Shown here piece after piece: positions 1 through 53,864 of a stretch of DNA of 53,864 nucleotides. Below the pieces are notes generated by a model. It did no database searches. It was given only the letters and a program-made list of their open reading frames with translations, and was not told where the DNA came from. The position numbers were made by a program, and so were the translations under genes. How positions within the stretch are numbered: the first letter of the stretch is position 1; each line of letters opens with the position of its first letter. The stretch is from a virus. The stretch lies in IMG/VR virus record IMGVR_UViG_3300034068_000313, positions 1 to 53,864 of that record. One strand, written 5' to 3'.

Positions 1-2701
1 CCAAACGAAGAACCATGAGTGCCACTGATTGCATCGCGTCTTTGTTAGAACCACCGTACTGAGCCGTCTTTAGCAACAGTGTCGTGATCTCTTTCGCTTG
101 ATTACGATAAGCAGAACTGAGATCAAGCGCCGAACCCTTAGAGTCGCCAAGGGTGTCTGCGAGTTTGATGTTCTTATCGATTGCGTCCTGCGTACTGACG
201 ACCAATTCGTTAGCAAGCATCTCGTCGAGCAAACCAATTTTCGCTAAGAACGCGTCTTGAGCGACAGTACCTTTGTCACTCTCCTTCGCTAACTCGGCAT
301 AGATGTCCGCTAGTTCAGCGACCTTGTTACCAGCAACAGTTACCGCTTGAGGGAACACTCCAGCGAGTCCACCTAAGAACGCGTCCTGTGCGGCTGTAAC
401 GCTGACGGCTTTGTTCTGTAATTCTTGAAGTGTGAACGTGTAGATGTCTGTTCGCCCCGCGGCGGCTGCCATAGCAGCACCCGACCCGAGGATTGCGTTA
501 TACATTTCGGTGCCAAGTATTGAAGAGAAGTACAAAGCAGTGTCGGCACTTTGTAGGAGTTTCTTGTTCTCACTATCAAGAGCCTCTCTGTTGTCATCGA
601 AAGCATTAGACAGGTCATCAAGGTTGTACAACAGGTCTTTGACTTGATTGCCTGTCATCTCACCTGCCTTGACCGCTTCAAGCATTGCACCAGCGAAAGG
701 TGTACCAGCGTCTGCTGCCGCCTGTAGAGCACTAGAGACACTAATGGCGGCGTCGCCTGTTTGTACAAGTTGGTCGTACGACAGACCAAGTAGCACGTCG
801 CCAAGGTCACCGAACGCGTCGGTGCCTGTAGATACCACACCGCCGACCTGTTCCATTGTCAAATTGAGATTCGATATCTCGTCGTTGATACCGAGGGTGA
901 CTGACTCAGCGGTAGCGAAAGCAGTGGCAACGTTTGCGGCCGCTTGAGCAGTCGCGGGCAATGCACCTTGCAACTTGATGTACTCATCGACAAGACCCTT
1001 GACCTCATCGTGAAGTACGGCTGTCGGTTCTCCTGCTGCTTTGAACGCATCGGTCAAACGCTCTTGACGTTCTTTCGCTTCCTTCGCGTTCTGACTGAAC
1101 GTGTACCACACGGCGGCAATAGCGATCACCGCTACAGCAACACCAGCAATGATTGGACCAGCGGCGGCGAACTGTGCAATCGCGCTAGTGAACGCCTGCG
1201 TCGCCATAGCCGCTTTCAACGCGGCCCACGCCTTCGCAAGGGAGCCAAGCATGATCAACAACGGACCACCGACAGCAACAAGACCAGCCAGCACAACGAT
1301 GATCGTCTTCAAGAAGTTCGGTAGAGCATTGATAGCCGTCATGACCTTCTCAAACGCTGTGGCAAGCATCTTCAACGCAGGCACAACAATAGGTACAAGA
1401 ACTTGACCAAGGCTTATGAAAGCGTCTTTCATTTCTGCCATGACTTGCTTCATCTTGAAAGCACCCGTCTTGGACATGGCTTCGAACGCTTTGTCGGCGT
1501 CGCCCGAATTGTCTGTGAGGTTTGCGAATATCTTTGCTGTACTGTCCGTTGCGGCACCGAACAAACTCATGACACCTGTCAAGGCTCGAATGTTGCCGAA
1601 CACAATGCCTTGCGCTTCTTCGTTGTCACCGAACGCTGCCGTGAGTGTTTGTAAAGCAGAGAGCAAACCCTTCTGCTTGATCTGCTCACGTAACCCAGCA
1701 CCACTTAGACCAAGAGCATTGAGTTGTTCCTCTGCTTGTTTAGCAGGGTTCAACAACGACGCGAGTATGCCTCGTATCTGTGTAGCCGCCTCACTCGCGT
1801 CTGTACCGTTACGACTCATAGCGGCGAACGCGGCACCGACCTCTTCGAACGTAACGCCCATAGCAGAAGCGATAGGTAGCACACGAGGCAAAGCACCAGC
1901 AAGTGAGTCTGCTTCCATCTTGCCTTCACGTACAGCCGCAACCATTAGGTCGGTTGCTTGTGCAGCAGATAAGTTCTCTGCGCCGTAAGCGTTCAACGCT
2001 GACGAGATTGTGTCAGCGACGATCGCTGTTTGCCCCATGCCAATCGCAGAGGCTTTCAACGATGACTCAAGAACCTGCATGGCTGTAGCGCCGTCAATAC
2101 CTGCCGAGGCAACGAAGTACAAAGCGTCAGCGGCGTCTACAGCACTGCCACCAAACTCCTTAGCCATTTCACGGGCGGCTAAACCCATCTCGGCAACTTT
2201 GTTTTCGGACAAACCAACCATCGCAACGATTGACTGCATAGAGAACTCGAAGTCGTTAGCCGTTTTGATTGCTTGACCACCAGCGAGCAACATCGGCGCA
2301 GTCAACGCCATCGACATCTTTGTACCGACAGAGGTCATCTTGCTACCCATGTCAGTGAACTTGTTACCTACACGAGATGCACCCTCGGCGGCTTGTGTGA
2401 TCCTCTTAGAATCGTTCGCAACCTTGCGGGCCATCTCGTGATACGCAAGGGCGAAGTCGTCAACACCGTACGCGGCCTTCTGATAAGCGTTTTCAACTTT
2501 GGTGAGGGATTGTTTGGTCTCTTGGGCAACCTTTGTGACTGCTCGTTCGGCTTTCGCCATGCCAGCAGTTGCGTCTTGACCTAACTCATCAAACTTCTGT
2601 CCGAGTTGGTCAATTGTTTTGACAGCCTGAGCGACACCCTGTTTGAGTTTCGAGGCATCAGCACTGAGTTCTACATTGAGACTTCCGACTGATTGTGCCA
2701 C
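1..2701 (-). CDS. Tape measure protein, N-terminal part (continues across the contig ends)
   Basis: This is the first 900 codons of a 1466-residue tape measure protein, which sets tail length and is threaded through the tail tube. The frame begins at GTG 2701 after a GGAAGAG ribosome site and an in-frame TAG at 2707-2705. It stays open to base 1 and continues in the same frame at base 53850. Residues about 90-400 look like the PhageMin_Tail family (glycine/alanine-rich helical text with FTDMGSKM and MTAPMLLAGG). Hydrophobic stretches near residues 460-560 (for example LPNFLKTIIVVLAGLVAVGG) are the membrane-like segments typical of tape measures. It lies 3 bases after the frameshifted chaperone gene, the usual order in siphoviruses. 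The identification is strong; only the exact start (GTG) is uncertain. Confidence 0.9.
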   Translation of the reverse strand, partial: MAQSVGSLNVELSADASKLKQGVAQAVKTIDQLGQKFDELGQDATAGMAKAERAVTKVAQETKQSLTKVENAYQKAAYGVDDFALAYHEMARKVANDSKRITQAAEGASRVGNKFTDMGSKMTSVGTKMSMALTAPMLLAGGQAIKTANDFEFSMQSIVAMVGLSENKVAEMGLAAREMAKEFGGSAVDAADALYFVASAGIDGATAMQVLESSLKASAIGMGQTAIVADTISSALNAYGAENLSAAQATDLMVAAVREGKMEADSLAGALPRVLPIASAMGVTFEEVGAAFAAMSRNGTDASEAATQIRGILASLLNPAKQAEEQLNALGLSGAGLREQIKQKGLLSALQTLTAAFGDNEEAQGIVFGNIRALTGVMSLFGAATDSTAKIFANLTDNSGDADKAFEAMSKTGAFKMKQVMAEMKDAFISLGQVLVPIVVPALKMLATAFEKVMTAINALPNFLKTIIVVLAGLVAVGGPLLIMLGSLAKAWAALKAAMATQAFTSAIAQFAAAGPIIAGVAVAVIAIAAVWYTFSQNAKEAKERQERLTDAFKAAGEPTAVLHDEVKGLVDEYIKLQGALPATAQAAANVATAFATAESVTLGINDEISNLNLTMEQVGGVVSTGTDAFGDLGDVLLGLSYDQLVQTGDAAISVSSALQAAADAGTPFAGAMLEAVKAGEMTGNQVKDLLYNLDDLSNAFDDNREALDSENKKLLQSADTALYFSSILGTEMYNAILGSGAAMAAAAGRTDIYTFTLQELQNKAVSVTAAQDAFLGGLAGVFPQAVTVAGNKVAELADIYAELAKESDKGTVAQDAFLAKIGLLDEMLANELVVSTQDAIDKNIKLADTLGDSKGSALDLSSAYRNQAKEITTLLLKTAQYGGSNKDAMQSVALMVLRL

Positions 2702-2704
2702 GTT

Positions 2705-3267
2705 CTATCTCTTCCTTGACTTCGCTCGTTGTTGTGCTTGTTCTCTTTCGCTCGCTTCGATCTTGAACAAAGCACACCACTCAATGAACTCTGAACTGCT
2801 CATCTTGTCCATGAGTTCACCGACTGTCATACCGAGTTCTCGTGCTAGATGGAAGTACGATCGTCTTTCAGGTTGGCTTCGTCCGAAACGGTCGGGGAAG
2901 CCGAGTAAGACTTTCCCGCTTCATCGATTGCCTTCTCTTTCAAGCCTGAAACCTCAAGACAACTTGTGACGAGTCGGTCAATAACCGCACCCGACTTCTC
3001 TGTCATGAGCCACGACAAGTCGTCCTCAGTGAACACAGGTGAGCCGTCGTTGGGGTCGAGGCAACACGTGACAAGGATCTGTCCGTAGACGTTCTCAATC
3101 TTGTCTCCGTTGTCCGACGTATCTTGACTAGCCGCAACAAACGACGCGCGCTGGCGAACAGTCATTGAACGTACCTCAATGGATACGTCCCACTCGGGAA
3201 CAGCAATAACCTCACGGTCGAGGTCTTGCGCTGAACGAATCTTGTCTTTGATGGACACTGTGGTCAC
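2705..3267 (-). CDS. Tail assembly chaperone, frameshifted long form (gpG-T type)
   Basis: This is the long product made when ribosomes slip -1 at GGGAAAG (2917-2911). The first 119 residues are shared with the short form. The -1 frame then adds 68 residues, beginning VLLGFPDRFG and ending QQRAKSRKR at TAG 2707-2705, for a 187-residue total. The slippery heptamer sits in the correct phase (G GGA AAG, decoded Gly118-Lys119), and the extension stays open to just before the tape measure gene. In the lambda G/GT family the long form binds the tape measure while the tube assembles. I read the heptamer, the phase and both frames directly; the shift itself is inferred from the family. Confidence 0.85.
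2845..3267 (-). CDS. Tail assembly chaperone, short form (gpG type)
   Basis: This 140-residue acidic protein lies between the tail tube genes and the tape measure, the standard place for the tail assembly chaperone. It would coat the tape measure during tail assembly and is not expected in the virion. The listed start is GTG 3267, but AGGAG is only about 2 bases upstream. The next GTG, four codons in, leaves 10 bases after AGGAG and may be the true start, giving MSIKDKIRSAQ. After residue 119 the zero frame continues 21 residues (SYSASPTVSD...) to its stop, while the -1 frame continues to 2705. No sequence-level domain is otherwise visible; the call rests on order, size and the frameshift. 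Confidence 0.8.
   Translation of the reverse strand: MTTVSIKDKIRSAQDLDREVIAVPEWDVSIEVRSMTVRQRASFVAASQDTSDNGDKIENVYGQILVTCCLDPNDGSPVFTEDDLSWLMTEKSGAVIDRLVTSCLEVSGLKEKAIDEAGKSYSASPTVSDEANLKDDRTSI
2911..2917 (-). promoter_or_regulatory. Programmed -1 ribosomal frameshift slippery site
   Basis: On the minus strand the heptamer reads GGGAAAG, phased G GGA AAG in the chaperone frame. It is the same heptamer used by phage lambda G/GT. Slippage re-pairs the two tRNAs as GGG AAA and opens a 68-codon extension. Confidence 0.85.
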
Positions 3268-3297
3268 ACTCCTATGTTGGTTGGTTTGTTATTGAGA

Positions 3298-3708
3298 TCA
3301 GTACGTGGTACGAGTAACAGCACCAGTGACTTGAAGGTCAAGGCTATATGTCACTACGTCACCGACAGGGTTCGAGATCGAGTACGAAGTCACGATCGCT
3401 TCACCCGTGTACTTGACGTTGCCAGCGGTTGAGCCAGCAGGTCCGAACACGAACGAACGTGACGCAGGTTCAGCACCGCCTGCGATGTATCCGTCGACTG
3501 TTGCGTCCCAAATACCTGACACACTGAGGGTCGCATCTGCGAGTCCGACGATGTACGACTTCGCAGAAGAACCGAAGGCGGTGGTCTCGGCAGTGTCGAT
3601 CGTGTCGGGGAAGTCGACGCTCGTTACTGTGTCGCTGATATTGCGAACAGTACCGCTGGTGTCGTCGAGTGTGAAGTTAGTTGACTTACCGTGTACGAAT
3701 GTGGGCAT
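3298..3708 (-). CDS. Major tail tube protein, short paralogue
   Basis: This 136-residue protein starts MPTFVHGKST and shares with the upstream 253-residue gene the blocks TIDTAE, FGSSAKSY, DATLS.SG and TSYSISNPV.DV. Its length, beta-rich composition and place just before the chaperone and tape measure fit a siphovirus tail tube subunit. AAAGGA lies 7 bases before the ATG. Being the smaller copy and the one nearest the chaperone, it is my first choice for the main tube subunit, but sequence alone cannot say which paralogue is more abundant in virions. Confidence 0.7.
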   Translation of the reverse strand: MPTFVHGKSTNFTLDDTSGTVRNISDTVTSVDFPDTIDTAETTAFGSSAKSYIVGLADATLSVSGIWDATVDGYIAGGAEPASRSFVFGPAGSTAGNVKYTGEAIVTSYSISNPVGDVVTYSLDLQVTGAVTRTTY

Positions 3709-3723
3709 GATTGGTCCTTTGTG

Positions 3724-4485
3724 TTAGAAGCGTGCGAATGAAAGATGATATGTAACTGCCCCACCTGTGGGATTAGCAGTGCCGATTGCTCGTAGGTAAC
3801 GGTTCACCGTTCCTGTGACTGCTGACTGTTGTGAGGTCGTGGTGCTTGCTACGAGAGCAGTGAACGTGATCAAGTCAACCCAAACAGAGTTGTCCACTGA
3901 GTGTTGAACTTTGATCTGTGTTGTAGGTCCAGTGAGCGTATTGGCTGTGACGTGAAGGTTAGCGAAACCGCCACTAGCACTTGACGCTGTGTTGTCGACG
4001 CCCGTCAGACCAGTGGCAAGAGCACCGAAAGCGATACTCGAACCTGCGGTCAACATAACTCCGCTACGCATACCGTACGTCACGTTGGAAGTTCCGTCAG
4101 TTGAGGCATTGAAGTCAACGCTCACTGACGACACGTCAGCGACAGGGTTGCTGATTGAGTAACTTGTTTCGTGGGCTTTCGCTACGATTGCTCGCCTGCC
4201 GATTGCGCCAGTTTCCATCGCCACAGTAATGATCGGCGTAGTTGCTGAACCAAGAATTGTTGATAACACAACGTCAGAGCCGACAGTTGCGTCTTGCGAA
4301 TACAGACCCGACAGACTCAACGTTGCGTCGTTGAGACCCGGCAGATAAGACTTAGCACTAGAACCGAACGAGGTGATCTCGGCTGTGTCGATCGTACTTG
4401 CGGTATCAACACTGTTGAAGTACGTACTCAAGTCAAACTGATTCAATAGAACGCCTGTCGACTTACCGTGAATGAATGTGGGCAT
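3724..4485 (-). CDS. Tail tube protein, long paralogue with C-terminal extension
   Basis: This 253-residue protein is related along its first ~150 residues to the 136-residue protein just downstream (shared MPTF.HGKST, FGSSAKSY and TSYSISNPV). From about residue 150 it carries an extra beta-rich domain (TGLTGVDNTASS..., TQIKVQHSVDNSVWVDL, VNRYLRAIGT). That text resembles the jelly-roll or Ig-like decorations attached to tail tube proteins and may display on the tail surface. The ATG overlaps the upstream stop as TGATG. The two genes look like a tandem duplication with later domain gain or loss. Confidence 0.65.
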   Translation of the reverse strand: MPTFIHGKSTGVLLNQFDLSTYFNSVDTASTIDTAEITSFGSSAKSYLPGLNDATLSLSGLYSQDATVGSDVVLSTILGSATTPIITVAMETGAIGRRAIVAKAHETSYSISNPVADVSSVSVDFNASTDGTSNVTYGMRSGVMLTAGSSIAFGALATGLTGVDNTASSASGGFANLHVTANTLTGPTTQIKVQHSVDNSVWVDLITFTALVASTTTSQQSAVTGTVNRYLRAIGTANPTGGAVTYHLSFARF

Positions 4486-4691
4486 CAGATAACCTCAGGT
4501 TCGATTGAAACTTCTTCGACGACGGGTGTGCTCTTGCTCTTCTTGGCATCTAACGCTTCGACATAACCTTGTTCAAGCAACCACTCTGACTGCTTCGCTG
4601 TGAGTTCAACTTCGTCGCTGGGTTCGTAACGCTTGTCGGCAACGTTCATACCGCTGACTCCGTCTGTTCCACCTGTCACTCTGTATCGCAT
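4485..4691 (-). CDS. Hypothetical protein, first gene of the tail block
   Basis: A 68-residue acidic protein containing KRYEPSDEVELT and WLLEQGYVEAL, text often seen in small phage head or tail proteins, followed by a lysine- and valine-rich C-terminus. AAAAGGA stands 6 bases before the ATG. It is the first minus-strand gene after the plus-strand island and its stop overlaps the next ATG (TGATG), so it is co-translated with the tail tube gene. No function can be assigned. Confidence 0.65.
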   Translation of the reverse strand: MRYRVTGGTDGVSGMNVADKRYEPSDEVELTAKQSEWLLEQGYVEALDAKKSKSTPVVEEVSIEPEVI

Positions 4692-4770
4692 TGAAGTCCT
4701 TTTGAGTCAACGCCGAATGACAGTCGCAAGACGGTCACACGGACACCTATGGCGACGAGCGCACTTCTGT

Positions 4771-4890
4771 GAACGGACTGTATCAGGCACTGCGCGTGGC
4801 ACGTTGTAAGTCACGGGCTACGGGCGAGCCTTACAGGGCCAACCCCGAAAACGCGTGTCAAATATGGCCTCTATGCAGGGGATATAGAAA
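4771..4890. repeat. Intergenic boundary element, copy 1
   Basis: This stretch lies in the divergent gap between the minus-strand tail genes and the plus-strand island. It has the distal GC-rich part (CTGTATCAGG...GCGCGTGGCACGTTGTAAG, about 4777-4810) and the core TATGCAGGG (4872-4880), preceded by TCAAATATGG. The core and layout recur near 14.8, 18.2, 33.2 and 44.1 kb. The 249-base gap 4692-4940 holds no other gene I can support. Confidence 0.6.
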
Positions 4891-4904
4891 CTTTGATTGG
4901 GTAG

Positions 4905-4934
4905 TTGATTCTTGTCAAAGGGTGCTTGTAGTGT
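4905..4934 (+). promoter_or_regulatory. Promoter for plus-strand island 1, leaderless type
   Basis: TTGATT (4905-4910), an 18-base spacer and TAGTGT (4929-4934). GGGGGT follows, and the ATG is at 4941, so transcription would begin at or next to the start codon. The same box pair and the TAGTGTGGGGGTATG stretch occur at 33.1 kb on the other strand. Confidence 0.7.
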
Positions 4935-4940
4935 GGGGGT

Positions 4941-5144
4941 ATGACAAACACCACGACAACGCAAGTTTACAACATCCGCACAGGCTTGATCATTGGCAGT
5001 TGGGAGAGCCGCTATATCGCAACACAGATATGCCGTTCGTACAACGACATGGTCGGTTCGAGCACTTTCAAGACTCGCACCCTGTACGCAAGCAGGGCAG
5101 CACGCCAACAGCAGCAGCAACTCAACAAGGAGTCAGCACAATGA
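4941..5144 (+). CDS. Hypothetical protein, leaderless first gene of plus-strand island 1
   Basis: This 67-residue protein (MTNTTTTQVYNIRTG...) ends in a poly-glutamine run (five Q) and QLNKESAQ. The motif YNIRTGLIIGSWESRYIATQIC looks like a short folded unit, but I recognise no family. There is no ribosome site; the ATG lies 6 bases after the -10 box, and the first codons are ACAAACACCAC, a CA-rich start also used by the other leaderless genes. Its stop overlaps the next ATG. Confidence 0.65.
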   Translation: MTNTTTTQVYNIRTGLIIGSWESRYIATQICRSYNDMVGSSTFKTRTLYASRAARQQQQQLNKESAQ

Positions 5145-5317
5145 GAAACATCAAAGAAGTAATTGAGACGGTCAAGGTTTACAAAGCCAAGCAAGCGTTC
5201 TTGACCGCACCCGAGCGTGCAGCACTGGCTGGCCTCGCAGACGATGACCTCGTATGGGTCCTTCGTGAAGTCACCCCGTTCGGCACGTACTCACTGGAAG
5301 TGAAGGCAGTCAAATGA
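5141..5317 (+). CDS. Hypothetical protein
   Basis: A 58-residue protein starting MRNIKEVIETVKVYKAKQ, helical at first and then FGTYSLEVKAV. An AAGGAG site lies in the end of the preceding gene and the start overlaps its stop as ATGA. The next gene overlaps its stop in the same way. No family is recognised. It belongs to a tightly packed run of seven small genes likely sharing one transcript. Confidence 0.6.
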   Translation: MRNIKEVIETVKVYKAKQAFLTAPERAALAGLADDDLVWVLREVTPFGTYSLEVKAVK

Positions 5318-5655
5318 GCGACACGACAATGAAAGCAACCTGCTCGTGCTGCAAGCGCAAGCGTTCAGTCCTCGACCTCGTGTCCGTGTCCAAGCGCCGC
5401 AGCGGTTCATACAACCGCGCAGGCTCGGGCGGGCGCGGCAAGGTTTGCCGCCAATGCACAATCGACGCAGTGCGTAACACAACTGAAGCCCGTTACCGCG
5501 ACGGCAAGTTGTGGGGCGTTCACCTCGACGACAATGGCATCGCATGGTCCGACGCAGCCGACTACTTCGGCATCGACTGGTCCGACGTGCCGCGCACTTA
5601 CTACCACGCCAAGCGTTGCCCCGATCAGTTCCTCGCCCCGAAAGCAGGTAAGTGA
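5314..5655 (+). CDS. Hypothetical zinc-ribbon-like protein
   Basis: This 113-residue protein carries CSCC near residue 10 and VCRQC near residue 45, four cysteines arranged like a small zinc-binding knuckle. A tract follows that resembles short phage regulatory proteins (WSDAADYFGIDWSDVPRTYY). It overlaps both neighbours by about four bases or lies next to them. A nucleic-acid-binding role is plausible for a CxxC pair but is inference. Confidence 0.6.
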   Translation: MSDTTMKATCSCCKRKRSVLDLVSVSKRRSGSYNRAGSGGRGKVCRQCTIDAVRNTTEARYRDGKLWGVHLDDNGIAWSDAADYFGIDWSDVPRTYYHAKRCPDQFLAPKAGK

Positions 5656-5656
5656 A

Positions 5657-5902
5657 ATGAACAGATTCACCGTACAGAAAGACATTGAATACTCGCCTTG
5701 CGAGCACCCCATGTGCGATCAACTTCATCGACGCTTTATGGAACGAACCATTCATGGCGGTTGGTTCCACGAGGTCAAGACAACTTGGTGGATCGTTGTT
5801 GACTCGACGACAGGCTTTCAGGCTCACAACGCAAAGAGCAACAAAGAGTGCAAGCAAATGGCAGACCGCCTCAACAACAACACAACGAAAGCAGGTAACT
5901 GA
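5657..5902 (+). CDS. Hypothetical protein
   Basis: An 81-residue protein beginning MNRFTVQKDIEYSPC, with two cysteines and two histidines near the N-terminus (CEHPMCDQLH) that could bind a metal. The middle reads TWWIVVDSTTGF, a beta-hairpin-like stretch, and the end is lysine/asparagine-rich. The start lies one base after the upstream stop (TGAAATG) with GGTAAG close by. No family is recognised. Confidence 0.55.
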   Translation: MNRFTVQKDIEYSPCEHPMCDQLHRRFMERTIHGGWFHEVKTTWWIVVDSTTGFQAHNAKSNKECKQMADRLNNNTTKAGN

Positions 5903-5903
5903 A

Positions 5904-6140
5904 ATGCACCCCAACTCACCACACGTCATTCCAATGGACGGAGCAGTCCGCGGGACGCTCTACTGGAGCACTGGCTGGCAAGATAGCCGAGAAGCAAGTC
6001 AAGAGGGTTGGTTCCAACTCAACGAGCGCGGCAACGGTTTGGTCAAGTGCCGCAAGGTCGGCGGCCGCCGTTGGTTCGCCCTCACCGACATTGAGCGTTG
6101 CACCCTGTTCATTCCATACGTGAAGGCGGTCAAAGCATGA
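5904..6140 (+). CDS. Hypothetical protein
   Basis: A 78-residue protein with LYWSTGWQDSREASQEGWF and KVGGRRWFALTDIERC, aromatic-rich text like a small beta protein. It starts one base after the preceding stop and its own stop overlaps the next start as ATGA. No family is recognised; its only context is the small-gene island. Confidence 0.55.
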   Translation: MHPNSPHVIPMDGAVRGTLYWSTGWQDSREASQEGWFQLNERGNGLVKCRKVGGRRWFALTDIERCTLFIPYVKAVKA

Positions 6141-6325
6141 GCCGCCCACGTAACGACCGATGGATTGACCTTGTGTTCACACTCAACGGCTTGGCGTTCT
6201 TCTGTTGCCTACTGATGGCACTAGGCGAAAACAAGTTCCCGATCCTGCCAGCCTTCATGAACCTTGGAGTCATGGCACTCATGATTCGTTTCGTAAACAT
6301 CAACCACAAGGAGCAAACCAAATGA
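6137..6325 (+). CDS. Small membrane protein
   Basis: A 62-residue protein with two hydrophobic segments, about residues 11-28 (LVFTLNGLAFFCCLLMAL) and 35-52 (ILPAFMNLGVMALMIRFV), joined by a short polar turn and flanked by arginine and lysine. This predicts a two-helix inner-membrane hairpin. Phage proteins of this type include holin-like and superinfection proteins, but nothing here decides between them. It overlaps both neighbours. Confidence 0.6.
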   Translation: MSRPRNDRWIDLVFTLNGLAFFCCLLMALGENKFPILPAFMNLGVMALMIRFVNINHKEQTK

Positions 6326-6834
6326 AAGACGAAATCCTCACACTCAGCGAGTTCTATGACCGCGCCACACCGTTCAAACGAACACTCGGCGGGCAAGAGT
6401 ACGAGTTCATCAACGTGGCGTACTGGTACGAAGGCGAACTCAAGCACGGAGTGGTGAACCTAAGCGCGTCAACCCCCGAGGACATCGAAGCGAACGTTGA
6501 ACTACAGCAGTACGACGAGCAGGAGGTCGTATTCGTTTCGTACGGCTTAGTCGATCTGTACGAGGTGTTCATGGAAGCAGGTCAGTTCTGTGACGGCACG
6601 TTGAGTTACGTCGACGGAGTAAACCCTGACCCTGAAACTTGGTTCAGTGACTCTGTTGGCGGTCACGCCAAAGACGGACTGATGTTGTTCACGTGCGAAG
6701 TTGAGATACTGGTCAGTGTGTACGCAACAGACGGAGACGCGGCTTACGACCAAGCGCAGAAGTATTTGCAGAAGCAGTCCGAGGAGTTGTGGGAGATGGG
6801 CAACCTTCATCACGTAGAAGTGACGAGAGGATAA
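6322..6834 (+). CDS. Hypothetical acidic protein
   Basis: A 170-residue, strongly acidic protein starting MKDEILTLSEFYDRATPF after a CAAGGAG site. It has alternating strand-like segments (EYEFINVAYWYEGELKHGVV, EVEILVSVYATDGDAAYDQAQK) and a C-terminal helix. The last part resembles repeats seen in small phage proteins with an 'I.V.V.A.d.d.A...A' pattern, as does the 127-residue protein at 28.4 kb. No function can be given. Confidence 0.6.
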   Translation: MKDEILTLSEFYDRATPFKRTLGGQEYEFINVAYWYEGELKHGVVNLSASTPEDIEANVELQQYDEQEVVFVSYGLVDLYEVFMEAGQFCDGTLSYVDGVNPDPETWFSDSVGGHAKDGLMLFTCEVEILVSVYATDGDAAYDQAQKYLQKQSEELWEMGNLHHVEVTRG

Positions 6835-6902
6835 GTCCAGCGTATGGCACAACATTCGTTCCCGCCAACACATTCATCGTTCACTGTTGTAAAGTAACTG
6901 AC

Positions 6903-7448
6903 ATGATTCGACGAACGAGCCTTGCGCTCGCAACGTTGTCGCTGATCGCTTCGTGCGGTGGCGGTGTGAAAGACACGACGTCCGTACCCCCACAGACGAC
7001 CCCTATCTTGCTCTCGCCCGTCACTGCACAAGCACCAGCCACAACTACATCAACAACATCGACAAGCACAACGACAACGACCACAACAGAAGTTCCGTTG
7101 GAGTCCGACCCGCTTGATTACATTGACGAGCAACGTATGTTGCACGGACGGTGCGGAGAGTGGCACGACCTAGCAATGGAAGTCGGTTGGCAAGAAGAGC
7201 AATGGCCTACCCTCAGTACCGTTCTGTTTACCGAAAGTCGCTGTACTGTCGACGCTTGGAACGGACATGACGCAGGCCTGTCTCAGATAAACCAAATTCA
7301 CTCATCGTGGTTGAATGAGATGGGTCTGTCTCACCCTGAAGATATGTTCGACGCTCGCAACAACTTATGGTTCGCGTACAAGTTGTACTCCTCACGCGAA
7401 GAGAAGGGTCAGTGCGGCTGGAAGCCGTGGAGTGAACCCTGTCGCTAA
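6903..7448 (+). CDS. Lipoprotein with a lysozyme/transglycosylase-like domain
   Basis: A 181-residue exported protein. Residues 1-18 form a lipoprotein signal peptide with lipobox IASC (Cys18). Residues 25-65 are a threonine/serine-rich linker. The C-terminal 110 residues carry FTESRC (probable catalytic Glu), AWNGHDAGLSQIN and FAYKLYSS, the arrangement of a soluble lytic transglycosylase-like fold. It would be anchored outside the membrane and cut or bind peptidoglycan. A TAAAGT box ends 7 bases before the ATG, so it may be transcribed leaderless and separately from the small genes upstream. It is distinct from the main endolysin near 45 kb. Possible roles include superinfection exclusion or lysis help; both are inference. 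Confidence 0.7.
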   Translation: MIRRTSLALATLSLIASCGGGVKDTTSVPPQTTPILLSPVTAQAPATTTSTTSTSTTTTTTTEVPLESDPLDYIDEQRMLHGRCGEWHDLAMEVGWQEEQWPTLSTVLFTESRCTVDAWNGHDAGLSQINQIHSSWLNEMGLSHPEDMFDARNNLWFAYKLYSSREEKGQCGWKPWSEPCR

Positions 7449-7612
7449 CTAGCGGACTCGTTGATCTCTTTACAACGAGGACAACGAACACGCCACGGAG
7501 CAGTCACCAGTTCAGCGAGTAACTTCCCACAGTTGCCACAACGAACAGACGTACGAGTAATTCGCTCATGCTCGGGTACAAGCCTTGTCTCTGCGTAAGG
7601 GTCAAGGCTCAT
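7445..7612 (-). CDS. Com-like zinc-finger protein
   Basis: A 55-residue protein starting MSLDPYAETRLVPEHE. It has two CxxC knuckles 17 residues apart, in RCGNCGKLLAEL and VRCPRCKEIN, closely matching the Mu Com family, where a zinc finger binds mRNA to switch on translation of the mom DNA-modification gene. The ATG overlaps the upstream stop as ATGA, so it is the last gene of the head-completion block. Its stop overlaps the convergent lipoprotein gene by four bases. The match to Com is by motif only, and many such proteins have no tested role. Confidence 0.7.
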   Translation of the reverse strand: MSLDPYAETRLVPEHERITRTSVRCGNCGKLLAELVTAPWRVRCPRCKEINESAS

Positions 7613-8007
7613 TGGTACGTGCGTGTCACGTTGAAGTTCTGTACGAAGATGATTCGATCTTGTGAGTCACGCTCTAACGGGAACGGAGATTGAATTGCGG
7701 ACACTCTGTTGTAGCGAGTACCCGACAACGACTCATCGACAATACCCTCAAGGCTTACCCAACAAAGGTTGATGAGTGTTTCGGCTGCTGCGTACGTTCC
7801 CGCTCGTACGGCTATTTGTACGCTTGGATTCTGTAGCACAGGCAAACCACCACCCATCGTGTTGTCGGGTGCTGTGCCGCCGTACTCGTACAACGTGACA
7901 CAAGTGGACGGAGTGTCGGGCATACGACCGACAAACAGGTTCGTCCCAAGAGTCAATGACCCTTGTTGCGCGTCGAGGTATGTGGCGATGTCAATGAGGG
8001 TGCTCAT
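7609..8007 (-). CDS. Tail terminator / minor tail completion protein
   Basis: A 132-residue protein (MSTLIDIATYLDAQQG, FVGRMPDTPSTCVTLYEYGG, VQIAVRAGTYAAAETLINL) with the pattern of tail terminator proteins that cap the tail tube and join it to the head. It follows the HK97 gp10-like gene with overlapping stop and start, exactly where tail terminators are found. Confidence 0.75.
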   Translation of the reverse strand: MSTLIDIATYLDAQQGSLTLGTNLFVGRMPDTPSTCVTLYEYGGTAPDNTMGGGLPVLQNPSVQIAVRAGTYAAAETLINLCWVSLEGIVDESLSGTRYNRVSAIQSPFPLERDSQDRIIFVQNFNVTRTYQ

Positions 8008-8465
8008 CTGCTTGTGCCTGCCTGATAATGCTTACGCACATACGCAGTCAAGACGCGGGCGTAGTTCTTGGTGAACTTTTGGAACGGTCGCTCAAGGTAC
8101 TTCGGTCCACGGCCCGTCGCAGGGTCAATACCCGGACCTGTACCTGAACGCTTGCCGACTTTGCTTTTGTTCGGTGGCTTCGGCGGGTGGTAGAAGTCAA
8201 GCCGCTCGTGTTGAACGAGTGCGTACTTGGCGTCGTAACCAACTGCGATCGAATACTTGCTTGCACCTTTGACCTCTAGTTGAGTTTTGCTACCCGCCAA
8301 GATGCCCTCGTCGAACGGTACAAGGTTTTGACTCTCGGCGAGTATGTCCTCAGCCATGTTGTACAGCCCAGCGTTCAAAGCACGAGTGATACCGTCAGCG
8401 TCAGCAATCAACGCGAGGCGTATCTCTTTCATACCCCTGTCTGAGAGTTTGACTGTGACGCTCAT
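8004..8465 (-). CDS. HK97 gp10-like head-tail joining / neck protein
   Basis: This 153-residue basic protein starts MSVTVKLSDRGMKEIR. Its middle part, AEDILAESQNLVPFDEGILAGS followed by VGYDAKYALVQHERLDFYH, is typical of the HK97 gp10 family of head-tail joining proteins. The lysine-rich tail has PKYLERPFQK. The start ATG 8465 overlaps the upstream TAA by one base. Confidence 0.75.
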   Translation of the reverse strand: MSVTVKLSDRGMKEIRLALIADADGITRALNAGLYNMAEDILAESQNLVPFDEGILAGSKTQLEVKGASKYSIAVGYDAKYALVQHERLDFYHPPKPPNKSKVGKRSGTGPGIDPATGRGPKYLERPFQKFTKNYARVLTAYVRKHYQAGTSR

Positions 8466-8815
8466 TAGAAAGACCGCGCAACACCAAGACCAAGTACCGC
8501 ACATTGCTGCCCGTACTCGTCTCTGCGTATGTCTACTTCCATGACAGGCCGTGTGAAGCCGTCAGCAGTTGTTACGGTGTCGTCAACATTCGCCGCCACT
8601 GTGGTCGATGGAATGTAGATTCGGTATTCAATCTTTTGATCGTTAGTCGTGAGGTCACGTTTAGAACCTGTGATGCGATGAACGAACGCGGTATAAGAAG
8701 TACCCGACCCGTACTGGAGTTCTCCGTAAGTGTTATATGAAGTCTTAGCAGTGAGCGTCACCGACTCATTGCACATCGCTTTCATCTCTAAAGAGAAGTC
8801 GTTAGCGGCCGTCAC
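8465..8815 (-). CDS. Head closure / stopper protein
   Basis: This 116-residue protein has the mixed-strand text YIPSTTVAANVDDTVTTADGFTRPVMEVDIRRDEYG, resembling head-closure proteins that plug the connector. It lies between the connector and gp10-like genes and overlaps both. I assign it mainly by order and size. Confidence 0.55.
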   Translation of the reverse strand: MTAANDFSLEMKAMCNESVTLTAKTSYNTYGELQYGSGTSYTAFVHRITGSKRDLTTNDQKIEYRIYIPSTTVAANVDDTVTTADGFTRPVMEVDIRRDEYGQQCAVLGLGVARSF

Positions 8816-9303
8816 GTGTCAGCACCCGGTCCAAAGAGTTGAACACCCGACGCGAGGTTCATGTTGCCGCCGTCGGCTACGTCTTGGAATTGTCCTGACG
8901 CAAACCAACTACGGAAGAGGTCACTGTTGTCTTGGTCGATTTCTTTGTCACTGATCGATATGCCACCAGCGTACGGAATAGGTGTGAAGTTCTGTGATAC
9001 AGCCAACGAGTTGAAGTGTGCTGCTTGTGTGAGATAACCCTGAGCCTTCTGACTGAACTTGACGTTGAGGTCACCGATCTGCTTATCAGCGAGGCGTGCC
9101 AACTTAGAAGCAATGGTCAAGCAGCAACGGTACGCGGCGTCATACAAAGCGTTGACGCCTGTTGATGTACCTGATGCTTCAGTATTGACCCAAAGAATCT
9201 CCTCGTTGCTTAGGAGTTGGTCTGTTGTGTCAGTATCACCGATGAGGAATCGGATTGCGTCTTTAGCGTTAGCCGACGGGTCGCCACCATAAGTCCATGT
9301 CAT
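8812..9303 (-). CDS. Head-tail connector (adaptor) protein
   Basis: This 163-residue protein starts MTWTYGGDPSANAKDAIRFLIGDTD and has LLSNEEILWVNTEA and YDAAYRCCLTIASKLARLADKQ. This pattern is typical of gp6/gp15-like connectors that dock beneath the portal (short helical ring subunits opening with 'D..R.LIGDTD'). It follows the capsid genes and precedes head closure, the normal order. Confidence 0.75.
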   Translation of the reverse strand: MTWTYGGDPSANAKDAIRFLIGDTDTTDQLLSNEEILWVNTEASGTSTGVNALYDAAYRCCLTIASKLARLADKQIGDLNVKFSQKAQGYLTQAAHFNSLAVSQNFTPIPYAGGISISDKEIDQDNSDLFRSWFASGQFQDVADGGNMNLASGVQLFGPGADT

Positions 9304-9309
9304 TAGTGA

Positions 9310-9612
9310 TCACCGATACAGAATCGAACCAGTGGGCGTACCTGTAACTACGTCGACATAGACACCGTTCGGGCAAGCGACACCGTTCGGCCCATACCAT
9401 ACGTTGCCAGCAGTCAAAGTTGCTTGAGACAAACCTGCGATGATTGGATTCGCCGCATCAGCAGATGCACCATTATGAACGTGAATACGATTAGCCGCAC
9501 CCGACTCGTTGACAAGAACGACACCGAGAAACACCTTTGCGTCAGCGATCGCCTGATCACTACCCGTAAGAGCGACTGACTTGACGGGGCTTGTGTTGCT
9601 TGTGTTGTTCAT
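9310..9612 (-). CDS. Hypothetical virion protein
   Basis: A 100-residue protein, alanine/glycine/valine-rich, with VFLGVVLVNESGAANRIHVHNGA and GNVWYGPNGVACPNGVYVDVV. The composition resembles small capsid-attached or fibre-base proteins. It has a good ribosome site (GGAG, 7 bases before ATG). A strong hairpin separates it from the upstream structural gene, so its expression may be reduced relative to the capsid genes. Confidence 0.55.
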   Translation of the reverse strand: MNNTSNTSPVKSVALTGSDQAIADAKVFLGVVLVNESGAANRIHVHNGASADAANPIIAGLSQATLTAGNVWYGPNGVACPNGVYVDVVTGTPTGSILYR

Positions 9613-9634
9613 GAGTTATCTCCGTGAATGACTA

Positions 9635-9672
9635 AGGCCGAGACTGATGCGTTCTAGCACCAGTCTCGGCCT
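9635..9672 (-). terminator. Strong intercistronic hairpin after the capsid genes
   Basis: A perfect 12-bp stem, AGGCCGAGACTG (9635-9646) with CAGTCTCGGCCT (9661-9672), encloses a 14-base loop that can add three more pairs (TGC/GCA). There is no clear T-run. It lies between the 141-residue gene and the 100-residue gene and could attenuate transcription or protect the capsid mRNA 3' end. Confidence 0.55.
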
Positions 9673-9693
9673 GAGTGCCGTAGTTGAGTTGTA

Positions 9694-10119
9694 TTACTTG
9701 CGGTAGAAGGTAACGCCTGATGTCGAGTCGTAGCGAACGTACCAAGTACCTGACGTTGCCGCAGGTACAGTCGCAGCACCAACAAGGGTCACGCCCGTTG
9801 CACCAGCAACAAGAGTGATCGTTGCGGCTGATGCGGCAAGGTTCACAATCGTGAACTCTGTGCAGTCGCCTACTTGTTCACCAGCGAGCAGAGCAATGAT
9901 GTCAGCACCAATCGCAGTTGTTACGTTGCGAGCAGTCGTTGGTGTTGAAGTGACAAGAGTGTTCGTAACGATATGAGCCGCAGTAGCAACCATCGACGCA
10001 CCATCAGCGATAGTTGCCGCAGTGCGCTTGACGCTGGCAGTGCCACGCAAACGTGCTGGACCTGTTACATCAAGAGCACCAACGAGAGCAGTACCACGAG
10101 TGAGTCGATTGAAAGCCAT
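9694..10119 (-). CDS. Capsid decoration / head fibre-like protein
   Basis: A 141-residue protein rich in Ala, Thr and Val (MAFNRLTRGTALVGALDV, FTIVNLAASAATITLVAG, GTWYVRYDSTSGVTFYRK). The C-terminus reads like a beta-sandwich found in phage head decoration and fibre proteins. It immediately follows the major capsid gene and has a strong site (AGGAG, 6 bases before ATG), consistent with high expression. The assignment is by position and composition. Confidence 0.55.
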   Translation of the reverse strand: MAFNRLTRGTALVGALDVTGPARLRGTASVKRTAATIADGASMVATAAHIVTNTLVTSTPTTARNVTTAIGADIIALLAGEQVGDCTEFTIVNLAASAATITLVAGATGVTLVGAATVPAATSGTWYVRYDSTSGVTFYRK

Positions 10120-10131
10120 GTCAGTCTCCTA

Positions 10132-11082
10132 TCAGGCCGAAACAGGGTTGCTGAAGAAGTAGCCGAGTGAAGTTGAAACGGCCTTGAAGTCCCAAGCCGA
10201 TTCGATTTCAAGACGGTCAGCACGGAGATGGTCCATACGGAAGCGGCTCACAGCAGTTGAAGTACCGAGGCCACCGCCAACACCACTCCACACGAAGTTG
10301 TATCCAGCAGAAGCGGTCATCAAACCAGCCGACGGTGCGACGTAGCACAACAGTGCGTCCTTGTCACCCATCTGTGCGTACGATGCCGAAGCACCTTCTT
10401 GCGCCGAGTTGTACACGCCCTTCATGACCATCACGCGAGGCACATCGAGCACCTTGCCGATGAGTTCAGGAGTGATGCTGTCTGCTGAGGTGTACTTGTA
10501 ACGGTCGACGAAGTCGCTGTGGTTACGGAGAGTCTTGTAGGCAGCGTATGAAAGCACCAACGTGTTAGGCAGGTAGCCAGTGTTGCTCAAGACGGTGTTG
10601 ACACCAGTCTGAATGTCACCGATTGGGTCGGAGCCTGAAGCGTCCCACAACGTCGACGGAGTGTTGTCAGTTCCCCAAACAGAGGTGGTGAAGAACTTGC
10701 TAGCCCAATCGCGTTCCTGACGGATCATCATTTGATGAGCCAAGAACTTGGTGGCGTCCATGTCGGGGTTCAACGGTGAATCGCTGTTCGCACGAACTTG
10801 GTCGCCGATGTCCTTGTGCAATGCCCACACCTGTGAGGAGTAGGTCGAAGTCGACAAGGAGTAACCGCTACCTGCGGACTCGGTTCCGTCTGCACGGTAC
10901 TGAGCCTGATCACGGTAGAAGTCAGCCTGCGAGTACGTGAAGTACAAGTCGCTCTGCTTCGTAACGGGAACAGTGGGGAACACCTTTGACGCAACGAAGT
11001 TGTCTGCCTCGTTCATGAAAGCGACGCTCAAGTTGGTGAGCACCGCATCAATATGGACTTGGTTCTGAGTGGGCTGTGCCAT
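10132..11082 (-). CDS. Major capsid protein
   Basis: This 316-residue protein is the main shell subunit. It opens MAQPTQNQVHIDAVLTNLSV and has FVASKVFPTVPVTKQSDLYFTY, then YSSQVWALHKDIGDQVR and LSYAAYKTLRNHSDFVDRY. This fits the family of HK97-fold capsid proteins that open with 'A...n...F...F..vPV.k.s..y..y'. There is no long N-terminal delta domain, which fits the separate scaffold gene upstream. It lies between the cement protein and connectors. Confidence is high from order, length and pattern. Confidence 0.85.
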   Translation of the reverse strand: MAQPTQNQVHIDAVLTNLSVAFMNEADNFVASKVFPTVPVTKQSDLYFTYSQADFYRDQAQYRADGTESAGSGYSLSTSTYSSQVWALHKDIGDQVRANSDSPLNPDMDATKFLAHQMMIRQERDWASKFFTTSVWGTDNTPSTLWDASGSDPIGDIQTGVNTVLSNTGYLPNTLVLSYAAYKTLRNHSDFVDRYKYTSADSITPELIGKVLDVPRVMVMKGVYNSAQEGASASYAQMGDKDALLCYVAPSAGLMTASAGYNFVWSGVGGGLGTSTAVSRFRMDHLRADRLEIESAWDFKAVSTSLGYFFSNPVSA

Positions 11083-11102
11083 GACTGGTTCTTCTTTCTA
11101 GA

Positions 11103-11486
11103 TCAGACGAATCGTGAGTTGGTGATGTTGATGAAAGCAGTGACGGTGTTGCCAGCCGCGCCTGCTTCAATTGCTTGACCGCAGACGTACTTGGTTGTGT
11201 CGCTTGAGGTATACACAGCGGCTTGACCGTCAGCAGAGGTTCCGAGGAGATCGCCTGCGGCAGTGGTGCCGTCAGAACTCAACTTGGAGATACCGAAGAG
11301 AACAATCTCGGCGGCTTGACCACTCTTCGGGGTGTTCTGCAACACGCCGATCGGCTTGTCTGTAACACCCGAGCAAACGTTCACAGTCGTGGCAGAAGCC
11401 AACTTGACGAAGTAGAACTGCTTTGCAGATAGGTCGGCAGCGGCAACGAGGTTACCGAGTTTGATTTGTGCGCCTTCGTAAGCCAT
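11103..11486 (-). CDS. Capsid cement / DUF2190-like decoration protein
   Basis: A 127-residue protein that reads MAYEGAQIKLGNLVAAADLS, with PIGVLQNTPKSGQAAEIVLFGISKL, then the beta-rich AVYTSSDTTKYVCGQAIEAG. This matches small capsid cement proteins of the DUF2190 kind, which stabilise the shell from outside. It sits between scaffold and capsid genes, and AAAGG precedes the ATG. Confidence 0.7.
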   Translation of the reverse strand: MAYEGAQIKLGNLVAAADLSAKQFYFVKLASATTVNVCSGVTDKPIGVLQNTPKSGQAAEIVLFGISKLSSDGTTAAGDLLGTSADGQAAVYTSSDTTKYVCGQAIEAGAAGNTVTAFINITNSRFV

Positions 11487-11488
11487 GT

Positions 11489-12130
11489 TCAGCGGCCTTT
11501 CTCGATGAGGTATTGGTTGTAGAGGTCCTTGTTGTTCTCAGACACGATCGAAACAGCCTTCGCGAAAGAAGGTGCGCGACCGTCAGAGACGAGTTGCTGT
11601 GCCTGTGCTTGGATTGTGTCCCAAGCGGAGACGACGTCATTGCTTGACGACGTACCGATCTCCTTGAGCAACCCTGACTCGTTCAAGGCACGAGCCGAAG
11701 CGTCGAGGACCTTTTCGATGATGGTTGCTTCTAACGGCATGACTTCACGGATAGCGCAAAGTACAGGTGCGAATTCGGCTGGGTTCATTTCGGGCAAGTT
11801 CACCCAAGCGTTAGCGGTGTCGACAGCCTTTTCGAGTTCACGCTGCTTCTGCAATTCAACCTTCTCGGCGTTTGCGTCTGCGAGTGCTTTGCGAAGGTCA
11901 GTCAATTCCTTGCGGATGTCTTCGAGGTCGATGGCCTTCTCAACGGCATCGACGGCCTTTTCGGTGGCTTCAAGTTCCACAGGTATCTCCTTGGTTGTAG
12001 TCACTGCTTCGAGTGCGTTGTCAAGATCAGCAGACTTCATCACTAACCAACCCTCGTGAAGGTGAGCGGGGTGATCTACTCCGCTGGTTTCCTTCACCAT
12101 CAGTTCGGTGAGTTTCATTCGTCGTGCCAT
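11489..12130 (-). CDS. Scaffold / prohead core protein
   Basis: A 213-residue protein from ATG 12130 (MARRMKLTELMVKETSG). The first part, MVKETSGVDHPAHLHEGWLVMK, is the N-terminal signature of actinophage head scaffold or prohead proteins. It is followed by a long charged coiled coil (EKAIDLEDIRKELTDLRKAL to about residue 110) and a helical C-terminus. It lies just before the cement and capsid genes. A longer form from TTG 12226 would add 32 residues and overlap the divergent lipoprotein gene; I prefer the shorter form because family members begin near MKLTEL. Confidence 0.7.
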   Translation of the reverse strand: MARRMKLTELMVKETSGVDHPAHLHEGWLVMKSADLDNALEAVTTTKEIPVELEATEKAVDAVEKAIDLEDIRKELTDLRKALADANAEKVELQKQRELEKAVDTANAWVNLPEMNPAEFAPVLCAIREVMPLEATIIEKVLDASARALNESGLLKEIGTSSSNDVVSAWDTIQAQAQQLVSDGRAPSFAKAVSIVSENNKDLYNQYLIEKGR

Positions 12131-12213
12131 TGCTTGATGACTGTAGCGAATGGGATCTTTGATCCGTTGTAAGTCCTGAAAGAAACTTCCAACGACGCAA
12201 CATGGTCGTGCGG

Positions 12214-12219
12214 TATCTT
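12214..12219 (+). promoter_or_regulatory. Possible -10 box for leaderless lipoprotein gene
   Basis: TATCTT stands 6 bases before the ATG at 12226, the same spacing as the leaderless starts at 4941, 14945 and 33119. No matching TTGAWY box is found 18 bases upstream, so this is weaker than those promoters. Confidence 0.35.
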
Positions 12220-12225
12220 CTGTCA

Positions 12226-12438
12226 ATGCGACTGCCTAGGTACTTATGCCTTATCTCAACCATGAGCACCCTGTTCGTTAGTAGTGCGATGTTCACTGCT
12301 TGTGGTTTCAATGGCACTTACCGTTACTCGTGTCAGGACCCAAAGAATTGGGAGAAAACAGAGTGCAAGCCACCGACCTGCGTGCCATCGGGCGAGTGTT
12401 CAGAGAGCCTCGTGTGGGGTGAGCCTGATGGCCCGTAA
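12226..12438 (+). CDS. Small cysteine-rich lipoprotein
   Basis: A 70-residue protein with positively charged start MRLPRYLC, a hydrophobic segment and lipobox-like FTAC (Cys26). The mature part holds six cysteines (YSCQD, KTECKPPTC, GECSE), suggesting disulphides outside the membrane. It is on the plus strand inside the head operon and partly overlaps the following membrane gene. It looks like an accessory gene; surface exclusion is one possible role, by analogy only. Confidence 0.55.
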   Translation: MRLPRYLCLISTMSTLFVSSAMFTACGFNGTYRYSCQDPKNWEKTECKPPTCVPSGECSESLVWGEPDGP

Positions 12439-12724
12439 GCGTTACGCGCCCGAGGAGATACACGCACGGCTCGTACTCACTGTAGGTGTTGCTCTGTGCT
12501 TCACGTTCGTAGTGATCGTCATTGCGGTGCTATGGGCTTTGGTGTTCGTAACGCAACCGATGACTCAATCACCTAACGACAAAGCCTTCCTCGACGGTGT
12601 ACTCGTACCCATCACCCTGTTCTTGACTGGCGCTTTGAGTGGCGTGCTGGCGAGCAACGGACTGAAGTCCAAGCCACAACCACAACGGCGGGACATGATT
12701 CCTGACGACGAGTTGTTCCGCTAG
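12428..12724 (+). CDS. Two-helix membrane protein
   Basis: A 98-residue protein with a basic start (MARKRYAPEEIHARL), a long hydrophobic segment about residues 16-42 (VALCFTFVVIVIAVLWALVF), a second segment about 58-75 (VLVPITLFLTGALSGVLA) and a polar, arginine-containing C-terminus. It overlaps the lipoprotein gene by 11 bases, so the pair is co-expressed. Holin, spanin partner or exclusion protein are all possible; sequence does not decide. Confidence 0.6.
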   Translation: MARKRYAPEEIHARLVLTVGVALCFTFVVIVIAVLWALVFVTQPMTQSPNDKAFLDGVLVPITLFLTGALSGVLASNGLKSKPQPQRRDMIPDDELFR

Positions 12725-12999
12725 TCGTTGATTGTTTCAAGCGGTAGAAGTGTTGACACTTTCAAGCGGTCAATTCGTTTGACCATTCCGTTCGGTATCG
12801 CTATCACGTGGTCGATGTGGTTGCTTTCGTCCATGATGATTGACTGTGAGATCACAACGTGGTTCGCCTTGACGCCAGCGATGAGGTAACCAATCGAAGT
12901 AACGATGCAGGGTTCGTTGTCTAGGTCGTCACGGGTAGTCCACGTCTCCGACACGGCGTGAGCGTCGTGCCACGTCACTTGAATGAGTTGATGTTTCAC
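12721..12999 (-). CDS. Hypothetical phage protein
   Basis: This 92-residue protein begins MKHQLIQVTWHDAHAVSETW and has IVTSIGYLIAGVKANHVVIS followed by IAIPNGMVKRIDRL. The same layout, with an N-terminal W.DAH, a 'tsiGyli' strand and 'IP.gmv..i..L' at the end, is common in small actinophage proteins of unknown role. It overlaps the metallophosphoesterase stop by four bases. Confidence 0.65.
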   Translation of the reverse strand: MKHQLIQVTWHDAHAVSETWTTRDDLDNEPCIVTSIGYLIAGVKANHVVISQSIIMDESNHIDHVIAIPNGMVKRIDRLKVSTLLPLETIND

Positions 13000-14147
13000 G
13001 CCTTGTACTCCTTACCTCGATACATTGCCCAGCCGTCGTGAATCGCTATTTGCTCATAGCAGAAGCGACCCGACTCAGGGTCGTAGGGAATGACCGCCAG
13101 CCCTTGCTGCCAATCTTCGTATCGTGTGAGTGGTCGCCCGTTGAGGTCTGTTCCACCACGTGTGCTTGGTACTGCGCCGTCGACTCGGCATAGGCAACCC
13201 GGACTAGCGGCTAGGACTGTACGTGGTCCGTCGTGGTCCTCGCGTGTCCGTTCTGCCCATTCACGTCGATGAATGTGTCCGTAGATGACTGACGACTTTT
13301 CTTGACCGAGGTACTTGTGCGCTGTTGAGCCACCGCTCGCAACCCTGTCGCCGTGGATAACTCTTAGACGCTCGGTAATCCATACGCTTGACGCTGGGTA
13401 TCCGGGTCTGTACTCAATGTCGACCTCATCAAGACGACAGAGAAACGGTACAGACATCACAGGCCATGACTCGGGTAGCGCACCACGCTTGAGACCAAAC
13501 GCAGCAGAGGCGTTCTGTAGTAAGAACTTCGGCAAGCGTTCCTCGTGGTTGCCAGCCAGCCAAATGATCTTTGCGTTCGGGGCTGCGGCTCGAATCTGTG
13601 CGGCGAGTGTTGTTGCCCTGTCGATCGTTGCTTGTGTTGTTTGTTGGTAAGCCTTAGTCACGATGTACTTGCCGAGTTCAGCGAAGTCAAGGTTGTCGCC
13701 AACGAGCACAACAAGGTCAGGATTGACGTCAGCCAAGATGGACAACGCAACACTGATCGCGCGCTCATCGTGTATTGCCTCAAGTGAACCATCTACAGCG
13801 GAGAAGTATCCGCATTGAATGTCAGGGAGCACAACAGCGACAGGCCAACCCGACTTCGCTTTGGTTGCTTTCGCTGCGGGGAGTTTGACTGCTGGACCCT
13901 GTTGAACGACAGGCCACTCAGGACCCGTCTCCCATTTCGGTGAGAACTGAACGCCTGTGAGGTCGTGTACTGACGCTTCGCCTGTCTCTGTGTCCTTTGT
14001 GACTGCTTGATACAGTGACACCCTTTTGATCGCACCGATCTCATCGATGTCTATTCCGTTGCGTTCTAAGAGTTCCGCGATACGCCCTAACGACAGGCGC
14101 TTGGCACCCGCCGAGTTTTCTTTGTCGATGTCATCTCTAAGACTCAC
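12996..14147 (-). CDS. Calcineurin-like metallophosphoesterase
   Basis: A 383-residue protein with metallophosphoesterase motifs in order: LPDIQCG, LVVLVGDNLDF, WLAGNHEERLP, VIHGDRVASGG and VIYGHIHRRE. These supply the two-metal site for phosphoester cleavage. The first 110 residues are a separate helical part (GRIAELLERNGIDIDEIGAIKRVSLYQ) that may bind DNA or a partner. I choose GTG 14147, nine bases after GAGGGG; upstream in-frame starts crowd the ribosome site. In phages such enzymes may act on nucleic acid ends or nucleotides; the substrate is unknown. Confidence 0.8.
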   Translation of the reverse strand: MSLRDDIDKENSAGAKRLSLGRIAELLERNGIDIDEIGAIKRVSLYQAVTKDTETGEASVHDLTGVQFSPKWETGPEWPVVQQGPAVKLPAAKATKAKSGWPVAVVLPDIQCGYFSAVDGSLEAIHDERAISVALSILADVNPDLVVLVGDNLDFAELGKYIVTKAYQQTTQATIDRATTLAAQIRAAAPNAKIIWLAGNHEERLPKFLLQNASAAFGLKRGALPESWPVMSVPFLCRLDEVDIEYRPGYPASSVWITERLRVIHGDRVASGGSTAHKYLGQEKSSVIYGHIHRREWAERTREDHDGPRTVLAASPGCLCRVDGAVPSTRGGTDLNGRPLTRYEDWQQGLAVIPYDPESGRFCYEQIAIHDGWAMYRGKEYKA

Positions 14148-14385
14148 AAGCACAATCCCCTCGCCTGTGTCGCTTGAGCATTTCGATTGACACTGTGATG
14201 TCTCTGTCAGCAAGAGCGAGTGAGATTGACCTGTTGGTAATCGAACGATCTATCAACGCTGCCTTCAAGTCTTCGTTATCAACGCCGACCAATTTGTCGA
14301 GCGCGAGTTGAACACCGCAGACGCGTGGACCGTGTGACTTGCCGTAATCACGTATTGAACTAGACAGACTTTCTTTGTCAGGCAT
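14137..14385 (-). CDS. Small helical protein, probable DNA-binding
   Basis: This 82-residue protein has the stretch ITNRSISLALADRDITVSIEMLKRHRRGDCACES. It reads like a compact helical DNA-binding unit that scans for a specificity helix after 'ADRDITVS', with a terminal HRRGDCAC that could bind metal. It overlaps the metallophosphoesterase start. No family name is certain. Confidence 0.55.
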   Translation of the reverse strand: MPDKESLSSSIRDYGKSHGPRVCGVQLALDKLVGVDNEDLKAALIDRSITNRSISLALADRDITVSIEMLKRHRRGDCACES

Positions 14386-14447
14386 CTCAGTCCGATCTCT
14401 TCACGATTGGGTGAGCGTATCAAATCAGGACGTCAATACGCTTGATG

Positions 14448-14651
14448 TCAGTGACAGGCACACTCGTTGTCGTGGCAGTAATAGGCTCGGTCGTCGTTCC
14501 ATTTGTGAATGCGACTGTCGTGATCGCTGTCGGGGTAGTACACGTTGTTGATGTAGTTCACGACTTCGTTGATGGTTGCGTGCCATTCAGTTGCGTTGTG
14601 GTAGGCAACGCGGCTTGGGTCGTCGTCGTAGATGCTTCTTGTGGGAGCCAT
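14448..14651 (-). CDS. Hypothetical protein
   Basis: A 67-residue protein (MAPTRSIYDDDPSRVAYHNATEWHATINEVVNYINNVYYP...) ending in a histidine/cysteine-rich tail, YYCHDNECACH. The GAGAGGGG site lies 7 bases before the ATG and the amino-acid text looks protein-like, unlike the overlapping frames. It would be the first minus-strand gene after plus-strand island 2. Confidence 0.45.
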   Translation of the reverse strand: MAPTRSIYDDDPSRVAYHNATEWHATINEVVNYINNVYYPDSDHDSRIHKWNDDRAYYCHDNECACH

Positions 14652-14744
14652 GCCGCCACCCCTCTCGTCGTCGTTGGCGGCTCAAGGGTAGTTGCGGACG
14701 CTGGCTCTGTGGTTGTAGCCGTTGCAGTGGGCGACGTACGTTGC

Positions 14745-14880
14745 TCTGTAGCACGCGTAGAACGCGCTGTACGCGCCGCAAGGGGACAGAGACGGGCATT
14801 AGGCCATTCGAGGACGCCCAGCGTACAGGGGCGAATATGGCTACCGTAGGTCAAATATGGGGGATATGCAGGGCAAATAC
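14745..14880. repeat. Intergenic boundary element, copy 2
   Basis: It has a distal part with GCACGCGTAGAACGCGCTG and ACGCGCCGCAAGGGG (about 14750-14785) and a core TATGCAGGG (14865-14873) preceded by TCAAATATGG, as in copy 1. It lies directly upstream of the promoter for island 2. I see no convincing gene in the 293-base gap 14652-14944; the frames there overlap each other and look repetitive. Confidence 0.55.
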
Positions 14881-14907
14881 AAACATCAAAATTCTTTGCC
14901 GTAAAGG

Positions 14908-14938
14908 TTGAACTCCCGTACGCCCGTCGGCATACAAT
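14908..14938 (+). promoter_or_regulatory. Promoter for plus-strand island 2, leaderless type
   Basis: TTGAAC (14908-14913), a 19-base spacer and TACAAT (14933-14938), then GGGGGT and ATG at 14945. The start-codon region GGGGGTATGACAAACACCAC is identical to that of island 1. Confidence 0.7.
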
Positions 14939-14944
14939 GGGGGT

Positions 14945-15781
14945 ATGACAAACACCACATCCAACACCGACCTATCCACAATGACCCCGAAGGCCATCGA
15001 CGAATTGCTACTTGAGTTGTGGCGCGAGCAGGACGCACTTGCTTACGCAATGAACAACCTGTTGTACAAGGCGACCCGCTTGGACAATTACAGCGACGAC
15101 AGCGACGGCGTCGTCGTGTACTTGAACCACACTGTGAAGAGCGTGGGCTGGGGTCCGACGAGCCGCAACAAGATGTACGTGCTTCGCACAGACTTCGATG
15201 CCTCGCCGTTCGAAGTCATCACGTACCACGACGGAAGCACCCGCAACTCACGACGCAACTCGAACAACGAAGTGAACGCCGCCGCTTACGAGTACCTCGC
15301 CGACAAGGCCATCACAGCCGAGGACGCAATCCACTTCATTGACAAGAACGACGCGCGCGCAGAGGGAATGGCAGTCACGGAGAACTTGAATCGTGGCGAA
15401 GAGATCAAGCACTTGATCATGATGATCAACAACGAGTTCAACGCACGTGGCGGCTGGAGCCGTTACTTCCTCGTGACCTCCAGCAACGGACACATTCACC
15501 AAAGCACCTCATGCCACACTTGCAACAAGGGTAAGAACGCCACGACGTTCGCCTTGGTGTACCACTTGAGCGGTGAGACAGCCGACCGCGCCGTTGAAGT
15601 GTTCGGACCAGCGTTGTGCTCGGCCTGCTACCCGCAAGCACCTGTTGAGTCACGCGAGCAGGGCAAGGTCACTACGAGCCTCGCAAGCGTGTACTACGAC
15701 GAAGGCTACGAAGGCTGGTTGCGTGCGAAGGCTGTTGCCGACGCTCGCAAGGCCAAGCGTGACGCAAAGGTCGGTGCCTGA
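14945..15781 (+). CDS. Conserved-type hypothetical protein with zinc-binding cysteines
   Basis: A 278-residue protein, the leaderless first gene of island 2. The first 150 residues are helical and acidic. The part around residues 170-235 carries GWSRYFLVTSSNGHIHQST, then SCHTC and LCSACYPQAPVE, four cysteines that look like a zinc site and match a small family common in actinophages. No ribosome site is present; transcription would start at the ATG. The function is unknown, but expression as the lead gene suggests an early role. Confidence 0.75.
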   Translation: MTNTTSNTDLSTMTPKAIDELLLELWREQDALAYAMNNLLYKATRLDNYSDDSDGVVVYLNHTVKSVGWGPTSRNKMYVLRTDFDASPFEVITYHDGSTRNSRRNSNNEVNAAAYEYLADKAITAEDAIHFIDKNDARAEGMAVTENLNRGEEIKHLIMMINNEFNARGGWSRYFLVTSSNGHIHQSTSCHTCNKGKNATTFALVYHLSGETADRAVEVFGPALCSACYPQAPVESREQGKVTTSLASVYYDEGYEGWLRAKAVADARKAKRDAKVGA

Positions 15782-15782
15782 G

Positions 15783-16154
15783 ATGAGCCACGTTGACGAA
15801 GTAGCCCGCGCGAACGAGGAGCGTCGCGCGGGACACATCAACATCTTCATTCCGCAGACTTTGGCTTCGTTGAAGATCAGGCCACAGACCGTCGTTCGAG
15901 TTTTGATGACCATCACGAACGGTCGCACGTACCGCTTGGAAGAAATGACATGGCAGGAAGTTGCGGCTGCTCTTGAGAACTTTGACAAGCGCGCACGGTC
16001 ACAACACAGCAAGGTCAAGCGTGAAGCGTTGAAGGCTGACGGCAAGTGCTTGCGTTGCGGCGGTGCTGGTCAGGCCGACAAGTGGACTCGTACTGGTCTC
16101 ACTTGCTACTCATGCAATGGGAGTGGCACAGCCACCCCCGAAGTAAAGTTCTAA
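15783..16154 (+). CDS. Hypothetical protein with DnaJ-like zinc motif
   Basis: A 123-residue protein. The first 80 residues are helical (MSHVDEVARANEERRAGHIN, YRLEEMTWQEVAAALENF). The end carries CLRCGGAG and CYSCNGSG about 20 residues apart, two CxxCxGxG knuckles like half of a DnaJ central zinc domain. It starts one base after the preceding stop. A chaperone or RNA/DNA-binding function is only suggested by the motif. Confidence 0.65.
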   Translation: MSHVDEVARANEERRAGHINIFIPQTLASLKIRPQTVVRVLMTITNGRTYRLEEMTWQEVAAALENFDKRARSQHSKVKREALKADGKCLRCGGAGQADKWTRTGLTCYSCNGSGTATPEVKF

Positions 16155-16185
16155 CAACACCACAAACACAAACAGGAGAAACATC

Positions 16186-16386
16186 ATGAAGTATGCAATC
16201 ACAATCACAAGTTCAAGAACAAAGAAGATCAAGTTCCTTCACTCATATCGATCAGGCTTACAAGCACGCATCACGACCACGACAGAGTTTGCGAACGCTC
16301 GCAAGTTTGCGACAGAGACTGACGCACAAGAGTTCATCAACAAGAACGCAGGGTACTTCGGGTGCAGATTCGAGGTCGCTTCATGA
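16186..16386 (+). CDS. Hypothetical small basic protein
   Basis: A 66-residue basic protein (MKYAITITSSRTKKIKFLHS..., ending FGCRFEVAS). It is preceded by a CA-rich stretch and AGGAGA 8 bases before ATG, the leader type used for many genes in this genome. No family is recognised. Confidence 0.6.
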   Translation: MKYAITITSSRTKKIKFLHSYRSGLQARITTTTEFANARKFATETDAQEFINKNAGYFGCRFEVAS

Positions 16387-16424
16387 ATACCACAACCAAC
16401 AATCAACAACAGGAGAACACCATC

Positions 16425-16952
16425 ATGACAGATGCACTGATAACGATTGCGATGAACAACATCGCACAGGAGACGGACAGGCTCGCACTTGACGTCGACG
16501 ATGCCAAAGCCACACTCACCCTTGAACAACTCACGACGTTGATGGATTGGTGTGACTCGCTACGAAAGACATTGAGCGTGATCTCACGTGAGGCACTTAT
16601 GGCGGCAGCGGACAAGTTCCCACGTGACGGCAAACAGATCACGTGGCACAACGCCAACAATGAGAAGTTCGTTACTGAACTGAAGCACTCGTCGGTACGA
16701 ACATCTGTTCAACGTGACGCCTTGTACAAAGCCGTGAAAGAGACCGCCCGAGTCATTGACACGGAGACAGGCGAAGTCACCGAGGACTTACGTGGCCTCG
16801 TGGACACGATCGAAAAGACCTTCCGCTTCGAGCCACGCTGGACAGAGATCCAAGCGTTAGGGATTGACCCCGACGAGTTCTGTACCACAAAGCGCGAGCC
16901 GAAGATAACAACCACCAAACTCAACGAAACAGAAACAGGAGAAGCGTTCTAA
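16425..16952 (+). CDS. Hypothetical protein
   Basis: A 175-residue, mostly helical protein from ATG 16425 (MTDALITIAMNNIAQETDRL), placed 9 bases after AGGAG. An ATG at 16383 in frame overlaps the previous stop, but the extra residues (MNTTTNNQQQENTI) are just translated leader. The end, TKREPKITTTKLNETETGEAF, has the tail shape of small phage host-takeover or nuclease-inhibitor-like proteins, but I do not recognise it. Confidence 0.6.
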   Translation: MTDALITIAMNNIAQETDRLALDVDDAKATLTLEQLTTLMDWCDSLRKTLSVISREALMAAADKFPRDGKQITWHNANNEKFVTELKHSSVRTSVQRDALYKAVKETARVIDTETGEVTEDLRGLVDTIEKTFRFEPRWTEIQALGIDPDEFCTTKREPKITTTKLNETETGEAF

Positions 16953-17176
16953 TGAAACACAAAGTATTCGAAGCCGAGCCGATCACGTACGTCGATGGAC
17001 GTGTCAAATGGATTGTGAGTGATGACCGTTGGGATATCAACGACATCACTTGCGCTAACAAAGAGCACGCCGTACGCGTAGCCGCAGCGTTGAACGCAAT
17101 GGTCAAACACGGGTTGTCACAGCAACACGCTGAACTGATCGCTCGCGAACTGCGTACACGAAAGGTTGGTGCGTGA
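16952..17176 (+). CDS. Hypothetical protein
   Basis: A 74-residue protein (MKHKVFEAEPITYVDGRVKWIVSDDRW...) with a beta start and a helical end (AELIARELRTRKVGA). The start overlaps the TAA of the previous gene by one base and an AGGAGAAG site is present. No family recognised. Confidence 0.6.
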   Translation: MKHKVFEAEPITYVDGRVKWIVSDDRWDINDITCANKEHAVRVAAALNAMVKHGLSQQHAELIARELRTRKVGA

Positions 17177-17664
17177 TGGGTCTCGACAACTTCCCTCACT
17201 CGTACCCGTGCCGTACTCAGGACACAGCCGTCATGGCGTACCGCTTGGACCGAAACGGTGACAAGATCAAAGACGAGAACGGTGTCTTTGACAAACAGAT
17301 TGACTGCAAGGCAACTCAAGCGGCGGGCGGCTGTCCGTTGTTCAACGATGAGACGCGGCCTGAGACTGGTGCTGTGTATGGAATGTTCTCAACTGATTGT
17401 TGGTACAGAGGCAAGTACGGGAACTTCTTGGTAGACGACCTTGGACTCGATACGAACGTTCTGTACGGCAACGACGAGTGCCATCTCGACGAGCAGTCGT
17501 GTGTTGAGTTCGCCGATGAGATACAAGTCGAACTCGACGCACGTATCGCCAAGGACGGTTTCGTGATGATCAATGACGAGGACCACACTGACGAGGTTCG
17601 CTATCTTGTTTGGTGGCTCAACTGGTGTGCCAAGTACGGAGATGGAATTGGAGCGTGGTACTGA
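17176..17664 (+). CDS. Hypothetical cysteine-rich protein
   Basis: A 162-residue protein opening MGLDNFPHSYPCRTQDT, with cysteines at CKATQAAGGCPLF, TDCWYRG and NDECHLDEQSCVEF, and a WWLNWCAKYGDG end. The layout 'MGLDNFPH...PC' with later CPL and CW is a recurring small family in phages and may bind metal. The start overlaps the previous stop (TGATG); an alternative GTG lies one codon earlier. Confidence 0.6.
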   Translation: MGLDNFPHSYPCRTQDTAVMAYRLDRNGDKIKDENGVFDKQIDCKATQAAGGCPLFNDETRPETGAVYGMFSTDCWYRGKYGNFLVDDLGLDTNVLYGNDECHLDEQSCVEFADEIQVELDARIAKDGFVMINDEDHTDEVRYLVWWLNWCAKYGDGIGAWY

Positions 17665-18140
17665 TGGGCGCAGATGCTTTCTACACAATCGCCAAAGCCG
17701 ACACAGCCGAGGCAGCGTTTGACATTGCGAAGCAGGAAGCGTATTGGGACTTCGGTCATGCTGGGTACACAGGAACGATCGCAGAGAAACCCGGGTTCAT
17801 TGTTGCTTGGGATTACACGCACGAGCAACCTCACGCGCTCGCTTCGTTTGTTGGTGATGACGGTGATGCAATGATCTATGCGTTGCACGCCGTAGCCGAC
17901 ATCCGTCCGACAACACTTGACGACTTCAAGAATGAGTACGACGCAGGCAACAAGCGTTGGTGCGAAACGGAGTTGCAGTGGGAACAGAAGGGCTACACAA
18001 GCCTCGCTGCGTTGCTGTCGATTGTGCCTGCTCAGACTGTCGAGTATTGGTACAAAGTCTTTTGGTCGAAGTGGGACGAAGCGTTGTGCGTGCCACTGGC
18101 TAACGGGTCGTTTCTTTTCTGTGGGTACGCATCGTCCTAG
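17664..18140 (+). CDS. Hypothetical protein, last gene of island 2
   Basis: A 158-residue protein starting MGADAFYTIAKADTAEAAFDIAKQ. The repeated pattern of an alanine-rich helix followed by aromatic strands (YWDFGHAGYTGTIAEKPGF) resembles small phage proteins with a 'A..AF..A...A...G...Y.G.I..K' motif. It overlaps the previous stop as TGATG and ends 42 bases before the next boundary element's core. Confidence 0.6.
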   Translation: MGADAFYTIAKADTAEAAFDIAKQEAYWDFGHAGYTGTIAEKPGFIVAWDYTHEQPHALASFVGDDGDAMIYALHAVADIRPTTLDDFKNEYDAGNKRWCETELQWEQKGYTSLAALLSIVPAQTVEYWYKVFWSKWDEALCVPLANGSFLFCGYASS

Positions 18141-18159
18141 TTCCCACGTCGGCGGGCAA

Positions 18160-18315
18160 CGGCCCTGCATATTGTGGTGGTATGCAGGGCTTATGTCCGT
18201 ATAGCCCGTTTATTTGCGCCGTGTGCGCCTGTACCTAGCGAATGGGGCAAACAGCCCCTAAGAGGCTTAGAGGCGCACAGGGCGCGATATAACGCGGGAT
18301 ACGCGCAAACTAGGG
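18160..18315. repeat. Intergenic boundary element, copy 3 (convergent junction)
   Basis: This fills the gap between the convergent ends of island 2 and the XkdF-like gene. It holds GCCCTGCATA (18162-18171) and TATGCAGGGC (18181-18190), then CGTTTATTTGCGCCGTGT, shared with copy 4. The distal GC-rich part is GCGCGATATAACGCGGGATACGCGC (about 18282-18306). No promoter boxes like those at the other copies are seen here. Confidence 0.65.
18162..18190. terminator. Perfect 10-bp hairpin in convergent gap
   Basis: GCCCTGCATA pairs with TATGCAGGGC across a 9-base loop. It lies just past the last gene of island 2 (ends 18140) and would form in transcripts from either strand. There is no T-run, so termination is a guess; it is also the core of boundary element copy 3. 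Confidence 0.5.
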
Positions 18316-19824
18316 CTATATCAGGGCAGCGTCGGGCAAGTCGGCTTCCATGCGTTGAGCCATACCCCCGATGGAGTAGCCACGGAGTTTGCCCGCCTTG
18401 ACCAAGTCCCACGCCCACGGTTCCCACACGACGCCCATGAATGGGGTGTTGCTGGGGAACTTGTACATCGTTGTGCCTTCACCCGGAACAACAAGGTCGG
18501 CCTCGACAGGGAACGGCAGTGTCAGTATCTCAACCATCTCACCCGCGGGTCGTTCTCCGTGTTGCAAGTACACAGTGCGATCACCTTTGCGTACCCAATC
18601 CCACAGTGCGAGTTGCAATGTTTTCTCGTCTGTGAATTCGCCGTGTGCGTCCTCAACTCCGGGTACGTACCAAGGTCCAAGCGTGTATCGCTGCTCGTCA
18701 GCCTTAGCGACCACCGCTGTGGTGTTCTTCAAGATGAGATCAACTTTGTCGACTTGGGTCAATGAGTACGGTCGGGCGACGCCTCGTAGTTCGATGTCGT
18801 CCTCAAGGATGTCGTGAACCATCTTGTGCGCTGGTGAAACCTCATTCAGTTTGTGGAAGTCGTCGTGCCACTCAATGAGTTTCTCTGTTGTTTGAGGCAT
18901 TGCTCGGTCTTGTGAGAAGCGTTCAATCTGTGCGAGGCGGTCGGCGGCTTCGGCTTCACTGACGTAACAACCGAACGAACGACCTGTTTCACTGATGACA
19001 CAGAACTGACCGCCCACTTGCTGGACTGCTCGACGGACCATTCCCATACCGCTCATGCCGTCCATCACGGGTTCTTCGGCGTCGTCCATACCCTCGCCGC
19101 CTTCGGGCATAGCGAGGCTTTCACCTTTGTCGCCGTACACGACCATCTCGGCTTCGTGGATCAGTGTCATAACCATTGCGCGTAAGTCGCCGCGTGCGGT
19201 GTTCAACAGACCGAGGTACGCATGAGTCAAGCACTCGACAGGGTTTGAGTACCCGCCGTTCTTCTTCATACCCTTGTGCATTGTCTCATCGACGTACATT
19301 GCTCGTACTGCGTTGATGACTGTCATGATCTTGTCGAGCAGTTCGTCCGTCTTTGGACCCATCTTCACTGCGGCACTGTAAGCGTTCAACAGACTGTCAA
19401 GTGGGTCGTAGCCCTCGTCGTCGTCTTTCATTTCGTAGCCGTACATCTTGTCTGCGTCCATGCCTTGTCCTTTGTTTAGTTCTCCCGACTCAATGAGTTG
19501 GTCTCGTTTGCGTTCTGCCCATAGGCGCGCTCTGTCTCTATTCGCTGAACCGACGTCGCCGCCCCACAACAGCCAAGCAACTTGACCCGGAGTTGGTCGT
19601 TCACTGTCGCCTGCCTCGTATGCCTGTGCTTTGGGGCTGGCTAGGTCGCTCTCATGTCGTGCGAGCCATGCTGCCATTCGCATTACCTTGTCAGGGCTGA
19701 CACTGCCTGCGACCATTTGTCGTGCTTCACGTATCGTCTTTGGTACGAGTCCGTCGCCCGCATACTCAAGTAGTTCGAGACCACGCTTTGCGTTAGCGGA
19801 TACGAACGAGGGAACTGCGACCAT
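18316..19824 (-). CDS. Prohead protease, XkdF-like
   Basis: A 502-residue protein. Its last ~170 residues (from LNEVSPAHKMVHDI, then PVEADLVVPG, FMGVVWEPWAWDLVKAGKLRGYSIGGMAQR) match the XkdF family of putative phage serine proteases that trim the prohead, where 'W..vk.G.l.G.SigG' is the closing signature. The first 100 residues (VSPDKVMRMAAWLARHESDL, PTPGQVAWLLWGGDVG) are a helical module often found in such phage proteins. It follows portal and MuF, the expected order, and ends at the boundary element. Confidence 0.75.
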   Translation of the reverse strand: MVAVPSFVSANAKRGLELLEYAGDGLVPKTIREARQMVAGSVSPDKVMRMAAWLARHESDLASPKAQAYEAGDSERPTPGQVAWLLWGGDVGSANRDRARLWAERKRDQLIESGELNKGQGMDADKMYGYEMKDDDEGYDPLDSLLNAYSAAVKMGPKTDELLDKIMTVINAVRAMYVDETMHKGMKKNGGYSNPVECLTHAYLGLLNTARGDLRAMVMTLIHEAEMVVYGDKGESLAMPEGGEGMDDAEEPVMDGMSGMGMVRRAVQQVGGQFCVISETGRSFGCYVSEAEAADRLAQIERFSQDRAMPQTTEKLIEWHDDFHKLNEVSPAHKMVHDILEDDIELRGVARPYSLTQVDKVDLILKNTTAVVAKADEQRYTLGPWYVPGVEDAHGEFTDEKTLQLALWDWVRKGDRTVYLQHGERPAGEMVEILTLPFPVEADLVVPGEGTTMYKFPSNTPFMGVVWEPWAWDLVKAGKLRGYSIGGMAQRMEADLPDAALI

Positions 19825-19849
19825 GCGGCGAGACTATCAACCGACCTAT

Positions 19850-20134
19850 TCAGTTGGTTGTACCGCGTGACTGTTTCGGGGGTGTCGGTGTGAAGGGTTC
19901 AACAGTAGTTACAACAATTCTAGGCGTCATATCGTAAACACTTTGCAACCACTCCATAGCGGTTCGTAGCGTGTTCGCTTTGTCTTTCGGGTTATAGGTG
20001 TACATGGTCCGATATGGCTCAGTGACTACTTCGTAATCGTTATCGGCTACCCATTGCTCGACCTGTTCTTGGTATGTGTATTTGCCGTCCTCAGAAACGA
20101 TCTCTATACCGTCTGCTTCTAATATCCAATCCAT
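19850..20134 (-). CDS. Hypothetical protein
   Basis: A 94-residue protein from ATG 20134 (MDWILEADGIEIVSEDGK), placed 4 bases after GAGGACC. A TTG six codons upstream overlaps the MuF stop by a few bases and is possible. It has EQVEQWVADNDYEVV and LRTAMEWLQSVYDM and a proline/threonine-rich end. No function is recognised. Confidence 0.5.
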   Translation of the reverse strand: MDWILEADGIEIVSEDGKYTYQEQVEQWVADNDYEVVTEPYRTMYTYNPKDKANTLRTAMEWLQSVYDMTPRIVVTTVEPFTPTPPKQSRGTTN

Positions 20135-20141
20135 GTGGTCC

Positions 20142-23100
20142 TCACAGTCCAACCAAGATACCTAATAAGTACCTAATGTATTCATCACCATTTTTTCGCA
20201 TACCTGCCCAGCCTTCATAGAACAGTCGCTCAACTCCTCGCGTCGTCACCTCTGTTGAACCCCACGTGTAGAGGCGACCTGTGTACAGGTCGTTGACTCC
20301 TAAGTCCCAACCTACCTCACCTTTGGTAATTGTCTTAGGTTTGCTCGAACTTGTGAGACCGCGTTTCTTACCTAAGCGGTTGATGATTAGGTATTCACTA
20401 TTGGTGACACCTCGTACGTCCTGAACGCTGTGTTGGAACTCATGGGCTAGAGTCGAACGCCAACCTCTAATGCCTTTACCACTGTTCGTCTTATCACCAC
20501 TCAAAGCGATTGTTCGTTCTCTCGAACTGTTGTAACCACGCTTCGTAAACTTGAGTGTCCAACCTGAACCTCGTGTTTGCGTGATCGTGTCCTCAACCCA
20601 TTCCGCGGGCAACATTCCGTCAAGTTCCTCAATGGCGTCTGTCCAATCTTTCTTCTTCACACCAGTGGGCAGTTTCACGTCACGGAAGTAACTGGCTATC
20701 GACGCTCTCGGTTGTCCGTACCTTGGTCGTGATGCTCGCAGTACGTCCTTCAGTACAGCGTTGTGCATATCGACTACCCGCTTGGCGATCTTGCCCTTTT
20801 CGGCACGCAGTTGTAGCACTTTGTCGTTCACTTTACCCCTCGCGTCCATCGCTTGACGCCAACGTTCAATGGCCTCGTTTAGTTCGGGGACCTTCGCAAA
20901 TTCATCGAAGCGTGTTGAACTAAGACGGATATCACCAACACCTGCAAGGTCATCAATAATCCTTGCCCAAGTCTTCTCACCACCGAAGTAGTCCACCCTT
21001 AGAAGTTGCGCGAGTAAACGACCAGCGGACGTGTCGCCCTCTTCAACGATTGCTTCGAGTAAAGCCTTGCGGCTCTTGTCATCAAACACGAGAAGCGTGT
21101 TTGCTACTTCGTCCTGTACTGGTAGGTCAACATACGACATGAGGGCTTTGGTTCTAGGGCTAACTGCGTCACTCGTGATTCGATCTAATATGCTGGTCCA
21201 CGCTTTGCGGTATTCCGACGTCATGTTCAAAGCCATTTTGTCGAGTTCATACTTCGCCTCGTCAATCAATTTATCTATGGCTCGGATGTCGTCTTGGGCT
21301 GTTGGGTCCAGTCTGCGGACCTCCTGCTCGATCTTGGCTAGTACACGAGCGCCTGCTTTATCGATAGCGTCCATCGCCGCTGTGTCATTGGGGTGTTCGT
21401 CCCAACCAATCCAGTCCGACGTCGAGCGAGACTTCGCGCCTGACTTTGATATGAGTGCAATGTCGTCACGTAAGTCTTCAATATCGACAACAAGGTCGGG
21501 GCGAGCACCACTCAACGGACCTGCTGTAGGGCTTAGGCCTGTCGGTGTTTGTACGGTGGGAAGTTTCATGTCAGGTCGTTGGAACATCTCACCGACCTTG
21601 AAGTTGTGTTGCTTCAAGTTTTCCTCAACACGGAACGCGCTGCTACCCTTCAGCGGTACAAACTCTTCCATCATTCCCGTGTTCCTGTTTGCCCTAACCC
21701 ACCTGCCATCGTTGAGACGCAGTATTGGCTGACCCAAATACTGCTCACCCTCAAGAACAACTATTCCCTCGCGACTGATTTCGAAGCCGACGACATCTCC
21801 ACTCGGTGGAACGTACTGCGACGCGGGTGCTGGGATTGGTGTTGGCTCAGGGACTACGGGTTTCGGTTCAGGGGCTACGGGCTTCGGTGGCTTCACGCCT
21901 GTTGGTTTGAACTCTTCACCGGGTTTGAACTTGTTTCGCTTCAAGTGTCGTTCAAGTTGTCCCGCTGCACTGTTCTGTGATGGTGTGAACTCTGTGTAGT
22001 AGTTGCCGTTCGGTTCGGCGATGCGTTCCCACTTGCCGTCGGCTGTTCGTCTTATAGGTGACCCGTTGTGGTAGGTGTCGGGTAGTTGAATTGTGCCATC
22101 AGTGTTGATACGGAACGCGGGTATCTTGCCGTCTCTGTCGAACTCTTGACGGTCAAGCAGAGTTGGCTTCACAGGTGGCTCGGGAACAACGACTACAGGT
22201 TCGGGAACGATCGGTGGCGTTGGTTCAGGTACTACAGGCTTCGGCGGTGTTGGTACTCCACCTTTGACAGCGCGTTCGATTTTGCCTGCGGCACTGTTGC
22301 GTGACGGAATGAACTCTTCGCGTACGCCGTTCTTATCATTCCTGAACCAGCGTCCTGTTGGGTCACGTTCGATGTCTGTACCCGGAACTTGAACACGTCC
22401 GTCGGAGTGAACATGGAACTCTACGTCCTCGCCACTTACGACACGACGTTCAACGGAGAAGCCTTCGGAAGGTGTTGTTGGTCGGGGTGCCGACACGACA
22501 TCGCCCGCGTCTAAGTTGGGCAACGGTGGGAAGTCATCGAGGTTCGGTACGTCGGGTACTGACACACGGAACGGGTCGCCGGGTGTGCCTGTGCCTAAGC
22601 CTTGCGTCGGTCGTCCTTGTGGTGAAGCGTTGAGCACCATTGTGCAACGGCAGTTGGGGTGCGCTGGCGGTGTCATCTTCTTGATGCTGAACGGTTTGTT
22701 GATCGGTTGGTTCTGTCCGTTCAACGGAGCACAGATTGGACATACGTCCATCGGTCCAGTGACCCACACTTTGCGTGCTGTTTGTTTGTTGATGAGTCCA
22801 CGGTCGGCTGCTTGGTTCCATGCTTGCTGTTTGCCTTCGTTGTAGGCCATCATGGTTTCGGTACGTGCGATTGTGCGTGCTCGTTGGCGTCGTAGTTTCT
22901 CTGCGTATTTGTTTGTGTCTGTTTTGATCTTCTCTAAAGCCTTGGTGCCTTCGATGCCTTGTGCTGTCAGTGTGTTGGCAACTTGTGTTGCTCTGTTGAA
23001 CAGTGCTTGCTCATACCTGACTGTGAGACCGTTAGCGTTGACACCGAGTGTGCGTGCCATGAGTTTGCCTGCGTCTGTACCCGGACTCACTTGCGACAGT

Positions 23101-23648
23101 ATGGCTCGCAGGTTCTTTGATGTACCTGCACGTGTGTCGCCTGCGCCGAACGACTGACCAACAACACGCCTGACCATTGCTAGTTGGTCCTTCTTCATGT
23201 TGGTGACCAGTTTGCTTGACTCGTCTCTAGCCCACTTCAAGGCTTCGGGGCTTTGTGCGTTGAATGAGAACGCCATTGTGATCTCTGCTGGTGTTGGCAG
23301 TTCTGCTTTGGTCAATGCGTTGATGAATTGCTGCGACAGGTCTTTGGCTTCTGCTTTGGCTGACTCGACGAGTTGTTTGTGTAGTTCGCTTGCTAACTCG
23401 GACTCAATGACAGAGAAGGCACGTTCGACTTCTTTCTCATAGCCTGTGTAGTAGATGTTGTTGACTAACTTCTCAAACTCTTCGGGGCGTATCATGCTGA
23501 AGCCGTCAAGCAACGACTCACTCATTGCTCGCTCGGCGCTGTTCAATGCGGTGTCACCAATGTTGCGTGCGTTATTGAATTCGATAACGCGTTTAGCAAC
23601 GAGCGGTACAGCCGTCGTTCGTTTGATGTGACGCCCGAAGATGGGCAT
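20142..23648 (-). CDS. MuF-like minor head protein with internal repeats and a C-terminal zincin domain
   Basis: A 1168-residue, multi-domain protein. Residues 1-345 are the MuF head-morphogenesis domain, ending CPICAPLNGQ and HPNCRCTM. A proline-rich linker then separates three related ~45-residue units starting near residues 418, 516 and 630 (W.R, E.F.P...SAA and similar). After a helical region the last ~120 residues carry HEFQH (1069-1073) and a downstream STEVTTRGVE glutamate (about 1133), a zinc metallopeptidase layout. MuF proteins enter the capsid; those with C-terminal enzymes may be injected with the DNA. The peptidase motif is seen directly; injection and toxicity are inference. 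Confidence 0.8.
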   Translation of the reverse strand: MPIFGRHIKRTTAVPLVAKRVIEFNNARNIGDTALNSAERAMSESLLDGFSMIRPEEFEKLVNNIYYTGYEKEVERAFSVIESELASELHKQLVESAKAEAKDLSQQFINALTKAELPTPAEITMAFSFNAQSPEALKWARDESSKLVTNMKKDQLAMVRRVVGQSFGAGDTRAGTSKNLRAILSQVSPGTDAGKLMARTLGVNANGLTVRYEQALFNRATQVANTLTAQGIEGTKALEKIKTDTNKYAEKLRRQRARTIARTETMMAYNEGKQQAWNQAADRGLINKQTARKVWVTGPMDVCPICAPLNGQNQPINKPFSIKKMTPPAHPNCRCTMVLNASPQGRPTQGLGTGTPGDPFRVSVPDVPNLDDFPPLPNLDAGDVVSAPRPTTPSEGFSVERRVVSGEDVEFHVHSDGRVQVPGTDIERDPTGRWFRNDKNGVREEFIPSRNSAAGKIERAVKGGVPTPPKPVVPEPTPPIVPEPVVVVPEPPVKPTLLDRQEFDRDGKIPAFRINTDGTIQLPDTYHNGSPIRRTADGKWERIAEPNGNYYTEFTPSQNSAAGQLERHLKRNKFKPGEEFKPTGVKPPKPVAPEPKPVVPEPTPIPAPASQYVPPSGDVVGFEISREGIVVLEGEQYLGQPILRLNDGRWVRANRNTGMMEEFVPLKGSSAFRVEENLKQHNFKVGEMFQRPDMKLPTVQTPTGLSPTAGPLSGARPDLVVDIEDLRDDIALISKSGAKSRSTSDWIGWDEHPNDTAAMDAIDKAGARVLAKIEQEVRRLDPTAQDDIRAIDKLIDEAKYELDKMALNMTSEYRKAWTSILDRITSDAVSPRTKALMSYVDLPVQDEVANTLLVFDDKSRKALLEAIVEEGDTSAGRLLAQLLRVDYFGGEKTWARIIDDLAGVGDIRLSSTRFDEFAKVPELNEAIERWRQAMDARGKVNDKVLQLRAEKGKIAKRVVDMHNAVLKDVLRASRPRYGQPRASIASYFRDVKLPTGVKKKDWTDAIEELDGMLPAEWVEDTITQTRGSGWTLKFTKRGYNSSRERTIALSGDKTNSGKGIRGWRSTLAHEFQHSVQDVRGVTNSEYLIINRLGKKRGLTSSSKPKTITKGEVGWDLGVNDLYTGRLYTWGSTEVTTRGVERLFYEGWAGMRKNGDEYIRYLLGILVGL

Positions 23649-23650
23649 GA

Positions 23651-24997
23651 CTAGACTTCCTCAGCCTGTCCTTGCGGCAGTCCTGCCAGCCCTCTCAAGT
23701 AGTTCTCAAGGTCTATGTCAGGGAACAGTGGTGCGCCTGCTTGTGTCAGTTGCTGTATGTAACGACCGATCGAATCGAGGTCGACGTTCTTTGGTGGTGT
23801 GTACGTCAACGTCGGGCAGAGTTCCATAGGTACACCGTTGAGTCGCATGAGGCGAGGGATGCCGTGGTTGTTGAACGTCTCTGCAATGTTTGACAGGTAG
23901 GCATTGAGTGATGTCAAGAACAGTTCGATCTTGCTTACTGATAAGGCTTGAGTGCCAACACCTTCGTGACCGAGTAACAAGAAGTCAGCCAGCACAGTCA
24001 TCGCGATACGTTGGTCGTACCGTGTGATGATCTCGTTCGTATCGAATTGACGACGACCGCCAGTGGACAGCAACTTCAAGTCATACGCAAGTAACTTGGT
24101 ATCGGGGTCGTACGCCAACGGGAACACGATGCCTTCTTGTTCGTCGCGCTTGATGTTGCGAACGATTTGTTTGATTGCTTCTAACGCGGCCTTCTCATCT
24201 GCTGTCGCGTTGTTCGACAGCATCTGTGGCGGTACGTAAGCAACGGGCATACCAGCAAGGTCACGTTCAATACCGATTGCTTCGATCTCTTGGATACGAC
24301 GCTTGTAGTACCACGACACGAAAGCGTTACGCAGAATGGAACGACCTTGTGGGTTGTTCATCTTTGTTGTGGTGCGGAACAACATTGCTTTCTCAATGGG
24401 AATGAACACGAGGCCTTTACCTGCTGCGCTCGGGTCCATTTGGTACATACCTTGAATACCGCCGTTGTTATCGAACTCCCATTTCTGCACAGTGAGTTGT
24501 GAACGGATTGGGAGTTTGCGCCAACCGATACGACCGTCGTTGTACTTCGATCGTGTGCTTGCGTCGTCTGTGTAACCCTTGCGGTACTTGTAAACGATCT
24601 CATGGTATGAGAAGCCGTACACGAGGAAGGTCAAGATGGCGGCGAGTGTGTCGTCCCATGATTGGGTCATGTCGCTAAGGCACGTTGATACGAACGCTGC
24701 CTCTGCTATTGCTTGCTCGTTAGTGGGGTCGGAAGGCTCTACTGACCAGTCGACGCTACGAACGATCATCTCGATGGCTTGAAGCATTCCACCTACGACG
24801 GCGTCGTTGTCTGCCATCTCACGGAAGTTTGAGTACCCTTGCTTGCCTTGTAGTTGCCTGAGGAAGTCGTCGTTGACGATTCCACCGTTCTGTCTAAGGC
24901 CTGACGAACCAACTTCCATGAAGTCAGTTGATGACTTCGCTTTGGCTACCTTGTCGGGTGCCTTAGTTGTTCGACCGTTGTGCTGCACGTTGCTCAT
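23651..24997 (-). CDS. Portal protein, Mu gp29 (DUF935)-like
   Basis: A 448-residue protein with MADNDAVVGGMLQAIEMIVR, YRKGYTDDASTRS and GWRKLPIRSQLTVQKWEFD, the pattern of the Mu gp29 portal family. The portal forms the DNA channel at one capsid vertex. It lies upstream of the MuF gene with which it normally works, and overlaps the preceding Gp88-like gene by four bases. Confidence 0.8.
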   Translation of the reverse strand: MSNVQHNGRTTKAPDKVAKAKSSTDFMEVGSSGLRQNGGIVNDDFLRQLQGKQGYSNFREMADNDAVVGGMLQAIEMIVRSVDWSVEPSDPTNEQAIAEAAFVSTCLSDMTQSWDDTLAAILTFLVYGFSYHEIVYKYRKGYTDDASTRSKYNDGRIGWRKLPIRSQLTVQKWEFDNNGGIQGMYQMDPSAAGKGLVFIPIEKAMLFRTTTKMNNPQGRSILRNAFVSWYYKRRIQEIEAIGIERDLAGMPVAYVPPQMLSNNATADEKAALEAIKQIVRNIKRDEQEGIVFPLAYDPDTKLLAYDLKLLSTGGRRQFDTNEIITRYDQRIAMTVLADFLLLGHEGVGTQALSVSKIELFLTSLNAYLSNIAETFNNHGIPRLMRLNGVPMELCPTLTYTPPKNVDLDSIGRYIQQLTQAGAPLFPDIDLENYLRGLAGLPQGQAEEV

Positions 24998-25776
24998 CGT
25001 ACATCGTCCTCGTTCACTCTCATTGGTGCTAGCGCACTCATAGTGCGTCCGTCGAACCTCTTGTTGGCGACTGGCAGGTTGTTCGCAACGATGCCGATCT
25101 TGTTTGTTGGTGCTACTACTGCGAGCAGGTCGTTGTCTGACTGATCGAAGTACCCTGCTTCTTGTAACGCTTGAAGTGTTGGGAACACGTCGGCGTGACG
25201 ATGTTTGTCTCTGTTGATCAAACGGTCTTGCTTGCCACCATAGGAGAACACGATCCTCAAGTTGCTTGGCATAGTGCCTTGGTACTCAATCACCATTGCT
25301 ACCTCTTTGGTGTATGCGTAGAACAGAACGTGCGGTACTTTGCTTGCGATGTTTATCCAGCGCATCAAGTATTCGGGTGAGTAGAAGTCGCCTGCGTCGT
25401 GTATGCGTACTGCTTTGCCACCGAGTTCTACCCATTGACGCAACCACGTGTCGTCAGGGTCGACGGGTAGGTCGTGTGGTTTGCCTGTGTACATCATTCG
25501 CTTATGTCGTACTTCCCTAAGCATCTGTGACTCCCATAGGTCGCCGTCGTACAGCACGTACTCAAGGTTCTGTAGGTGTCGGGCTTTGACGTTGCTGAAG
25601 TTGTATGTACCGAACTTGGCGTAGCACACGCGACCGCATGACCCTGCGTTGGGACAACAGTTCATTCGCTCACCATTCGTAAGCGTTACAACGTGCGCGG
25701 GAATGGTCCAGTTCCACACGCCCACCTTCCTGAGTTCACTGTTCTGCGATAGCAAACGTTTCGGCGGGTTGATCAT
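24994..25776 (-). CDS. Gp88-like cysteine protein
   Basis: A 260-residue protein with NCCPNAGSCGRVCYAKFGTYN (the cysteine cluster near residues 40-60), then VRIHDAGDFYSPEYLMRW and FYAYTKEV. This combination is the signature of the mycobacteriophage Gp88 family, a cysteine-rich group of unknown chemistry with radical-SAM-like flavour. It is inserted between terminase and portal and overlaps the portal start by four bases, so it is made with packaging proteins. Confidence 0.7.
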   Translation of the reverse strand: MINPPKRLLSQNSELRKVGVWNWTIPAHVVTLTNGERMNCCPNAGSCGRVCYAKFGTYNFSNVKARHLQNLEYVLYDGDLWESQMLREVRHKRMMYTGKPHDLPVDPDDTWLRQWVELGGKAVRIHDAGDFYSPEYLMRWINIASKVPHVLFYAYTKEVAMVIEYQGTMPSNLRIVFSYGGKQDRLINRDKHRHADVFPTLQALQEAGYFDQSDNDLLAVVAPTNKIGIVANNLPVANKRFDGRTMSALAPMRVNEDDVR

Positions 25777-27108
25777 TTAGATTCTCCAGTGTGAGGTCTG
25801 CGGTATGGATATTGGCGCTACTGCTATTGCTTGCTTGTTGCCGTCGACCATGAGTTCGGTCAATGCCCATACGAGTGCGTCGAGTCGGTCAGGACTGTCA
25901 CCATAGTCGGGAACCCAGCCGCATAGTTGATCTTCAAGTTGTGGGTAGAAGCCGACGTGGTGTACTCGGCCTTGCTCGTATAGGGCTGCGACAGGTTCTG
26001 CGCGTGTTCGTTTACCTCGTGAGGCGTGTACGAGTTTGATTGGTGCGTTGCGTTCCACTGTTGCGATGGTGTGTCGTACCATGTCGCCGCCTTGGTTGGC
26101 TTCCAAGACGATGCGGTCTGCTTTGTACTTGTGGTAGGCGAGCACGACTGCTTGCGCCCATTCAGCAGGGCTACCCTTCATTGACAGGTCGTCGAGTACG
26201 TAGCCTTGGTTATCTAAGCCGATGCCTGCAACGATGATGCCTGTCTCTGCTGACTCGGCTCTGTTGCTTATTGCGGGGTCGACAGCGACGACGATGCGCT
26301 TCATCTCGATATGCTTGACCACCCGTAGTTCGTCGAGTTTGCTTCTTTGCCATAGAGCACCTTCGAGGTCGTCTAAGACTTCGGCGTGGAGTTCTTGGCG
26401 TCCGAGTGTTGTGCCTTCGTAACGCTTGAGGATTTCGTCGACGAACGCTGGGGCTAGGTTCTTGACGTTCTCGTATGTCGAGCCGCGTGTGAGGTGGACA
26501 CTGCCGTCGTCTGTACGCATGAGTCGGCGTATGACATCAACGGGTCTTGGTGTGGTCGTTACTACTGAACGCGGGTGTGTTCCGATTCTAAGTCCGAGGG
26601 TGAGTTGGTCCCACGCTTCGGAGTACCGCCACGCTGCGAGTTCGTCTGCCCACGCTAGGTCGTGGTTGGGTCCACGTAGGCGGTCGGGTTCGTCGGCTGA
26701 GTACGCTGACGCTTGCGAGCCGTTGTGGAACGTGACTCGACGCTTTGATGGTTCGTACTGTGGTCGTTGGTGTGGTGGGAACACAGTGAGCAGGCCTGAC
26801 TCGCCTTCGATCATGACGTCGCGTACGTCGGCGGCTGTTGCCCCGACTAGGGCAATATGCTTCGCCGTACCGTTGTTCACTTGCTCACGAACGAACTCTG
26901 CGCCTGTGCGTGTCTTACCGAACCCACGCCCCGCAAGGATTAGCCACGTGCGCCAGTTGCCGTCGGGAGTTGATTGCTTTGGTCGACGCCATAGACGCCA
27001 GTCGTACAGCACCTCACGTTGCTGTTCGGGCGACAGTTCACCTACGAGTTCTGTGAGTTGTTCAGGTGTTAGCCCTGCCAACACTTCAGCCCATGACTTC
27101 TCAGTCAC
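25777..27108 (-). CDS. terL: Terminase large subunit
   Basis: A 443-residue packaging motor. The N-terminal ATPase has Walker A GRGFGKT (60-66) and Walker B LAWADE (151-156). The C-terminal nuclease has IVVAVDPAISN, then VLEANQGGDMV and DSPDRLDALVWAL, carrying the acidic residues that cut DNA. It overlaps the small subunit by 8 bases and starts at GTG. Length and motifs are typical. Confidence 0.93.
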   Translation of the reverse strand: MTEKSWAEVLAGLTPEQLTELVGELSPEQQREVLYDWRLWRRPKQSTPDGNWRTWLILAGRGFGKTRTGAEFVREQVNNGTAKHIALVGATAADVRDVMIEGESGLLTVFPPHQRPQYEPSKRRVTFHNGSQASAYSADEPDRLRGPNHDLAWADELAAWRYSEAWDQLTLGLRIGTHPRSVVTTTPRPVDVIRRLMRTDDGSVHLTRGSTYENVKNLAPAFVDEILKRYEGTTLGRQELHAEVLDDLEGALWQRSKLDELRVVKHIEMKRIVVAVDPAISNRAESAETGIIVAGIGLDNQGYVLDDLSMKGSPAEWAQAVVLAYHKYKADRIVLEANQGGDMVRHTIATVERNAPIKLVHASRGKRTRAEPVAALYEQGRVHHVGFYPQLEDQLCGWVPDYGDSPDRLDALVWALTELMVDGNKQAIAVAPISIPQTSHWRI

Positions 27109-27580
27109 TCTCAGTGGACTCCACGTTGAGAACGTTTGAGAGGCTCATCACATTCTCAGGCGACCCCTCGGTGAGAGAACGGAGCCGCTCAATGAGCAAA
27201 GCCCCGACGTCGGTCTGTATTGGTCCACCCTGTGACCCAACGACCTCGACAACGTTGCGAGCCGAGTCCAAGCCCCACAGGTCCGCTCGACGCTTCTCAA
27301 TGGCGAGCACGTTTCGTACTTGATCAAGGTCGCCCGATAACACGGCCTGCAAACAACGCGTGACCATCATGTCCAGTCGTTCACTCTGTAGCAGACGTTG
27401 CTCACGTGCAGGCTCAACGAACGATCTGTCGAGCGCCGTCTTGACTGCCTTCCATGACCCTGACCTAGACGCGTACCCAAGTTCCTCGGCTATTTGGTCG
27501 TAACTGATTCCAAGGTTTCGCAGGCGTAATGCTTTGCGTTGCTTCTCTGCTGTTTCGATATCGAGTCGGCGCACGTTCAC
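27101..27580 (-). CDS. terS: Terminase small subunit
   Basis: A 159-residue protein with an N-terminal helix-turn-helix (KALRLRNLGISYDQIAEELGYASRSGSWKAV, residues 15-45) for binding the packaging site and a helical C-terminal half. It is directly upstream of terL and overlaps it. The start is GTG 27580, 4 bases after AAGGA. It probably opens the late transcript from the divergent gap with whiB. Confidence 0.8.
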   Translation of the reverse strand: MNVRRLDIETAEKQRKALRLRNLGISYDQIAEELGYASRSGSWKAVKTALDRSFVEPAREQRLLQSERLDMMVTRCLQAVLSGDLDQVRNVLAIEKRRADLWGLDSARNVVEVVGSQGGPIQTDVGALLIERLRSLTEGSPENVMSLSNVLNVESTESD

Positions 27581-27669
27581 TGTCCTTGGTTCACTCTTTT
27601 GTTCACTGTTGATGTGAAGTTATCAGGTATACACCCGTTGCGCGAGTCTTTTCTTTATGCTGAGAACTT

Positions 27670-27972
27670 ATGCCGAACGATGACCTCAGTGTCTTTGACT
27701 GCGAGCCTGCTGGGGAGTGGGTTCGTGAGGGTGCTTGTCGTGGTGTTGATACACGGTTGTTCTTCCCTAATGCGGGAACGCGTCCTCTTGAGGCGTTGGC
27801 TATTTGTGCGTCGTGTTCAGTAAGGGTTGAGTGTGCTGAGTATGCGATGGATACTCATCAGCATTGGGGTGTTTGGGGTGGCCTTACTGAGCGTCAAAGG
27901 TTTACTGTGAAACGGTTTCGTCGTTCGGGTGTTGTTCACCCGCTTGACCCTCAGGCGACGGGTGACTTGTAG
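27670..27972 (+). CDS. WhiB-family transcription regulator
   Basis: This 100-residue protein has the full WhiB pattern: Cys23, then C46xxC49 and C55 for a 4Fe-4S cluster, and the GVWGG turn (67-71). Cys11 is extra. WhiB proteins bind the principal sigma factor and occur in actinobacteria and their phages. It is a single plus-strand gene, divergent from terS and overlapping the end of the convergent 74-residue gene. A TATGCT box ends 8 bases before its ATG, so leaderless transcription is possible. Confidence 0.92.
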   Translation: MPNDDLSVFDCEPAGEWVREGACRGVDTRLFFPNAGTRPLEALAICASCSVRVECAEYAMDTHQHWGVWGGLTERQRFTVKRFRRSGVVHPLDPQATGDL

Positions 27973-28175
27973 ACGTAGCGGTAGTGACTGCTGTCTAGTT
28001 TGGTTAGTCGGATACGTTTGTTGTTTCGCTTTGAGGCTATGAACTGTCGAGCGTGTTCAAGGCTTGTGAAAGCGAAGTTGTCTTGGCTTGTGTCTACGTT
28101 GTTTGTATGCGTGACTAGCCATGCACTACCCGTGCGGTCGTGTTTGCTGATTGTCCACGTGTGGTATGCGTTCAT
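27951..28175 (-). CDS. Hypothetical protein, last gene of early unit
   Basis: A 74-residue protein (MNAYHTWTISKHDRTGSAW...) with FTSLEHARQFIASKRNNKRIRL. It reads like a small beta-alpha unit with a basic end. It is the terminal minus-strand gene of the early arm, and its 3' end overlaps the whiB gene by 22 bases on the other strand, so the two transcripts would be antisense there. Confidence 0.55.
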   Translation of the reverse strand: MNAYHTWTISKHDRTGSAWLVTHTNNVDTSQDNFAFTSLEHARQFIASKRNNKRIRLTKLDSSHYRYVYKSPVA

Positions 28176-28204
28176 GAGACTCCTTCGAACGTCTCCTCAG
28201 CGTA

Positions 28205-28588
28205 TCACGATCGAGTGATTGCTATTGGATTCAAGACGATTGCTTTGAACTTGTCGACGTATGCGCCGCGTAGGAATGTTAGGTCTATCCATTGTTTGGC
28301 TTCTATTAGGTCCTCGAAGTAAACGTTGACGGTCTCGAAGTGTGGTTGTACACGGTAGAGCAGACCGTAGGGCTTGTTGTTGAACACGTCTTTTCTTTCG
28401 TAGATACGCACGCCGCGGAACTCTTCCACTGTGGGTCGGTCGATCTCTCTATCTTCTACTTCGAACTCGTAGTCCCTGATACGTATTTGACCTGCCTTGA
28501 TCATTTCAATGGCTTGCTCTTCGGCGTCGTCTTCATCTACTGCTTCGATGTTCACGCTTGCAAAGATGGCTACTCGGTAGTGTTTCAT
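28205..28588 (-). CDS. Hypothetical protein
   Basis: A 127-residue protein starting MKHYRVAIFASVNIEAVDED, then acidic helices (DAEEQAIEMIKAGQIRIRDYEFEVED). The opening 'V.i.a.v.veA.dedeAeeqA.e.i..g' matches a small repeated phage fold also hinted at in the 170-residue protein near 6.5 kb. The CA-rich leader and AGGAGA precede it. It overlaps the methyltransferase stop by four bases. Confidence 0.6.
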   Translation of the reverse strand: MKHYRVAIFASVNIEAVDEDDAEEQAIEMIKAGQIRIRDYEFEVEDREIDRPTVEEFRGVRIYERKDVFNNKPYGLLYRVQPHFETVNVYFEDLIEAKQWIDLTFLRGAYVDKFKAIVLNPIAITRS

Positions 28589-29430
28589 TTCTTCTCTCCT
28601 GTTGTGGTTTGTTTGTAGATTCGGTTGGACGCGATGAGTGCGTACTCGGGATTGATTTCTGTACCGACGAAGTATCGTCCGTGCCTCACTGCTACTACTC
28701 CCACGGTGCCTGAACCTGTGAACGGGTCAAGGATTAGGTCATCGGGGTTGGTTGATGAGATGACACAAGGTTCGACGAGTGCTTCGGGCATGACGGCGAA
28801 GTGTGCTCCCCTGTAAGGCTTGGTCGGGATTGTCCATACGGATCTCCTGTTACGCAGTGACACCTCGTCAACGGCTTGCTCACGTATGTCCTTAGCGTTC
28901 ATCAAGTACGACGGTGACTTACTGAGCAAGAAGAGGTACTCGTGTGCCTTGACGCAACGGTCAGCGATGGGTTCGGGCATAGCGTTCGGCTTCGACCATA
29001 TGATGTCCTGACGTAGATACCAGCCGTCGGCCTGTAGTGCGAACGCGACCTTCCACGGTATGCCGATGAGGTCTTTACGTTTCAAGCCTTCGGGAATGGT
29101 TCGTCGTCGTGTGTCGTCGTTGATGCCTTGCTTCTGTTTGACCTTGCCGTATGTTCCGTTGGTGTTGCCAACTTTGTTCGACGCATAGTTGTCGCCAAGG
29201 TTTAGCCACAGCGTGCCGTCGTCTTTGAGGACACGCCACACCTCTTTGAACACTGCGACGAGTTGTTCAACGTACTCATCGGGTGATGCTTCAAGACCGA
29301 TCTGTAGGTCGTTGCCGTAGTTCCTCAGTCCCCAATACGGCGGCGAGGTAATACAGCACTGAACACTCTTGTCGGCTATCTCCTGTAGGCGTACGCGTGC
29401 GTCACCGACCTTGATGTCCGCAAAGGTCAT
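28585..29430 (-). CDS. DNA methyltransferase (N4-cytosine/N6-adenine type)
   Basis: A 281-residue methyltransferase with catalytic TSPPYWGLR (28-36), then a target-recognition stretch, and the AdoMet-binding LDPFTGSGTVGVVAV near the C-terminus (motif I after motif IV, the beta-type order). It would methylate specific DNA sites, adding to the deazaguanine modification predicted from the que/dpdA genes. It overlaps both neighbours by four bases. No cognate restriction enzyme is nearby. Confidence 0.88.
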   Translation of the reverse strand: MTFADIKVGDARVRLQEIADKSVQCCITSPPYWGLRNYGNDLQIGLEASPDEYVEQLVAVFKEVWRVLKDDGTLWLNLGDNYASNKVGNTNGTYGKVKQKQGINDDTRRRTIPEGLKRKDLIGIPWKVAFALQADGWYLRQDIIWSKPNAMPEPIADRCVKAHEYLFLLSKSPSYLMNAKDIREQAVDEVSLRNRRSVWTIPTKPYRGAHFAVMPEALVEPCVISSTNPDDLILDPFTGSGTVGVVAVRHGRYFVGTEINPEYALIASNRIYKQTTTGEKK

Positions 29431-29930
29431 TTGCCTGTGCCGTCGTTCGACAGTTGTTGAAGCGTGAGTGCGATACGTTTGCGAGCCAGTGTGACTGACC
29501 CTTGTGCTAAGTCTTGATCAAGTTCTTCCAAGATTGTTTTGAGCAGGCGGGTGCTGACGTTCGGTTTGTATGGGGCGAGTTCCCTACCTTGGGCGTACTT
29601 GGGTAGCACGTACACTTGGCACTTGTTTCGGCGTTCCGTAAGCCTTACGACGTAGCCCGCCTTATGCAGCACAGACAGGACTCCAGACGCGGCTCCGTGG
29701 TGTAACCCCATTTCGTCCCCGATCTCGCCCCATATCGCGCCACAAGCGCCTTTGCGAGCAAGTATGTTGAGGACGCCCTGCTGGCGGTCCAGTGTGTAGC
29801 CCTTCTCAAGGTCACGGGATTCCCGCTCTTGGCTTGTCGCCGAGCCGCTCCAGCCCGCCGTTCCCGCGTACGGGAGAACGGGGTGGAGTAGGTCGTCCAC
29901 GACATCAAACAAGGTCGGGCGTTCGTTCAT
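29427..29930 (-). CDS. Winged-helix regulator-like protein
   Basis: This 167-residue protein starts MNERPTLFDVVDDLLHPVL. The middle (QQGVLNILARKGACGAIWGEIGDEMGLHHGAASGVLSVLHKAGYVVRL) is a clear MarR-like winged helix with a recognition helix near HHGAASGVLSVLHKAG and a basic wing. The start overlaps the upstream stop (ATGA). It probably regulates phage or host promoters. Confidence 0.65.
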   Translation of the reverse strand: MNERPTLFDVVDDLLHPVLPYAGTAGWSGSATSQERESRDLEKGYTLDRQQGVLNILARKGACGAIWGEIGDEMGLHHGAASGVLSVLHKAGYVVRLTERRNKCQVYVLPKYAQGRELAPYKPNVSTRLLKTILEELDQDLAQGSVTLARKRIALTLQQLSNDGTGK

Positions 29931-30157
29931 GAGATACGCAACCAGTCGCCGCCGACGAACACTTCGGCAAACATCATGAAGTTCGATGACGTGGCGATGT
30001 CCATTCCATCGACCGTCATGTAGCGCAACGTGCCGTGGTATACGCGCCACGCGTGGACGTAGTGAAGGGTGTTCGCTGCATCGCCTCGGAAGTAGAACCG
30101 CACGGGACGACCACACTCTTGCCATTCTGTTGTCGAGGGTGTTGTCTCAATACTCAT
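29927..30157 (-). CDS. Hypothetical protein
   Basis: A 76-residue protein (MSIETTPSTTEWQECGRPVRF...) with VYHGTLRYMTVDGMDI and FAEVFVGGDWLRIS, a beta-rich compact layout. It starts in an ATGA overlap with the previous gene and ends in another overlap with the regulator. Not recognised. Confidence 0.55.
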   Translation of the reverse strand: MSIETTPSTTEWQECGRPVRFYFRGDAANTLHYVHAWRVYHGTLRYMTVDGMDIATSSNFMMFAEVFVGGDWLRIS

Positions 30158-30522
30158 TTCGTCAACTCCTCGTAAGCCTTGACTGCTTGTTCGCCAAGGT
30201 CCATCCACTCATCGAAGGTGTAACCGATGGGCGAGCCTTGAACTGCTTTGTACAACATTGCCGACACACGCTTCCACTCGTCGATGTCGTCACGCTTGTC
30301 CATGTACAACACGGAGCCTTCGACAGTGCGTACTTCTTCGCACATAAGTTTTGAGAACTCTTCCTCGGCGTGAATCTTCTTTAGCAACGTCTCAAGTACC
30401 CACGCGTGAACTTCAACGATTGAGAAGTCATCAAGGTCCTCGATGGTGTCGTAAGCGACTGCCTGTGCTTTGTCGACACGGCCTTTCATGTCGCGGATGG
30501 ATGGTACGGGTTGTTGTTTCAT
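30154..30522 (-). CDS. Hypothetical helical protein
   Basis: A 122-residue protein, mostly helical and charged (MKQQPVPSIRDMKGRVDKAQAVAYD..., FDEWMDLGEQAVKAYEELTK). The AGGAGA site lies 6 bases before the ATG, within the end of the tiny upstream membrane gene. No family is recognised. Confidence 0.6.
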   Translation of the reverse strand: MKQQPVPSIRDMKGRVDKAQAVAYDTIEDLDDFSIVEVHAWVLETLLKKIHAEEEFSKLMCEEVRTVEGSVLYMDKRDDIDEWKRVSAMLYKAVQGSPIGYTFDEWMDLGEQAVKAYEELTK

Positions 30523-30617
30523 TTGTTTCTCCTGTCATCTTCTTTTCGAATGATTATGTACACGCTGATGAACCACAGGGCAAAGAGTATGAACACGACT
30601 GACGCTGCCGAGATCAT
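30519..30617 (-). CDS. Tiny single-helix membrane protein
   Basis: A 32-residue protein: a single hydrophobic segment (VVFILFALWFISVYIII) followed by RKEDDRRNK. Its start overlaps the previous stop and its stop overlaps the next start (both ATGA), strong evidence for translation. Such tiny proteins may tune membrane targets; the role is unknown. Confidence 0.55.
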   Translation of the reverse strand: MISAASVVFILFALWFISVYIIIRKEDDRRNK

Positions 30618-30889
30618 TTCGGTGGCCTTGCTGTGATTGTTCCGTCTGCGATTGCTTGGTCACGTTGCAGTTCGTTAGGTCCGTACGGTCCTAGTAGACG
30701 CATAGCGGTCATGCACGGGTCTGTTCCCGAATCCCAAAGGTCGAACTCCCAATCCTCAAGAGGTGCTCCCTCGTGTGGGTCGCAGTAAGGCTTGGACGCA
30801 AACTTCTTTTCGATACCGACGTTGAGCCATTCATAGAACTCTTTGAACTCAGCGTTGTGTTGTTCGGTGTAGTTGTCGTGGTCACTCAT
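30614..30889 (-). CDS. Hypothetical acidic protein
   Basis: A 91-residue protein starting MSDHDNYTEQHNAEFKEFYEW, with PLEDWEFDLWDSGTDPC, then a short basic end (ARPPK). It overlaps its upstream neighbour by eight bases and follows a CAACAGGAGAACACA leader. Not recognised. Confidence 0.55.
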   Translation of the reverse strand: MSDHDNYTEQHNAEFKEFYEWLNVGIEKKFASKPYCDPHEGAPLEDWEFDLWDSGTDPCMTAMRLLGPYGPNELQRDQAIADGTITARPPK

Positions 30890-31190
30890 TGTGTTCTCCT
30901 GTTGCTTTGTCTAGGGCTGTGATTGCTATGTACGCCACATCGAAGAAGCGTTGTGCGGACAGTAGGTCGCTCGTGTTGGGCGCTGGGTCGTTAGGGTCGA
31001 ACGTGCTTTCGAACGTGGACTTGGTATGACCTATTGCCTCGTAGCGTGAGTAGGTTTCTTCATCTATTGCGTACTCAAGGGACTCGTGGTCGGGGTGGCG
31101 CTCCGTCCACTCTTGGCGTGCTTGTAGTCGTGCGCCTAGGTCGGCAACGTACCGCCTGATGCGTTCGGTGCTTGCAGTGACGTCGTTCAT
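30882..31190 (-). CDS. Hypothetical protein
   Basis: A 102-residue protein beginning MNDVTASTERIRRYVADLGAR, charged and helical, with SDLLSAQRFFDVAYIAITAL. It overlaps the small CRC protein gene upstream by four bases. Not recognised. Confidence 0.55.
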   Translation of the reverse strand: MNDVTASTERIRRYVADLGARLQARQEWTERHPDHESLEYAIDEETYSRYEAIGHTKSTFESTFDPNDPAPNTSDLLSAQRFFDVAYIAITALDKATGEHNE

Positions 31191-31402
31191 TGTTGTACCT
31201 CTTGTTGGTTGGTCGGTCGTCCGACTCTGTTCTTACTTGGTCGGCGTAAGCGTCCTCTGCGGAACACGTAGCCGTCGGCGTACAAGGTTGCTCTGTACGT
31301 CCGTTGGTATTCTCGTTGTGCGACTGTGCAGTCCTCACACCGACAGCGGTGGGCTACGTACATGGTACGCGACCCGTGTGGCACAGTTATAGGCCGAGCC
31401 AT
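31187..31402 (-). CDS. Small zinc-binding-like protein (HGT...CRC..C type)
   Basis: This 71-residue basic protein starts MARPITVPHGSRTMYVAHRC and continues RCEDCTVAQREYQRTYRA. 'HG...Y..gCRC..C..A...y.r.yR' is a recurring motif in small actinophage and actinobacterial proteins, probably a metal-binding turn followed by a basic helix. The end is arginine-rich. DNA or RNA binding is plausible. Confidence 0.6.
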   Translation of the reverse strand: MARPITVPHGSRTMYVAHRCRCEDCTVAQREYQRTYRATLYADGYVFRRGRLRRPSKNRVGRPTNQQEVQQ

Positions 31403-31686
31403 TAGTAGATCACCTCATGCAAAGATTCGCACATCACTTTTGGTTCTTTGTGTTCGTCGCACCACAAGTGCTCGGGTGACCAACAGTGCTCGCACCAGTC
31501 TTTCGGTTGCGATGAGTGGTACATGGCGAGCCTCTTTGTTCGGTGGGCGATGGCTGTTCCGTGCTCTTCGCAGATCGTGAACCAGTTGTATGTACCGTCG
31601 CAGTCGTCCAGTTCAAGGTCCACAGCCGACACGATCGTGACGAGCGTGCCTGTCTGTCGTACGCGCTTCGTGAGCATCTGTCCCAT
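31402..31686 (-). CDS. Hypothetical cysteine-rich protein
   Basis: A 94-residue protein from ATG 31686 (MGQMLTKRVRQTGTLVTIVS), four bases after the previous stop. Cysteines and histidines cluster in CEEHGTAIAH and CEHCWSPEHLWCDEHK, consistent with a zinc-binding unit. An upstream in-frame start would overlap the previous gene and is less likely. Function unknown. Confidence 0.55.
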   Translation of the reverse strand: MGQMLTKRVRQTGTLVTIVSAVDLELDDCDGTYNWFTICEEHGTAIAHRTKRLAMYHSSQPKDWCEHCWSPEHLWCDEHKEPKVMCESLHEVIY

Positions 31687-31687
31687 G

Positions 31688-32038
31688 TCAGTCACACTCG
31701 CTGATGGTTGAAGTCCAGTCGTGGCGACCAACGAACAAGGTCGACAGGCTGGGTTCAAGTGCGACTGCCAAGTACTGCCACTTGTAAGCCTTCACCGTCT
31801 CAGGGAGCACGCGTAAGCCTCTCATGAGTTTCGGTTCGAAGTGGCCTCGTGACGTTTCATAGAACCGAACTTCGTCGTACGAGATCGAGCCGTCCGTACC
31901 GCCTGAGACGTTCGTGGCGAGGATTTGGATTGTGTAGTTGTCGCCTCGCTTCTGTGGGACGACTGCGGTGAGCACTCCCGTCTTCAGTGGCGGGAATGCT
32001 TCCGTGTCGTAGTTGATGTGGTATGTCATGTTGCTCAT
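31688..32038 (-). CDS. Hypothetical beta-rich protein
   Basis: A 116-residue protein starting MSNMTYHINYDTEAFPPLK, with alternating strands (KRGDNYTIQILATNVSGGTD, FYETSRGHFEPK). It overlaps its upstream neighbour by four bases. Not recognised. Confidence 0.55.
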   Translation of the reverse strand: MSNMTYHINYDTEAFPPLKTGVLTAVVPQKRGDNYTIQILATNVSGGTDGSISYDEVRFYETSRGHFEPKLMRGLRVLPETVKAYKWQYLAVALEPSLSTLFVGRHDWTSTISECD

Positions 32039-32559
32039 GCCTTTCGTGCGATCGCTTCGATGTTTTCGATGTTGATGTAAACCTTGCCGAAGGACTCTCC
32101 GTCGCCTTCAGGCTTGTTCTCGTCGTACGACGCTGTCTTGAATCCAACCTTGATGACGCCGTACTTGTCTTCCTCAGGGGCGACCCAAAATACTTCGCCC
32201 GATAGTCCTTTGGGGTACTTGCGACCCTTCGTAACAACGACCAGTGCGCCGCGTACGATCTCGCCTGCTGCGATTGCGTTGGCGTTGGCGTTGGCGATTG
32301 CTTCCTTGCGACGGAAGTGTGCTGCCTGTGCCTCAAGGGTGGGGACGCACTTGTGGGCTGGGTAGATGGTCTTGATGTGGCGACCACTTTCTCCGTGGAT
32401 TGACACCTCGACGGCGAGGTAGGTCTTGCCTGTGTTGTTGGATACCTTCCACATCACGAGCGACGAGCAGTCTTTGCAAAGAAACTCCTCACGGGTTTTC
32501 GACCTGTGCAATGGCTGGTACTCGGGAAGTGGGCTTACTGCTGTCATGGTGGTGTTCAT
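32035..32559 (-). CDS. Hypothetical protein
   Basis: A 174-residue protein from ATG 32559 (MNTTMTAVSPLPEYQPLHR), preceded by CACAGGAGAAGCC. It has CKDCSSLVMWKV near residue 25 and a C-terminal SH3-like stretch (GALVVVTKGRKYPKGLSGEVFWVAPEEDKYGVIKVGF). The in-frame extension upstream is just the CA-rich leader. No family is certain. Confidence 0.6.
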   Translation of the reverse strand: MNTTMTAVSPLPEYQPLHRSKTREEFLCKDCSSLVMWKVSNNTGKTYLAVEVSIHGESGRHIKTIYPAHKCVPTLEAQAAHFRRKEAIANANANAIAAGEIVRGALVVVTKGRKYPKGLSGEVFWVAPEEDKYGVIKVGFKTASYDENKPEGDGESFGKVYINIENIEAIARKA

Positions 32560-32593
32560 GGCTTCTCCTGTGGTTGTTGTGGTGGTTGTCATT

Positions 32594-32770
32594 TCAGTTG
32601 CCTTTCAAACTTTCAACGATGCAGACCACGCACTTGTGGCCCAACGGCGGCTCGCCTGCAACGGGCGACGGGATGTACATACCGCAGATTGCGAGGTCGG
32701 GGTACTGCATAATGTGGAACATCACGTTGTCTTTGTTTCGGTGCGTGTGCTTGTTTGTGTCTGTGTTCAT
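32594..32770 (-). CDS. Hypothetical small protein
   Basis: A 58-residue protein from ATG 32770 (MNTDTNKHTHRNKDNVMFH) with GHKCVVCIVESLKGN at the end, a CxxC pair. It follows CAACAGGAGCAACC. The 20 bases just ahead of its leader (32788-32807) are identical to those ahead of the next gene. Confidence 0.5.
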   Translation of the reverse strand: MNTDTNKHTHRNKDNVMFHIMQYPDLAICGMYIPSPVAGEPPLGHKCVVCIVESLKGN

Positions 32771-32804
32771 GGTTGCTCCTGTTGTGTTTGTGGTGGTTGT
32801 CATT

Positions 32805-33119
32805 TCACTTGCCTGCCTTCATCATCACGCGAGCCAACATTGCGCTCAACGACTTGGCGATCAACTTGTTTGGCGCGTCTGCGATTGCGTACACGAGTGC
32901 GTCTTCAACTTCGTCTTGGAAGCACAGGTCCCACGCTGCGAGGCGGAGGCCGTGCTTGGTGGGGTTGCTCATCTTGATGAACGCTCCGCAGTCACGGGTC
33001 ATCACGTGCTCTGCCCACACGCGGGGTGCGCTGGGTCCATCGAGGTACAACGTCATGTCGGTGTACATGAATTCGAGTTCGAACTCGGCGGCTATTTGCT
33101 GTGCGGTGGTGTCGTTCAT
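32805..33119 (-). CDS. Hypothetical protein, leaderless first gene of the 33-kb unit
   Basis: A 104-residue protein (MNDTTAQQIAAEFELEFMYT...) with a helical, alanine-rich C-terminus (KLIAKSLSAMLARVMMKAGK). The ATG lies 6 bases after the TAGTGT box with no ribosome site. The first codons, AACGACACCACC, are CA-rich like the other leaderless genes. Not recognised. Confidence 0.65.
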   Translation of the reverse strand: MNDTTAQQIAAEFELEFMYTDMTLYLDGPSAPRVWAEHVMTRDCGAFIKMSNPTKHGLRLAAWDLCFQDEVEDALVYAIADAPNKLIAKSLSAMLARVMMKAGK

Positions 33120-33125
33120 ACCCCC

Positions 33126-33155
33126 ACACTACAAGCAGGGTGGTACAGGGATCAA
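33126..33155 (-). promoter_or_regulatory. Promoter for 33-kb unit, leaderless type
   Basis: On the minus strand: TTGATC (33155-33150), 18 bases, TAGTGT (33131-33126), then GGGGGT and ATG 33119. The stretch TTGTAGTGTGGGGGTATG is identical to that of the promoter at 4.9 kb on the plus strand. Confidence 0.75.
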
Positions 33156-33164
33156 CGAATGATA

Positions 33165-33186
33165 GAAAAAGACCCTCTATGCAGGG
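33165..33186 (-). terminator. Short hairpin with T-run upstream of the 33-kb promoter
   Basis: On the minus strand CCCTGCATAGAGGG is followed by TCTTTTTC. The stem is only four pairs, but the T-run suggests a weak terminator for the que operon just before the promoter for the next unit. The same arrangement is at 44.1 kb. Confidence 0.4.
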
Positions 33187-33320
33187 CTTATGTCCCCGAA
33201 TAAGGGGATCGGGCGTTTATTTGCGCCGTGTTGCGACGGGGGTTCGGGGTGGGGACTTTGTCCGTCTTGTGGGGGATTGCGCCTTACAGCGCGCCACAGC
33301 GCGTGATACGAGCGAACTGT
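33165..33320. repeat. Intergenic boundary element, copy 4
   Basis: It has AAAAAGACCC, then TATGCAGGG (33178-33186) and CTTATGTCC, then CGTTTATTTGCGCCGTGT and a GC-rich distal part (CAGCGCGCCACAGCGCGTGATACGAGC, about 33287-33313). The first two parts are shared with copies 3 and 5. It lies between the folE fusion and the 33-kb promoter. Confidence 0.7.
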
Positions 33321-33331
33321 CGTCGTGGGCG

Positions 33332-34237
33332 TCAGGGCGTGACAGGGGTTTGATGCAGGGACAGCAACTCGGCTCGGGCTTCGGGGTTGGTCCTGAACAC
33401 TCCACGCATGGCACTCGTGACTGTGTCGCCACTCTTCTTGATGCCACGCATACTCATGCACGTGTGCTGTGCCGACACGACAATGCCGACGCCCTTTGGT
33501 TGCAAGTGTTCCTCGATTGCGTCAGCGAGTTGGCCTGTCAATCGTTCTTGGACTTGCAACCTGTTTGCGTAGCAGTCAAGCAGTCGTGCCAACTTCGACA
33601 AGCCGACAACACGTGACGTCGGTATGTAAGCGATCGTCGCATGACCGATGAACGGCAGAATGTGGTGCTCGCACAGTGACGTGAATGGCAACTGCCGTAC
33701 GACGACCATCTCGTCGTAAGCAACATCGAACGTCTTGCTCAAGATCACTGCGGGGTTGTCGTTGTAACCCTTAGTGAGTTCACGCCAAGCCTTGGTCACG
33801 CGCCGTGGTGTTTCGAGTAAGCCGTCACGTGTGGGGTCTTCGCCGACGTGTTGAAGCAAACGGATAACGGCGTCAACAGGGTCGCCGTCCTCTTTCTCCC
33901 AAGGGAACGCGAGCCAACGGTCAGTGGTGGTTGCGTTGGGTGAATACATTGCGGGCGACCAAGGTTTACGGAACAACGTCTCCACGTGGATGCCACCGTC
34001 GGGGCGAACCAGTTTCATTGTTCGTCCTGTGTCAATGAGGTCGTCAACGATCAACGTGTGCGGGTCGTCAGGTGTTTCACACAGTGGGAGACCAAGTTTG
34101 TTCGCGACGAGTGTTGCGACTACAGCACCGCCCGTAGGGATACCGTAGACGCCTGTTGGGTTGTTACGTACGCGGGCGCATAGTTTGTCGACCTCTTGGT
34201 GAATGTCGTTCCAAGTGAGAGTCAGGATTGTTGTCAT
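33332..34237 (-). CDS. folE: Phosphoribosyltransferase-GTP cyclohydrolase I fusion
   Basis: A 301-residue fusion. Residues 1-115 are a type I phosphoribosyltransferase with GIPTGGAVVA and the PRPP motif LIVDDLIDTGRT (62-73) and end with WLAFPWE, as in xanthine-guanine enzymes. Residues 120-295 are FolE: CEHH (189-192), SRVVGLSKLARL, RLQVQERLTGQLADAI and HTCMSMRG, including the zinc ligands. FolE turns GTP into dihydroneopterin triphosphate, the first step to preQ0. It follows queE and starts ATG 34237, 8 bases after AGAGGAG. The PRT part may return free guanine to GMP; that is inference. Confidence 0.9.
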   Translation of the reverse strand: MTTILTLTWNDIHQEVDKLCARVRNNPTGVYGIPTGGAVVATLVANKLGLPLCETPDDPHTLIVDDLIDTGRTMKLVRPDGGIHVETLFRKPWSPAMYSPNATTTDRWLAFPWEKEDGDPVDAVIRLLQHVGEDPTRDGLLETPRRVTKAWRELTKGYNDNPAVILSKTFDVAYDEMVVVRQLPFTSLCEHHILPFIGHATIAYIPTSRVVGLSKLARLLDCYANRLQVQERLTGQLADAIEEHLQPKGVGIVVSAQHTCMSMRGIKKSGDTVTSAMRGVFRTNPEARAELLSLHQTPVTP

Positions 34238-34238
34238 G

Positions 34239-34982
34239 TCATACTCCTCTTTGATCACCGAAGGCTAAGACGTGAAGGCGTGTGGTGACGTTGGTGCCTT
34301 CCGCTGTTGCGATGTCAAACAGATCGGGCAGACGCCGATTGATTTCGTCTGCGCTTCGACCCTCAGGCATCAAGTAAATATCTTTCATGGACAGGCCGTG
34401 GAGACGAACCATCTCTTTGATCTCTAACAGGTCACGTACAGGGTCGCAGATGACAAACTTGAACGAGTGTTGCGGACACTCGATGAAACGTTCAAGAGCG
34501 TTCGGTACGTAACGCTTCGCAACGTGGACCCCCGACGACGCAAGTTTCGGTGACACGTTCCACTGCACGAGTTCAAAGATTGCTAACGGCGGTTCAATCG
34601 TTCCGTTCGTTTCGATCTCAACGCGGTAGTCGGGGTTCACGTCGAGCAACAGGTGTACCAGTTTGACCAGTCCAGCCTTCTGTACCAACGGCTCGCCACC
34701 AGTAATGACGAGTCGGTTCGTACCGCTCGCGGCAAACCAATCAACAATCTCTTCAAGTGTTACGCGTGACAGTTGTTCGGCCTTGTCGTACTTGACTCCG
34801 TTCTTGCCTGTCCAATCCCATGTGAAGGGTGTGTCACACCACGTGCAGTCAAGGTTGCAAAGACCCAAGCGTAAGAACATGGCTGGCTTACCGAGTGATG
34901 GTCCTTCGCCTTGCAACGTAGGACCGAACTTCTCTGCAACACTTAGTGAGCGCCCGTTCTGTATCACGTAGTAGTCGGTCAT
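34239..34982 (-). CDS. queE: 7-carboxy-7-deazaguanine synthase (QueE)
   Basis: A 247-residue radical SAM enzyme that contracts the ring of 6-carboxytetrahydropterin to 7-carboxy-7-deazaguanine. It has the cluster-binding C42-x3-C46-x2-C49 (LCNLDCTWCD), the substrate-pocket FGPTLQGEGPS, the ITGGEP motif, and ETNGT. The ATG overlaps the queD stop by one base. Length and motifs match QueE. Confidence 0.92.
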   Translation of the reverse strand: MTDYYVIQNGRSLSVAEKFGPTLQGEGPSLGKPAMFLRLGLCNLDCTWCDTPFTWDWTGKNGVKYDKAEQLSRVTLEEIVDWFAASGTNRLVITGGEPLVQKAGLVKLVHLLLDVNPDYRVEIETNGTIEPPLAIFELVQWNVSPKLASSGVHVAKRYVPNALERFIECPQHSFKFVICDPVRDLLEIKEMVRLHGLSMKDIYLMPEGRSADEINRRLPDLFDIATAEGTNVTTRLHVLAFGDQRGV

Positions 34983-35425
34983 CAACTCGCCTGCCACGAC
35001 GCTGCATTCTTTTCGTTCTCCCAACAGGTCACACGAATGACCTTTGCGTTGGGGAATCTCATGGCGGTCAATGTAACTGCTTGGTCACGTACCCAATTGA
35101 CCATGCCTTCCATTGTTGGGTCCATGATGCGAAGGTCTAAAGCGTCGGCCGCACCTAGGTATTGGATCTGTTCGAGGCACGGGTCGTCCTCGCTCACTAG
35201 CACAGTGTGATCGAATTGGTATTCAAGAGCGTCCCGTAGAACTTTGAGGTCGGCGAAGTCAACTACCCAACCACGCTCGTCGCGTGTGCCTTCCCACTCA
35301 ACCTCGACCCAACGGTCGTAGCCGTGAAGGTAATGGCAGTGACCACGATCTCGCCATTGGCGGTGACAGCAGGGGAAGCCGCCGAAACGTTTGATCACTC
35401 TTAGGATTTCATCTTGGGTCGTCAT
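34982..35425 (-). CDS. queD: 6-carboxytetrahydropterin synthase (QueD)
   Basis: A 147-residue enzyme converting dihydroneopterin triphosphate to 6-carboxytetrahydropterin. It has FPCCHRQW (His21), then HCHYLHGYDRW with C30 and H34, VVDFADLK, the catalytic EYQFDHTVL, and DPTMEGM and CWENEKNA at the end. The usual HGH is HGY, so the third zinc ligand is changed or shifted to His31. It overlaps queC and queE, so the three are co-translated. Confidence 0.85.
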   Translation of the reverse strand: MTTQDEILRVIKRFGGFPCCHRQWRDRGHCHYLHGYDRWVEVEWEGTRDERGWVVDFADLKVLRDALEYQFDHTVLVSEDDPCLEQIQYLGAADALDLRIMDPTMEGMVNWVRDQAVTLTAMRFPNAKVIRVTCWENEKNAASWQAS

Positions 35426-36098
35426 AGTGTGGCCTCGCTAGGTAGTCGGTTGGATCTTCGATCCCTGCTAATTCAAATGCTTCACGGCGCTCAAAGCAAG
35501 TACCACATGACCCGCAATGAATTTCACCACCCTTGTAGCACGACCATGTATCAAGCCAAGGTACGTTGAGGTCGTTGCCGATGGTACAGATTCCGTCTTT
35601 GGGGATTTGTACGTACGGTGCAAACACTTTGAAGTCTTCGTCAATGAATCCTTCGTTGGCTACGAGTAGCAGGTTCTGTAGAGCGTCGATGAACTGTGGT
35701 CGGCAGTCGGGGTAGATGTAATGATCGCCTGAGTGGACAGCGGTAGCGAGTACGTTTGCGCCCACTGTGACGGCGTAGCCCGCAGCGATGTTGAGCATGA
35801 TGCTGTTGCGGTTTGGTACGACCGTCTTTCTCATGTTCTCTTCGGCGTAGTGACCGTCAGGTACGGGTGCATCGCTGGTCAGTGTGGACTTACTGATGAG
35901 TCCTGTGAGGTGTGTGATGTCAACGATCGTGTGGTTGAGACGGAGTTTGCCTGAAGTGACCTTGGCGTAGTCAAGTTCTTTCTTGTGTCGTTGTCCGTAG
36001 TTGAACGACATGAGATGAACGTCGTAACCCTTAGCCACAAGATCGTAGGTGAGAACTGTTGAGTCCATTCCACCGCTGACGATTGCTAACGCTTTCAT
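35409..36098 (-). CDS. queC: 7-cyano-7-deazaguanine (preQ0) synthase (QueC)
   Basis: A 229-residue ATP-dependent enzyme that turns 7-carboxy-7-deazaguanine into preQ0. It has the PP-loop SGGMDST (8-14), FNYGQRHKKEL, VPNRNSIMLNIAAGYA, and the zinc cluster C-x7-C-x2-C-x2-C (CYKGGEIHCGSCGTC). It overlaps dpdA by four bases. There is no fused amidotransferase domain, so the product is preQ0 rather than an amidated base. Confidence 0.93.
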   Translation of the reverse strand: MKALAIVSGGMDSTVLTYDLVAKGYDVHLMSFNYGQRHKKELDYAKVTSGKLRLNHTIVDITHLTGLISKSTLTSDAPVPDGHYAEENMRKTVVPNRNSIMLNIAAGYAVTVGANVLATAVHSGDHYIYPDCRPQFIDALQNLLLVANEGFIDEDFKVFAPYVQIPKDGICTIGNDLNVPWLDTWSCYKGGEIHCGSCGTCFERREAFELAGIEDPTDYLARPHYDDPR

Positions 36099-37246
36099 TC
36101 TGTTTCTCCTTTGGCTGCTGTGATTAGGTTTTCTATTGACCCCTCGGCGAGGTGTAGGTGTAAACCTTTGTCGCCTTGTGACTTTGTTTCAGTACCCGTC
36201 GCACGGTAGTGATGCAACTTGTTTGCCCTAGTGGGCAGTGGTACCGCGCCGTGTTTCTTTCTTAGGAACTGTTCGTACGCACGCCAAGAGTTAGCCGCTA
36301 CGGGAATGATCTTTGTTCTGTGGTAGCGCGAGCGGTCGGCTATGTCTTCAGGGTCGCCGCCGTACTTACGAATGAACGGTGCCAACTTGTAGATCGACTG
36401 TGCGTCGCCTACGCCACACGTTTCGAACTTACGACCTGTCCACACTGCGAGTCGACCGAAGCGGTGACCCATTCCCCACGACGATGAGTCAACACTGAAC
36501 CAAGGTAACGCTTGAATGATGTCGTTGCGTGTTTGCCCGAAGCCGTGAAACACTGTGTCCTTACCCTCAACTCGTTTGAAGCAGGTTGCTGTCCACTTCA
36601 ACGCTGTAGGTCCGGGTACACCTACCATTCCACCGAGCGCGATGTAGCCGTAGTCCTTTGCCATGTCGTCAAGCACTTTGAGGTCGGTGCCAGTGTGTAC
36701 GACTGGCATTGGGTTCAAGCCTTGGTTCTCTAAGTACCGTTGATTGACCGCTGTTGCTTTCGCATCTCTAATGACGTCAAGGTTTACGTATGTCGTGAAC
36801 AGTGATTCCCATTGCTTCAACCAAGCCGCGTAGTCCGCAACCTTTACGTCGGCACCCTGTGAGTAAGCACTGAACGCACCCGAGTCGGCGAACACCATTG
36901 GGCGTGTTGGGAACTTTGCTAACACTGCCGCGATGTCGACCTTCTTGTAGTAGTGATATGAGATCAACATCTTGAAGGGTTGTGCTTGTGTTGCTTGTGC
37001 GGTGGGGAGTTGTTTCTCTTCTCCGCTTAGGGCTAAGTGAAGGTTGAGTCCTTCGGTGTGTTCTTTCATGTCTGCCTCTGCGATTGGGGGAACACTGTTG
37101 AGAGCACTGAGTACGAGGTACACGTGCGGACCTGTGTTGGTGATTGCATTGGCTTCATCGGTCTTTGTGACAAGGTATACGTGAGGTCCGTTACTCGTTG
37201 ATGAGTGGGTCGGCGTAGTCGAGGAGTGTGTTGATTCGTTCGTCAT
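36095..37246 (-). CDS. dpdA: DNA 7-deazaguanine transglycosylase (DpdA)
   Basis: A 383-residue member of the TGT/DpdA family, which swaps guanine in DNA for a 7-deazaguanine base. Family text includes LISYHYYKK, the catalytic-type FADSGAFSAYSQG (Asp121), YVNLDVIRDA, PVVHTGTD and YIALGGMVG. It is unusual in carrying short related strands at both ends: PHVYLV at 21-26 and 40-45, LNLHLAL at 67-73, and LHLHLAEGS at 362-370. It overlaps the ParB-like gene upstream by 56 bases and queC downstream by four. No tRNA-specific end domain is visible, and all partners for preQ0 are beside it. Confidence 0.85.
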   Translation of the reverse strand: MTNESTHSSTTPTHSSTSNGPHVYLVTKTDEANAITNTGPHVYLVLSALNSVPPIAEADMKEHTEGLNLHLALSGEEKQLPTAQATQAQPFKMLISYHYYKKVDIAAVLAKFPTRPMVFADSGAFSAYSQGADVKVADYAAWLKQWESLFTTYVNLDVIRDAKATAVNQRYLENQGLNPMPVVHTGTDLKVLDDMAKDYGYIALGGMVGVPGPTALKWTATCFKRVEGKDTVFHGFGQTRNDIIQALPWFSVDSSSWGMGHRFGRLAVWTGRKFETCGVGDAQSIYKLAPFIRKYGGDPEDIADRSRYHRTKIIPVAANSWRAYEQFLRKKHGAVPLPTRANKLHHYRATGTETKSQGDKGLHLHLAEGSIENLITAAKGETE

Positions 37247-37793
37247 CGTCCTTGCCTTCTACTGTTGCGAACACTCGTTGCCAGCGTGCGTTGGTTTCGG
37301 GTTCGACCTTGATTGAGATGGTGGGGTTGAACACTGAGTCGTCGTCATGAGCACCAATGTTCTTGATGAGGTCATCAAGGTTCGGTGGAGTCAAGAGTCG
37401 TTCTAAGTCTTCAAGGTCGATGTCGTTGTATCCCGAACCCTCTAGCCCGCCTTCGGCTTGTGTTAGGCGTAGTAGGTCGATCAACAGGTCGTCATCGTAA
37501 GACGCGACGTCGTTTGAACGGTTGTCCACGAGCAGTAGTTTGCGAGCCTGTTGGTCATCTACATCAACCCAAAGCACGGGTATCTGTTCGATGCCTACAT
37601 TGACCGCAGCCTGATAGCGGTGGTTACCGACGACGATGTGGCGTGTTGCCTTCTGTACTACAAGCGCACCATAGAAGCCGTTGGTACGGATTGAATCCTC
37701 AAGTCGGTCTAGGTTGCCGCGGCGTGCGTTCTCAGGGTGGAGTTCGAGTGTGCTTACATCGACCAGTTCGTAATCACTTGGTAGCAGATTCAT
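37191..37793 (-). CDS. ParB-like domain protein, possible DpdB-type partner
   Basis: A 200-residue protein from ATG 37793 (MNLLPSDYELVDVSTLELHP), 6 bases after AAAGGA. ParB/Spo0J N-terminal text includes LHPENARRGNLDRLEDSIRT, VVGNHRYQAAVNVG and VDVDDQQARKLLLVDNR. There is no partner ParA, so partition is unlikely. Its end overlaps the start of dpdA by 56 bases. In Salmonella, DpdB (ParB-like) is needed with DpdA to place preQ0 in DNA; this could be a phage counterpart. That role is inference. Confidence 0.75.
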   Translation of the reverse strand: MNLLPSDYELVDVSTLELHPENARRGNLDRLEDSIRTNGFYGALVVQKATRHIVVGNHRYQAAVNVGIEQIPVLWVDVDDQQARKLLLVDNRSNDVASYDDDLLIDLLRLTQAEGGLEGSGYNDIDLEDLERLLTPPNLDDLIKNIGAHDDDSVFNPTISIKVEPETNARWQRVFATVEGKDDDERINTLLDYADPLINE

Positions 37794-38022
37794 CGTTGTC
37801 CTTTCGGTGGATCTCATTCCACACTGTTTGATTCGTCAGGCCGAGGGCATTGGCGATTTGGCGTTGGGGAAGTTTGTCGTCCTTCCATGCTGACCGTATC
37901 AGGTTCCTGCGCTCATTGTTGCGATTCATGATCTCTTGTTCGAGCCGACGCATCTCTTCAGTGAGGTGTCGAGCCTTCTCAAGTTTCTCATTCATGGATT
38001 CAGTTGTGATTGTGTCTGTCAT
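37774..38022 (-). CDS. Small helix-turn-helix protein
   Basis: An 82-residue protein. A coiled coil (MNEKLEKARHLTEEMRRLEQEIMNRNN, residues 10-37) leads to a helix-turn-helix in LPQRQIANALGLTNQTVWNEIHR (residues 51-73). It overlaps the ParB-like gene by 20 bases. It probably binds DNA as a dimer and may set expression of the modification cassette; inference. Confidence 0.65.
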   Translation of the reverse strand: MTDTITTESMNEKLEKARHLTEEMRRLEQEIMNRNNERRNLIRSAWKDDKLPQRQIANALGLTNQTVWNEIHRKDNDESATK

Positions 38023-38023
38023 T

Positions 38024-38362
38024 TCAGCCTCCTACGGCACGTACATTGGCACAGATTGTTCTCATCGCGTCAAGCCTTGAACGGGAAGCGATGAGGGATT
38101 GTTGGGTTGCTTTCTCACGGCCCGTGAGTAGTTGCCATTGTCGAAACTCGTCCGCAGCGCGAAGGTGTGCCACTGCGTCTTTGGTTGCGACAGGTATTTT
38201 GCCTTCTTGTTCGAAGATGGCACGGGCGTGTTTGTAACGGTACGACGACTCCGCTTCGGCTCGTTCCGTAGAGAGTTGCAGTAGTAACTCAATGTCGGTC
38301 TCCATGCGTGTACAGATTCGAAGCATCTCTGCTTCAAGATCCATTTGAGATATGTTGTTCAT
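38024..38362 (-). CDS. Hypothetical helical protein
   Basis: A 112-residue helical protein from ATG 38362 (MNNISQMDLEAEMLRICTRM), in an ATGA overlap with the rusA stop. It has ESSYRYKHARAIFEQEGKIPVATKDAVAHLRAADEFR. This layout is common among phage recombination-associated proteins next to nuclease genes ('Y..k.a..~~~g.~~~~~a..ad~~~~~'), but no name is certain. Confidence 0.6.
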   Translation of the reverse strand: MNNISQMDLEAEMLRICTRMETDIELLLQLSTERAEAESSYRYKHARAIFEQEGKIPVATKDAVAHLRAADEFRQWQLLTGREKATQQSLIASRSRLDAMRTICANVRAVGG

Positions 38363-38724
38363 TCTTCCTCGGTCACTATGAGCCGAAGTCCATCTCGTCC
38401 GCACACTTGCACAGCGTGAAAGGTTATTGACGATAGGTATTCGGGATTGTCGTCTTTGATAACGCCTGAGTCGACGATGCCATCTATTGCCGCTTTCACG
38501 GCTGGATAACAAGCACCAACGTCGGGTCGCCACCGTTTGTCTTTTGCTAATGGGATTACGTCGACTCTTATCTTCTTGAGTTTCGGTACGCCCGCTTGCC
38601 TTGCCAAGATCAACCATCGCTCGCGTGTGTCTTTGATCATTCGCGCACGCTTGTGATGATGCCATGTTCGTTCGGCGTTAGTTGTCCACGGACGAACCGT
38701 GTCCTCTATCGAATACCGAACCAT
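38359..38724 (-). CDS. rusA: RusA-like Holliday junction resolvase
   Basis: A 121-residue protein with WRPDVGACYPAVKAAIDGIVDSGVIKDDNPEYL, the RusA signature in which conserved aspartates bind the catalytic metal. It would cut four-way junctions formed during replication and recombination, making DNA fit for packaging. It lies with RecT-like and replication genes. Confidence 0.82.
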   Translation of the reverse strand: MVRYSIEDTVRPWTTNAERTWHHHKRARMIKDTRERWLILARQAGVPKLKKIRVDVIPLAKDKRWRPDVGACYPAVKAAIDGIVDSGVIKDDNPEYLSSITFHAVQVCGRDGLRLIVTEEE

Positions 38725-38748
38725 GTCAGGAGCATAGCCCCTGTTGAA

Positions 38749-39090
38749 CTAGGACAGGAGTAACCCTACCGACGATGCTAACGATGGCCTCGCGTGAATC
38801 CAGTTGTGACACCACCGACATACGACGACCATGTTGTTCGCATCGGTGATTGACCCACCACGAGCACGTGTCAATGGTTCGTGTACGTCGTGTGCTTCGC
38901 CTGAGCACCTGTGTTCACTGTCTACTACCGCTATCAACCGACCCGCTTCACACGTAAGCCTTGAACTCATAACGTCTTTGACGACCTTGGTTCGTACCCT
39001 GTTTTCTTTGGCGCGTTTCTTTGAGACCTTACGTGGAGGCTCGCCACGTTTGAGCGGAGTGTTTCGCGCAATAGGTTTGCGTTCTTTCAT
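38749..39090 (-). CDS. HNH endonuclease
   Basis: A 113-residue protein. The basic start (MKERKPIARNTPLKRGEPPRKV) is typical of small phage HNH proteins. The nuclease core is DVHEPLTRARGGSITDANNMVVVCRWCHNWIH, with the paired Cys/His positions (CEAGRL upstream, CRWCHNWIH) for zinc. It overlaps the small gene upstream by 62 bases. It may be a free-standing homing enzyme or a packaging helper. Confidence 0.82.
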   Translation of the reverse strand: MKERKPIARNTPLKRGEPPRKVSKKRAKENRVRTKVVKDVMSSRLTCEAGRLIAVVDSEHRCSGEAHDVHEPLTRARGGSITDANNMVVVCRWCHNWIHARPSLASSVGLLLS

Positions 39091-39298
39091 GGGGCAATGC
39101 TAACGCGTGCTCACTGATCTGTCTGACAGTCGGGAAGTGCTTTCGGTACACAGCGTGCCACACGATTGCGTTCATGAGATCGTTCTCATCTAACGAACTC
39201 CAAGCCTCGATGTACGTGTCCATGTCCATCACGCTTAGTTCCCTGTGATAGATACCTAGCATCGTCTCTAACGCGATGAACGCTTGTTCTCGGCTCAT
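39029..39298 (-). CDS. Possible replication accessory / helicase-loader-like protein
   Basis: An 89-residue protein (MSREQAFIALETMLGIYHRELS...) with YIEAWSSLDENDLMNAIVWHAVYRKHFPTVRQI. This 'Y..aL..~~~~~l..ai......~~~~P.i.~i' text resembles short loader-like proteins that sit next to phage replication initiators. It overlaps the 263-residue gene upstream by four bases. Confidence 0.5.
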   Translation of the reverse strand: MSREQAFIALETMLGIYHRELSVMDMDTYIEAWSSLDENDLMNAIVWHAVYRKHFPTVRQISEHALALPHERTQTYCAKHSAQTWRAST

Positions 39299-40086
39299 TG
39301 TTTCTTATTTGCTTTCTCACGTAGTAATCGCAACGTGGACGTCGTCGTAGCAGTTGGGTTTCTAAAGCAGTCACGGAAGTATTCAAGGCGTTCACAATCT
39401 CTCAACAGCAATGTGATGTCGTTGTAAACCTTGCTCGCCTCGTTGTGGCCACAATGCCACGGCGACCTCTGCCAACCACGAACAGCATCAAGTACATCGT
39501 CCAGCGAGTAGTTATCTAACGCCCACTCAATCCGTTCACGACGCTTGTCATCAAGTTTGGTTCGTTTCGCTTGACGACCACTGCACTCAATCCATTCGTT
39601 GTACACAAGTCGAACATCACTTACGAAGAACTCTTGTTCAATTGGGTCTTGTTTATTGGTTCTAGTTAGTTCCGCATCTGTGCGGGTAGGGGTCGGGGCA
39701 TCTGTGCGGGTAGGGGTAGTCGCACCCGTGAGACCAGTACCCGCAAGCGTGCGGCTACCCTGTGCGTTGTCCTGTGTACGACGAACGATGTACAGATTGG
39801 ATTGCCACACCACTCCGTCACGACGACGAACAACAGTGAGCGCACCTATACCGACCAGTTCTTTGATGAACCTGTCGACCGTATCCGTCGACACTCTAAG
39901 TCTTGAACCAAGTGTTGCTCGGCTAGGGAACGCCTCACCTGTTGCGTAGTCCGCGTACCTTGAGATCAACGCATACAACCTGACAGCACCATGACTTACC
40001 TCAGCAACAATGACCCACTCAGGAATGATTGAGAACGGACCTGTATCGCTAACAACTTGATCACTTTGATATGCTTTGCTTACCAC
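39295..40086 (-). CDS. Replication initiator-like protein with N-terminal winged helix
   Basis: A 263-residue protein from GTG 40086, 5 bases after AGGAGA. Residues 15-100 are a winged helix (VRLYALISRYADYATGEAFPSRATLGSRLRVSTDTVDRFIKEL). A threonine/arginine/proline-rich linker follows. The C-terminal 100 residues (LDDKRRERIEWALDNYSLDDVLDAVRGW and CRNP-like end) match the tail domain common to phage replication proteins. It likely binds the phage origin and loads host factors. Confidence 0.7.
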   Translation of the reverse strand: MVSKAYQSDQVVSDTGPFSIIPEWVIVAEVSHGAVRLYALISRYADYATGEAFPSRATLGSRLRVSTDTVDRFIKELVGIGALTVVRRRDGVVWQSNLYIVRRTQDNAQGSRTLAGTGLTGATTPTRTDAPTPTRTDAELTRTNKQDPIEQEFFVSDVRLVYNEWIECSGRQAKRTKLDDKRRERIEWALDNYSLDDVLDAVRGWQRSPWHCGHNEASKVYNDITLLLRDCERLEYFRDCFRNPTATTTSTLRLLREKANKKQ

Positions 40087-40104
40087 TGACTCTCCTGTCT
40101 GTGA

Positions 40105-40144
40105 GAAGGCAGGCCACGTTCATCGGGACTCGTGGCCTGCCTTC
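40105..40144. terminator. Strong 14-bp intercistronic hairpin
   Basis: GAAGGCAGGCCACG (40105-40118) pairs perfectly with CGTGGCCTGCCTTC (40131-40144) across 12 bases. It lies between the DUF932 gene and the replication initiator gene, with no clear T-run. It may attenuate read-through or fix mRNA ends; a protein-binding palindrome or origin structure is another possibility. Confidence 0.6.
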
Positions 40145-40150
40145 GTCATT

Positions 40151-41149
40151 TCACGCGGGCTGTAGCCAACGGTCCATCACACGGTACACGCGATCGCTCG
40201 TCATGGTAACGGGCATGATGGATAGGTGCGAACCAAGTAACTGCTCTGACTGTTGAGCAGTTGGGTATTGGTCGCGTCCCCACTGTTCAAGTTCTGTGAT
40301 TGAGTTGTACAAGCCCCAAGCAGTTGAACGTTGACTGTTCGGGATTGTCTTGGAGTTCTGTAAGTTCACCAACACTTGAGCACGCTTCTCTTGACGACCC
40401 TCAAGTGCTCGACCTTCAAGTTCACGACCCTTTACAGTGAGCGGTGCGACGACATCCAACACCTGCTCGGTACGTTCACCTGTGAGTTCGGTGTTCAACA
40501 GTTTGTCGATTTGAATGTCGAGGTACTTGTAGTACGCCGAAGTCAATCCAAGAATGGACGCAACGTAATCAACACGGTCCATCACCTTCGACGTGTGACG
40601 CAATGACACCACAGGGCGTTCACTGTTCTTGCCGCGCTTCGTAAAGATGGCTCGTACTTGGTTTGTGCAGTGTGGGCGTAGTGGCGTGCAAGCAAACTTG
40701 ACTCCACTCGAACCATCAAACGAGTTCACAAAGCACAGGTACGGGTCGATCTCCCCTGTCTGCAATTCGACATCGAGTTTGCCTGCCATGAACACGGCAG
40801 CGCCACGGCGTAACACTCCACCGAACTCGGGTGACCAGCCAGTGAGACTCATGGCTTCGATCATTGATACTGCTTCACGTGTTTGTACTACGTGGTAGCG
40901 AGCGCCAACAGGTGCGATCGGTGTCAGTGTGTCCTTGCGGTAGGTGAGTTGATAGTTGCCAACCTTCTCACTCATACAGATCGGGTCCTCATCAGGCGAC
41001 GTCCACAACGTAGGGACTGACGCGTGCAATGGGTAGATGCCGACCTCAAAGTCGATACCTGCCTTAGCCATTCCTTCACTAATGCCTAAGCCTTGAATGT
41101 TCGAGCCTCGACGACTCCATGCTGGCTGACGTTCTTCTGCGGTAATCAT
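40151..41149 (-). CDS. DUF932 phage/plasmid protein
   Basis: A 332-residue protein with LTYRKDTLTPIAPVGARYHVVQTREAVSMIEAM and later RVIDRVDYVASILGLTSAYYKYLD, matching DUF932. Family members occur in phages and plasmids beside recombination genes; the function is unknown. It overlaps the RecT-like gene by four bases and follows AGGAGATAGAACA. Confidence 0.8.
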   Translation of the reverse strand: MITAEERQPAWSRRGSNIQGLGISEGMAKAGIDFEVGIYPLHASVPTLWTSPDEDPICMSEKVGNYQLTYRKDTLTPIAPVGARYHVVQTREAVSMIEAMSLTGWSPEFGGVLRRGAAVFMAGKLDVELQTGEIDPYLCFVNSFDGSSGVKFACTPLRPHCTNQVRAIFTKRGKNSERPVVSLRHTSKVMDRVDYVASILGLTSAYYKYLDIQIDKLLNTELTGERTEQVLDVVAPLTVKGRELEGRALEGRQEKRAQVLVNLQNSKTIPNSQRSTAWGLYNSITELEQWGRDQYPTAQQSEQLLGSHLSIMPVTMTSDRVYRVMDRWLQPA

Positions 41150-42072
41150 TGTTCTATCTCCTGTTGTGTTGTGGTTGTTTGTGATTTGCTTCCAAGCGTT
41201 GCGCGCTTTGGTTTCATTTCATCAAGCGCGGCGCGCATGGCGACGACGCTTTCGTGTGCGCCGAGGTCAATGTCTTGTACGACTTCGGCGTCAAAGATTT
41301 GTTCGACGTATTCGGTACTCGTTTCGATGGCAACTGTTTCAAGAGACAACAATGCTTCACGCATCATGGCGTCTAGTTCTTCACGGGCTACAGGGTTCGA
41401 GCCGCGCTCACCCCACAGTTCTTTCGCGAGGGTCTTGTTACCTTCACAGCACTCAAGCAGTTCGGTCTTCGCAACAATGGCACTGACCATAGGTACTGCG
41501 AACGGGTCGTCCTCAACCATCTCGCCTGTCTCATTGACGATGGCACCGAGTTCTTCGGGGACGTAGCCCGCACCAAGTACGACGTCGGGGAACAGGACAC
41601 GGCACAGAGCCGACACGGAACGCCACGTGAGCATCGCGTCCTCGTAGTTCTTCCAGTTCGTCTTGCCAGCCAGTCCAGCACGCTTGGCGTCAAGGGTTGT
41701 GAACTCGGCGATGTGCTCGTCTCCGTTGTCCTTACGATGACCAACAGCCTTAGCGATACGGCACGGCTGGTTATCTCGAACGCCGTCAAAGGTTGAGACG
41801 CTTACAGAGTGTCCGTGTTGCCGTACTAGACCGAGCATGGCTTCGGGACGTAACGACGCCGAGCCTTCGATCACGTGGTAGTTACGCATCGACGTCATGA
41901 TGTCCCAACCAAAGGACTGTCCAGCAAGGCCAGCCGCGATGATGTCGTAGTGCTTGCCTTGGTAGGCACGTGGAATGATTCGTGATTGAGCGAGTACGTC
42001 CGCTTGTTTCACCATGAGTGTGAACGCTGACGATGAGTCGGCGTACACAGTCAATGAGTTAGTGCTTGTCAT
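41146..42072 (-). CDS. RecT-like single-strand annealing protein
   Basis: A 308-residue protein with ADVLAQSRIIPRAYQGKHYD, AGLAGQSFGWDIMTSMRNYHVIEGSASLRPEAML and DAMLTWRSVSALCRVLFPDVVLGAGYVPEE. This is the RecT family pattern (a 'S..iP..y...' start, the iGk-like turn and the 'WR....R...PDv..G.Y..eE' end). It pairs complementary single strands in phage recombination. No paired exonuclease is obvious nearby. An AGGAGA site is present. Confidence 0.75.
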   Translation of the reverse strand: MTSTNSLTVYADSSSAFTLMVKQADVLAQSRIIPRAYQGKHYDIIAAGLAGQSFGWDIMTSMRNYHVIEGSASLRPEAMLGLVRQHGHSVSVSTFDGVRDNQPCRIAKAVGHRKDNGDEHIAEFTTLDAKRAGLAGKTNWKNYEDAMLTWRSVSALCRVLFPDVVLGAGYVPEELGAIVNETGEMVEDDPFAVPMVSAIVAKTELLECCEGNKTLAKELWGERGSNPVAREELDAMMREALLSLETVAIETSTEYVEQIFDAEVVQDIDLGAHESVVAMRAALDEMKPKRATLGSKSQTTTTQQEIEQ

Positions 42073-42165
42073 TTCTGTTCTCCTGTTTGTGTTGTCGGGT
42101 TGATGTGTTGATTGTACTGCGGGGGTGTAAGACTTATCGGGACAGGGAGTGTATTCATCTAAGCC

Positions 42166-42531
42166 TTAGCCGTTCCCTAGGACGATGAAGTTGGTCAAAG
42201 CCTGCAACGCACCACGGTCCTCTTGTTCGGCGATGTCAATGATTCGCTCGGCGTCGACCTTGAAGTCGAGGAAGTACGTGCCAGTGACTCCGGGTAGAGC
42301 CTCGGGTGGGCAGTCGGCGTCGTAATAGCCTTGGTCAATCCAACGTCCTGAGTCATCTTTGATTTCGATGTACGCAGTGTTGTCGAAGGGTTCACCGTCG
42401 GCGCTGTCGCAACGTGACAGGAGTAGGCGTACCTCTCCATCGTCGAACTTGAGGTCGCACGTGTGCGCGGCGACAAGTGTTGGCATCGCTTCGAGTTGCC
42501 GAGTGTTGGGGAGTTTGCGGTCGTTCCTCAT
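42166..42531 (-). CDS. Hypothetical protein
   Basis: A 121-residue protein starting MRNDRKLPNTRQLEAMPTLV, with CDLKFDDGEVRLLLSRCDSAD and YYDADCPPEALPGVTGTYFLDFKVDAE. It appears to be a beta-rich fold. It overlaps the upstream gene by four bases. The 93 bases downstream before recT hold a TACAAT box, which is a weak promoter candidate. Confidence 0.55.
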   Translation of the reverse strand: MRNDRKLPNTRQLEAMPTLVAAHTCDLKFDDGEVRLLLSRCDSADGEPFDNTAYIEIKDDSGRWIDQGYYDADCPPEALPGVTGTYFLDFKVDAERIIDIAEQEDRGALQALTNFIVLGNG

Positions 42532-42794
42532 TCGCCTGACTCCTTGGGGTAGGGCAACACGTTGTTGTCGTCGTCCGTCAAGACGAGTGTGTACTCGGCT
42601 TGAAAGAGTTGTTCTTCGATGTCCTCAAGGACGAGTCGCTTGAACTCATTGAACAAACCCTTGCGACCCTCGGGGCTGCACTCGTCCCACTCTTCAGTGA
42701 AGGACCTGATCAAGTGATCTGTCATGATCATTCCTGTCGCCGCGAAATGGATTGCGTCAGGCCACGTGGACGGATTGTTTCGCTCACTCGTCAT
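42528..42794 (-). CDS. Hypothetical protein
   Basis: An 88-residue acidic protein (MTSERNNPSTWPDAIHFA..., SPEGRKGLFNEFKRLVLEDI). It reads as a small helical unit ending in VLTDDDNNVLPYPKESGE. It overlaps the next gene by four bases. Not recognised. Confidence 0.55.
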   Translation of the reverse strand: MTSERNNPSTWPDAIHFAATGMIMTDHLIRSFTEEWDECSPEGRKGLFNEFKRLVLEDIEEQLFQAEYTLVLTDDDNNVLPYPKESGE

Positions 42795-42795
42795 T

Positions 42796-43389
42796 TCACA
42801 CCTTCACTTTCTTGTTGTTCGTCACGACGACTTCGGTTGGGCGACACGCACGGCACGTACCGTCCGTAAGGCTTGTGAGCCAGTAGTCGCCGTTGGCGGC
42901 AACGCCTTTGACCTTTGCTGGGAACTTCTCAATCAAGTCAAGCCCGTAACGAGTCACGTGGCGCACGACCATGATCTCTGTACCAACTTCAAGTCCAACG
43001 ACGGCTTCGGTGGGGAGTTCGTCCCGCGTTGCTGTACCGTCGGCTCGCTTCGCCTTGACAGGCTGCTTGAGTTCGACGCCTGCGTATTCGGCTAACTCGT
43101 TGGCGATACGGAGTGAGTGTCGAAGGCTGTTGCTCTTGCGAGCCGAGTCGGCGAACACGCCCGCGAGCGATGCCCACTCACGGACACCGACGATGAACTC
43201 GGCTAACTCGCCTGCCTGCTCGCGGCTGTACACGGTGACGAGTTGGCGCGAAGCCTTATCGACACTCATTGCCCATACCGTCGGGGCTGACTCTTTCAAG
43301 GCGTGCAAGTAGTCGACGATCAAGTCGCGGACCATACCCGGAACGCTGAACTGCTTGACCTCTTGACCTGCTTTGTTGATTGGCTGCAT
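42796..43389 (-). CDS. Hypothetical protein with possible KOW/SH3-like end
   Basis: A 197-residue protein from ATG 43389 (MQPINKAGQEVKQFSVPGM), 7 bases after AGGAGAT; a longer in-frame start reads only leader. Its middle is helical; the end (VVGLEVGTEIMVVRHVTRYGLDLIEKFPAKVKGVAANGDYWLT...CRACRP) is like an SH3 or KOW unit with a CRAC pair. No name is certain. Confidence 0.6.
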   Translation of the reverse strand: MQPINKAGQEVKQFSVPGMVRDLIVDYLHALKESAPTVWAMSVDKASRQLVTVYSREQAGELAEFIVGVREWASLAGVFADSARKSNSLRHSLRIANELAEYAGVELKQPVKAKRADGTATRDELPTEAVVGLEVGTEIMVVRHVTRYGLDLIEKFPAKVKGVAANGDYWLTSLTDGTCRACRPTEVVVTNNKKVKV

Positions 43390-43432
43390 GGCTATCTCCT
43401 GTTCTGTTGTTGTTGTGATTGTGAGATTCATT

Positions 43433-44011
43433 TCAGGCACCGACCTTCATGTTGAGGAGTGCGTCGATCTGTGCGAACGACAAGGTGATGGTGACGCCTT
43501 CGCGTGTGCCGTGTGGGGCGTAGTCGTAGTCACTGAAGTTCATGGAGACCTTGGCGTCAAGACCAAGTGCTTCGCGGACGCTCTCGACAACTTGCTTACG
43601 TGCTGCCCAACGCTCTTCGAACTCTGCGTCGTCGCCAACGCCCATGACGCGTGCTTTGGCGTCGGCCTTGTAAGTGGCGTCCTGTAGTCGCTTGGTCGCC
43701 CACTTCACTTCGTCGGCAACAGTGCCACGCTCGGTCAATTCGGTAATCGGGATCGACGTGGTGCTGTCGCTCACTGTGTACAAACCGTTCTCGGCGTCGA
43801 TGGTCAAGGTGCGGCAAACCAAAACATTGATTTGACGGTAACGAGCGCGAGCGCCGTATGTGCCACGGACTTGCACTTCTTTCTTGTCGAGCAAGATGGG
43901 GACGTAGGTGCCGCCACCGTTGTATGCGCTGATCTTCACGGTACGAAAACCGCCGTATCCGTTTGCGACGTTTGCTTCGAGGAGTAGGGCTTGTGCTTCT
44001 TTGATGTTCAT
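43433..44011 (-). CDS. Hypothetical protein, first gene of the early unit
   Basis: A 192-residue protein (MNIKEAQALLLEANVANGYG...) with TYVPILLDKKEVQVRGTYGARARYRQINVLV, and helices with acidic and lysine residues at DEVKWATKRLQDATYKADAKA. It is the first gene behind the promoter at 44.07 kb, with a CA-rich leader and AAGGA 10 bases before ATG. As the lead gene of the early unit it may act at the start of infection; function unknown. Confidence 0.65.
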   Translation of the reverse strand: MNIKEAQALLLEANVANGYGGFRTVKISAYNGGGTYVPILLDKKEVQVRGTYGARARYRQINVLVCRTLTIDAENGLYTVSDSTTSIPITELTERGTVADEVKWATKRLQDATYKADAKARVMGVGDDAEFEERWAARKQVVESVREALGLDAKVSMNFSDYDYAPHGTREGVTITLSFAQIDALLNMKVGA

Positions 44012-44056
44012 GATGTGGTGTCCTTTGTTGTGTTGGTTGAGTTGCTTACAAGTGAC

Positions 44057-44086
44057 ACACTACAACCGTAGTTTGACAATGATCAA
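44057..44086 (-). promoter_or_regulatory. Promoter for the early/metabolic unit
   Basis: On the minus strand: TTGATC (44086-44081), 18 bases, TAGTGT (44062-44057). Unlike its relatives, it is followed by a leader of about 40 bases and an AAGGA ribosome site before ATG 44011. The boxes match those at 4.9 and 33.1 kb. Confidence 0.7.
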
Positions 44087-44094
44087 CCTATCCT

Positions 44095-44116
44095 CAAAAA
44101 GACCCCGTATGCAGGG
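44095..44116 (-). terminator. Short hairpin with T-run upstream of the early promoter
   Basis: On the minus strand CCCTGCATACGGGG is followed by TCTTTTTG. The stem is weak (three to four pairs), but the T-run and position after the last late gene suggest late-transcript termination. It mirrors the site at 33.17 kb. Confidence 0.4.
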
Positions 44117-44250
44117 CTTATGCAGGCGCGCCAATGAGTTTTCGCTGTAGCCCCCACAGAATCGCCGACACGGTTTGCCCCTCGTAAGGCTAGGGCTGGG
44201 CCACGATCGCGCCCCACAGAGCGCGACAGCGTGGCATACGACGGAACTAC
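44095..44250. repeat. Intergenic boundary element, copy 5
   Basis: It has AAAAAGACCC, TATGCAGGG (44108-44116), CTTATG, and the distal GC-rich part (CCCCACAGAGCGCGACAGCGTGGCATACG, about 44212-44240) just after the last late gene. The first part matches copy 4 nearly base for base. It lies between the lysis block and the early promoter. Confidence 0.65.
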
Positions 44251-44432
44251 AGCCCGCGTATCAAAGCATCAACACGTGACTGCGCTACGTCCTCAGTCGT
44301 TTGCAACACTGCTTGCCACTGCGTACCACGCTTCGAGCAGTACCAACAATCGACGAACGCGTCAACAGACCACGTGACGTCACATGACTGACAGTGAAGG
44401 TCAGCGAGTGATGGTCGTGGAGTGGAACTCAA
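44247..44432 (-). CDS. Small zinc-ribbon-like protein
   Basis: A 61-residue protein with CQSCDVTWSVDAFVDCWYC, two CxxC pairs set for a zinc ribbon, then a helical tail (QTTEDVAQSRVDALIRGL). The likely start is TTG 44432, overlapping the previous gene by 32 bases; there is no ATG. It is the last gene of the late unit. Confidence 0.5.
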   Translation of the reverse strand: MSSTPRPSLADLHCQSCDVTWSVDAFVDCWYCSKRGTQWQAVLQTTEDVAQSRVDALIRGL

Positions 44433-44625
44433 GATGTCTGTCGAGCCGTTGTTGAATGACGCCGATGTCTTGACGCGCTAGAGACACTTCGGCGAACACA
44501 CGTTCTTGCTGACGCAAAGAACGCTCATGCTGGTCTGTGTTGCGTCGTTCAAGCCTTGTAAGAACGACAGTGAGTGGACCGCCTGCGCCTACGAAAGCAA
44601 CGACGACGGCAATCCACTGAGCCAC
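44401..44625 (-). CDS. Single-helix membrane protein (second holin-like)
   Basis: A 74-residue protein from GTG 44625, 3 bases after the endolysin stop. One hydrophobic segment (residues 4-22, WIAVVVAFVGAGGPLTVVL) is followed by a charged coiled coil (NTDQHERSLRQQERVFAEVSLARQDIGVIQQRL). This layout resembles XhlA-type or antiholin-like lysis proteins. Confidence 0.6.
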   Translation of the reverse strand: MAQWIAVVVAFVGAGGPLTVVLTRLERRNTDQHERSLRQQERVFAEVSLARQDIGVIQQRLDRHLEFHSTTITR

Positions 44626-44628
44626 AAC

Positions 44629-45378
44629 TCACGCACCAAACATCACTGACCAAGTTTGCTTGCCAACAATTCCGTCAGCAGGCTTCACGTTCTTCGATGC
44701 TTGCCAAGCCTTGACAGCAGTCGCAGTCTTTGCACCGAAGTCACCGTCAGCCTTCACACCGACCATCGCTTGCACAAGTTTGACTGCGTCACCTTTGCTA
44801 CCGACCTTCACGGCCTTACCCGGATATGCGAAAGACAAACTGCCCGACGCTGGGGCTGGGGCTACCTGTGCAGCGGCTGGTGCTGCGGAGTTAGGTTGAA
44901 TCGTTCCCGCTTTGATGCCAGCAAAGACTTGCTCGTAGTAGGCAGGGTCATCGGCGTGGTCGTTGGCGATCTCTAAGTGCCACCAATCTCCACCCGGTGT
45001 TCCGATGGTTGGCTTGTCGTAAACCTTCCAAGCCATACGGTCACACTTCCATCCACGACCGTGAGGTGCGAGGAAGTAGTCATGCAACTCTTCAATGAAC
45101 AACACTTCGGAGTACGCAACAAGAAAGTCAAGCACTTCCAAAGCGGCCTTGTAGTTGCCGTACCCTTTACCACTGCTCAGGCGACGCCAAGATATGTCTG
45201 CGGCACGACCTGTTCCGTGAACTGAGGGTCGACCTGAACCTCGTGATGCTCGAACAACCCACGTGCCGTTGTTACTGATCGCACCGTTGAAGTGAGCGCA
45301 CAAGAGTTGCACGAGTTTCTCTGTACCCATGCGCTTGCCTGTGGCGTCTTTGTCCCAGCCTGTATATTTGCGAGCCAT
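44629..45378 (-). CDS. Endolysin: M15 peptidase plus peptidoglycan-binding domain
   Basis: A 249-residue lysis enzyme. The N-terminal ~160 residues are an M15-type zinc peptidase with SVHGTGRAADISW (H-x6-D) and DWWHLEI, the three metal ligands. After an alanine/proline linker (NSAAPAAAQVAPAPA), the C-terminal part (AVKVGSKGDAVKLVQAMVG...GIVGKQTWSVMF) is a peptidoglycan-binding domain. It would cut peptide stems in the cell wall. It sits between holin genes. Confidence 0.88.
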   Translation of the reverse strand: MARKYTGWDKDATGKRMGTEKLVQLLCAHFNGAISNNGTWVVRASRGSGRPSVHGTGRAADISWRRLSSGKGYGNYKAALEVLDFLVAYSEVLFIEELHDYFLAPHGRGWKCDRMAWKVYDKPTIGTPGGDWWHLEIANDHADDPAYYEQVFAGIKAGTIQPNSAAPAAAQVAPAPASGSLSFAYPGKAVKVGSKGDAVKLVQAMVGVKADGDFGAKTATAVKAWQASKNVKPADGIVGKQTWSVMFGA

Positions 45379-45379
45379 G

Positions 45380-45793
45380 TTATTTCTCTTTCTTTCCGGA
45401 CTGCTTCTTCACTGCTGGCTTCTTGGTAGCCGTCACAGGGGTAGTAGAGACCTTCTTGACAGGTCGTTTCTGTGTTGGTGCTGGTTCGACAACGCGTACC
45501 TCAAACGGAACCTCAACACGTTCGACAACACGCTTGACACGCTCGTAGCCGACACGTAGTACAGAAGCAGACGAGTCACCGACAGGAAGGTTGATAGCCG
45601 CAAGGCTTTTCACCACTGACAGTGCAGCGGGTAAAGCGGACAAAGCACACGTCTTCAAGACGGATAGGTCGGCAACCTCGGTGAAACCTGTGTTCGCGGC
45701 TACTAGCAGGCCAGCAAACACTTGAACGTACGTTGCGACGGCACGTTCAAGAACGTCCTGAACACTTCGCACTAATGGGGTCTTAGTGGTCAT
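45380..45793 (-). CDS. Holin, r1t-like
   Basis: A 137-residue protein. Two hydrophobic stretches, about residues 20-36 (YVQVFAGLLVAANTGF) and 48-68 (LKTCALSALPAALSVVKSLAA), match the r1t holin pattern. The C-terminal third is very basic (KKVSTTPVTATKKPAVKKQSGKKEK). It lies directly before the endolysin gene. It would form membrane holes to time lysis. Confidence 0.75.
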   Translation of the reverse strand: MTTKTPLVRSVQDVLERAVATYVQVFAGLLVAANTGFTEVADLSVLKTCALSALPAALSVVKSLAAINLPVGDSSASVLRVGYERVKRVVERVEVPFEVRVVEPAPTQKRPVKKVSTTPVTATKKPAVKKQSGKKEK

Positions 45794-45917
45794 AGCCCGT
45801 CACCCTAGCGGGTTCAGGGTTGTTCTCATTGGAACTATCGCACTCGCCAAGGCTTAGGAACAACACAAAGACTGCGAACCACCAACAGACCATCACAAGT
45901 CTGCTTTCTCTGCTCAT
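45783..45917 (-). CDS. Tiny membrane or lipoprotein-like lysis protein
   Basis: A 44-residue protein: MSRESRLVMV, a hydrophobic segment (CWWFAVFVLFLSLGEC) and a polar tail. It starts in an ATGA overlap with the gene upstream and overlaps the holin by 11 bases. The cysteine after the segment is not in a canonical lipobox (LGEC). Its place suggests a lysis accessory. Confidence 0.5.
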   Translation of the reverse strand: MSRESRLVMVCWWFAVFVLFLSLGECDSSNENNPEPARVTGYDH

Positions 45918-46051
45918 GCAACCTGTTCCTCGGCGGGCTTATTTTCTTGACCGATGTACGCTTCAAGCAAAGCAATCTTGTGCGCTTGCTCTGCGATCTG
46001 TCGCAAGAGTGATTCGATAACTTTGTTTGCGTCTAATTGTTGGTCGCTCAT
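45914..46051 (-). CDS. Tiny coiled-coil protein
   Basis: A 45-residue protein (MSDQQLDANKVIESLLRQIAEQAHK...) with a heptad-like run of leucine and isoleucine (IESLLRQIAEQAHKIALLEAYI). Both ends overlap neighbours by four bases, which supports translation. It resembles small coiled-coil proteins beside tail fibres or lysis genes. Confidence 0.5.
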   Translation of the reverse strand: MSDQQLDANKVIESLLRQIAEQAHKIALLEAYIGQENKPAEEQVA

Positions 46052-47211
46052 GTTGTCTCCAGTGCTTTGATTCTTTTGCGTAATTCTTTTACTTCAGCAA
46101 CGAGTACAGATACTACGCCGTGAAACTTCCAGCCAGCAGGTTCTAGCCCGCCGTTGCCGTTGTCACGGTATTGAGCCAAGAAACCTGTGCCTACTTCTGC
46201 GACTTCTTCTGCGATGAATCCGTACTCAAGGTCACGGTCTTTCCAACTTGCTGAGAGTTCGTCGTCTGTGTCGTCGATCTTTGCTTGATACGTGACAGGG
46301 TTCAGTTGATCTATGAGTGAACCGCTGTCTGTGATCGTGACGATGTTGCGCTTGCCAGCACGCATAGAAGTGAAGTGTGCATAATTCCCAAGCCCACCAG
46401 TTGAACGCACAACATATTGAAAGCCAGTGAGCGTTGCTGTTGCTGTTGAAGTGTTCCAAATGTTGTCAACTGTTAGAAGTCCGGTCACGTTCGTTGCTGT
46501 AGAAGAAACGGCGAGATACTTTGTAGCGTTCACACCGATCTGTACGTTCTGACCGCTTGCACCATCACCGAAACGAATGAACCCCATGTACGTTGAATCG
46601 ACGAGACGTTGAATCGTGTAAGCCGCTGACTCCCAATTTGTACCATTGGCAAGTCTGTTCGCTGTGAGTAACAAGAAGTCACCGTTGCTCGTCGTCGATG
46701 TCAACTTGAAATGGATAAGCGAGTTAGTAGCAGTCGTTCCCAAAGCACCGAGCGACGCTTCAACAGTTTGTGAACTCGTTACACCTACGAAAGTTCCCGT
46801 CACTTGTCCAGCAGGAATGAGGGTGCAGTTAGTCAACGCCCCGCTCGCTGGTGTACCAAGAACAGGTGCGGTGAAAGTAGGTGACGTGAGTGTGATACCA
46901 GCAAGCGTCAATGCGGCACTCGCTCGACTCAAAGCGACAGAAGTAGTACCAATGTTGACTGATGGAAGACGAGCCGAGGCAACAGTTCCGCTAGACAAGT
47001 TCGTTGCGTTGAGCGTCGTTAGGTTCGCACCTGACACTGCACCAAATAAGCCTGACCATGTACCTGTTGTAATTGTGCCAACACTTGTGAGTGATGACGT
47101 GACGATACTTGGTGCAAGAGTTGTGCCGACGAGTGTGCTGGCGTTGATATTTGCGAACGCTGTGTTCAGTGATCGTGTGCTGACTTGTGTACCTTGACCG
47201 AACGCTGTCAT
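46048..47211 (-). CDS. Tail fibre with C-terminal S74 intramolecular chaperone
   Basis: A 387-residue fibre. The first 270 residues are Ser/Thr-rich beta repeats (TLNATNLSSGTVASARLPS, LTLAGITLTSPTFTAPVLG). The last ~110 residues have SMRAGKRNIV (Ser-x4-Lys dyad), LNPVTYQAK, YGFIAEEVAEV and a final coiled coil (VAEVKELRKRIKALE). This S74 domain trimerises the fibre and then cuts itself off. It would bind the host surface. Confidence 0.82.
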   Translation of the reverse strand: MTAFGQGTQVSTRSLNTAFANINASTLVGTTLAPSIVTSSLTSVGTITTGTWSGLFGAVSGANLTTLNATNLSSGTVASARLPSVNIGTTSVALSRASAALTLAGITLTSPTFTAPVLGTPASGALTNCTLIPAGQVTGTFVGVTSSQTVEASLGALGTTATNSLIHFKLTSTTSNGDFLLLTANRLANGTNWESAAYTIQRLVDSTYMGFIRFGDGASGQNVQIGVNATKYLAVSSTATNVTGLLTVDNIWNTSTATATLTGFQYVVRSTGGLGNYAHFTSMRAGKRNIVTITDSGSLIDQLNPVTYQAKIDDTDDELSASWKDRDLEYGFIAEEVAEVGTGFLAQYRDNGNGGLEPAGWKFHGVVSVLVAEVKELRKRIKALETT

Positions 47212-47693
47212 TACGCAGGCCCAATATCTTCAACAAGCAAGAATGACGGGATAGTCGCTTGACGTTGCAGAACGGGAGTACCTGTAACTGCGCTCGAACT
47301 AGCCCCACCAATGATCGTCACAGAACTTGTACCCAACGCACTCGTCACAGCAGTTGTCACTACTGTTCCGTATATCTTCACAGCGGCAGAAGTTTGTATG
47401 ACACCCTGATTGAGTAACGTGCCTGCTGTAGTCCCCACAAATATCTTGAGAATCGTGCTACCCGAAGTAACAGAAGGGGTCTCTACGATTGGTTCATAGT
47501 ACGTGATCTTGTAGTTGCGATTTGCAGAAGGTACGAACGTGACAGTCATGCCCGTTGCTTGTGTCATTGTTGCAGTGAGCGTGTAGTTGCTCGCTGAACT
47601 TGCGTACGCCATAATTCCACGAGGGAATCGGTTGCTCTGATCTGCTGTATAGACAGCACCAGCAGTGAACGTTGTGTTGGGATTGATTGCCAT
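47211..47693 (-). CDS. Tail fibre-associated protein
   Basis: A 160-residue beta-rich protein (MAINPNTTFTAGAVYTADQSNRFPRGIM..., TVTFVPSANRNYKITYYEP). The FP-R-G turn early in the protein is typical of phage baseplate or fibre-base subunits. Its stop overlaps the fibre start. It is likely part of the tail tip. Confidence 0.65.
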   Translation of the reverse strand: MAINPNTTFTAGAVYTADQSNRFPRGIMAYASSASNYTLTATMTQATGMTVTFVPSANRNYKITYYEPIVETPSVTSGSTILKIFVGTTAGTLLNQGVIQTSAAVKIYGTVVTTAVTSALGTSSVTIIGGASSSAVTGTPVLQRQATIPSFLLVEDIGPA

Positions 47694-47706
47694 AATTAGT
47701 CCTTTG

Positions 47707-48696
47707 TTACGTGTAGATCAGTTGAATCCAACCAGAGAAGTCTCTGTTGCCTAATAAGAACGCAGGCTGATTCGTGTGCGCCGAACCACCGATGCCTTGC
47801 ATTGAACCACTAGCCAAGCCCGCAAGTATCGAAGAGTTCAGAGCGACTGTTGCAGACGCACTGTCAACGTTCAACGCACCTGTCGACACACCTGTACCGC
47901 TGAACGTTGCCGCACCTGAGGCACTGCCGAGGTTGTGACCTTGAAGTGTCCACGAGCCTGAGTTGCCTCTGTTCGAGTCTGATGATGCCGCACGCTTCAC
48001 GAAGATCGTTCCGCTGTCTGCTTGCCAAGTCAAACACTTGTCATAGATCGTGTTCGAGCCATAGAACCAGCAACCGTACGCACGAGTGGTTGATGACAGA
48101 CCGACGATGCCTTCAACAGTTGTGCCAAGCCATGCAGTGTTTGCGAGGTTTCTAGAGTCAGCAACAGGTGTACCCGATGGGAAGAAGTTGTATGTACCAA
48201 GAGGCTTCGTATAAGTGAACGCAGAATACTGACCGTTCTGATCGCCGTTAGTTGTGAGACCAACGTTGTCTGTCGCACTGATCCAGTAGTACGTCTGAAA
48301 CACGTTGCCAGTAGGCGTGTTACGAATACCGCTAGGAACGCTGAACGTATGCGAACCAGCACCACCCGTACCGATAGAGATGCTTTGATAGTTGTTCGTG
48401 TAAGTGTTTGTCGTGACGTTGTATAAGCCTTGATTCAATGTTGCTGATGCAACACCTGAGTCAGCGTCAGTGACAGTAGCCCACGCAACAAGATCGCTTG
48501 AACCGCCAGCAGTGACCGTCGGCTTAGGTACGACAGGCGGTGTCGTGTCGTACTGATACACAGTCACGAACGAAGTACCGTTGTAAACCTTGATGAAGTT
48601 CACTCGTGACGTTGTTGAAGGACTCGTGTATGCGTAGACGTTCGTGCTCGAAGTGACAGTCGTCGGTGACCCGCTCTTGTAGATGTAAGAAGGCAT
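47707..48696 (-). CDS. Tail fibre / adhesin with Ig-like middle
   Basis: A 329-residue protein from ATG 48696 (MPSYIYKSGSPTTVTSSTNV). Residues 50-150 resemble an Ig-like or FN3-like unit (TPPVVPKPTVTAGGSSDLVAW, YYWISATDNVG). The C-terminal half is glycine/serine-rich and ends with NRDFSGWIQLIYT, a likely receptor-binding tip. It is between other fibre genes. Confidence 0.65.
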   Translation of the reverse strand: MPSYIYKSGSPTTVTSSTNVYAYTSPSTTSRVNFIKVYNGTSFVTVYQYDTTPPVVPKPTVTAGGSSDLVAWATVTDADSGVASATLNQGLYNVTTNTYTNNYQSISIGTGGAGSHTFSVPSGIRNTPTGNVFQTYYWISATDNVGLTTNGDQNGQYSAFTYTKPLGTYNFFPSGTPVADSRNLANTAWLGTTVEGIVGLSSTTRAYGCWFYGSNTIYDKCLTWQADSGTIFVKRAASSDSNRGNSGSWTLQGHNLGSASGAATFSGTGVSTGALNVDSASATVALNSSILAGLASGSMQGIGGSAHTNQPAFLLGNRDFSGWIQLIYT

Positions 48697-48705
48697 CAGC
48701 AAGCC

Positions 48706-49182
48706 TCAGATCTGATACCAAATATCGCCAGCGGCAGGCGAACCCGGTGCTGTACTACTGATATGAACCTTAGAAGAAGTCGGTGTGAAGCCTGAGACAG
48801 TACCTCGTTGATACACCGTCGCACCGTCTGTCTGTGTTGAAGTAATAGTTCCGTTCACAAGTTTTGCACCTGTGATCGTCGTCGCCGCAATATCACCACC
48901 GACAATAGTTAGATCAGTGATCATCGCAGAAGTTACTTGACCCCACGCAATACCACCCGACGCTGTGCTGTCAGTAATAAGAACTCTGCTTGCCGCACCG
49001 ACAGCAGTCTTCACAAGAGCGTTCGCTGTAGCACTACCACTGAGTAGATCGCCTTTCGCTGTCACGAGAACTTGATTCGTGCCGTTCGACAAAGCGTTCA
49101 CAACTGTGTTCGTAGCGTTGATGTCTGCCGCATAGAACGTGTCACCGTTGAGATATGCGACGTTGAGTGTTGTAGTTGCCAT
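48706..49182 (-). CDS. Tail fibre-like protein
   Basis: A 158-residue protein (MATTTLNVAYLNGDTFYAADINATNTVVNAL..., SSTAPGSPAAGDIWYQI). The opening with 'FYAADIN..N..~nal' and the closing 'a.GdiWy.i' are common in phage fibre or collar proteins. GGAGAAACT precedes the ATG. It lies right after the large tail protein. Confidence 0.65.
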   Translation of the reverse strand: MATTTLNVAYLNGDTFYAADINATNTVVNALSNGTNQVLVTAKGDLLSGSATANALVKTAVGAASRVLITDSTASGGIAWGQVTSAMITDLTIVGGDIAATTITGAKLVNGTITSTQTDGATVYQRGTVSGFTPTSSKVHISSTAPGSPAAGDIWYQI

Positions 49183-49192
49183 AGTTTCTCCT

Positions 49193-52153
49193 CTAGTAGA
49201 CCAAGATGTTGGTGTCTAAGATTCCCTGATTCGCTGAGTCAAGAACTAGGCCGTCACCGCCGACGGGTTCTGCTAACTCGAAAGTCATATCCCAATTCGC
49301 AGGCGTAATCGAATGAGTGATGCCTTGAATTGTGAGAGTGCGTGAGATCGTTCCGTTGGCATAGTTCTTTGTGACTGTTACCGGGTCAAGCAGTTCGGCG
49401 TTCACAACTGACTCTGCGTCAGACAACATTGTTGAAGTCGAGCCGTGTGCTGTGCCTGTCCACGTAGTGAACCCACGAGGCGACACCGAACCATCAAAGT
49501 ATGTACCAGCAGTTGATGACTGCTCGAACATTGCAGAGTCTAGATACACCCTTTGTGCCGCAGTGATTGACGTTGAGTTGTTTACTGTGCCTGTCCAACT
49601 TGAGTCAGTTGTGTTCCCGTCGAAGTAGGTGTTCAGCGTTGACGAATCCTCGAACAGCACTGCGTCTATCCGATGACTGTCACTGAGAGCACCTGTGTTG
49701 GTACTTATTAGGCGTAGGTCTGCTCTGACTGCACCGGCTGGTGCTGTACCTGTAATAGATAGACGGGTACTCGTAGCGCAAGCATCGGCTGAACTATTTG
49801 CCAAACTAATAAAAACACCTGCGCTGTCGTACCAGTCGATGCGTGCGCTGTAAGTTCGTGAACCGACAAGCCTCAACACTTGTGCCGAGAAAGTGTAAGT
49901 CGCACCCGCATAAATGGGGAACACACCCGTACCACCGCACGACGGTCCGTACGCTGTCGTCACTAATGCGACACACACCATCGACCATGAACCACTACCA
50001 CCAGCAATAGTGCCAGCCGTTCTTGTATTGGTACAACTACCGCCCGTAGTATTCCAGTTCGCAACATCAGACTCGAACGACGGGTTCAAGATTAGGTTCG
50101 TGCGAGGAAGTATTGACGTTGAGTTGTTAGCAGTGCCTGTCCATGTTGCACCCGGTCTTGTTCCGTCGAAGTAACTGTTCAGTGTTGACGACTCTTCTAC
50201 AAGCACAGCGTCTATATAGGAGACGTTAGATAGAGACGGATTATTTACTTGCGTGAAAATAGAAATGTCAATGTTATTTGTACTCGCTACGGTAGTCCCT
50301 GAGACGGAGACTCTCGTCCAGCCTGCGCCGACGTTGATAGTGGTTGCCGTACCAGTGATAGTCCCAATTAGAAAGCCAGCGTTCCAGCATCGTATGTCTA
50401 TTCTGTGTTGCCTATTGTTGCCAGCGAAGTTATAGATATATGCGCTCGCTGTTACTTGTACGCCTGCGCCTACTGTGCTATTTGGGTCGTAGGAGAGTCT
50501 GACTAGAGGGTCCGTAGCAGAAGTTGATGTAACGCTTAGAGACGCTGTGCCTATATAAGACGCGCTGGTAATTCTTGCGAGAGTACATATCGCACCAGTC
50601 CAGCCTGTCGTGTCCGTCTCGAACGAAGGGTTCGGGCATAAGTTTGTACGATCACGAATAGTGAGTAGCGAACCTGACAAGCGAGCAACAAGCACAACAG
50701 TTCCAGCAACCGTGACATCTTTAGTCACTGAGAATCTCACCCACGAACCAGCAACGAGAGTCGCATTGCTTTGCGACACAGACGAAACAGTTGCAGTGCC
50801 ACCTTCTCTATCAACACTCACAGTACGACCAGCAAGAGTTGACGTTGCGGGAATGTAGACATACATCGAGAACACGTACCGCCCAACAGTTGATGCGGTG
50901 ACTGTTGCGTTCCCGATATTTGAGTCATACGATGACGACATTATTACTTGAAGAGACTTCGTACCTGAATGAGCGGCAACTGTTGAAACAGTATTAGAAC
51001 TCTGTGCTGATGACCAACTTGTTGTGTTCGTCTCGAACGATGGATTTGTAGAGAGATTCGTTCGAGATGTTTCAGCAAGGCTAGTGACATTGAAGTCGAT
51101 TGAGTCGAGAGTCACTTTCGGATTACGTCTGAATCCGAGAAGATAGTTTGCTTGATTCGTTGCTTCAGCATCACTCGTCAACAGTGAACCCGTCTTTGAC
51201 AGACTGCGGTTGAAGTAGTCAGTGATGCTCTCCGAGTCTGTCGCAAGACTTCCGCTGAGTGACTCACCCTCGATTGAAATATAGTTGATGATCTGCTGAT
51301 CGTCGAAACCAACTTGCACACCTGTGTACGGCAGTCCTGTCGTCTCGTTGAACGTCAACGGTGTTTCGGTTACTCCAGCGGCTAGAAGTTGTAAACCTTG
51401 ACGACTCTTGAATGTATAGAACCCTCGCTTGTCAACAAAGAACGCACCGACTTCAGCACTCTCCACCTGTTGTATCGCTTCAAGACCTGTGCGATCAGTA
51501 TCAGGGTCACTGTCGACTTGCGTGTTGCCTGTTGCGAGTTCACGGATATTGTTCGGCACGCTCAAGGCGTTCAAGATATATCCAATGCGAGTTCCCGTGT
51601 AGTCACCTGCGACTGCCGATGCGATCGTTGAAACTCTTGACATATTCAACACACGGAACGCATCTTCTGCTTCGATCGTGACCAGTGTTGCGTTGATACC
51701 CGGCTCGAAGTTGTACGTATAGCGTGTCGTGTAACCGTTGAAGAGTTGATACACAGTCGAGCCGACAGTCGCAACGATACGAAACTGACGCAACGGCAAC
51801 ACGAACGGATACAGACTCGATGACGTGTTGTCAGGATTGAACTGACCTGTCTCATCGATGAACGTACAAGTCGCTGTACCTGTATCGAAACTGTCAATCG
51901 CTCTTGTACGACCACGATGAATACTGACATCAGTGATTGAACCACTGATGCTGATGAACGCCGCTTGCGCTGGACCAAGTAGCATCGGTGTACCGATACC
52001 GAAGTATGCAGTGTTAGGTACACCCGTGTTCACACCAGCAGGCGTTGTCGCACCAAGCAAAGCACCTAACTTCACAGTGCCAAGAATTGATGTACCGTCA
52101 ACAGCGAAAGATGATGCAGGTCGAATCAGAACGTCGATATCAGGTAGCGTCAT
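49193..52153 (-). CDS. Large tail hub protein with three carbohydrate-binding-like repeats
   Basis: A 986-residue protein after the tape measure. Residues 1-340 resemble distal tail/hub proteins (ISISGSITDVSIHRGR, FEPGINATLVTIEAEDAF). Three repeats then begin near residues 363, 501 and 683 with RTNL..NPSFE...W, and YFDG...WTGT.N.STS occurs near 663, 845 and 886. The repeat start is the CBM4/9-like signature. It ends with a short hub-like part (ISRTLTIQGITHSITPANWDMTF). It would link the tail tip to host surface sugars. Confidence 0.78.
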   Translation of the reverse strand: MTLPDIDVLIRPASSFAVDGTSILGTVKLGALLGATTPAGVNTGVPNTAYFGIGTPMLLGPAQAAFISISGSITDVSIHRGRTRAIDSFDTGTATCTFIDETGQFNPDNTSSSLYPFVLPLRQFRIVATVGSTVYQLFNGYTTRYTYNFEPGINATLVTIEAEDAFRVLNMSRVSTIASAVAGDYTGTRIGYILNALSVPNNIRELATGNTQVDSDPDTDRTGLEAIQQVESAEVGAFFVDKRGFYTFKSRQGLQLLAAGVTETPLTFNETTGLPYTGVQVGFDDQQIINYISIEGESLSGSLATDSESITDYFNRSLSKTGSLLTSDAEATNQANYLLGFRRNPKVTLDSIDFNVTSLAETSRTNLSTNPSFETNTTSWSSAQSSNTVSTVAAHSGTKSLQVIMSSSYDSNIGNATVTASTVGRYVFSMYVYIPATSTLAGRTVSVDREGGTATVSSVSQSNATLVAGSWVRFSVTKDVTVAGTVVLVARLSGSLLTIRDRTNLCPNPSFETDTTGWTGAICTLARITSASYIGTASLSVTSTSATDPLVRLSYDPNSTVGAGVQVTASAYIYNFAGNNRQHRIDIRCWNAGFLIGTITGTATTINVGAGWTRVSVSGTTVASTNNIDISIFTQVNNPSLSNVSYIDAVLVEESSTLNSYFDGTRPGATWTGTANNSTSILPRTNLILNPSFESDVANWNTTGGSCTNTRTAGTIAGGSGSWSMVCVALVTTAYGPSCGGTGVFPIYAGATYTFSAQVLRLVGSRTYSARIDWYDSAGVFISLANSSADACATSTRLSITGTAPAGAVRADLRLISTNTGALSDSHRIDAVLFEDSSTLNTYFDGNTTDSSWTGTVNNSTSITAAQRVYLDSAMFEQSSTAGTYFDGSVSPRGFTTWTGTAHGSTSTMLSDAESVVNAELLDPVTVTKNYANGTISRTLTIQGITHSITPANWDMTFELAEPVGGDGLVLDSANQGILDTNILVY

Positions 52154-53864
52154 ATCGTTGTCGTTCTTCCCGACTTCTGAATCTTCAACAAGCCGACACG
52201 TACTGCTTCAACAAGGTTGCGCTCAGAAGTGACAGAGCCGTTCACGTTCACAGTGACGTACGTGTCACCACCACCGCCGTAGTTGTTCATCTGCGACAAA
52301 GGAATGATCGCTTCAGGCCCGCTCTCACCGATTACACCGATACTCGGCTTCATAGCGATACCACCTTGACTGTGGAATCCACTGAAGTCAATACCCGGCG
52401 GCAAGTAGATACCGCCAACGATTGCGCCACCGTTCGCAAGCGCACCGTCAGCAAGGTTCGTCTGCTGACCCGCTGTGAAGTTCGAGTACGCCGATGCCGC
52501 AACAGGTGTCGTGAGTTTGTCGATGCCACCTTGAAAGCCTGCAAGGAACGTGAACATCGTGTCGTGAAGATCAACCTGAATTGCTGTGACGAGAGCCGCC
52601 ATCTGCGTGCTCACACTCTCAAGACTTGACTCAAGCCCGTTGACAAGTGTTTGCTGTTGTTCGAACTGTGCTTGTGCTTGTGCAACAGCGTCAGTGAACA
52701 GTTGACGCACGAGAGCGTTCTGAGTTGCTAGTGCGCTCTCTGCGCCAGCAATGTCAGCACCGAACACAACTTCGCCTACAAGAGCACCCGACTCTGTAGC
52801 GATCGCTGATATCTGTGATCGAACATTCAACAGTTCAGCGATGTCTCCTGCTGACATACTGAGAAGACTCTTGGCGATCTTGTTGCCTTCAAGAACGCCT
52901 GCTTGTGCGACCTGTGCGATGATGTCTGAACCGAATCCTGCATCACGCAACGATGTCAAGTTGTCACGGAACGTCGTCGCTTCAGCGAGCATCTTGCGTG
53001 CGTTGCCGAGCGGGTTCTTTGCTGTGATCGGTTGCACCACAGAATCCGAAACACTCTTTGCAAGATCACTTTGCTGTTGCTTGAGTGATTCACTCTTGGC
53101 GAACAGTTCGTCGTACTGCTTCTGTGCCGCTAACGCTTGATCGAGCAACGTATTCGACGGCGCTGTACTGCCTGTGATCGTTGCGTCGAACTTGCCTGCG
53201 GCAACTTGCACCTCTTCAAGTGTTGACTTGAATTCCTCTAGTGCTTTTGTTGCGTCTGCGAGTTGTGTTGTGAGTACGTCACGTACGTCAGCCATGTTGC
53301 TGAGTCGAGCGAACTGTGCCTTGATCTTGTCGATGAAGCCCGCGAACTGTGGCAACTTGTCTAGCCCGAGACGGACTGCTTCGTCGAGTGTTGCTTGTAA
53401 TGCTTTGCCAATTTCTTTTGACGAGCCATAAAGAAGCGCGTCGCGGAAGTCTGTTGACATCAGTTCATTCGCATAGCCCGCAAGGTCATTGACCATATTC
53501 TCAACGAAAGCCGCCAAGTCATTAGGTGCTTGAGTCTTTGTACTACCGCCACCGCCACCGCCACCACGACCAGTTGGACTGCCACCCGTAGTACCAATCG
53601 CAGACCTGATTGCCTTCAAGTCCGAGAGAGTCTTACTCAATCTCATCGTCGTGTCGCCAGTAGCAGCACCAGCAGCCCACAACATATTCCCTATAGCCGC
53701 CTGAACGTTGGCGATCTGTTTGTCAAGGTCGGCAGTATTGATAGCGAAGTTCACACCGAACTCTGCTTCAAGTCCATCGAGTATCCCCATCGAGTCAATG
53801 AGTCCACGTACCTCTTCATCGGTGTAGCCAGCAGCACGAGCAGCGTCACCCAAACGAAGAACCA
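52150..53864 (-). CDS. Tape measure protein, C-terminal part (begins across the contig ends)
   Basis: The final ~567 residues of the same tape measure that begins at 2701; the frame runs on unbroken through the 15-base overlap of the two ends. It includes a glycine-rich linker (PTGRGGGGGGGSTK), long coiled-coil stretches (AKSESLKQQQSDLAKSV, QAQAQFEQQQTLVNGLESSLESV) and a C-terminal part with MKPSIGVIGESGPEAIIPL, the typical tape measure ending. Its stop overlaps the tail hub start (ATGA). The internal TTG 53853 is not the real start. Confidence 0.92.
   Translation of the reverse strand, partial: VLRLGDAARAAGYTDEEVRGLIDSMGILDGLEAEFGVNFAINTADLDKQIANVQAAIGNMLWAAGAATGDTTMRLSKTLSDLKAIRSAIGTTGGSPTGRGGGGGGGSTKTQAPNDLAAFVENMVNDLAGYANELMSTDFRDALLYGSSKEIGKALQATLDEAVRLGLDKLPQFAGFIDKIKAQFARLSNMADVRDVLTTQLADATKALEEFKSTLEEVQVAAGKFDATITGSTAPSNTLLDQALAAQKQYDELFAKSESLKQQQSDLAKSVSDSVVQPITAKNPLGNARKMLAEATTFRDNLTSLRDAGFGSDIIAQVAQAGVLEGNKIAKSLLSMSAGDIAELLNVRSQISAIATESGALVGEVVFGADIAGAESALATQNALVRQLFTDAVAQAQAQFEQQQTLVNGLESSLESVSTQMAALVTAIQVDLHDTMFTFLAGFQGGIDKLTTPVAASAYSNFTAGQQTNLADGALANGGAIVGGIYLPPGIDFSGFHSQGGIAMKPSIGVIGESGPEAIIPLSQMNNYGGGGDTYVTVNVNGSVTSERNLVEAVRVGLLKIQKSGRTTTI

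Follow-up and report, generated by a model that had tools for sequence, protein, structure and literature searches.

A MuF head protein with a predicted M34-like zincin and a coupled downstream gene in a phage head module

The head module and the MuF gene

The window (the whole stretch of DNA analysed here, 53,864 nucleotides of the IMG/VR virus record IMGVR_UViG_3300034068_000313) contains a head and packaging module with the order terminase, portal, MuF, XkdF-like protein and major head protein. The MuF gene, P0001, lies within this module beside the portal gene. The initial annotation placed a MuF protein at 20142-23648 without stating its strand; the open reading frame is real, encodes 1168 amino acids on the minus strand, and its MuF part is borne out by a match to Pfam PF04233 at aa 227-337 (E=2.8e-11). 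MuF proteins are components of phage heads. The features of the locus are:

18316..19824, minus strand: XkdF-like putative serine protease, the next gene (PF14550, E=7.8e-8), likely a separate head maturation protease
19850..20134, minus strand: partner gene, 94 aa from its ATG (~95 aa), predicted immunity or inhibitor gene
20142..23648, minus strand: MuF-zincin gene P0001
20145..20750, minus strand: zincin (predicted metallopeptidase) domain, aa 967-1168, from alignments, an AlphaFold2 model and fold matches
20250..20252, minus strand: E1133, predicted third zinc ligand
20268..20285, minus strand: Y1122 to Y1127, the two invariant tyrosines of YTGRLY
20430..20444, minus strand: HEFQH zinc motif, aa 1069-1073
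20751..21512, minus strand: mostly helical region, aa 713-966, N-terminal to the zincin, from alignment and a low-confidence model
21573..21803, minus strand: repeat R3, aa 616-692
21903..22139, minus strand: repeat R2, aa 504-582
22254..22436, minus strand: repeat R1, aa 405-465
22638..22970, minus strand: MuF domain, aa 227-337, within the conserved aa 1-340
23651..24997, minus strand: portal protein, directly upstream of P0001 (PF06074, E=1.2e-35)

A comparison of P0001 with 296 genomes returned only two weak matches, both in the MuF region. The three related units between the MuF part and the zincin have pairwise local scores of 104, 78 and 110; shuffling gives maxima of 47-50, and none of 1000 shuffles reaches any of the three scores. 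They had been described as about 45 residues long, which corresponds to their best-shared core only; by profile they span 61-79 aa, with starts spaced 99 and 112 aa apart (P0001 numbering, converted from stop-to-stop ORF numbering). The repeats are not family-wide, as R3 lies within an exchanged block (below) and is missing from the sister phage L002. A search for the repeat units in phages gave no match.

The C-terminal zincin

HEFQH spans aa 1069-1073, so the earlier numbering of E1070 is correct, and STEVTTRGVE begins at aa 1131. The alignment of 13 zincins shows no variation at H1069, E1070, H1073, Y1122, Y1127 and E1133, which places the zinc motif and its downstream glutamate beyond chance. 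The same residues are present in the C-terminal zincins of two cultured phages, Lactococcus phage 62503 and Bacillus phage vB_BboS-125. Ten further loci (L095-L104) were considered as relatives and excluded from the alignments; they match only around HExxH and encode large multi-domain proteins of another kind. E1070 is predicted to be the general base and E1133 the third zinc ligand.

No Pfam family covers the domain by sequence, and there was no match at significant E in Pfam or PHROGs. Sequence searches of PDB found nothing meaningful; rows for gp120, BoNT and a tRNA ligase (E 0.016 and above) are taken as chance. The P0001 C-terminus had no match in phages by tblastn, and no relative of the zincin was found in plasmids or sequenced genomes (0 of 396 genomes of one phylum, 0 of 4 in another set). 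The last zincin scan added no further lineage.

An AlphaFold2 model of the zincin has a pLDDT of 80.5 and a pTM of 0.75; a model of aa 714-1168 built from two sequences reached a pLDDT of only 48 and was set aside. Structural alignment matches the zincin model to the catalytic domain of anthrax lethal factor (Z 10.0, 154 residues, rmsd 4.1) and to PPEP/Zmp1 (Z 7.5-8.8), at about 8-16% identity, while Foldseek against PDB gave a best E of 0.014 and no match at E<=0.001. We take the matched structures, lethal factor and the Pro-Pro endopeptidases, to belong to family M34. The zincin has the HExxH motif and the downstream Glu of M34 gluzincins and may have their fold as well; those enzymes differ in being secreted rather than part of a phage head protein.

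The zincin also occurs in three kinds of non-MuF protein (L186-188, L189 and L190). No partner match was found there, so a partner may not accompany the zincin in every case.

Exchange of the C-terminus and the partner gene

Identity between the window and L002 is 91% in the portal protein and 96% over aa 1-340 of the MuF protein, and falls to 41% over the C-terminus (aa 713-1168); the helical region is the fastest diverging part, with 29% over aa 713-970. Synonymous change is saturated in the C-terminus, against a dS of 0.17-0.44 in MuF, portal and XkdF, which argues for exchange rather than fast drift and rules out accelerated point evolution. With blastn there is no match over 20163-21879 apart from one 55-bp patch, and low identity runs on to about 19814. 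The exchanged block is:

19853..21879, minus strand: R3, helical region, zincin and the less diverged partner (70% identity between the window and L002 proteins)

Through this exchange the zincin was replaced by a different allele of itself and not by a toxin unrelated to it. In a second case, the homology of L027 and L028 to L033 stops after the second Zeta domain and returns about 10 and 22 nt past the partner stop. The two natural exchanges share their right-hand boundary, and in both of them zincin and partner changed hands together.

MuF genes of portal relatives have C-terminal ends of 12 to 1456 aa that carry Zeta toxin, ADPrib_exo_Tox, HNH, LPD1 (sub-threshold), other zincins or nothing. 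Among close relatives the delivery part is conserved and the C-terminal domains are interchangeable. The C-terminal part is not lost from all relatives, as eight unique MuF genes carry the zincin. The likeness to polymorphic toxins drawn in the initial annotation is upheld by the conserved MuF part, the exchangeable enzymatic C-terminus and the coupled small gene downstream.

That gene directly follows all eight unique MuF-zincin genes and none of 130 other MuF genes (Fisher p = 3.8e-13, a value that overstates independence because the pair is confined to five lineage groups). A small ORF after the MuF gene is common in general where the MuF protein is extended (51 of 75, vs 6 of 54 short ones). 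The start codon of the partner is 0-11 nt past the last MuF sense codon; in the window, initiation at an alternative TTG (20152) would make the partner frame overlap the MuF stop. The partner proteins are acidic (pI 4.1-4.8). In three pairs dN/dS is 0.15-0.19 for the zincin and 0.12-0.19 for the partner (0.12 for the window gene), and purifying selection acts on both.

The convincing test of partner homology used HMMs from eight sequences grouped by lineage, searched against 35,130 ORFs, in which each left-out group was the best untrained match (E 3.2e-10 to 0.0066). Homology of the window group is weak alone (E 0.0037-0.0066; next unrelated match 0.86). An HMM from five sequences, tested by leaving one out, had recovered L027/L028 at E 0.0017-0.0059 and L014 at 0.32, and did not recover L013 or window/L002. 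A search for the partner gene in phages gave no match. Mirror-tree correlation is 0.96 between zincin and partner, which is not specific because MuF and partner give 0.97. We read the ~95-aa partner as the cognate immunity or inhibitor protein of the zincin, a predicted function.

A predicted effector and immunity cassette

Together these features suggest, with a probability of roughly 0.72, a MuF polymorphic effector with an exchangeable M34-like zincin as cargo and a cognate immunity or inhibitor gene downstream. The conserved N-terminal MuF part would target the protein to the phage head beside the portal, as gene position and homology suggest, and the variable C-terminus, a helical region plus the zincin, would be the exchangeable cargo. 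Delivered with the DNA, the zincin may cut a protein in the infected or a neighbouring cell, and the partner would protect the producing cell from it. Phages would exchange the helical region, the zincin and the partner together, as a single cassette. Of this scheme, packaging and injection, the proteolytic and toxic action, its neutralisation and the target are inferred. The evidence speaks neither for nor against the proposal that the zincin disables a host defence protein; a dedicated partner that resembles a neutraliser is more in keeping with broad toxicity than with a narrowly anti-defence role.

The same arrangement is known from MuF polymorphic toxins (Zhang 2012, PMC3482391; Jamet 2017, PMC5576092), described with an N-terminal MuF domain in the packaging or head module, a variable C-terminal enzyme and a small downstream ORF, all of which are found here. 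The locus differs in its zincin outside Pfam, a recognisable partner family, repeat units between MuF and toxin, and the stacking of the zincin behind Zeta or ART domains in relatives. In the prophage toxins Apk2 and Bxa, MuF is likewise fused to an enzyme, a (p)ppApp synthetase and an ADP-ribosyltransferase, and immunity proteins encoded alongside neutralise the toxin, one of these by binding it non-enzymatically (PMC12226406, PMC11699363); here a protease and its own partner family are predicted. Lactococcus phage 62503 and Bacillus phage vB_BboS-125 also encode their zincins in a minor head protein directly after the portal, at only 21-23% identity to the window zincin. Downstream are a 72-aa gene in 62503 and an unannotated ~90-aa frame in vB_BboS-125, neither matched by the partner HMM (E 1.4 for the latter).

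MuF toxins are described as restricted to temperate phages (PMC3482391, PMC5576092). In contrast, no integrase or resolvase (PF00589, PF00239) was found in the ten related records, which are possibly incomplete. Tentatively, and at well under even odds, the pair could be a protease-inhibitor weapon of non-lysogenic phages: the M34-like zincin would enter the head attached to MuF and be injected on infection, and the ~95-aa inhibitor, made late, would shield the phage factory and progeny. The pair would be traded as one cassette, stacked behind Zeta or ART effectors, and perhaps exclude superinfecting rivals.

The partner of an injected zincin effector might instead be a second effector, or a chaperone for loading or folding, which we consider somewhat improbable. 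Strict linkage and co-transfer suit any obligate partner, and no lysogeny genes that would demand long-term immunity were found in the records, but in position, small size and acidity the partner is like the immunity genes without enzymatic activity that accompany characterised MuF toxins.

It is rather unlikely that the zincin processes its own polypeptide, cutting proline-rich linkers after delivery to free an effector from the MuF part. Such processing was proposed for polyvalent proteins (Iyer 2017, PMC5512222), whose zincins have in common with this one HExxH, a downstream Glu in a second helix and similarity to the lethal factor endopeptidase, and coexist with other effectors, as in relatives L027, L184 and L190. 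Zincins of the present family, where they occur in MuF proteins, also lie at the extreme C-terminus, after two Zeta domains in L027/L028 and after an ADP-ribosyltransferase in L184, and the modelled fold is like that of Pro-Pro endopeptidases. However, the zincin is the one enzyme recognised in the window protein, and by Pfam scan neither it nor L002, L013 and L014 have a second effector to free (L185, akin to L013, was outside the scan). The Zeta and ART MuF proteins of sister phages (L033, L038, L017, L021) lack this zincin. Pro-Pro density is not enriched over zincin-free MuF extensions (8 vs 85, Mann-Whitney p=0.56; 8 vs 31 close ones, p=0.24).

A head maturation or assembly protease needed for virion building is very improbable: the gene is in the head module beside the portal and MuF proteins are head components, but a separate XkdF-like serine protease comes next, and relatives with closely similar portals lack the zincin or any C-terminal extension, which suggests that assembly can do without it.

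Predictions of MuF toxins with a metallopeptidase domain date back to 2017, when the domain was reported in 20% of 191 putative MuF toxins (Jamet 2017, PMC5576092). New here is a coupled ~95-aa gene linked to the zincin among MuF genes; the literature searched describes no cognate inhibitor of a MuF metallopeptidase. The zincin-partner pair is defined well enough for direct testing, by its catalytic residues, cassette boundaries and allelic variants, and zincins of this kind are available in cultured phages. If the weapon proposed above is real, it would be a toxin-immunity system, phage-versus-phage or phage-versus-host, outside lysogeny. If the phages are truly lytic, MuF toxin-immunity would extend beyond temperate phages, raising the question of whom the immunity gene protects.

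The head module of the phage

The virus record analysed has 53,864 bases. The MuF-zincin gene, named for its MuF domain and C-terminal predicted zinc metallopeptidase (zincin), shares a head module with the terminase gene:

25777-27108: terminase
24994-25776, minus strand: GP88-family gene between terminase and portal (PF17338, E=4.1e-43)
23651-24997: portal, between the GP88-family and MuF-zincin genes
20142-23648, minus strand: MuF-zincin ORF, 1168 aa
aa 227-337 of that protein: MuF domain (PF04233, E=2.8e-11)
aa 405-465, 504-582 and 616-692: repeat units R1-R3, as placed by a profile
ATG at 20134: partner ORF, 94 aa, directly after the MuF-zincin gene and before the XkdF-like gene
18316-19824, minus strand: XkdF-like putative serine protease
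10132-11082: major head protein, beyond the XkdF-like gene

The XkdF-like gene (18316-19824, minus strand) has matches in the Arthrobacter phages Kovu and Ottawa (L008 5579-6712 and L009 5684-6823), where they carry the label RNA ligase. Pfam places a putative phage serine protease at the C-terminus of the window gene, and the RNA ligase label of these relatives looks doubtful.

Among named phages, Arthrobacter phages have the nearest portals (~50% identity), which makes an actinobacterial host likely. Of the contigs from genomes, the closest are short and binned to Gemmatimonadetes and Acidimicrobiaceae; these may be stray phage contigs. Integrase (PF00589) and resolvase (PF00239) were found in 0/10 records of this phage group, which may be fragments, and the controls were detected. 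At 33332-37246 (minus strand) there is a set of 7-deazaguanine (preQ0-type) genes: a GTP cyclohydrolase I with an N-terminal piece fused to it, a radical SAM protein (QueE-like), PTPS (QueD-like) and QueC. The set also includes a queuine tRNA-ribosyltransferase-like (DpdA-like) gene, and with it suggests that the phage DNA may be modified.

An exchangeable C-terminus with a predicted zincin

R1-R3 are homologous (pairwise local scores 104, 78 and 110, each reached in 0/1000 shuffles), with proline-rich linkers between them. Only R1 and R2 are present in the sister phage L002, and a search of the reference phage collection gave no match to the repeats. The profile has weak matches in L016 and L017. 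By eye, the MuF extensions of both loci contain several more such repeats, of which the profile backs only one, weakly; in L017 they precede a Pfam ADPrib_exo_Tox domain.

With L002 as the reference sister (L003 and L004 yield the identical protein), protein identity to the window is 91% for the portal, 96% for MuF aa 1-340, 92% for R1+R2 and 94% for the XkdF-like protein, versus 29% for aa 713-970 and 56% for aa 971-1168. Synonymous change in this C-terminus is saturated, which rules out faster protein evolution alone and indicates exchange with a diverged allele. At the DNA level, 91% identity ends at 21880 and is back at 20162, and the gap holds a single 55-bp patch; identity of 0.65-0.79 persists across the small ORF and reaches at least 0.86 only within the XkdF-like gene.

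Among the portal relatives, the part that follows MuF is between 12 and 1456 aa long. The longest extension belongs to a 1749-aa MuF protein (L071 9387-14633) with kinase-like and ADP-ribosyltransferase-like stretches by eye. A Pfam scan of 20 MuF extensions found Zeta toxin in three (L027, L033, L038), ADPrib_exo_Tox in three (L017, L021, and L059, which also has HNH) and sub-threshold LPD1 in three (L035, L039, L049); the others had DUF3626, sub-threshold Peptidase_Mx or no relevant match. The zincin also occurs in fusions: MuF, ADPrib_exo_Tox (E=8.1e-17) and zincin in L184, and MuF, two Zeta domains and zincin in L027 and L028 (Zeta Pfam-scanned in L027 only).

Searched alone, the window C-terminus had no matches in Pfam, PDB or reference phages. 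Relatives were gathered via the sister phage, portal relatives and zincin scans, and 13 domains were aligned (window, L002, L013, L014, L027, L028, L184, L185, L186, L189 and three from L190). Six residues are invariant: H1069, E1070, H1073, Y1122, Y1127 and E1133. An AlphaFold2 model from this alignment (pLDDT 80.5, pTM 0.75) gave no plain Foldseek match in PDB at E<=0.001 (best 0.014). A second, structural-alignment pass ranked the catalytic domain of anthrax lethal factor first (Z 10.0 over 154 residues, rmsd 4.1); Pro-Pro endopeptidases and Zmp1 also matched (Z 7.5-8.8). Among predicted viral structures, the top match is 1068 aa long, bears the name "phage head morphogenesis domain containing protein" and shares 52% identity over the aligned part (E=6.9e-15); the zincin domain is unnamed in this database relative. 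The catalytic residues are likewise kept in two cultured phages, Lactococcus phage 62503 and Bacillus phage vB_BboS-125. The head protein of the latter (L238 767-2806) is annotated as NAD(+)-arginine ADP-ribosyltransferase; its C-terminal end is this zincin (zincin HMM E=4.6e-12), and an unannotated ~90-aa frame follows its gene. L190 2-14335 is a single frame, open at both ends, that encodes at least 4778 aa and has 3-4 zincin matches and an RNase_T domain.

A partner gene linked to the zincin

ORFs of 94-103 aa occupy the equivalent place behind all MuF genes with the zincin, with start codons 0-11 nt from the last MuF sense codon. The encoded proteins are acidic (pI 4.1-4.8). Purifying selection acts on both partner (dN/dS 0.12, 0.16 and 0.19 in three pairs) and zincin (0.19, 0.15 and 0.18). 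In a leave-group-out test, the five lineage groups were withheld one at a time, and an HMM built from the other groups was run against 35,130 ORFs of 237 loci; loci that duplicate training contigs were not counted as untrained. The left-out group was the best untrained match in all five rounds: E 0.0037-0.0066 for window/L002 (next unrelated match 0.86), 1.9e-7 to 7.5e-6 for L013/L185, 6.9e-10 for L184, 3.2e-10 for L014 and 5.5e-4 to 8.7e-4 for L027/L028.

Of 199 MuF loci, 166 have a complete 3′ end and at least 350 nt downstream, and 138 of these are unique (16 duplicate zincin loci dropped). The partner follows 8/8 unique MuF genes with the zincin versus 0/130 without it, including 0/72 zincin-free genes whose extension is 150 aa or longer. 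The Fisher p for the linkage, 3.8e-13, overstates independence because the 8 loci fall into five groups. No partner match was found in the loci of non-MuF zincin proteins (L186-188, L189, L190). Small downstream ORFs in general follow 51/75 extended versus 6/54 short MuF genes, in agreement with Jamet 2017 (PMC5576092).

L027 matches L033 at 86% identity up to L027 12037, just past the second Zeta domain, then not at all until 85% identity resumes from 13818; the breakpoints of L028 against L033 are 8357 and 10150. The partner ORF ends at 13807 in L027 and 10127 in L028, so the helical region, zincin and partner form a single block in both. At the block position L033 has a different C-terminus and then an unrelated small frame (59 aa, read by eye). 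The right-hand edge is common to the window/L002 and L027/L028 exchanges.

Predicted function

The best-supported reading is that the protein is a MuF polymorphic effector: the MuF part would place it in the phage head, the zincin would be its cargo and the partner may be an immunity or inhibitor protein. The pair resembles the characterised MuF toxins Apk2 and Bxa, which have neighbouring immunity genes (PMC12226406, PMC11699363), and according to Jamet 2017, 20% of the 191 putative MuF toxins considered there have a metallopeptidase domain (PMC5576092). It is less likely that the zincin processes its own polypeptide, as proposed for polyvalent-protein zincins (Iyer 2017, PMC5512222), because no second effector to release is recognised in several zincin alleles, the zincin is missing from sister proteins with Zeta or ART domains, and there is no rise in Pro-Pro density. 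A head maturation protease is unlikely, given the separate XkdF-like protease and the relatives without a zincin.

The overall architecture adds a member to an already-known kind, with functions predicted from sequence, models and analogy. What is new is the family of partner proteins, together with its strict linkage to the zincin as a block; both are directly testable.

Follow-up and report, generated by a model that had tools for sequence, protein, structure and literature searches.

A phage cassette predicted to insert preQ0 into DNA encodes a phosphoribosyltransferase-FolE fusion

Genome and organization of the locus

The window analysed here is the whole virus record IMGVR_UViG_3300034068_000313, with a length of 53,864 bases. 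The two ends of the record overlap by 15 bases and a tape-measure reading frame of 1467 aa runs uninterrupted over the joined ends; the genome is very probably complete and circularly closed, with about 53,849 bp. Since the record closes into a circle, gene absences reported below can be trusted. A WhiB gene (Table 1) and the terminase matches, which fall mostly on Gordonia and Microbacterium phages with Brevundimonas phages as the single best, suggest an actinobacterial host. A megablast search of positions 28001-52000 against phage records returned no matches.

The ParB-like gene and the five enzyme genes lie within positions 33332-37817. Together with a small HTH gene ahead of them they are located on the minus strand and are transcribed in the order small HTH protein, ParB-like protein, DpdA, QueC, QueD, QueE and FolE, with neighbours overlapping or abutting each other. 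A strong Shine-Dalgarno sequence, AAAGAGGAG, precedes the ATG at 34237 of the last gene. The synthesis enzymes were identified by Pfam, PHROGs and NCBIfam jointly and DpdA by PHROGs and fold; the profile scores rule out chance for these enzymes and the ParB-like protein, and QueC reached 187.9 bits against TIGR00364, for which the curated cut-off is 150.3. The initial annotation had read this region as a FolE, QueD, QueE, QueC and DpdA cassette, which the profile matches and intact catalytic motifs confirm. It had also counted six genes while naming five enzymes; six genes are present, the sixth being the ParB-like gene that had been left unexplained. The small HTH protein, whose gene comes first in the cassette, is 78% identical in L002, L003 and L005 and is kept solely in these closest relatives, being absent from L004, L006 and L007. 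The DNA methyltransferase, also reported initially, was recovered by Pfam and PADLOC outside the cassette, and no partner nuclease was recognised for it.

Table 1. Position and profile matches of the cassette genes and of other features mentioned in the text
Feature	Coordinates	Strand	Matches
WhiB	27670..27972		
N6/N4 DNA methyltransferase (type II/orphan)	28585..29430	-	PF01555 2.7e-48; PADLOC MTase_II 4.5e-107
PRTase-FolE fusion, 301 aa	33332..34237	-	PF00156 2.7e-8 and PF01227 3.8e-70, single frame
XGPRT-like domain of the fusion	about 33893..34237		NCBIfam xanthine PRTase 2.8e-11
QueE, 7-carboxy-7-deazaguanine synthase, radical SAM	34239..34982	-	phrog_2076 2.6e-51; TIGR03365 2.8e-28
QueD, 6-carboxytetrahydropterin synthase	34982..35425	-	PF01242 7.4e-23; phrog_2389 3.7e-33
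QueC, 7-cyano-7-deazaguanine (preQ0) synthase	35409..36098	-	PF06508 1.8e-60; TIGR00364
DpdA, DNA-guanine transglycosylase	36095..37246	-	phrog_7068 6e-47; phrog_887 2e-45
ParB-like protein, overlaps dpdA	37191..37793	-	PF02195 7e-9; phrog_723 1e-35
Small HTH protein, cassette head	37774..38022	-	weak HTH matches

Catalytic motifs of the synthesis enzymes and DpdA

As judged from their sequences, the four predicted preQ0 synthesis enzymes are all present with their catalytic motifs. The SGGMDS motif and the four-Cys zinc motif of QueC, the CX3CX2C motif of QueE and the CEHH and HxC motifs of the FolE domain are intact. QueD carries a HC..LHGY variant in which one classical zinc histidine is missing (HGH to HGY) and a histidine adjoins the catalytic cysteine; the change of the zinc ligand is common to an entire clade of phage QueD proteins.

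The sequence search of the PDB with DpdA gave nothing meaningful and no tRNA-guanine transglycosylase (TGT), so that a comparison of folds was required. The predicted model, reliable for roughly residues 88-340, has its best structural alignments with tRNA-guanine transglycosylases (Z 15.9, 235 aligned residues) and places a TGT-like core at residues 88-334. DpdA thus has the modelled TGT fold with two probable catalytic aspartates. Residues D121, D157, H234 and D253 are invariant in an alignment of 37 sequences. From the motifs and prior knowledge we take D253 and D121 to correspond to the TGT nucleophile and acid/base, respectively, which makes these roles probable in DpdA. By inference, the invariant H234 would correspond to a histidine of the phage 9g enzyme; in 9g DpdA this residue (H196) is conserved, and DpdA2 proteins are without it (PMC6884629). 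The extra-long N-terminus of DpdA, for which a wrong start call was considered, is predicted to be disordered over residues 1-85 and is kept in the closest relatives, with 12 synonymous and 8 replacement changes.

In nearly every relative with both genes, Rhodococcus phage Finch among them, the ParB-like gene either overlaps dpdA or lies immediately next to it. Together with the PF02195 match and the overlap with dpdA in the studied phage, this adjacency points to a protein of the ParB-superfamily fold encoded with DpdA. Such a gene has already been proposed as a DpdB homolog in phage CRB2 (PMC6392294), and bacterial DpdB is described as a ParB-like ATPase that supports insertion (PMC12839542). 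By analogy with bacterial DpdB, the phage protein is probably a helper of DpdA, and it may be a candidate for the DpdB role. The bacterial Dpd system likewise combines a TGT-like DNA transglycosylase with a ParB-superfamily protein (PMC12839542; for the CRB2 suggestion, PMC6392294). The studied phage differs from it in that no DpdC or other restriction genes were recognised and that PADLOC, in whose library the presence of a DpdB model is unconfirmed, gave no DpdB match; the best PADLOC match of the ParB-like protein was a ParB-bearing methyltransferase.

Predicted end product in phage DNA

Taken at the level of sequence, the gene set leading from preQ0 synthesis to DNA is complete, and the function of each family suggests the following route. 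The FolE domain would convert GTP to dihydroneopterin triphosphate, from which QueD would form CPH4, QueE CDG and QueC preQ0. DpdA would then act on the phage DNA through covalent catalysis like that of TGT, replacing guanine by preQ0, probably with the ParB-like protein assisting, and the resulting dPreQ0 would block some restriction enzymes. That the cassette inserts dPreQ0 into the phage DNA seems to us quite likely. The whole genome was searched for QueF, ArcS-type DUF5591, DpdC-type PF03883 and phrog_17812 genes and none of these was found, and QueC is without a GATase domain, in agreement with the initial statement that QueF and Gat-QueC are missing. Because no QueF, ArcS, DpdC or Gat-QueC was found in a complete genome, dPreQ0, the product named in the initial annotation, is the expected one and our best prediction. 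A match to QueF (PF14489) coincided with the FolE domain and stayed below the cut-off; it was attributed to the shared T-fold, and a nitrile reductase was rejected.

The cassette belongs to an already known kind of system, the Rosebush/CAjan type. Rosebush and CAjan have exactly the same minimal FolE-QueD-QueE-QueC-DpdA set and carry dPreQ0 in their DNA (Hutinet et al., 2019, PMC6884629). Both phages resist some but not all restriction enzymes, and dpdA is essential for DNA modification in CAjan (PMC6884629). Rosebush DNA contains a little dADG alongside dPreQ0 (PMC6884629), and many small genes of the present genome have no assigned function, so a host enzyme or a phage gene that escaped recognition might make dADG, dG+ or some other derivative the main product; however, given the lack of QueF, ArcS-type, DpdC-type and phrog_17812 genes and of a GATase domain in QueC, we regard this as improbable.

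FolE, QueD, QueE and QueC are also common to queuosine synthesis, and FolE to folate synthesis, which would allow the cassette to serve host tRNA queuosine or folate synthesis instead of DNA modification. This is extremely unlikely, since preQ1 would not be formed without QueF, since the transglycosylase falls in phage DpdA families, keeps H234 and has no TGT sequence match in the PDB, and since a comparable dpdA is essential for the modification of CAjan DNA (PMC6884629).

A phosphoribosyltransferase domain fused to FolE

In contrast to the Rosebush/CAjan type, FolE of the studied phage has an N-terminal phosphoribosyltransferase (PRTase) domain. The pathway reading of the initial annotation holds, but this domain had been overlooked. 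Residues 1-115 of the fusion form an XGPRT-like domain and residues ~123-301 the GTP cyclohydrolase I. The AlphaFold model of the fusion (mean pLDDT 94) matches GTP cyclohydrolase I in its FolE part (Z 25) and purine PRTases/XGPRT in its N-terminal part (Z 14-15; PDB 1vdm, Z 14.8, 2.2 A, 113 residues), and the sequence of the PRTase domain is likewise closest to the purine PRTases 1vdm, Sulfolobus GpT-2 and E. coli XGPRT. With E. coli Gpt, Pyrococcus 1vdm and Sulfolobus GpT-2 it has in common the fold, the PRPP motif (DDxxDTGxT) and the purine motif (K...WxxPW(D/E); K and WxxPWE in the comparison). It differs from XGPRT/HGXPRT in its fusion to FolE and in the flexible active-site loop, which is largely deleted: the spacing from the PPi loop to the PRPP motif is mostly 20-38 residues, compared with 48 in E. 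coli Gpt, and the loop is shortened in all fused proteins. Because of this shortening we speak of an XGPRT-like domain and not of a canonical XGPRT.

In 37 phage records the fusion is matched along 80% or more of its length and, among the inspected records that annotate it, is labelled FolE or GTP cyclohydrolase; the annotation of PaMx25 splits it in two. The same two-domain protein lies beside DpdA and Que genes in Quinobequin-P09, PaMx25, VpKK5, MMDA13 and Bhz54 (Queuovirinae and others), annotated as FolE alone. The gene order in these phages differs from that of the studied phage, no ParB partner is annotated beside DpdA, and Quinobequin-P09 and PaMx25 have a QueC of Gat-QueC size, for which dG+ is predicted, unlike here. 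The operon order of the studied phage is kept in many IMG/VR loci and in Rhodococcus phage Finch (NC_054724), whose order ParB-DpdA-QueC-QueD-QueE-FolE is identical; Finch differs in its FolE of 187 aa, in a DpdA only ~35% identical and in that no PRTase was found in its genome. Nor does the Seuratvirus GottfriedDienst, which we take to belong to the same genus as CAjan, have a PRTase domain. The related cassettes of L006, L007, Finch, Typha and GottfriedDienst work or persist without the domain, a point against the guanine recycling proposed below.

A scan of IMG/VR gave at least 353 related stretches, from which the 80 loci most like the studied phage were fetched (one of them truncated). 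A single scan with one strict pattern over a prokaryote collection of 84,980 species gave 3 copies of the fusion, all from metagenome or single-cell contigs. The fused PRTase, which GenBank annotates as FolE alone, is thus nearly absent from the prokaryote collection, whereas environmental phage sequences that carry it number in the hundreds. No description of it was found in the literature searched, a weak negative given the partial coverage of that literature; the PRTase-FolE fusion is apparently undescribed and widespread.

In the 80 fetched loci, D65, D66, D69, G71 and T73 of the PRPP motif (DDxxDxGT) are invariant in every covering row, W108 and E114 are each found in 79 rows and K91 in 72, and the PRPP- and purine-contact motifs are kept although the proteins are only ~40-50% identical overall. 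Comparison of the studied phage with L034 gave a dN/dS of 0.067 for the PRTase part and 0.050 for FolE; by this estimate, the two parts of the protein are under equally strict selection. In the FolE tree the PRTase domain accounts for 5 state changes, at least 3 of them forced, and L006 compared with L004 shows an apparently clean loss. From these sequences the fusion appears modular, the domain having been lost or gained several times.

Possible roles of the PRTase domain

The PRTase indicates that phage 7-deazaguanine metabolism includes a step not yet described, which could recycle the base, form a nucleotide directly or exert feedback control. Among the 34 loci flanked by 5 kb or more on each side, the fusion occurs with DpdA, QueD and QueE in 33 each and with QueC and ParB in 19 each, counts that ignore shared ancestry. 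Co-occurrence with DpdA is in part a consequence of phage FolE residing mostly in DpdA cassettes. Because the domain tracks FolE and DpdA and ignores QueC, we favour a task at the guanine/GTP end of the pathway. Every swap by DpdA would free one guanine, which the XGPRT-like domain would convert with PRPP to GMP, and host kinases would turn GMP back into GTP, the substrate of FolE. Such a recapture of released guanine by the PRTase domain is a tentative proposal, which we hold as possible rather than probable. Equally tentatively, the bifunctional protein might close a guanine cycle in many DNA-modifying phages, in which the expelled guanine provides the next modified base. If guanine recycling proves true, it would represent a metabolic answer to a by-product inherent in every DpdA-type exchange.

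Standalone relatives of the PRTase are encoded by Campylobacter, Cellulophaga and Flavobacterium phages, and QueD is present in all five tested genomes with a standalone PRTase. Two PHROG DpdA models, which could miss divergent proteins, did not detect DpdA in the Campylobacter and Cellulophaga phage genomes; the same models also missed the annotated DpdA of the Flavobacterium phage. The presence of this PRTase family in phages with no detectable DpdA speaks against guanine recycling, which would be pointless there.

These cases would be better explained by a PRTase that converts CDG or preQ0 to a ribonucleotide, either for a route via nucleotides that would accompany or replace base exchange, or for another purpose. 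A precedent is TubE, the CDG-specific PRPP transferase of tubercidin biosynthesis (PMC6112128). As in the studied phage, a purine-type PRTase is there found within a FolE/QueD/QueE pathway, a likeness drawn from the description of TubE; TubE differs from the phage fusion in being a standalone enzyme whose product is an antibiotic nucleotide. In addition, dADG is abundant in the DNA of Campylobacter phages, for which a route via modified dGTP has been proposed (PMC6884629). For the fused protein, however, we consider this role rather unlikely, since the fusion partner is FolE and not QueE or QueC, since the fusion tracks DpdA and ignores QueC, and since DpdA has no use for a nucleotide. A preQ0-specific enzyme in particular is disfavoured because the fusion ignores QueC, an argument that leaves a CDG-specific enzyme untouched.

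Given the shortened flexible loop, catalysis by the PRTase domain of the fusion may be weak or lost. The domain might then bind purine or PRPP without turnover and act as a regulator tuning FolE to the nucleotide supply during infection, for which the shortening of the catalytic loop in all fused proteins and the repeated gain and loss, including L006 compared with L004, as expected of an accessory module, could be taken as signs. On the other hand, all PRPP- and purine-contact motifs are kept despite an overall identity of only ~40-50% and the domain is selected no less strictly than FolE, so that we judge a purely regulatory domain to be about as unlikely as a TubE-like enzyme, and guanine recapture remains our preferred reading.

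A small QueD paralog in most QueC-less cassettes

In QueC-less cassettes of IMG/VR loci carrying PRTase-FolE (FolE with a fused N-terminal phosphoribosyltransferase domain), one finds instead a small QueD paralog of about 100-115 aa (phrog_17812; hhalign against QueD, E 1.9e-7), which was found in L111, L102 and 10 further IMG/VR loci. Among the loci with at least 5 kb of flank on each side, its gene was present in 12 of the 15 lacking QueC versus none of the 19 with QueC (Fisher 8e-7). This points to an end product derived from CDG, the QueE product, in the cassettes with the paralog; the paralog itself may be the published DpdL. Moreover, 7/15 QueC-less cassettes encode a GT-B-type glycosyltransferase, usually near the paralog gene, and two of these seven additionally carry a GT-A; there are thus hints that the DNA of such phages contains glycosylated 7-deazaguanine.

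Variation in QueD and DpdA

The QueD of the window belongs to a clade, with 13 further distinct phage sequences, in which HGH is changed to HGY, with loss of the second zinc histidine, and a new histidine lies immediately N-terminal of the catalytic cysteine (20/20 HGY rows of the alignment versus 0/77 HGH rows). On the tree the change has a single origin. This new residue is probably a relocated zinc ligand.

In Queuovirinae and in some of the IMG/VR phages, DpdA has a clamp-box-like tail at its C-terminus (QELF, QMELF, QPGLF, QALF), and in several of these phages an annotated sliding-clamp or processivity-factor gene adjoins dpdA. The tail may tether base exchange to replication. Actinophage-type DpdA carries a short repeated motif, G-x-H-x-YLA/V, at one or both termini, and its C-terminal copy is a confident strand and helix in the predicted structure.

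Probable genome closure and host

The window is very probably a complete circular genome, since its ends overlap by 15 bases (1-15 and 53850-53864) and the tape-measure gene runs across the junction. Its WhiB-family gene points to an actinobacterial host.

Features of the window and related phage loci
Feature	Locus	Position	Remark
WhiB-family transcription factor gene	Window	27670-27972	PF02467, 3e-20
QueD, HGY variant	Window	34982-35425 (-)
G-x-H-x-YLA/V motif regions	Window DpdA, 36095-37246 (-)	residues 20-75 and 360-383	also L013, L014, L015
Small QueD paralog	L111	4964-5311	phrog_17812
Small QueD paralog	L102	8786-9094	phrog_17812
Glycosyltransferase region	L111	5308-6462	QueC-less cassette
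Glycosyltransferase regions	L102	9088-10155 and 10155-10907	QueC-less cassette
DpdA with clamp-box-like C-terminus	L009, L018, L019, L030, L031, L024, L028, L089, L100

Follow-up and report, generated by a model that had tools for sequence, protein, structure and literature searches.

The window analysed here, the whole of an IMG/VR virus record at 53,864 nucleotides, holds on its minus strand a run of genes whose ends overlap or abut, in the order ParB-like, DpdA, QueC, QueD, QueE and PRT–FolE. The last gene encodes a phosphoribosyltransferase (PRT) domain fused to FolE, GTP cyclohydrolase I. The genes and the features of the fusion are as follows.

37191..37817, minus strand: ParB-like protein (PF02195, E 7.1e-9)
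36095..37246, minus strand: DpdA-type DNA guanine transglycosylase (phrog_7068, E 6.3e-47; phrog_887, E 1.7e-45)
35409..36098, minus strand: QueC (PF06508, E 1.8e-60)
34982..35425, minus strand: QueD, PTPS family (PF01242, E 7.4e-23; phrog_2389)
34239..34982, minus strand: QueE, radical SAM (phrog_2076, E 2.6e-51); the ORF extends to 35024 (TTG), and the ATG at 34982 was taken as its start
33332..34237, minus strand: PRT–FolE fusion gene, 301 aa, a single ORF (Pfam, PHROG and NCBIfam matches; AlphaFold2 model)
33893..34237, minus strand: XGPRT-like PRT domain, residues 1–115, flexible loop absent (profile matches; domain model)
34127..34147, minus strand: pyrophosphate loop YGIPTGG, residues 31–37, with Thr35 where most relatives have Arg
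34019..34054, minus strand: PRPP motif LIVDDLIDTGRT, residues 62–73 (columns near invariant among 150 PRTs, 85 of them fused and 65 stand-alone)
33896..33916, minus strand: base-site motif WLAFPWE, residues 108–114, the counterpart of WIEQPWD in Gpt
33335..33877, minus strand: FolE (GTP cyclohydrolase I), residues 121–301, with CEHH and C260 (PF01227)

With FolE, QueD, QueE, QueC and a DpdA-type transglycosylase in a single run, the window virus carries what is, by gene set, a phage 7-deazaguanine DNA modification cluster. The fusion ORF starts with an ATG at 34237 and stops at 33332–33334, and the opposite strand is interrupted by stops. The ParB-like gene is kept directly upstream of DpdA in the close relatives of the window, and we presume that its product may be a counterpart of DpdB, the ParB-domain protein of bacterial dpd islands. 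An N4/N6 DNA methyltransferase is encoded in the same virus at 28585–29430 (PF01555, E 2.7e-48), so that two types of DNA modification may occur in it. No DNA nearly identical to the window was found in the phage collection.

The N-terminus of the fusion matched the Pfam family Pribosyltran (32.7 bits against a cut-off of 26.3) and a PHROG phosphoribosyl transferase family (E 2.2e-13), and scored 43 bits with the NCBIfam xanthine PRT model, under the 138-bit cut-off of that model. When a profile of nine phage PRTs was compared with solved structures, the top matches were the Pyrococcus purine PRT 1vdm (5.5e-21) and the XGPRTs of E. coli and Yersinia. The AlphaFold2 model of residues 1–116, built on 102 relatives (pLDDT 91.8), best matched E. 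coli XGPRT 4jls (Z 15.3, 2.4 Å, 114 residues), with a Z of 14.8 for 1a95, XGPRT with a PRPP analogue and guanine, 12.4 for the ppGpp-bound XPRT-like protein 5vog and about 10, well under XGPRT, for PyrR. The model of the whole fusion had a pLDDT of 94.4. Fold, PRPP motif and W..PW(D/E) motif together place the N-terminal half among the purine-type PRTs of the XGPRT (Gpt) group. The original prediction had described residues 1–115 as a purine-type PRT joined to a full FolE; ORF, Pfam, PHROG and fold all bear it out, and the motifs it quoted lie at residues 62–73 and 108–114.

Across 85 fused and 65 stand-alone PRTs, D65, D66, D69, G71 and T73 are near invariant, with the catalytic-acid position D69 kept in 83 of the 85 fused and all 65 stand-alone proteins; Trp108 (83/85 fused), Pro112 (84/85 fused), Trp113 and Glu114 are near invariant as well. 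We take D69 to be the XGPRT Asp that touches N7 of the purine; 7-deazaguanines have no N7, so guanine would fit better than preQ0.

In members of the XGPRT family, a flexible loop closes to cover the active site. The window PRT departs from the XGPRT group in this feature, with a GG-to-DD spacing of 27 residues compared with 48 in Gpt, the roughly 21 missing residues being the flexible loop (loop II). The loop is missing from all 84 measurable fused PRTs and from 61 of 65 stand-alone PRTs, the loop-bearing exceptions being those of MaInes, phiST and two further loci (L169 and L176). Fusion to FolE was ruled out as the cause of the loss, the stand-alone PRTs being just as short. The pyrophosphate loop RGG has its Arg in 64 of 65 stand-alone PRTs; the window protein has Thr35 at this position, and most members of its clade have lost the Arg too. 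The original prediction was made unaware of either departure.

The FolE half is, by sequence and model, a complete GTP cyclohydrolase I: PF01227 (GTP_cyclohydroI) covers residues 123–295 (E 3.6e-70), Pfam and NCBIfam together 122–296, the TIGR00063 equivalog scores 221.3 bits against a cut-off of 181.6, Foldseek matched this half to GTP cyclohydrolase I at about 50% identity, and the zinc and active-site residues C189, H191, H192, H258 and C260 are invariant columns. Both halves are constrained. Between the window and a 96% identical relative (L011), the PRT half had a dN of 0.053 and a dS of 0.798 (dN/dS about 0.07), and is thus under purifying selection, and the FolE half a dN of 0.018 and a dS of 0.356. 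The PRT half evolves faster than FolE in several pairs and is variable outside its motifs.

Two scans of IMG/VR yielded 81 distinct PRT–FolE fusions and 60 distinct stand-alone relatives, and fusions or neighbouring PRT genes occur in more than 100 distinct phage sequences. FolE is present in all fusions by definition; among the 36 fusions flanked by 5.5 kb or more at both ends, DpdA was near 35, QueD and QueE each near 36 and QueC near 27, and every DpdA detected beside a fusion shared its strand and lay less than 5 kb away. The fusion is thus shared with other DpdA phages, where the original prediction had proposed to look for it, and is not concentrated in phages that lack DpdA or QueC, the pattern that it had named as damaging.

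The linkage extends to unfused genes. In the stand-alone scan, which used as its query the PRT sequence alone with one degenerate motif, 75 of 80 loci hold at least one FolE, Que or DpdA gene, and the PRT lies no more than 300 bp from FolE in 47 of the 52 loci with FolE in the available DNA (FolE upstream in 31, downstream in 16); these loci were picked by similarity, and the linkage holds for this PRT clade and not for phage PRTs generally. No DpdA was found in six well-flanked stand-alone loci, which lie on linear and perhaps incomplete contigs. The steady partner of the PRT is FolE, not DpdA. Loci L110, L114, L115, L130 and L133 have FolE and a stand-alone PRT, most of them also QueD and QueE, with QueC and DpdA unrecognised, in L133 across its full 111 kb; they may either use an unknown insertion enzyme or be incomplete contigs.

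Among isolated phages, the fusion is found in NP1, PaMx25 and the relatives of both, VpKK5, Vibrio phage 1.117.O, MMDA13, and Stenotrophomonas and Xanthomonas phages, and is annotated there as GTP cyclohydrolase. An unfused PRT immediately precedes folE in Flavobacterium phage immuto, immediately follows it in Brevundimonas phage MaInes, and lies apart from it in Campylobacter phages CP220 and F379 and Cellulophaga phage phiST; PF00156 by itself misses several members of the clade, among them that of CP220. DpdA-like ORFs were detected in CP220 (E 2.9e-16) and F379 (E 2.9e-17). These ORFs, of about 264 aa (NC_027997.1 54681–55319, L200, in CP220; MT932329.1 105076–105723, L201, in F379), contrast with a 2019 survey that put Campylobacter phages in its DpdA-less group. 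The DpdA-like proteins of phiST and MaInes are more divergent (E 5.5e-6 and 3.9e-6 at first detection, with later E-values partly circular because both rows had entered the model); they are encoded near FolE/QueE and annotated as hypothetical (CGPG_00065 in phiST, L179; MAINES_00850 at L006 3676–4476). The phrog_887 family was too narrow to pick up marine-group and Campylobacter-group DpdAs, for which a four-row DpdA alignment with iterated HMMs worked better. No QueC was detectable in phiST, though the PRT is present. Judged from this gene content, the PRT is probably a recurrent, overlooked component of phage 7-deazaguanine clusters.

A scan of a genome collection also revealed the fusion in bacterial contigs, amid housekeeping genes (L204 8001–8858 and L207 8004–8858), where two PTPS genes are followed by the fusion and then by a short-chain dehydrogenase (SDR). 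The fusion was present in 12 of 14 genomes of one order of marine bacteria with genomes of about 1 Mb (loci L204, L207 and L211–L222), each of the 12 bearers having two PTPS genes upstream of it, and was absent, except for one marginal hit, from the remaining 44 genomes of the class. DpdA had no match in the fusion-bearing marine genomes, in a search that lacked an internal positive control there. From its gene families the bacterial operon looks like a biopterin-type pathway. The marine PRT is loop-less and keeps DD.(I/L/V)DSG.T, with VPKNG for the pyrophosphate loop and FP(Y/F)E for PWE, and the genomes that bear it contain other PRT-fold genes too. In a tree of 124 columns, the bacterial fusions formed one clade nested among the phage fusions of a Queuovirinae-like group, which makes capture from a phage likely. 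These bacteria suggest that the fusion has a use even where DNA is not known to release guanine. The window clade was separate from the Queuovirinae-like fusions; the tree is too weak for counting events, and a single origin of the fusion was not upheld. A loop-less stand-alone PRT of the same type also lies on a chromosome of the candidate phylum Lloydbacteria (L210 8001–8369), beside translation genes and with no FolE or DpdA near it.

Some modifying phages do without the PRT. No PRT of this type was found in CAjan, 9g or Dp-1 by the search that finds those of NP1, VpKK5, MMDA13 and immuto. CAjan has 70,628 dPreQ0 per million nucleotides at 44.7% GC, roughly a third of G (PMC6884629), and 9g has 25–27% dG+, a figure quoted in PMC8265664. 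Because CAjan and 9g modify their DNA without it, the PRT is an accessory and not a requirement. Seven IMG/VR loci whose FolE or DpdA is related to that of the window have both of these genes and no PRT.

Stoichiometric release of guanine by base exchange is established for TGT, and an exchange that releases guanine has been proposed for DpdA (PMC6884629). Our tentative preference, at a little under an even chance, is for a compact guanine/xanthine-type PRT that serves FolE, with guanine freed by DpdA as a partial source in phages. The PRT half would convert guanine and PRPP to GMP, which host kinases would raise to GTP, the substrate of FolE; in DpdA phages, part of the free guanine would come from DNA, swapped for a 7-deazaguanine base, and its removal would also take away a competitor of the incoming base at DpdA. 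Since FolE, a GTP consumer, is common to nearly all contexts, the PRT is read most simply as a supply module, and since guanine would be made stoichiometrically in DpdA phages, a recycling loop would be a natural special case. To judge from the cellular fusions, the PRT would in general feed or tune FolE, and recycling of DpdA guanine would be its phage case. The guanine/xanthine/hypoxanthine PRTs as closest solved structures, the near-invariant PRPP and base-site residues in 150 sequences, the linkage to FolE and to DpdA clusters and the purifying selection on the PRT half count for a supply role, as does retention of a PRT distant from folE in CP220 and phiST, both with DpdA-like ORFs. Against it count the absence of loop II, the replaced RGG Arg of the window clade, the need for two kinases, the PRT-less CAjan, 9g and Dp-1, the cellular fusions with no DpdA detected, in genomes with other PRT-fold genes, and the six stand-alone loci in which no DpdA was found. 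Fusion of PRT and FolE gives no direct hand-over, because GMP is two kinase steps from GTP.

The original prediction had gone further, with a possible closed loop in which guanine leaves DNA, returns to GTP and re-enters DNA by way of preQ0. The purine-type PRT and its linkage to DpdA even when unfused speak for that loop, and the missing flexible loop and the modification of CAjan and 9g speak against it; its dependence on DpdA held in phages (35/36) but not in the marine order, where 12 of 14 genomes have the fusion and DpdA was undetected. In its strict form, in which a loop-less PRT is dedicated to catching the guanine that DpdA expels, which is then returned to GTP and rebuilt, pulling the exchange forward, we consider salvage of the by-product conceivable but rather unlikely.

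The missing flexible loop is the strongest doubt about a supply role, and it makes regulatory sensing the main rival. The PRT fold would then serve as a ligand-binding regulator, tuning FolE in response to PRPP or a guanine nucleotide with little or no turnover. The loss of loop II, FolE as a fixed partner, fused or adjacent, the persistence of the fusion in a cellular pterin operon in which DpdA is undetected, and PyrR and ppGpp-bound 5vog as structural neighbours would all accord with such a regulator, but D69, which a dedicated regulator could lose, is retained, and unfused PRTs lie far from folE in CP220 and phiST; on balance we regard it as a doubtful but serious candidate. If instead the enzyme made GTP from the guanine of host nucleic-acid breakdown, with DpdA-derived guanine a minor source, the demand of FolE for GTP in all contexts, the purine turnover that surrounds replicating phages and the cellular fusions with no DpdA detected would be explained; we think this improbable, as the phage clade follows 7-deazaguanine clusters almost exclusively and not phages at large.

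Two further readings fare worse. The PRT could act on a 7-deazaguanine base, preQ0 or its kin, to make a nucleotide for insertion by polymerase. The conserved Asp expected at N7 would have no partner in a 7-deaza base, phiST has the PRT and no detectable QueC, and a DpdA, which uses the free base, accompanies the PRT in nearly all cases, with a DpdA-like ORF even in CP220 and F379. An insertion route through modified dGTP has been proposed for Campylobacter phages (PMC6884629), which carry the PRT, and we nevertheless hold this reading to be very unlikely. The last reading, a vestigial PRT half that merely travels with FolE, would suit a short, loop-less domain that is variable beyond its motifs and evolves faster than FolE in several pairs; with a dN/dS well below 1, motifs invariant across very diverse sequences and linkage to folE in either gene order, it is scarcely credible.

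The window PRT resembles E. coli Gpt (XGPRT) in the fold of the whole domain (Z 14–15, 2.2–2.4 Å), the PRPP motif and W-x-x-x-PW(D/E), and differs from it in the loss of about 21 loop residues, the fusion to FolE, Thr35 and a score under the NCBIfam cut-off. It shares a fold with PyrR and other PRT-fold regulators (Z about 10), which are more distant than XGPRT, and retains D69. Its FolE resembles known FolE in being a complete domain with the zinc and active-site residues kept, and differs in bearing an N-terminal PRT. The dG+/preQ0 clusters of Queuovirinae type (NP1, PaMx25, VpKK5 and MMDA13, and the PRT-less 9g and CAjan) have the same FolE–QueD–QueE–QueC–DpdA gene set, and NP1, VpKK5 and MMDA13 share the PRT–FolE fusion, annotated only as GTP cyclohydrolase; the window differs from them in its ParB-like gene before DpdA, its gene order and its separate PRT clade. 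Further phage 7-deazaguanines and DpdA subfamilies were reportedly described in a 2023 NAR paper. Our literature search, which did not extend to that paper, found none joining a PRT with DpdA or 7-deazaguanine modification in phages, in keeping with the original prediction, which was aware of no described phage system stating the idea. We provisionally regard the PRT as a new, apparently undescribed accessory of the known 7-deazaguanine DNA modification system.

The preQ0/DpdA pathway has been counted as five genes, and a phylogenetically widespread sixth, usually annotated as a hypothetical protein or merely as GTP cyclohydrolase, would alter the view of its supply side. It raises the question of whether phage base modification needs, or gains from, salvage of the displaced base and, for enzymology, whether a type I PRT can function without its flexible loop. 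Through the PRT–FolE protein, the modification clusters of phages are also connected with a pterin operon found in streamlined marine bacteria. If guanine expelled by DpdA is indeed captured, its capture would both recycle material and pull the base exchange forward.
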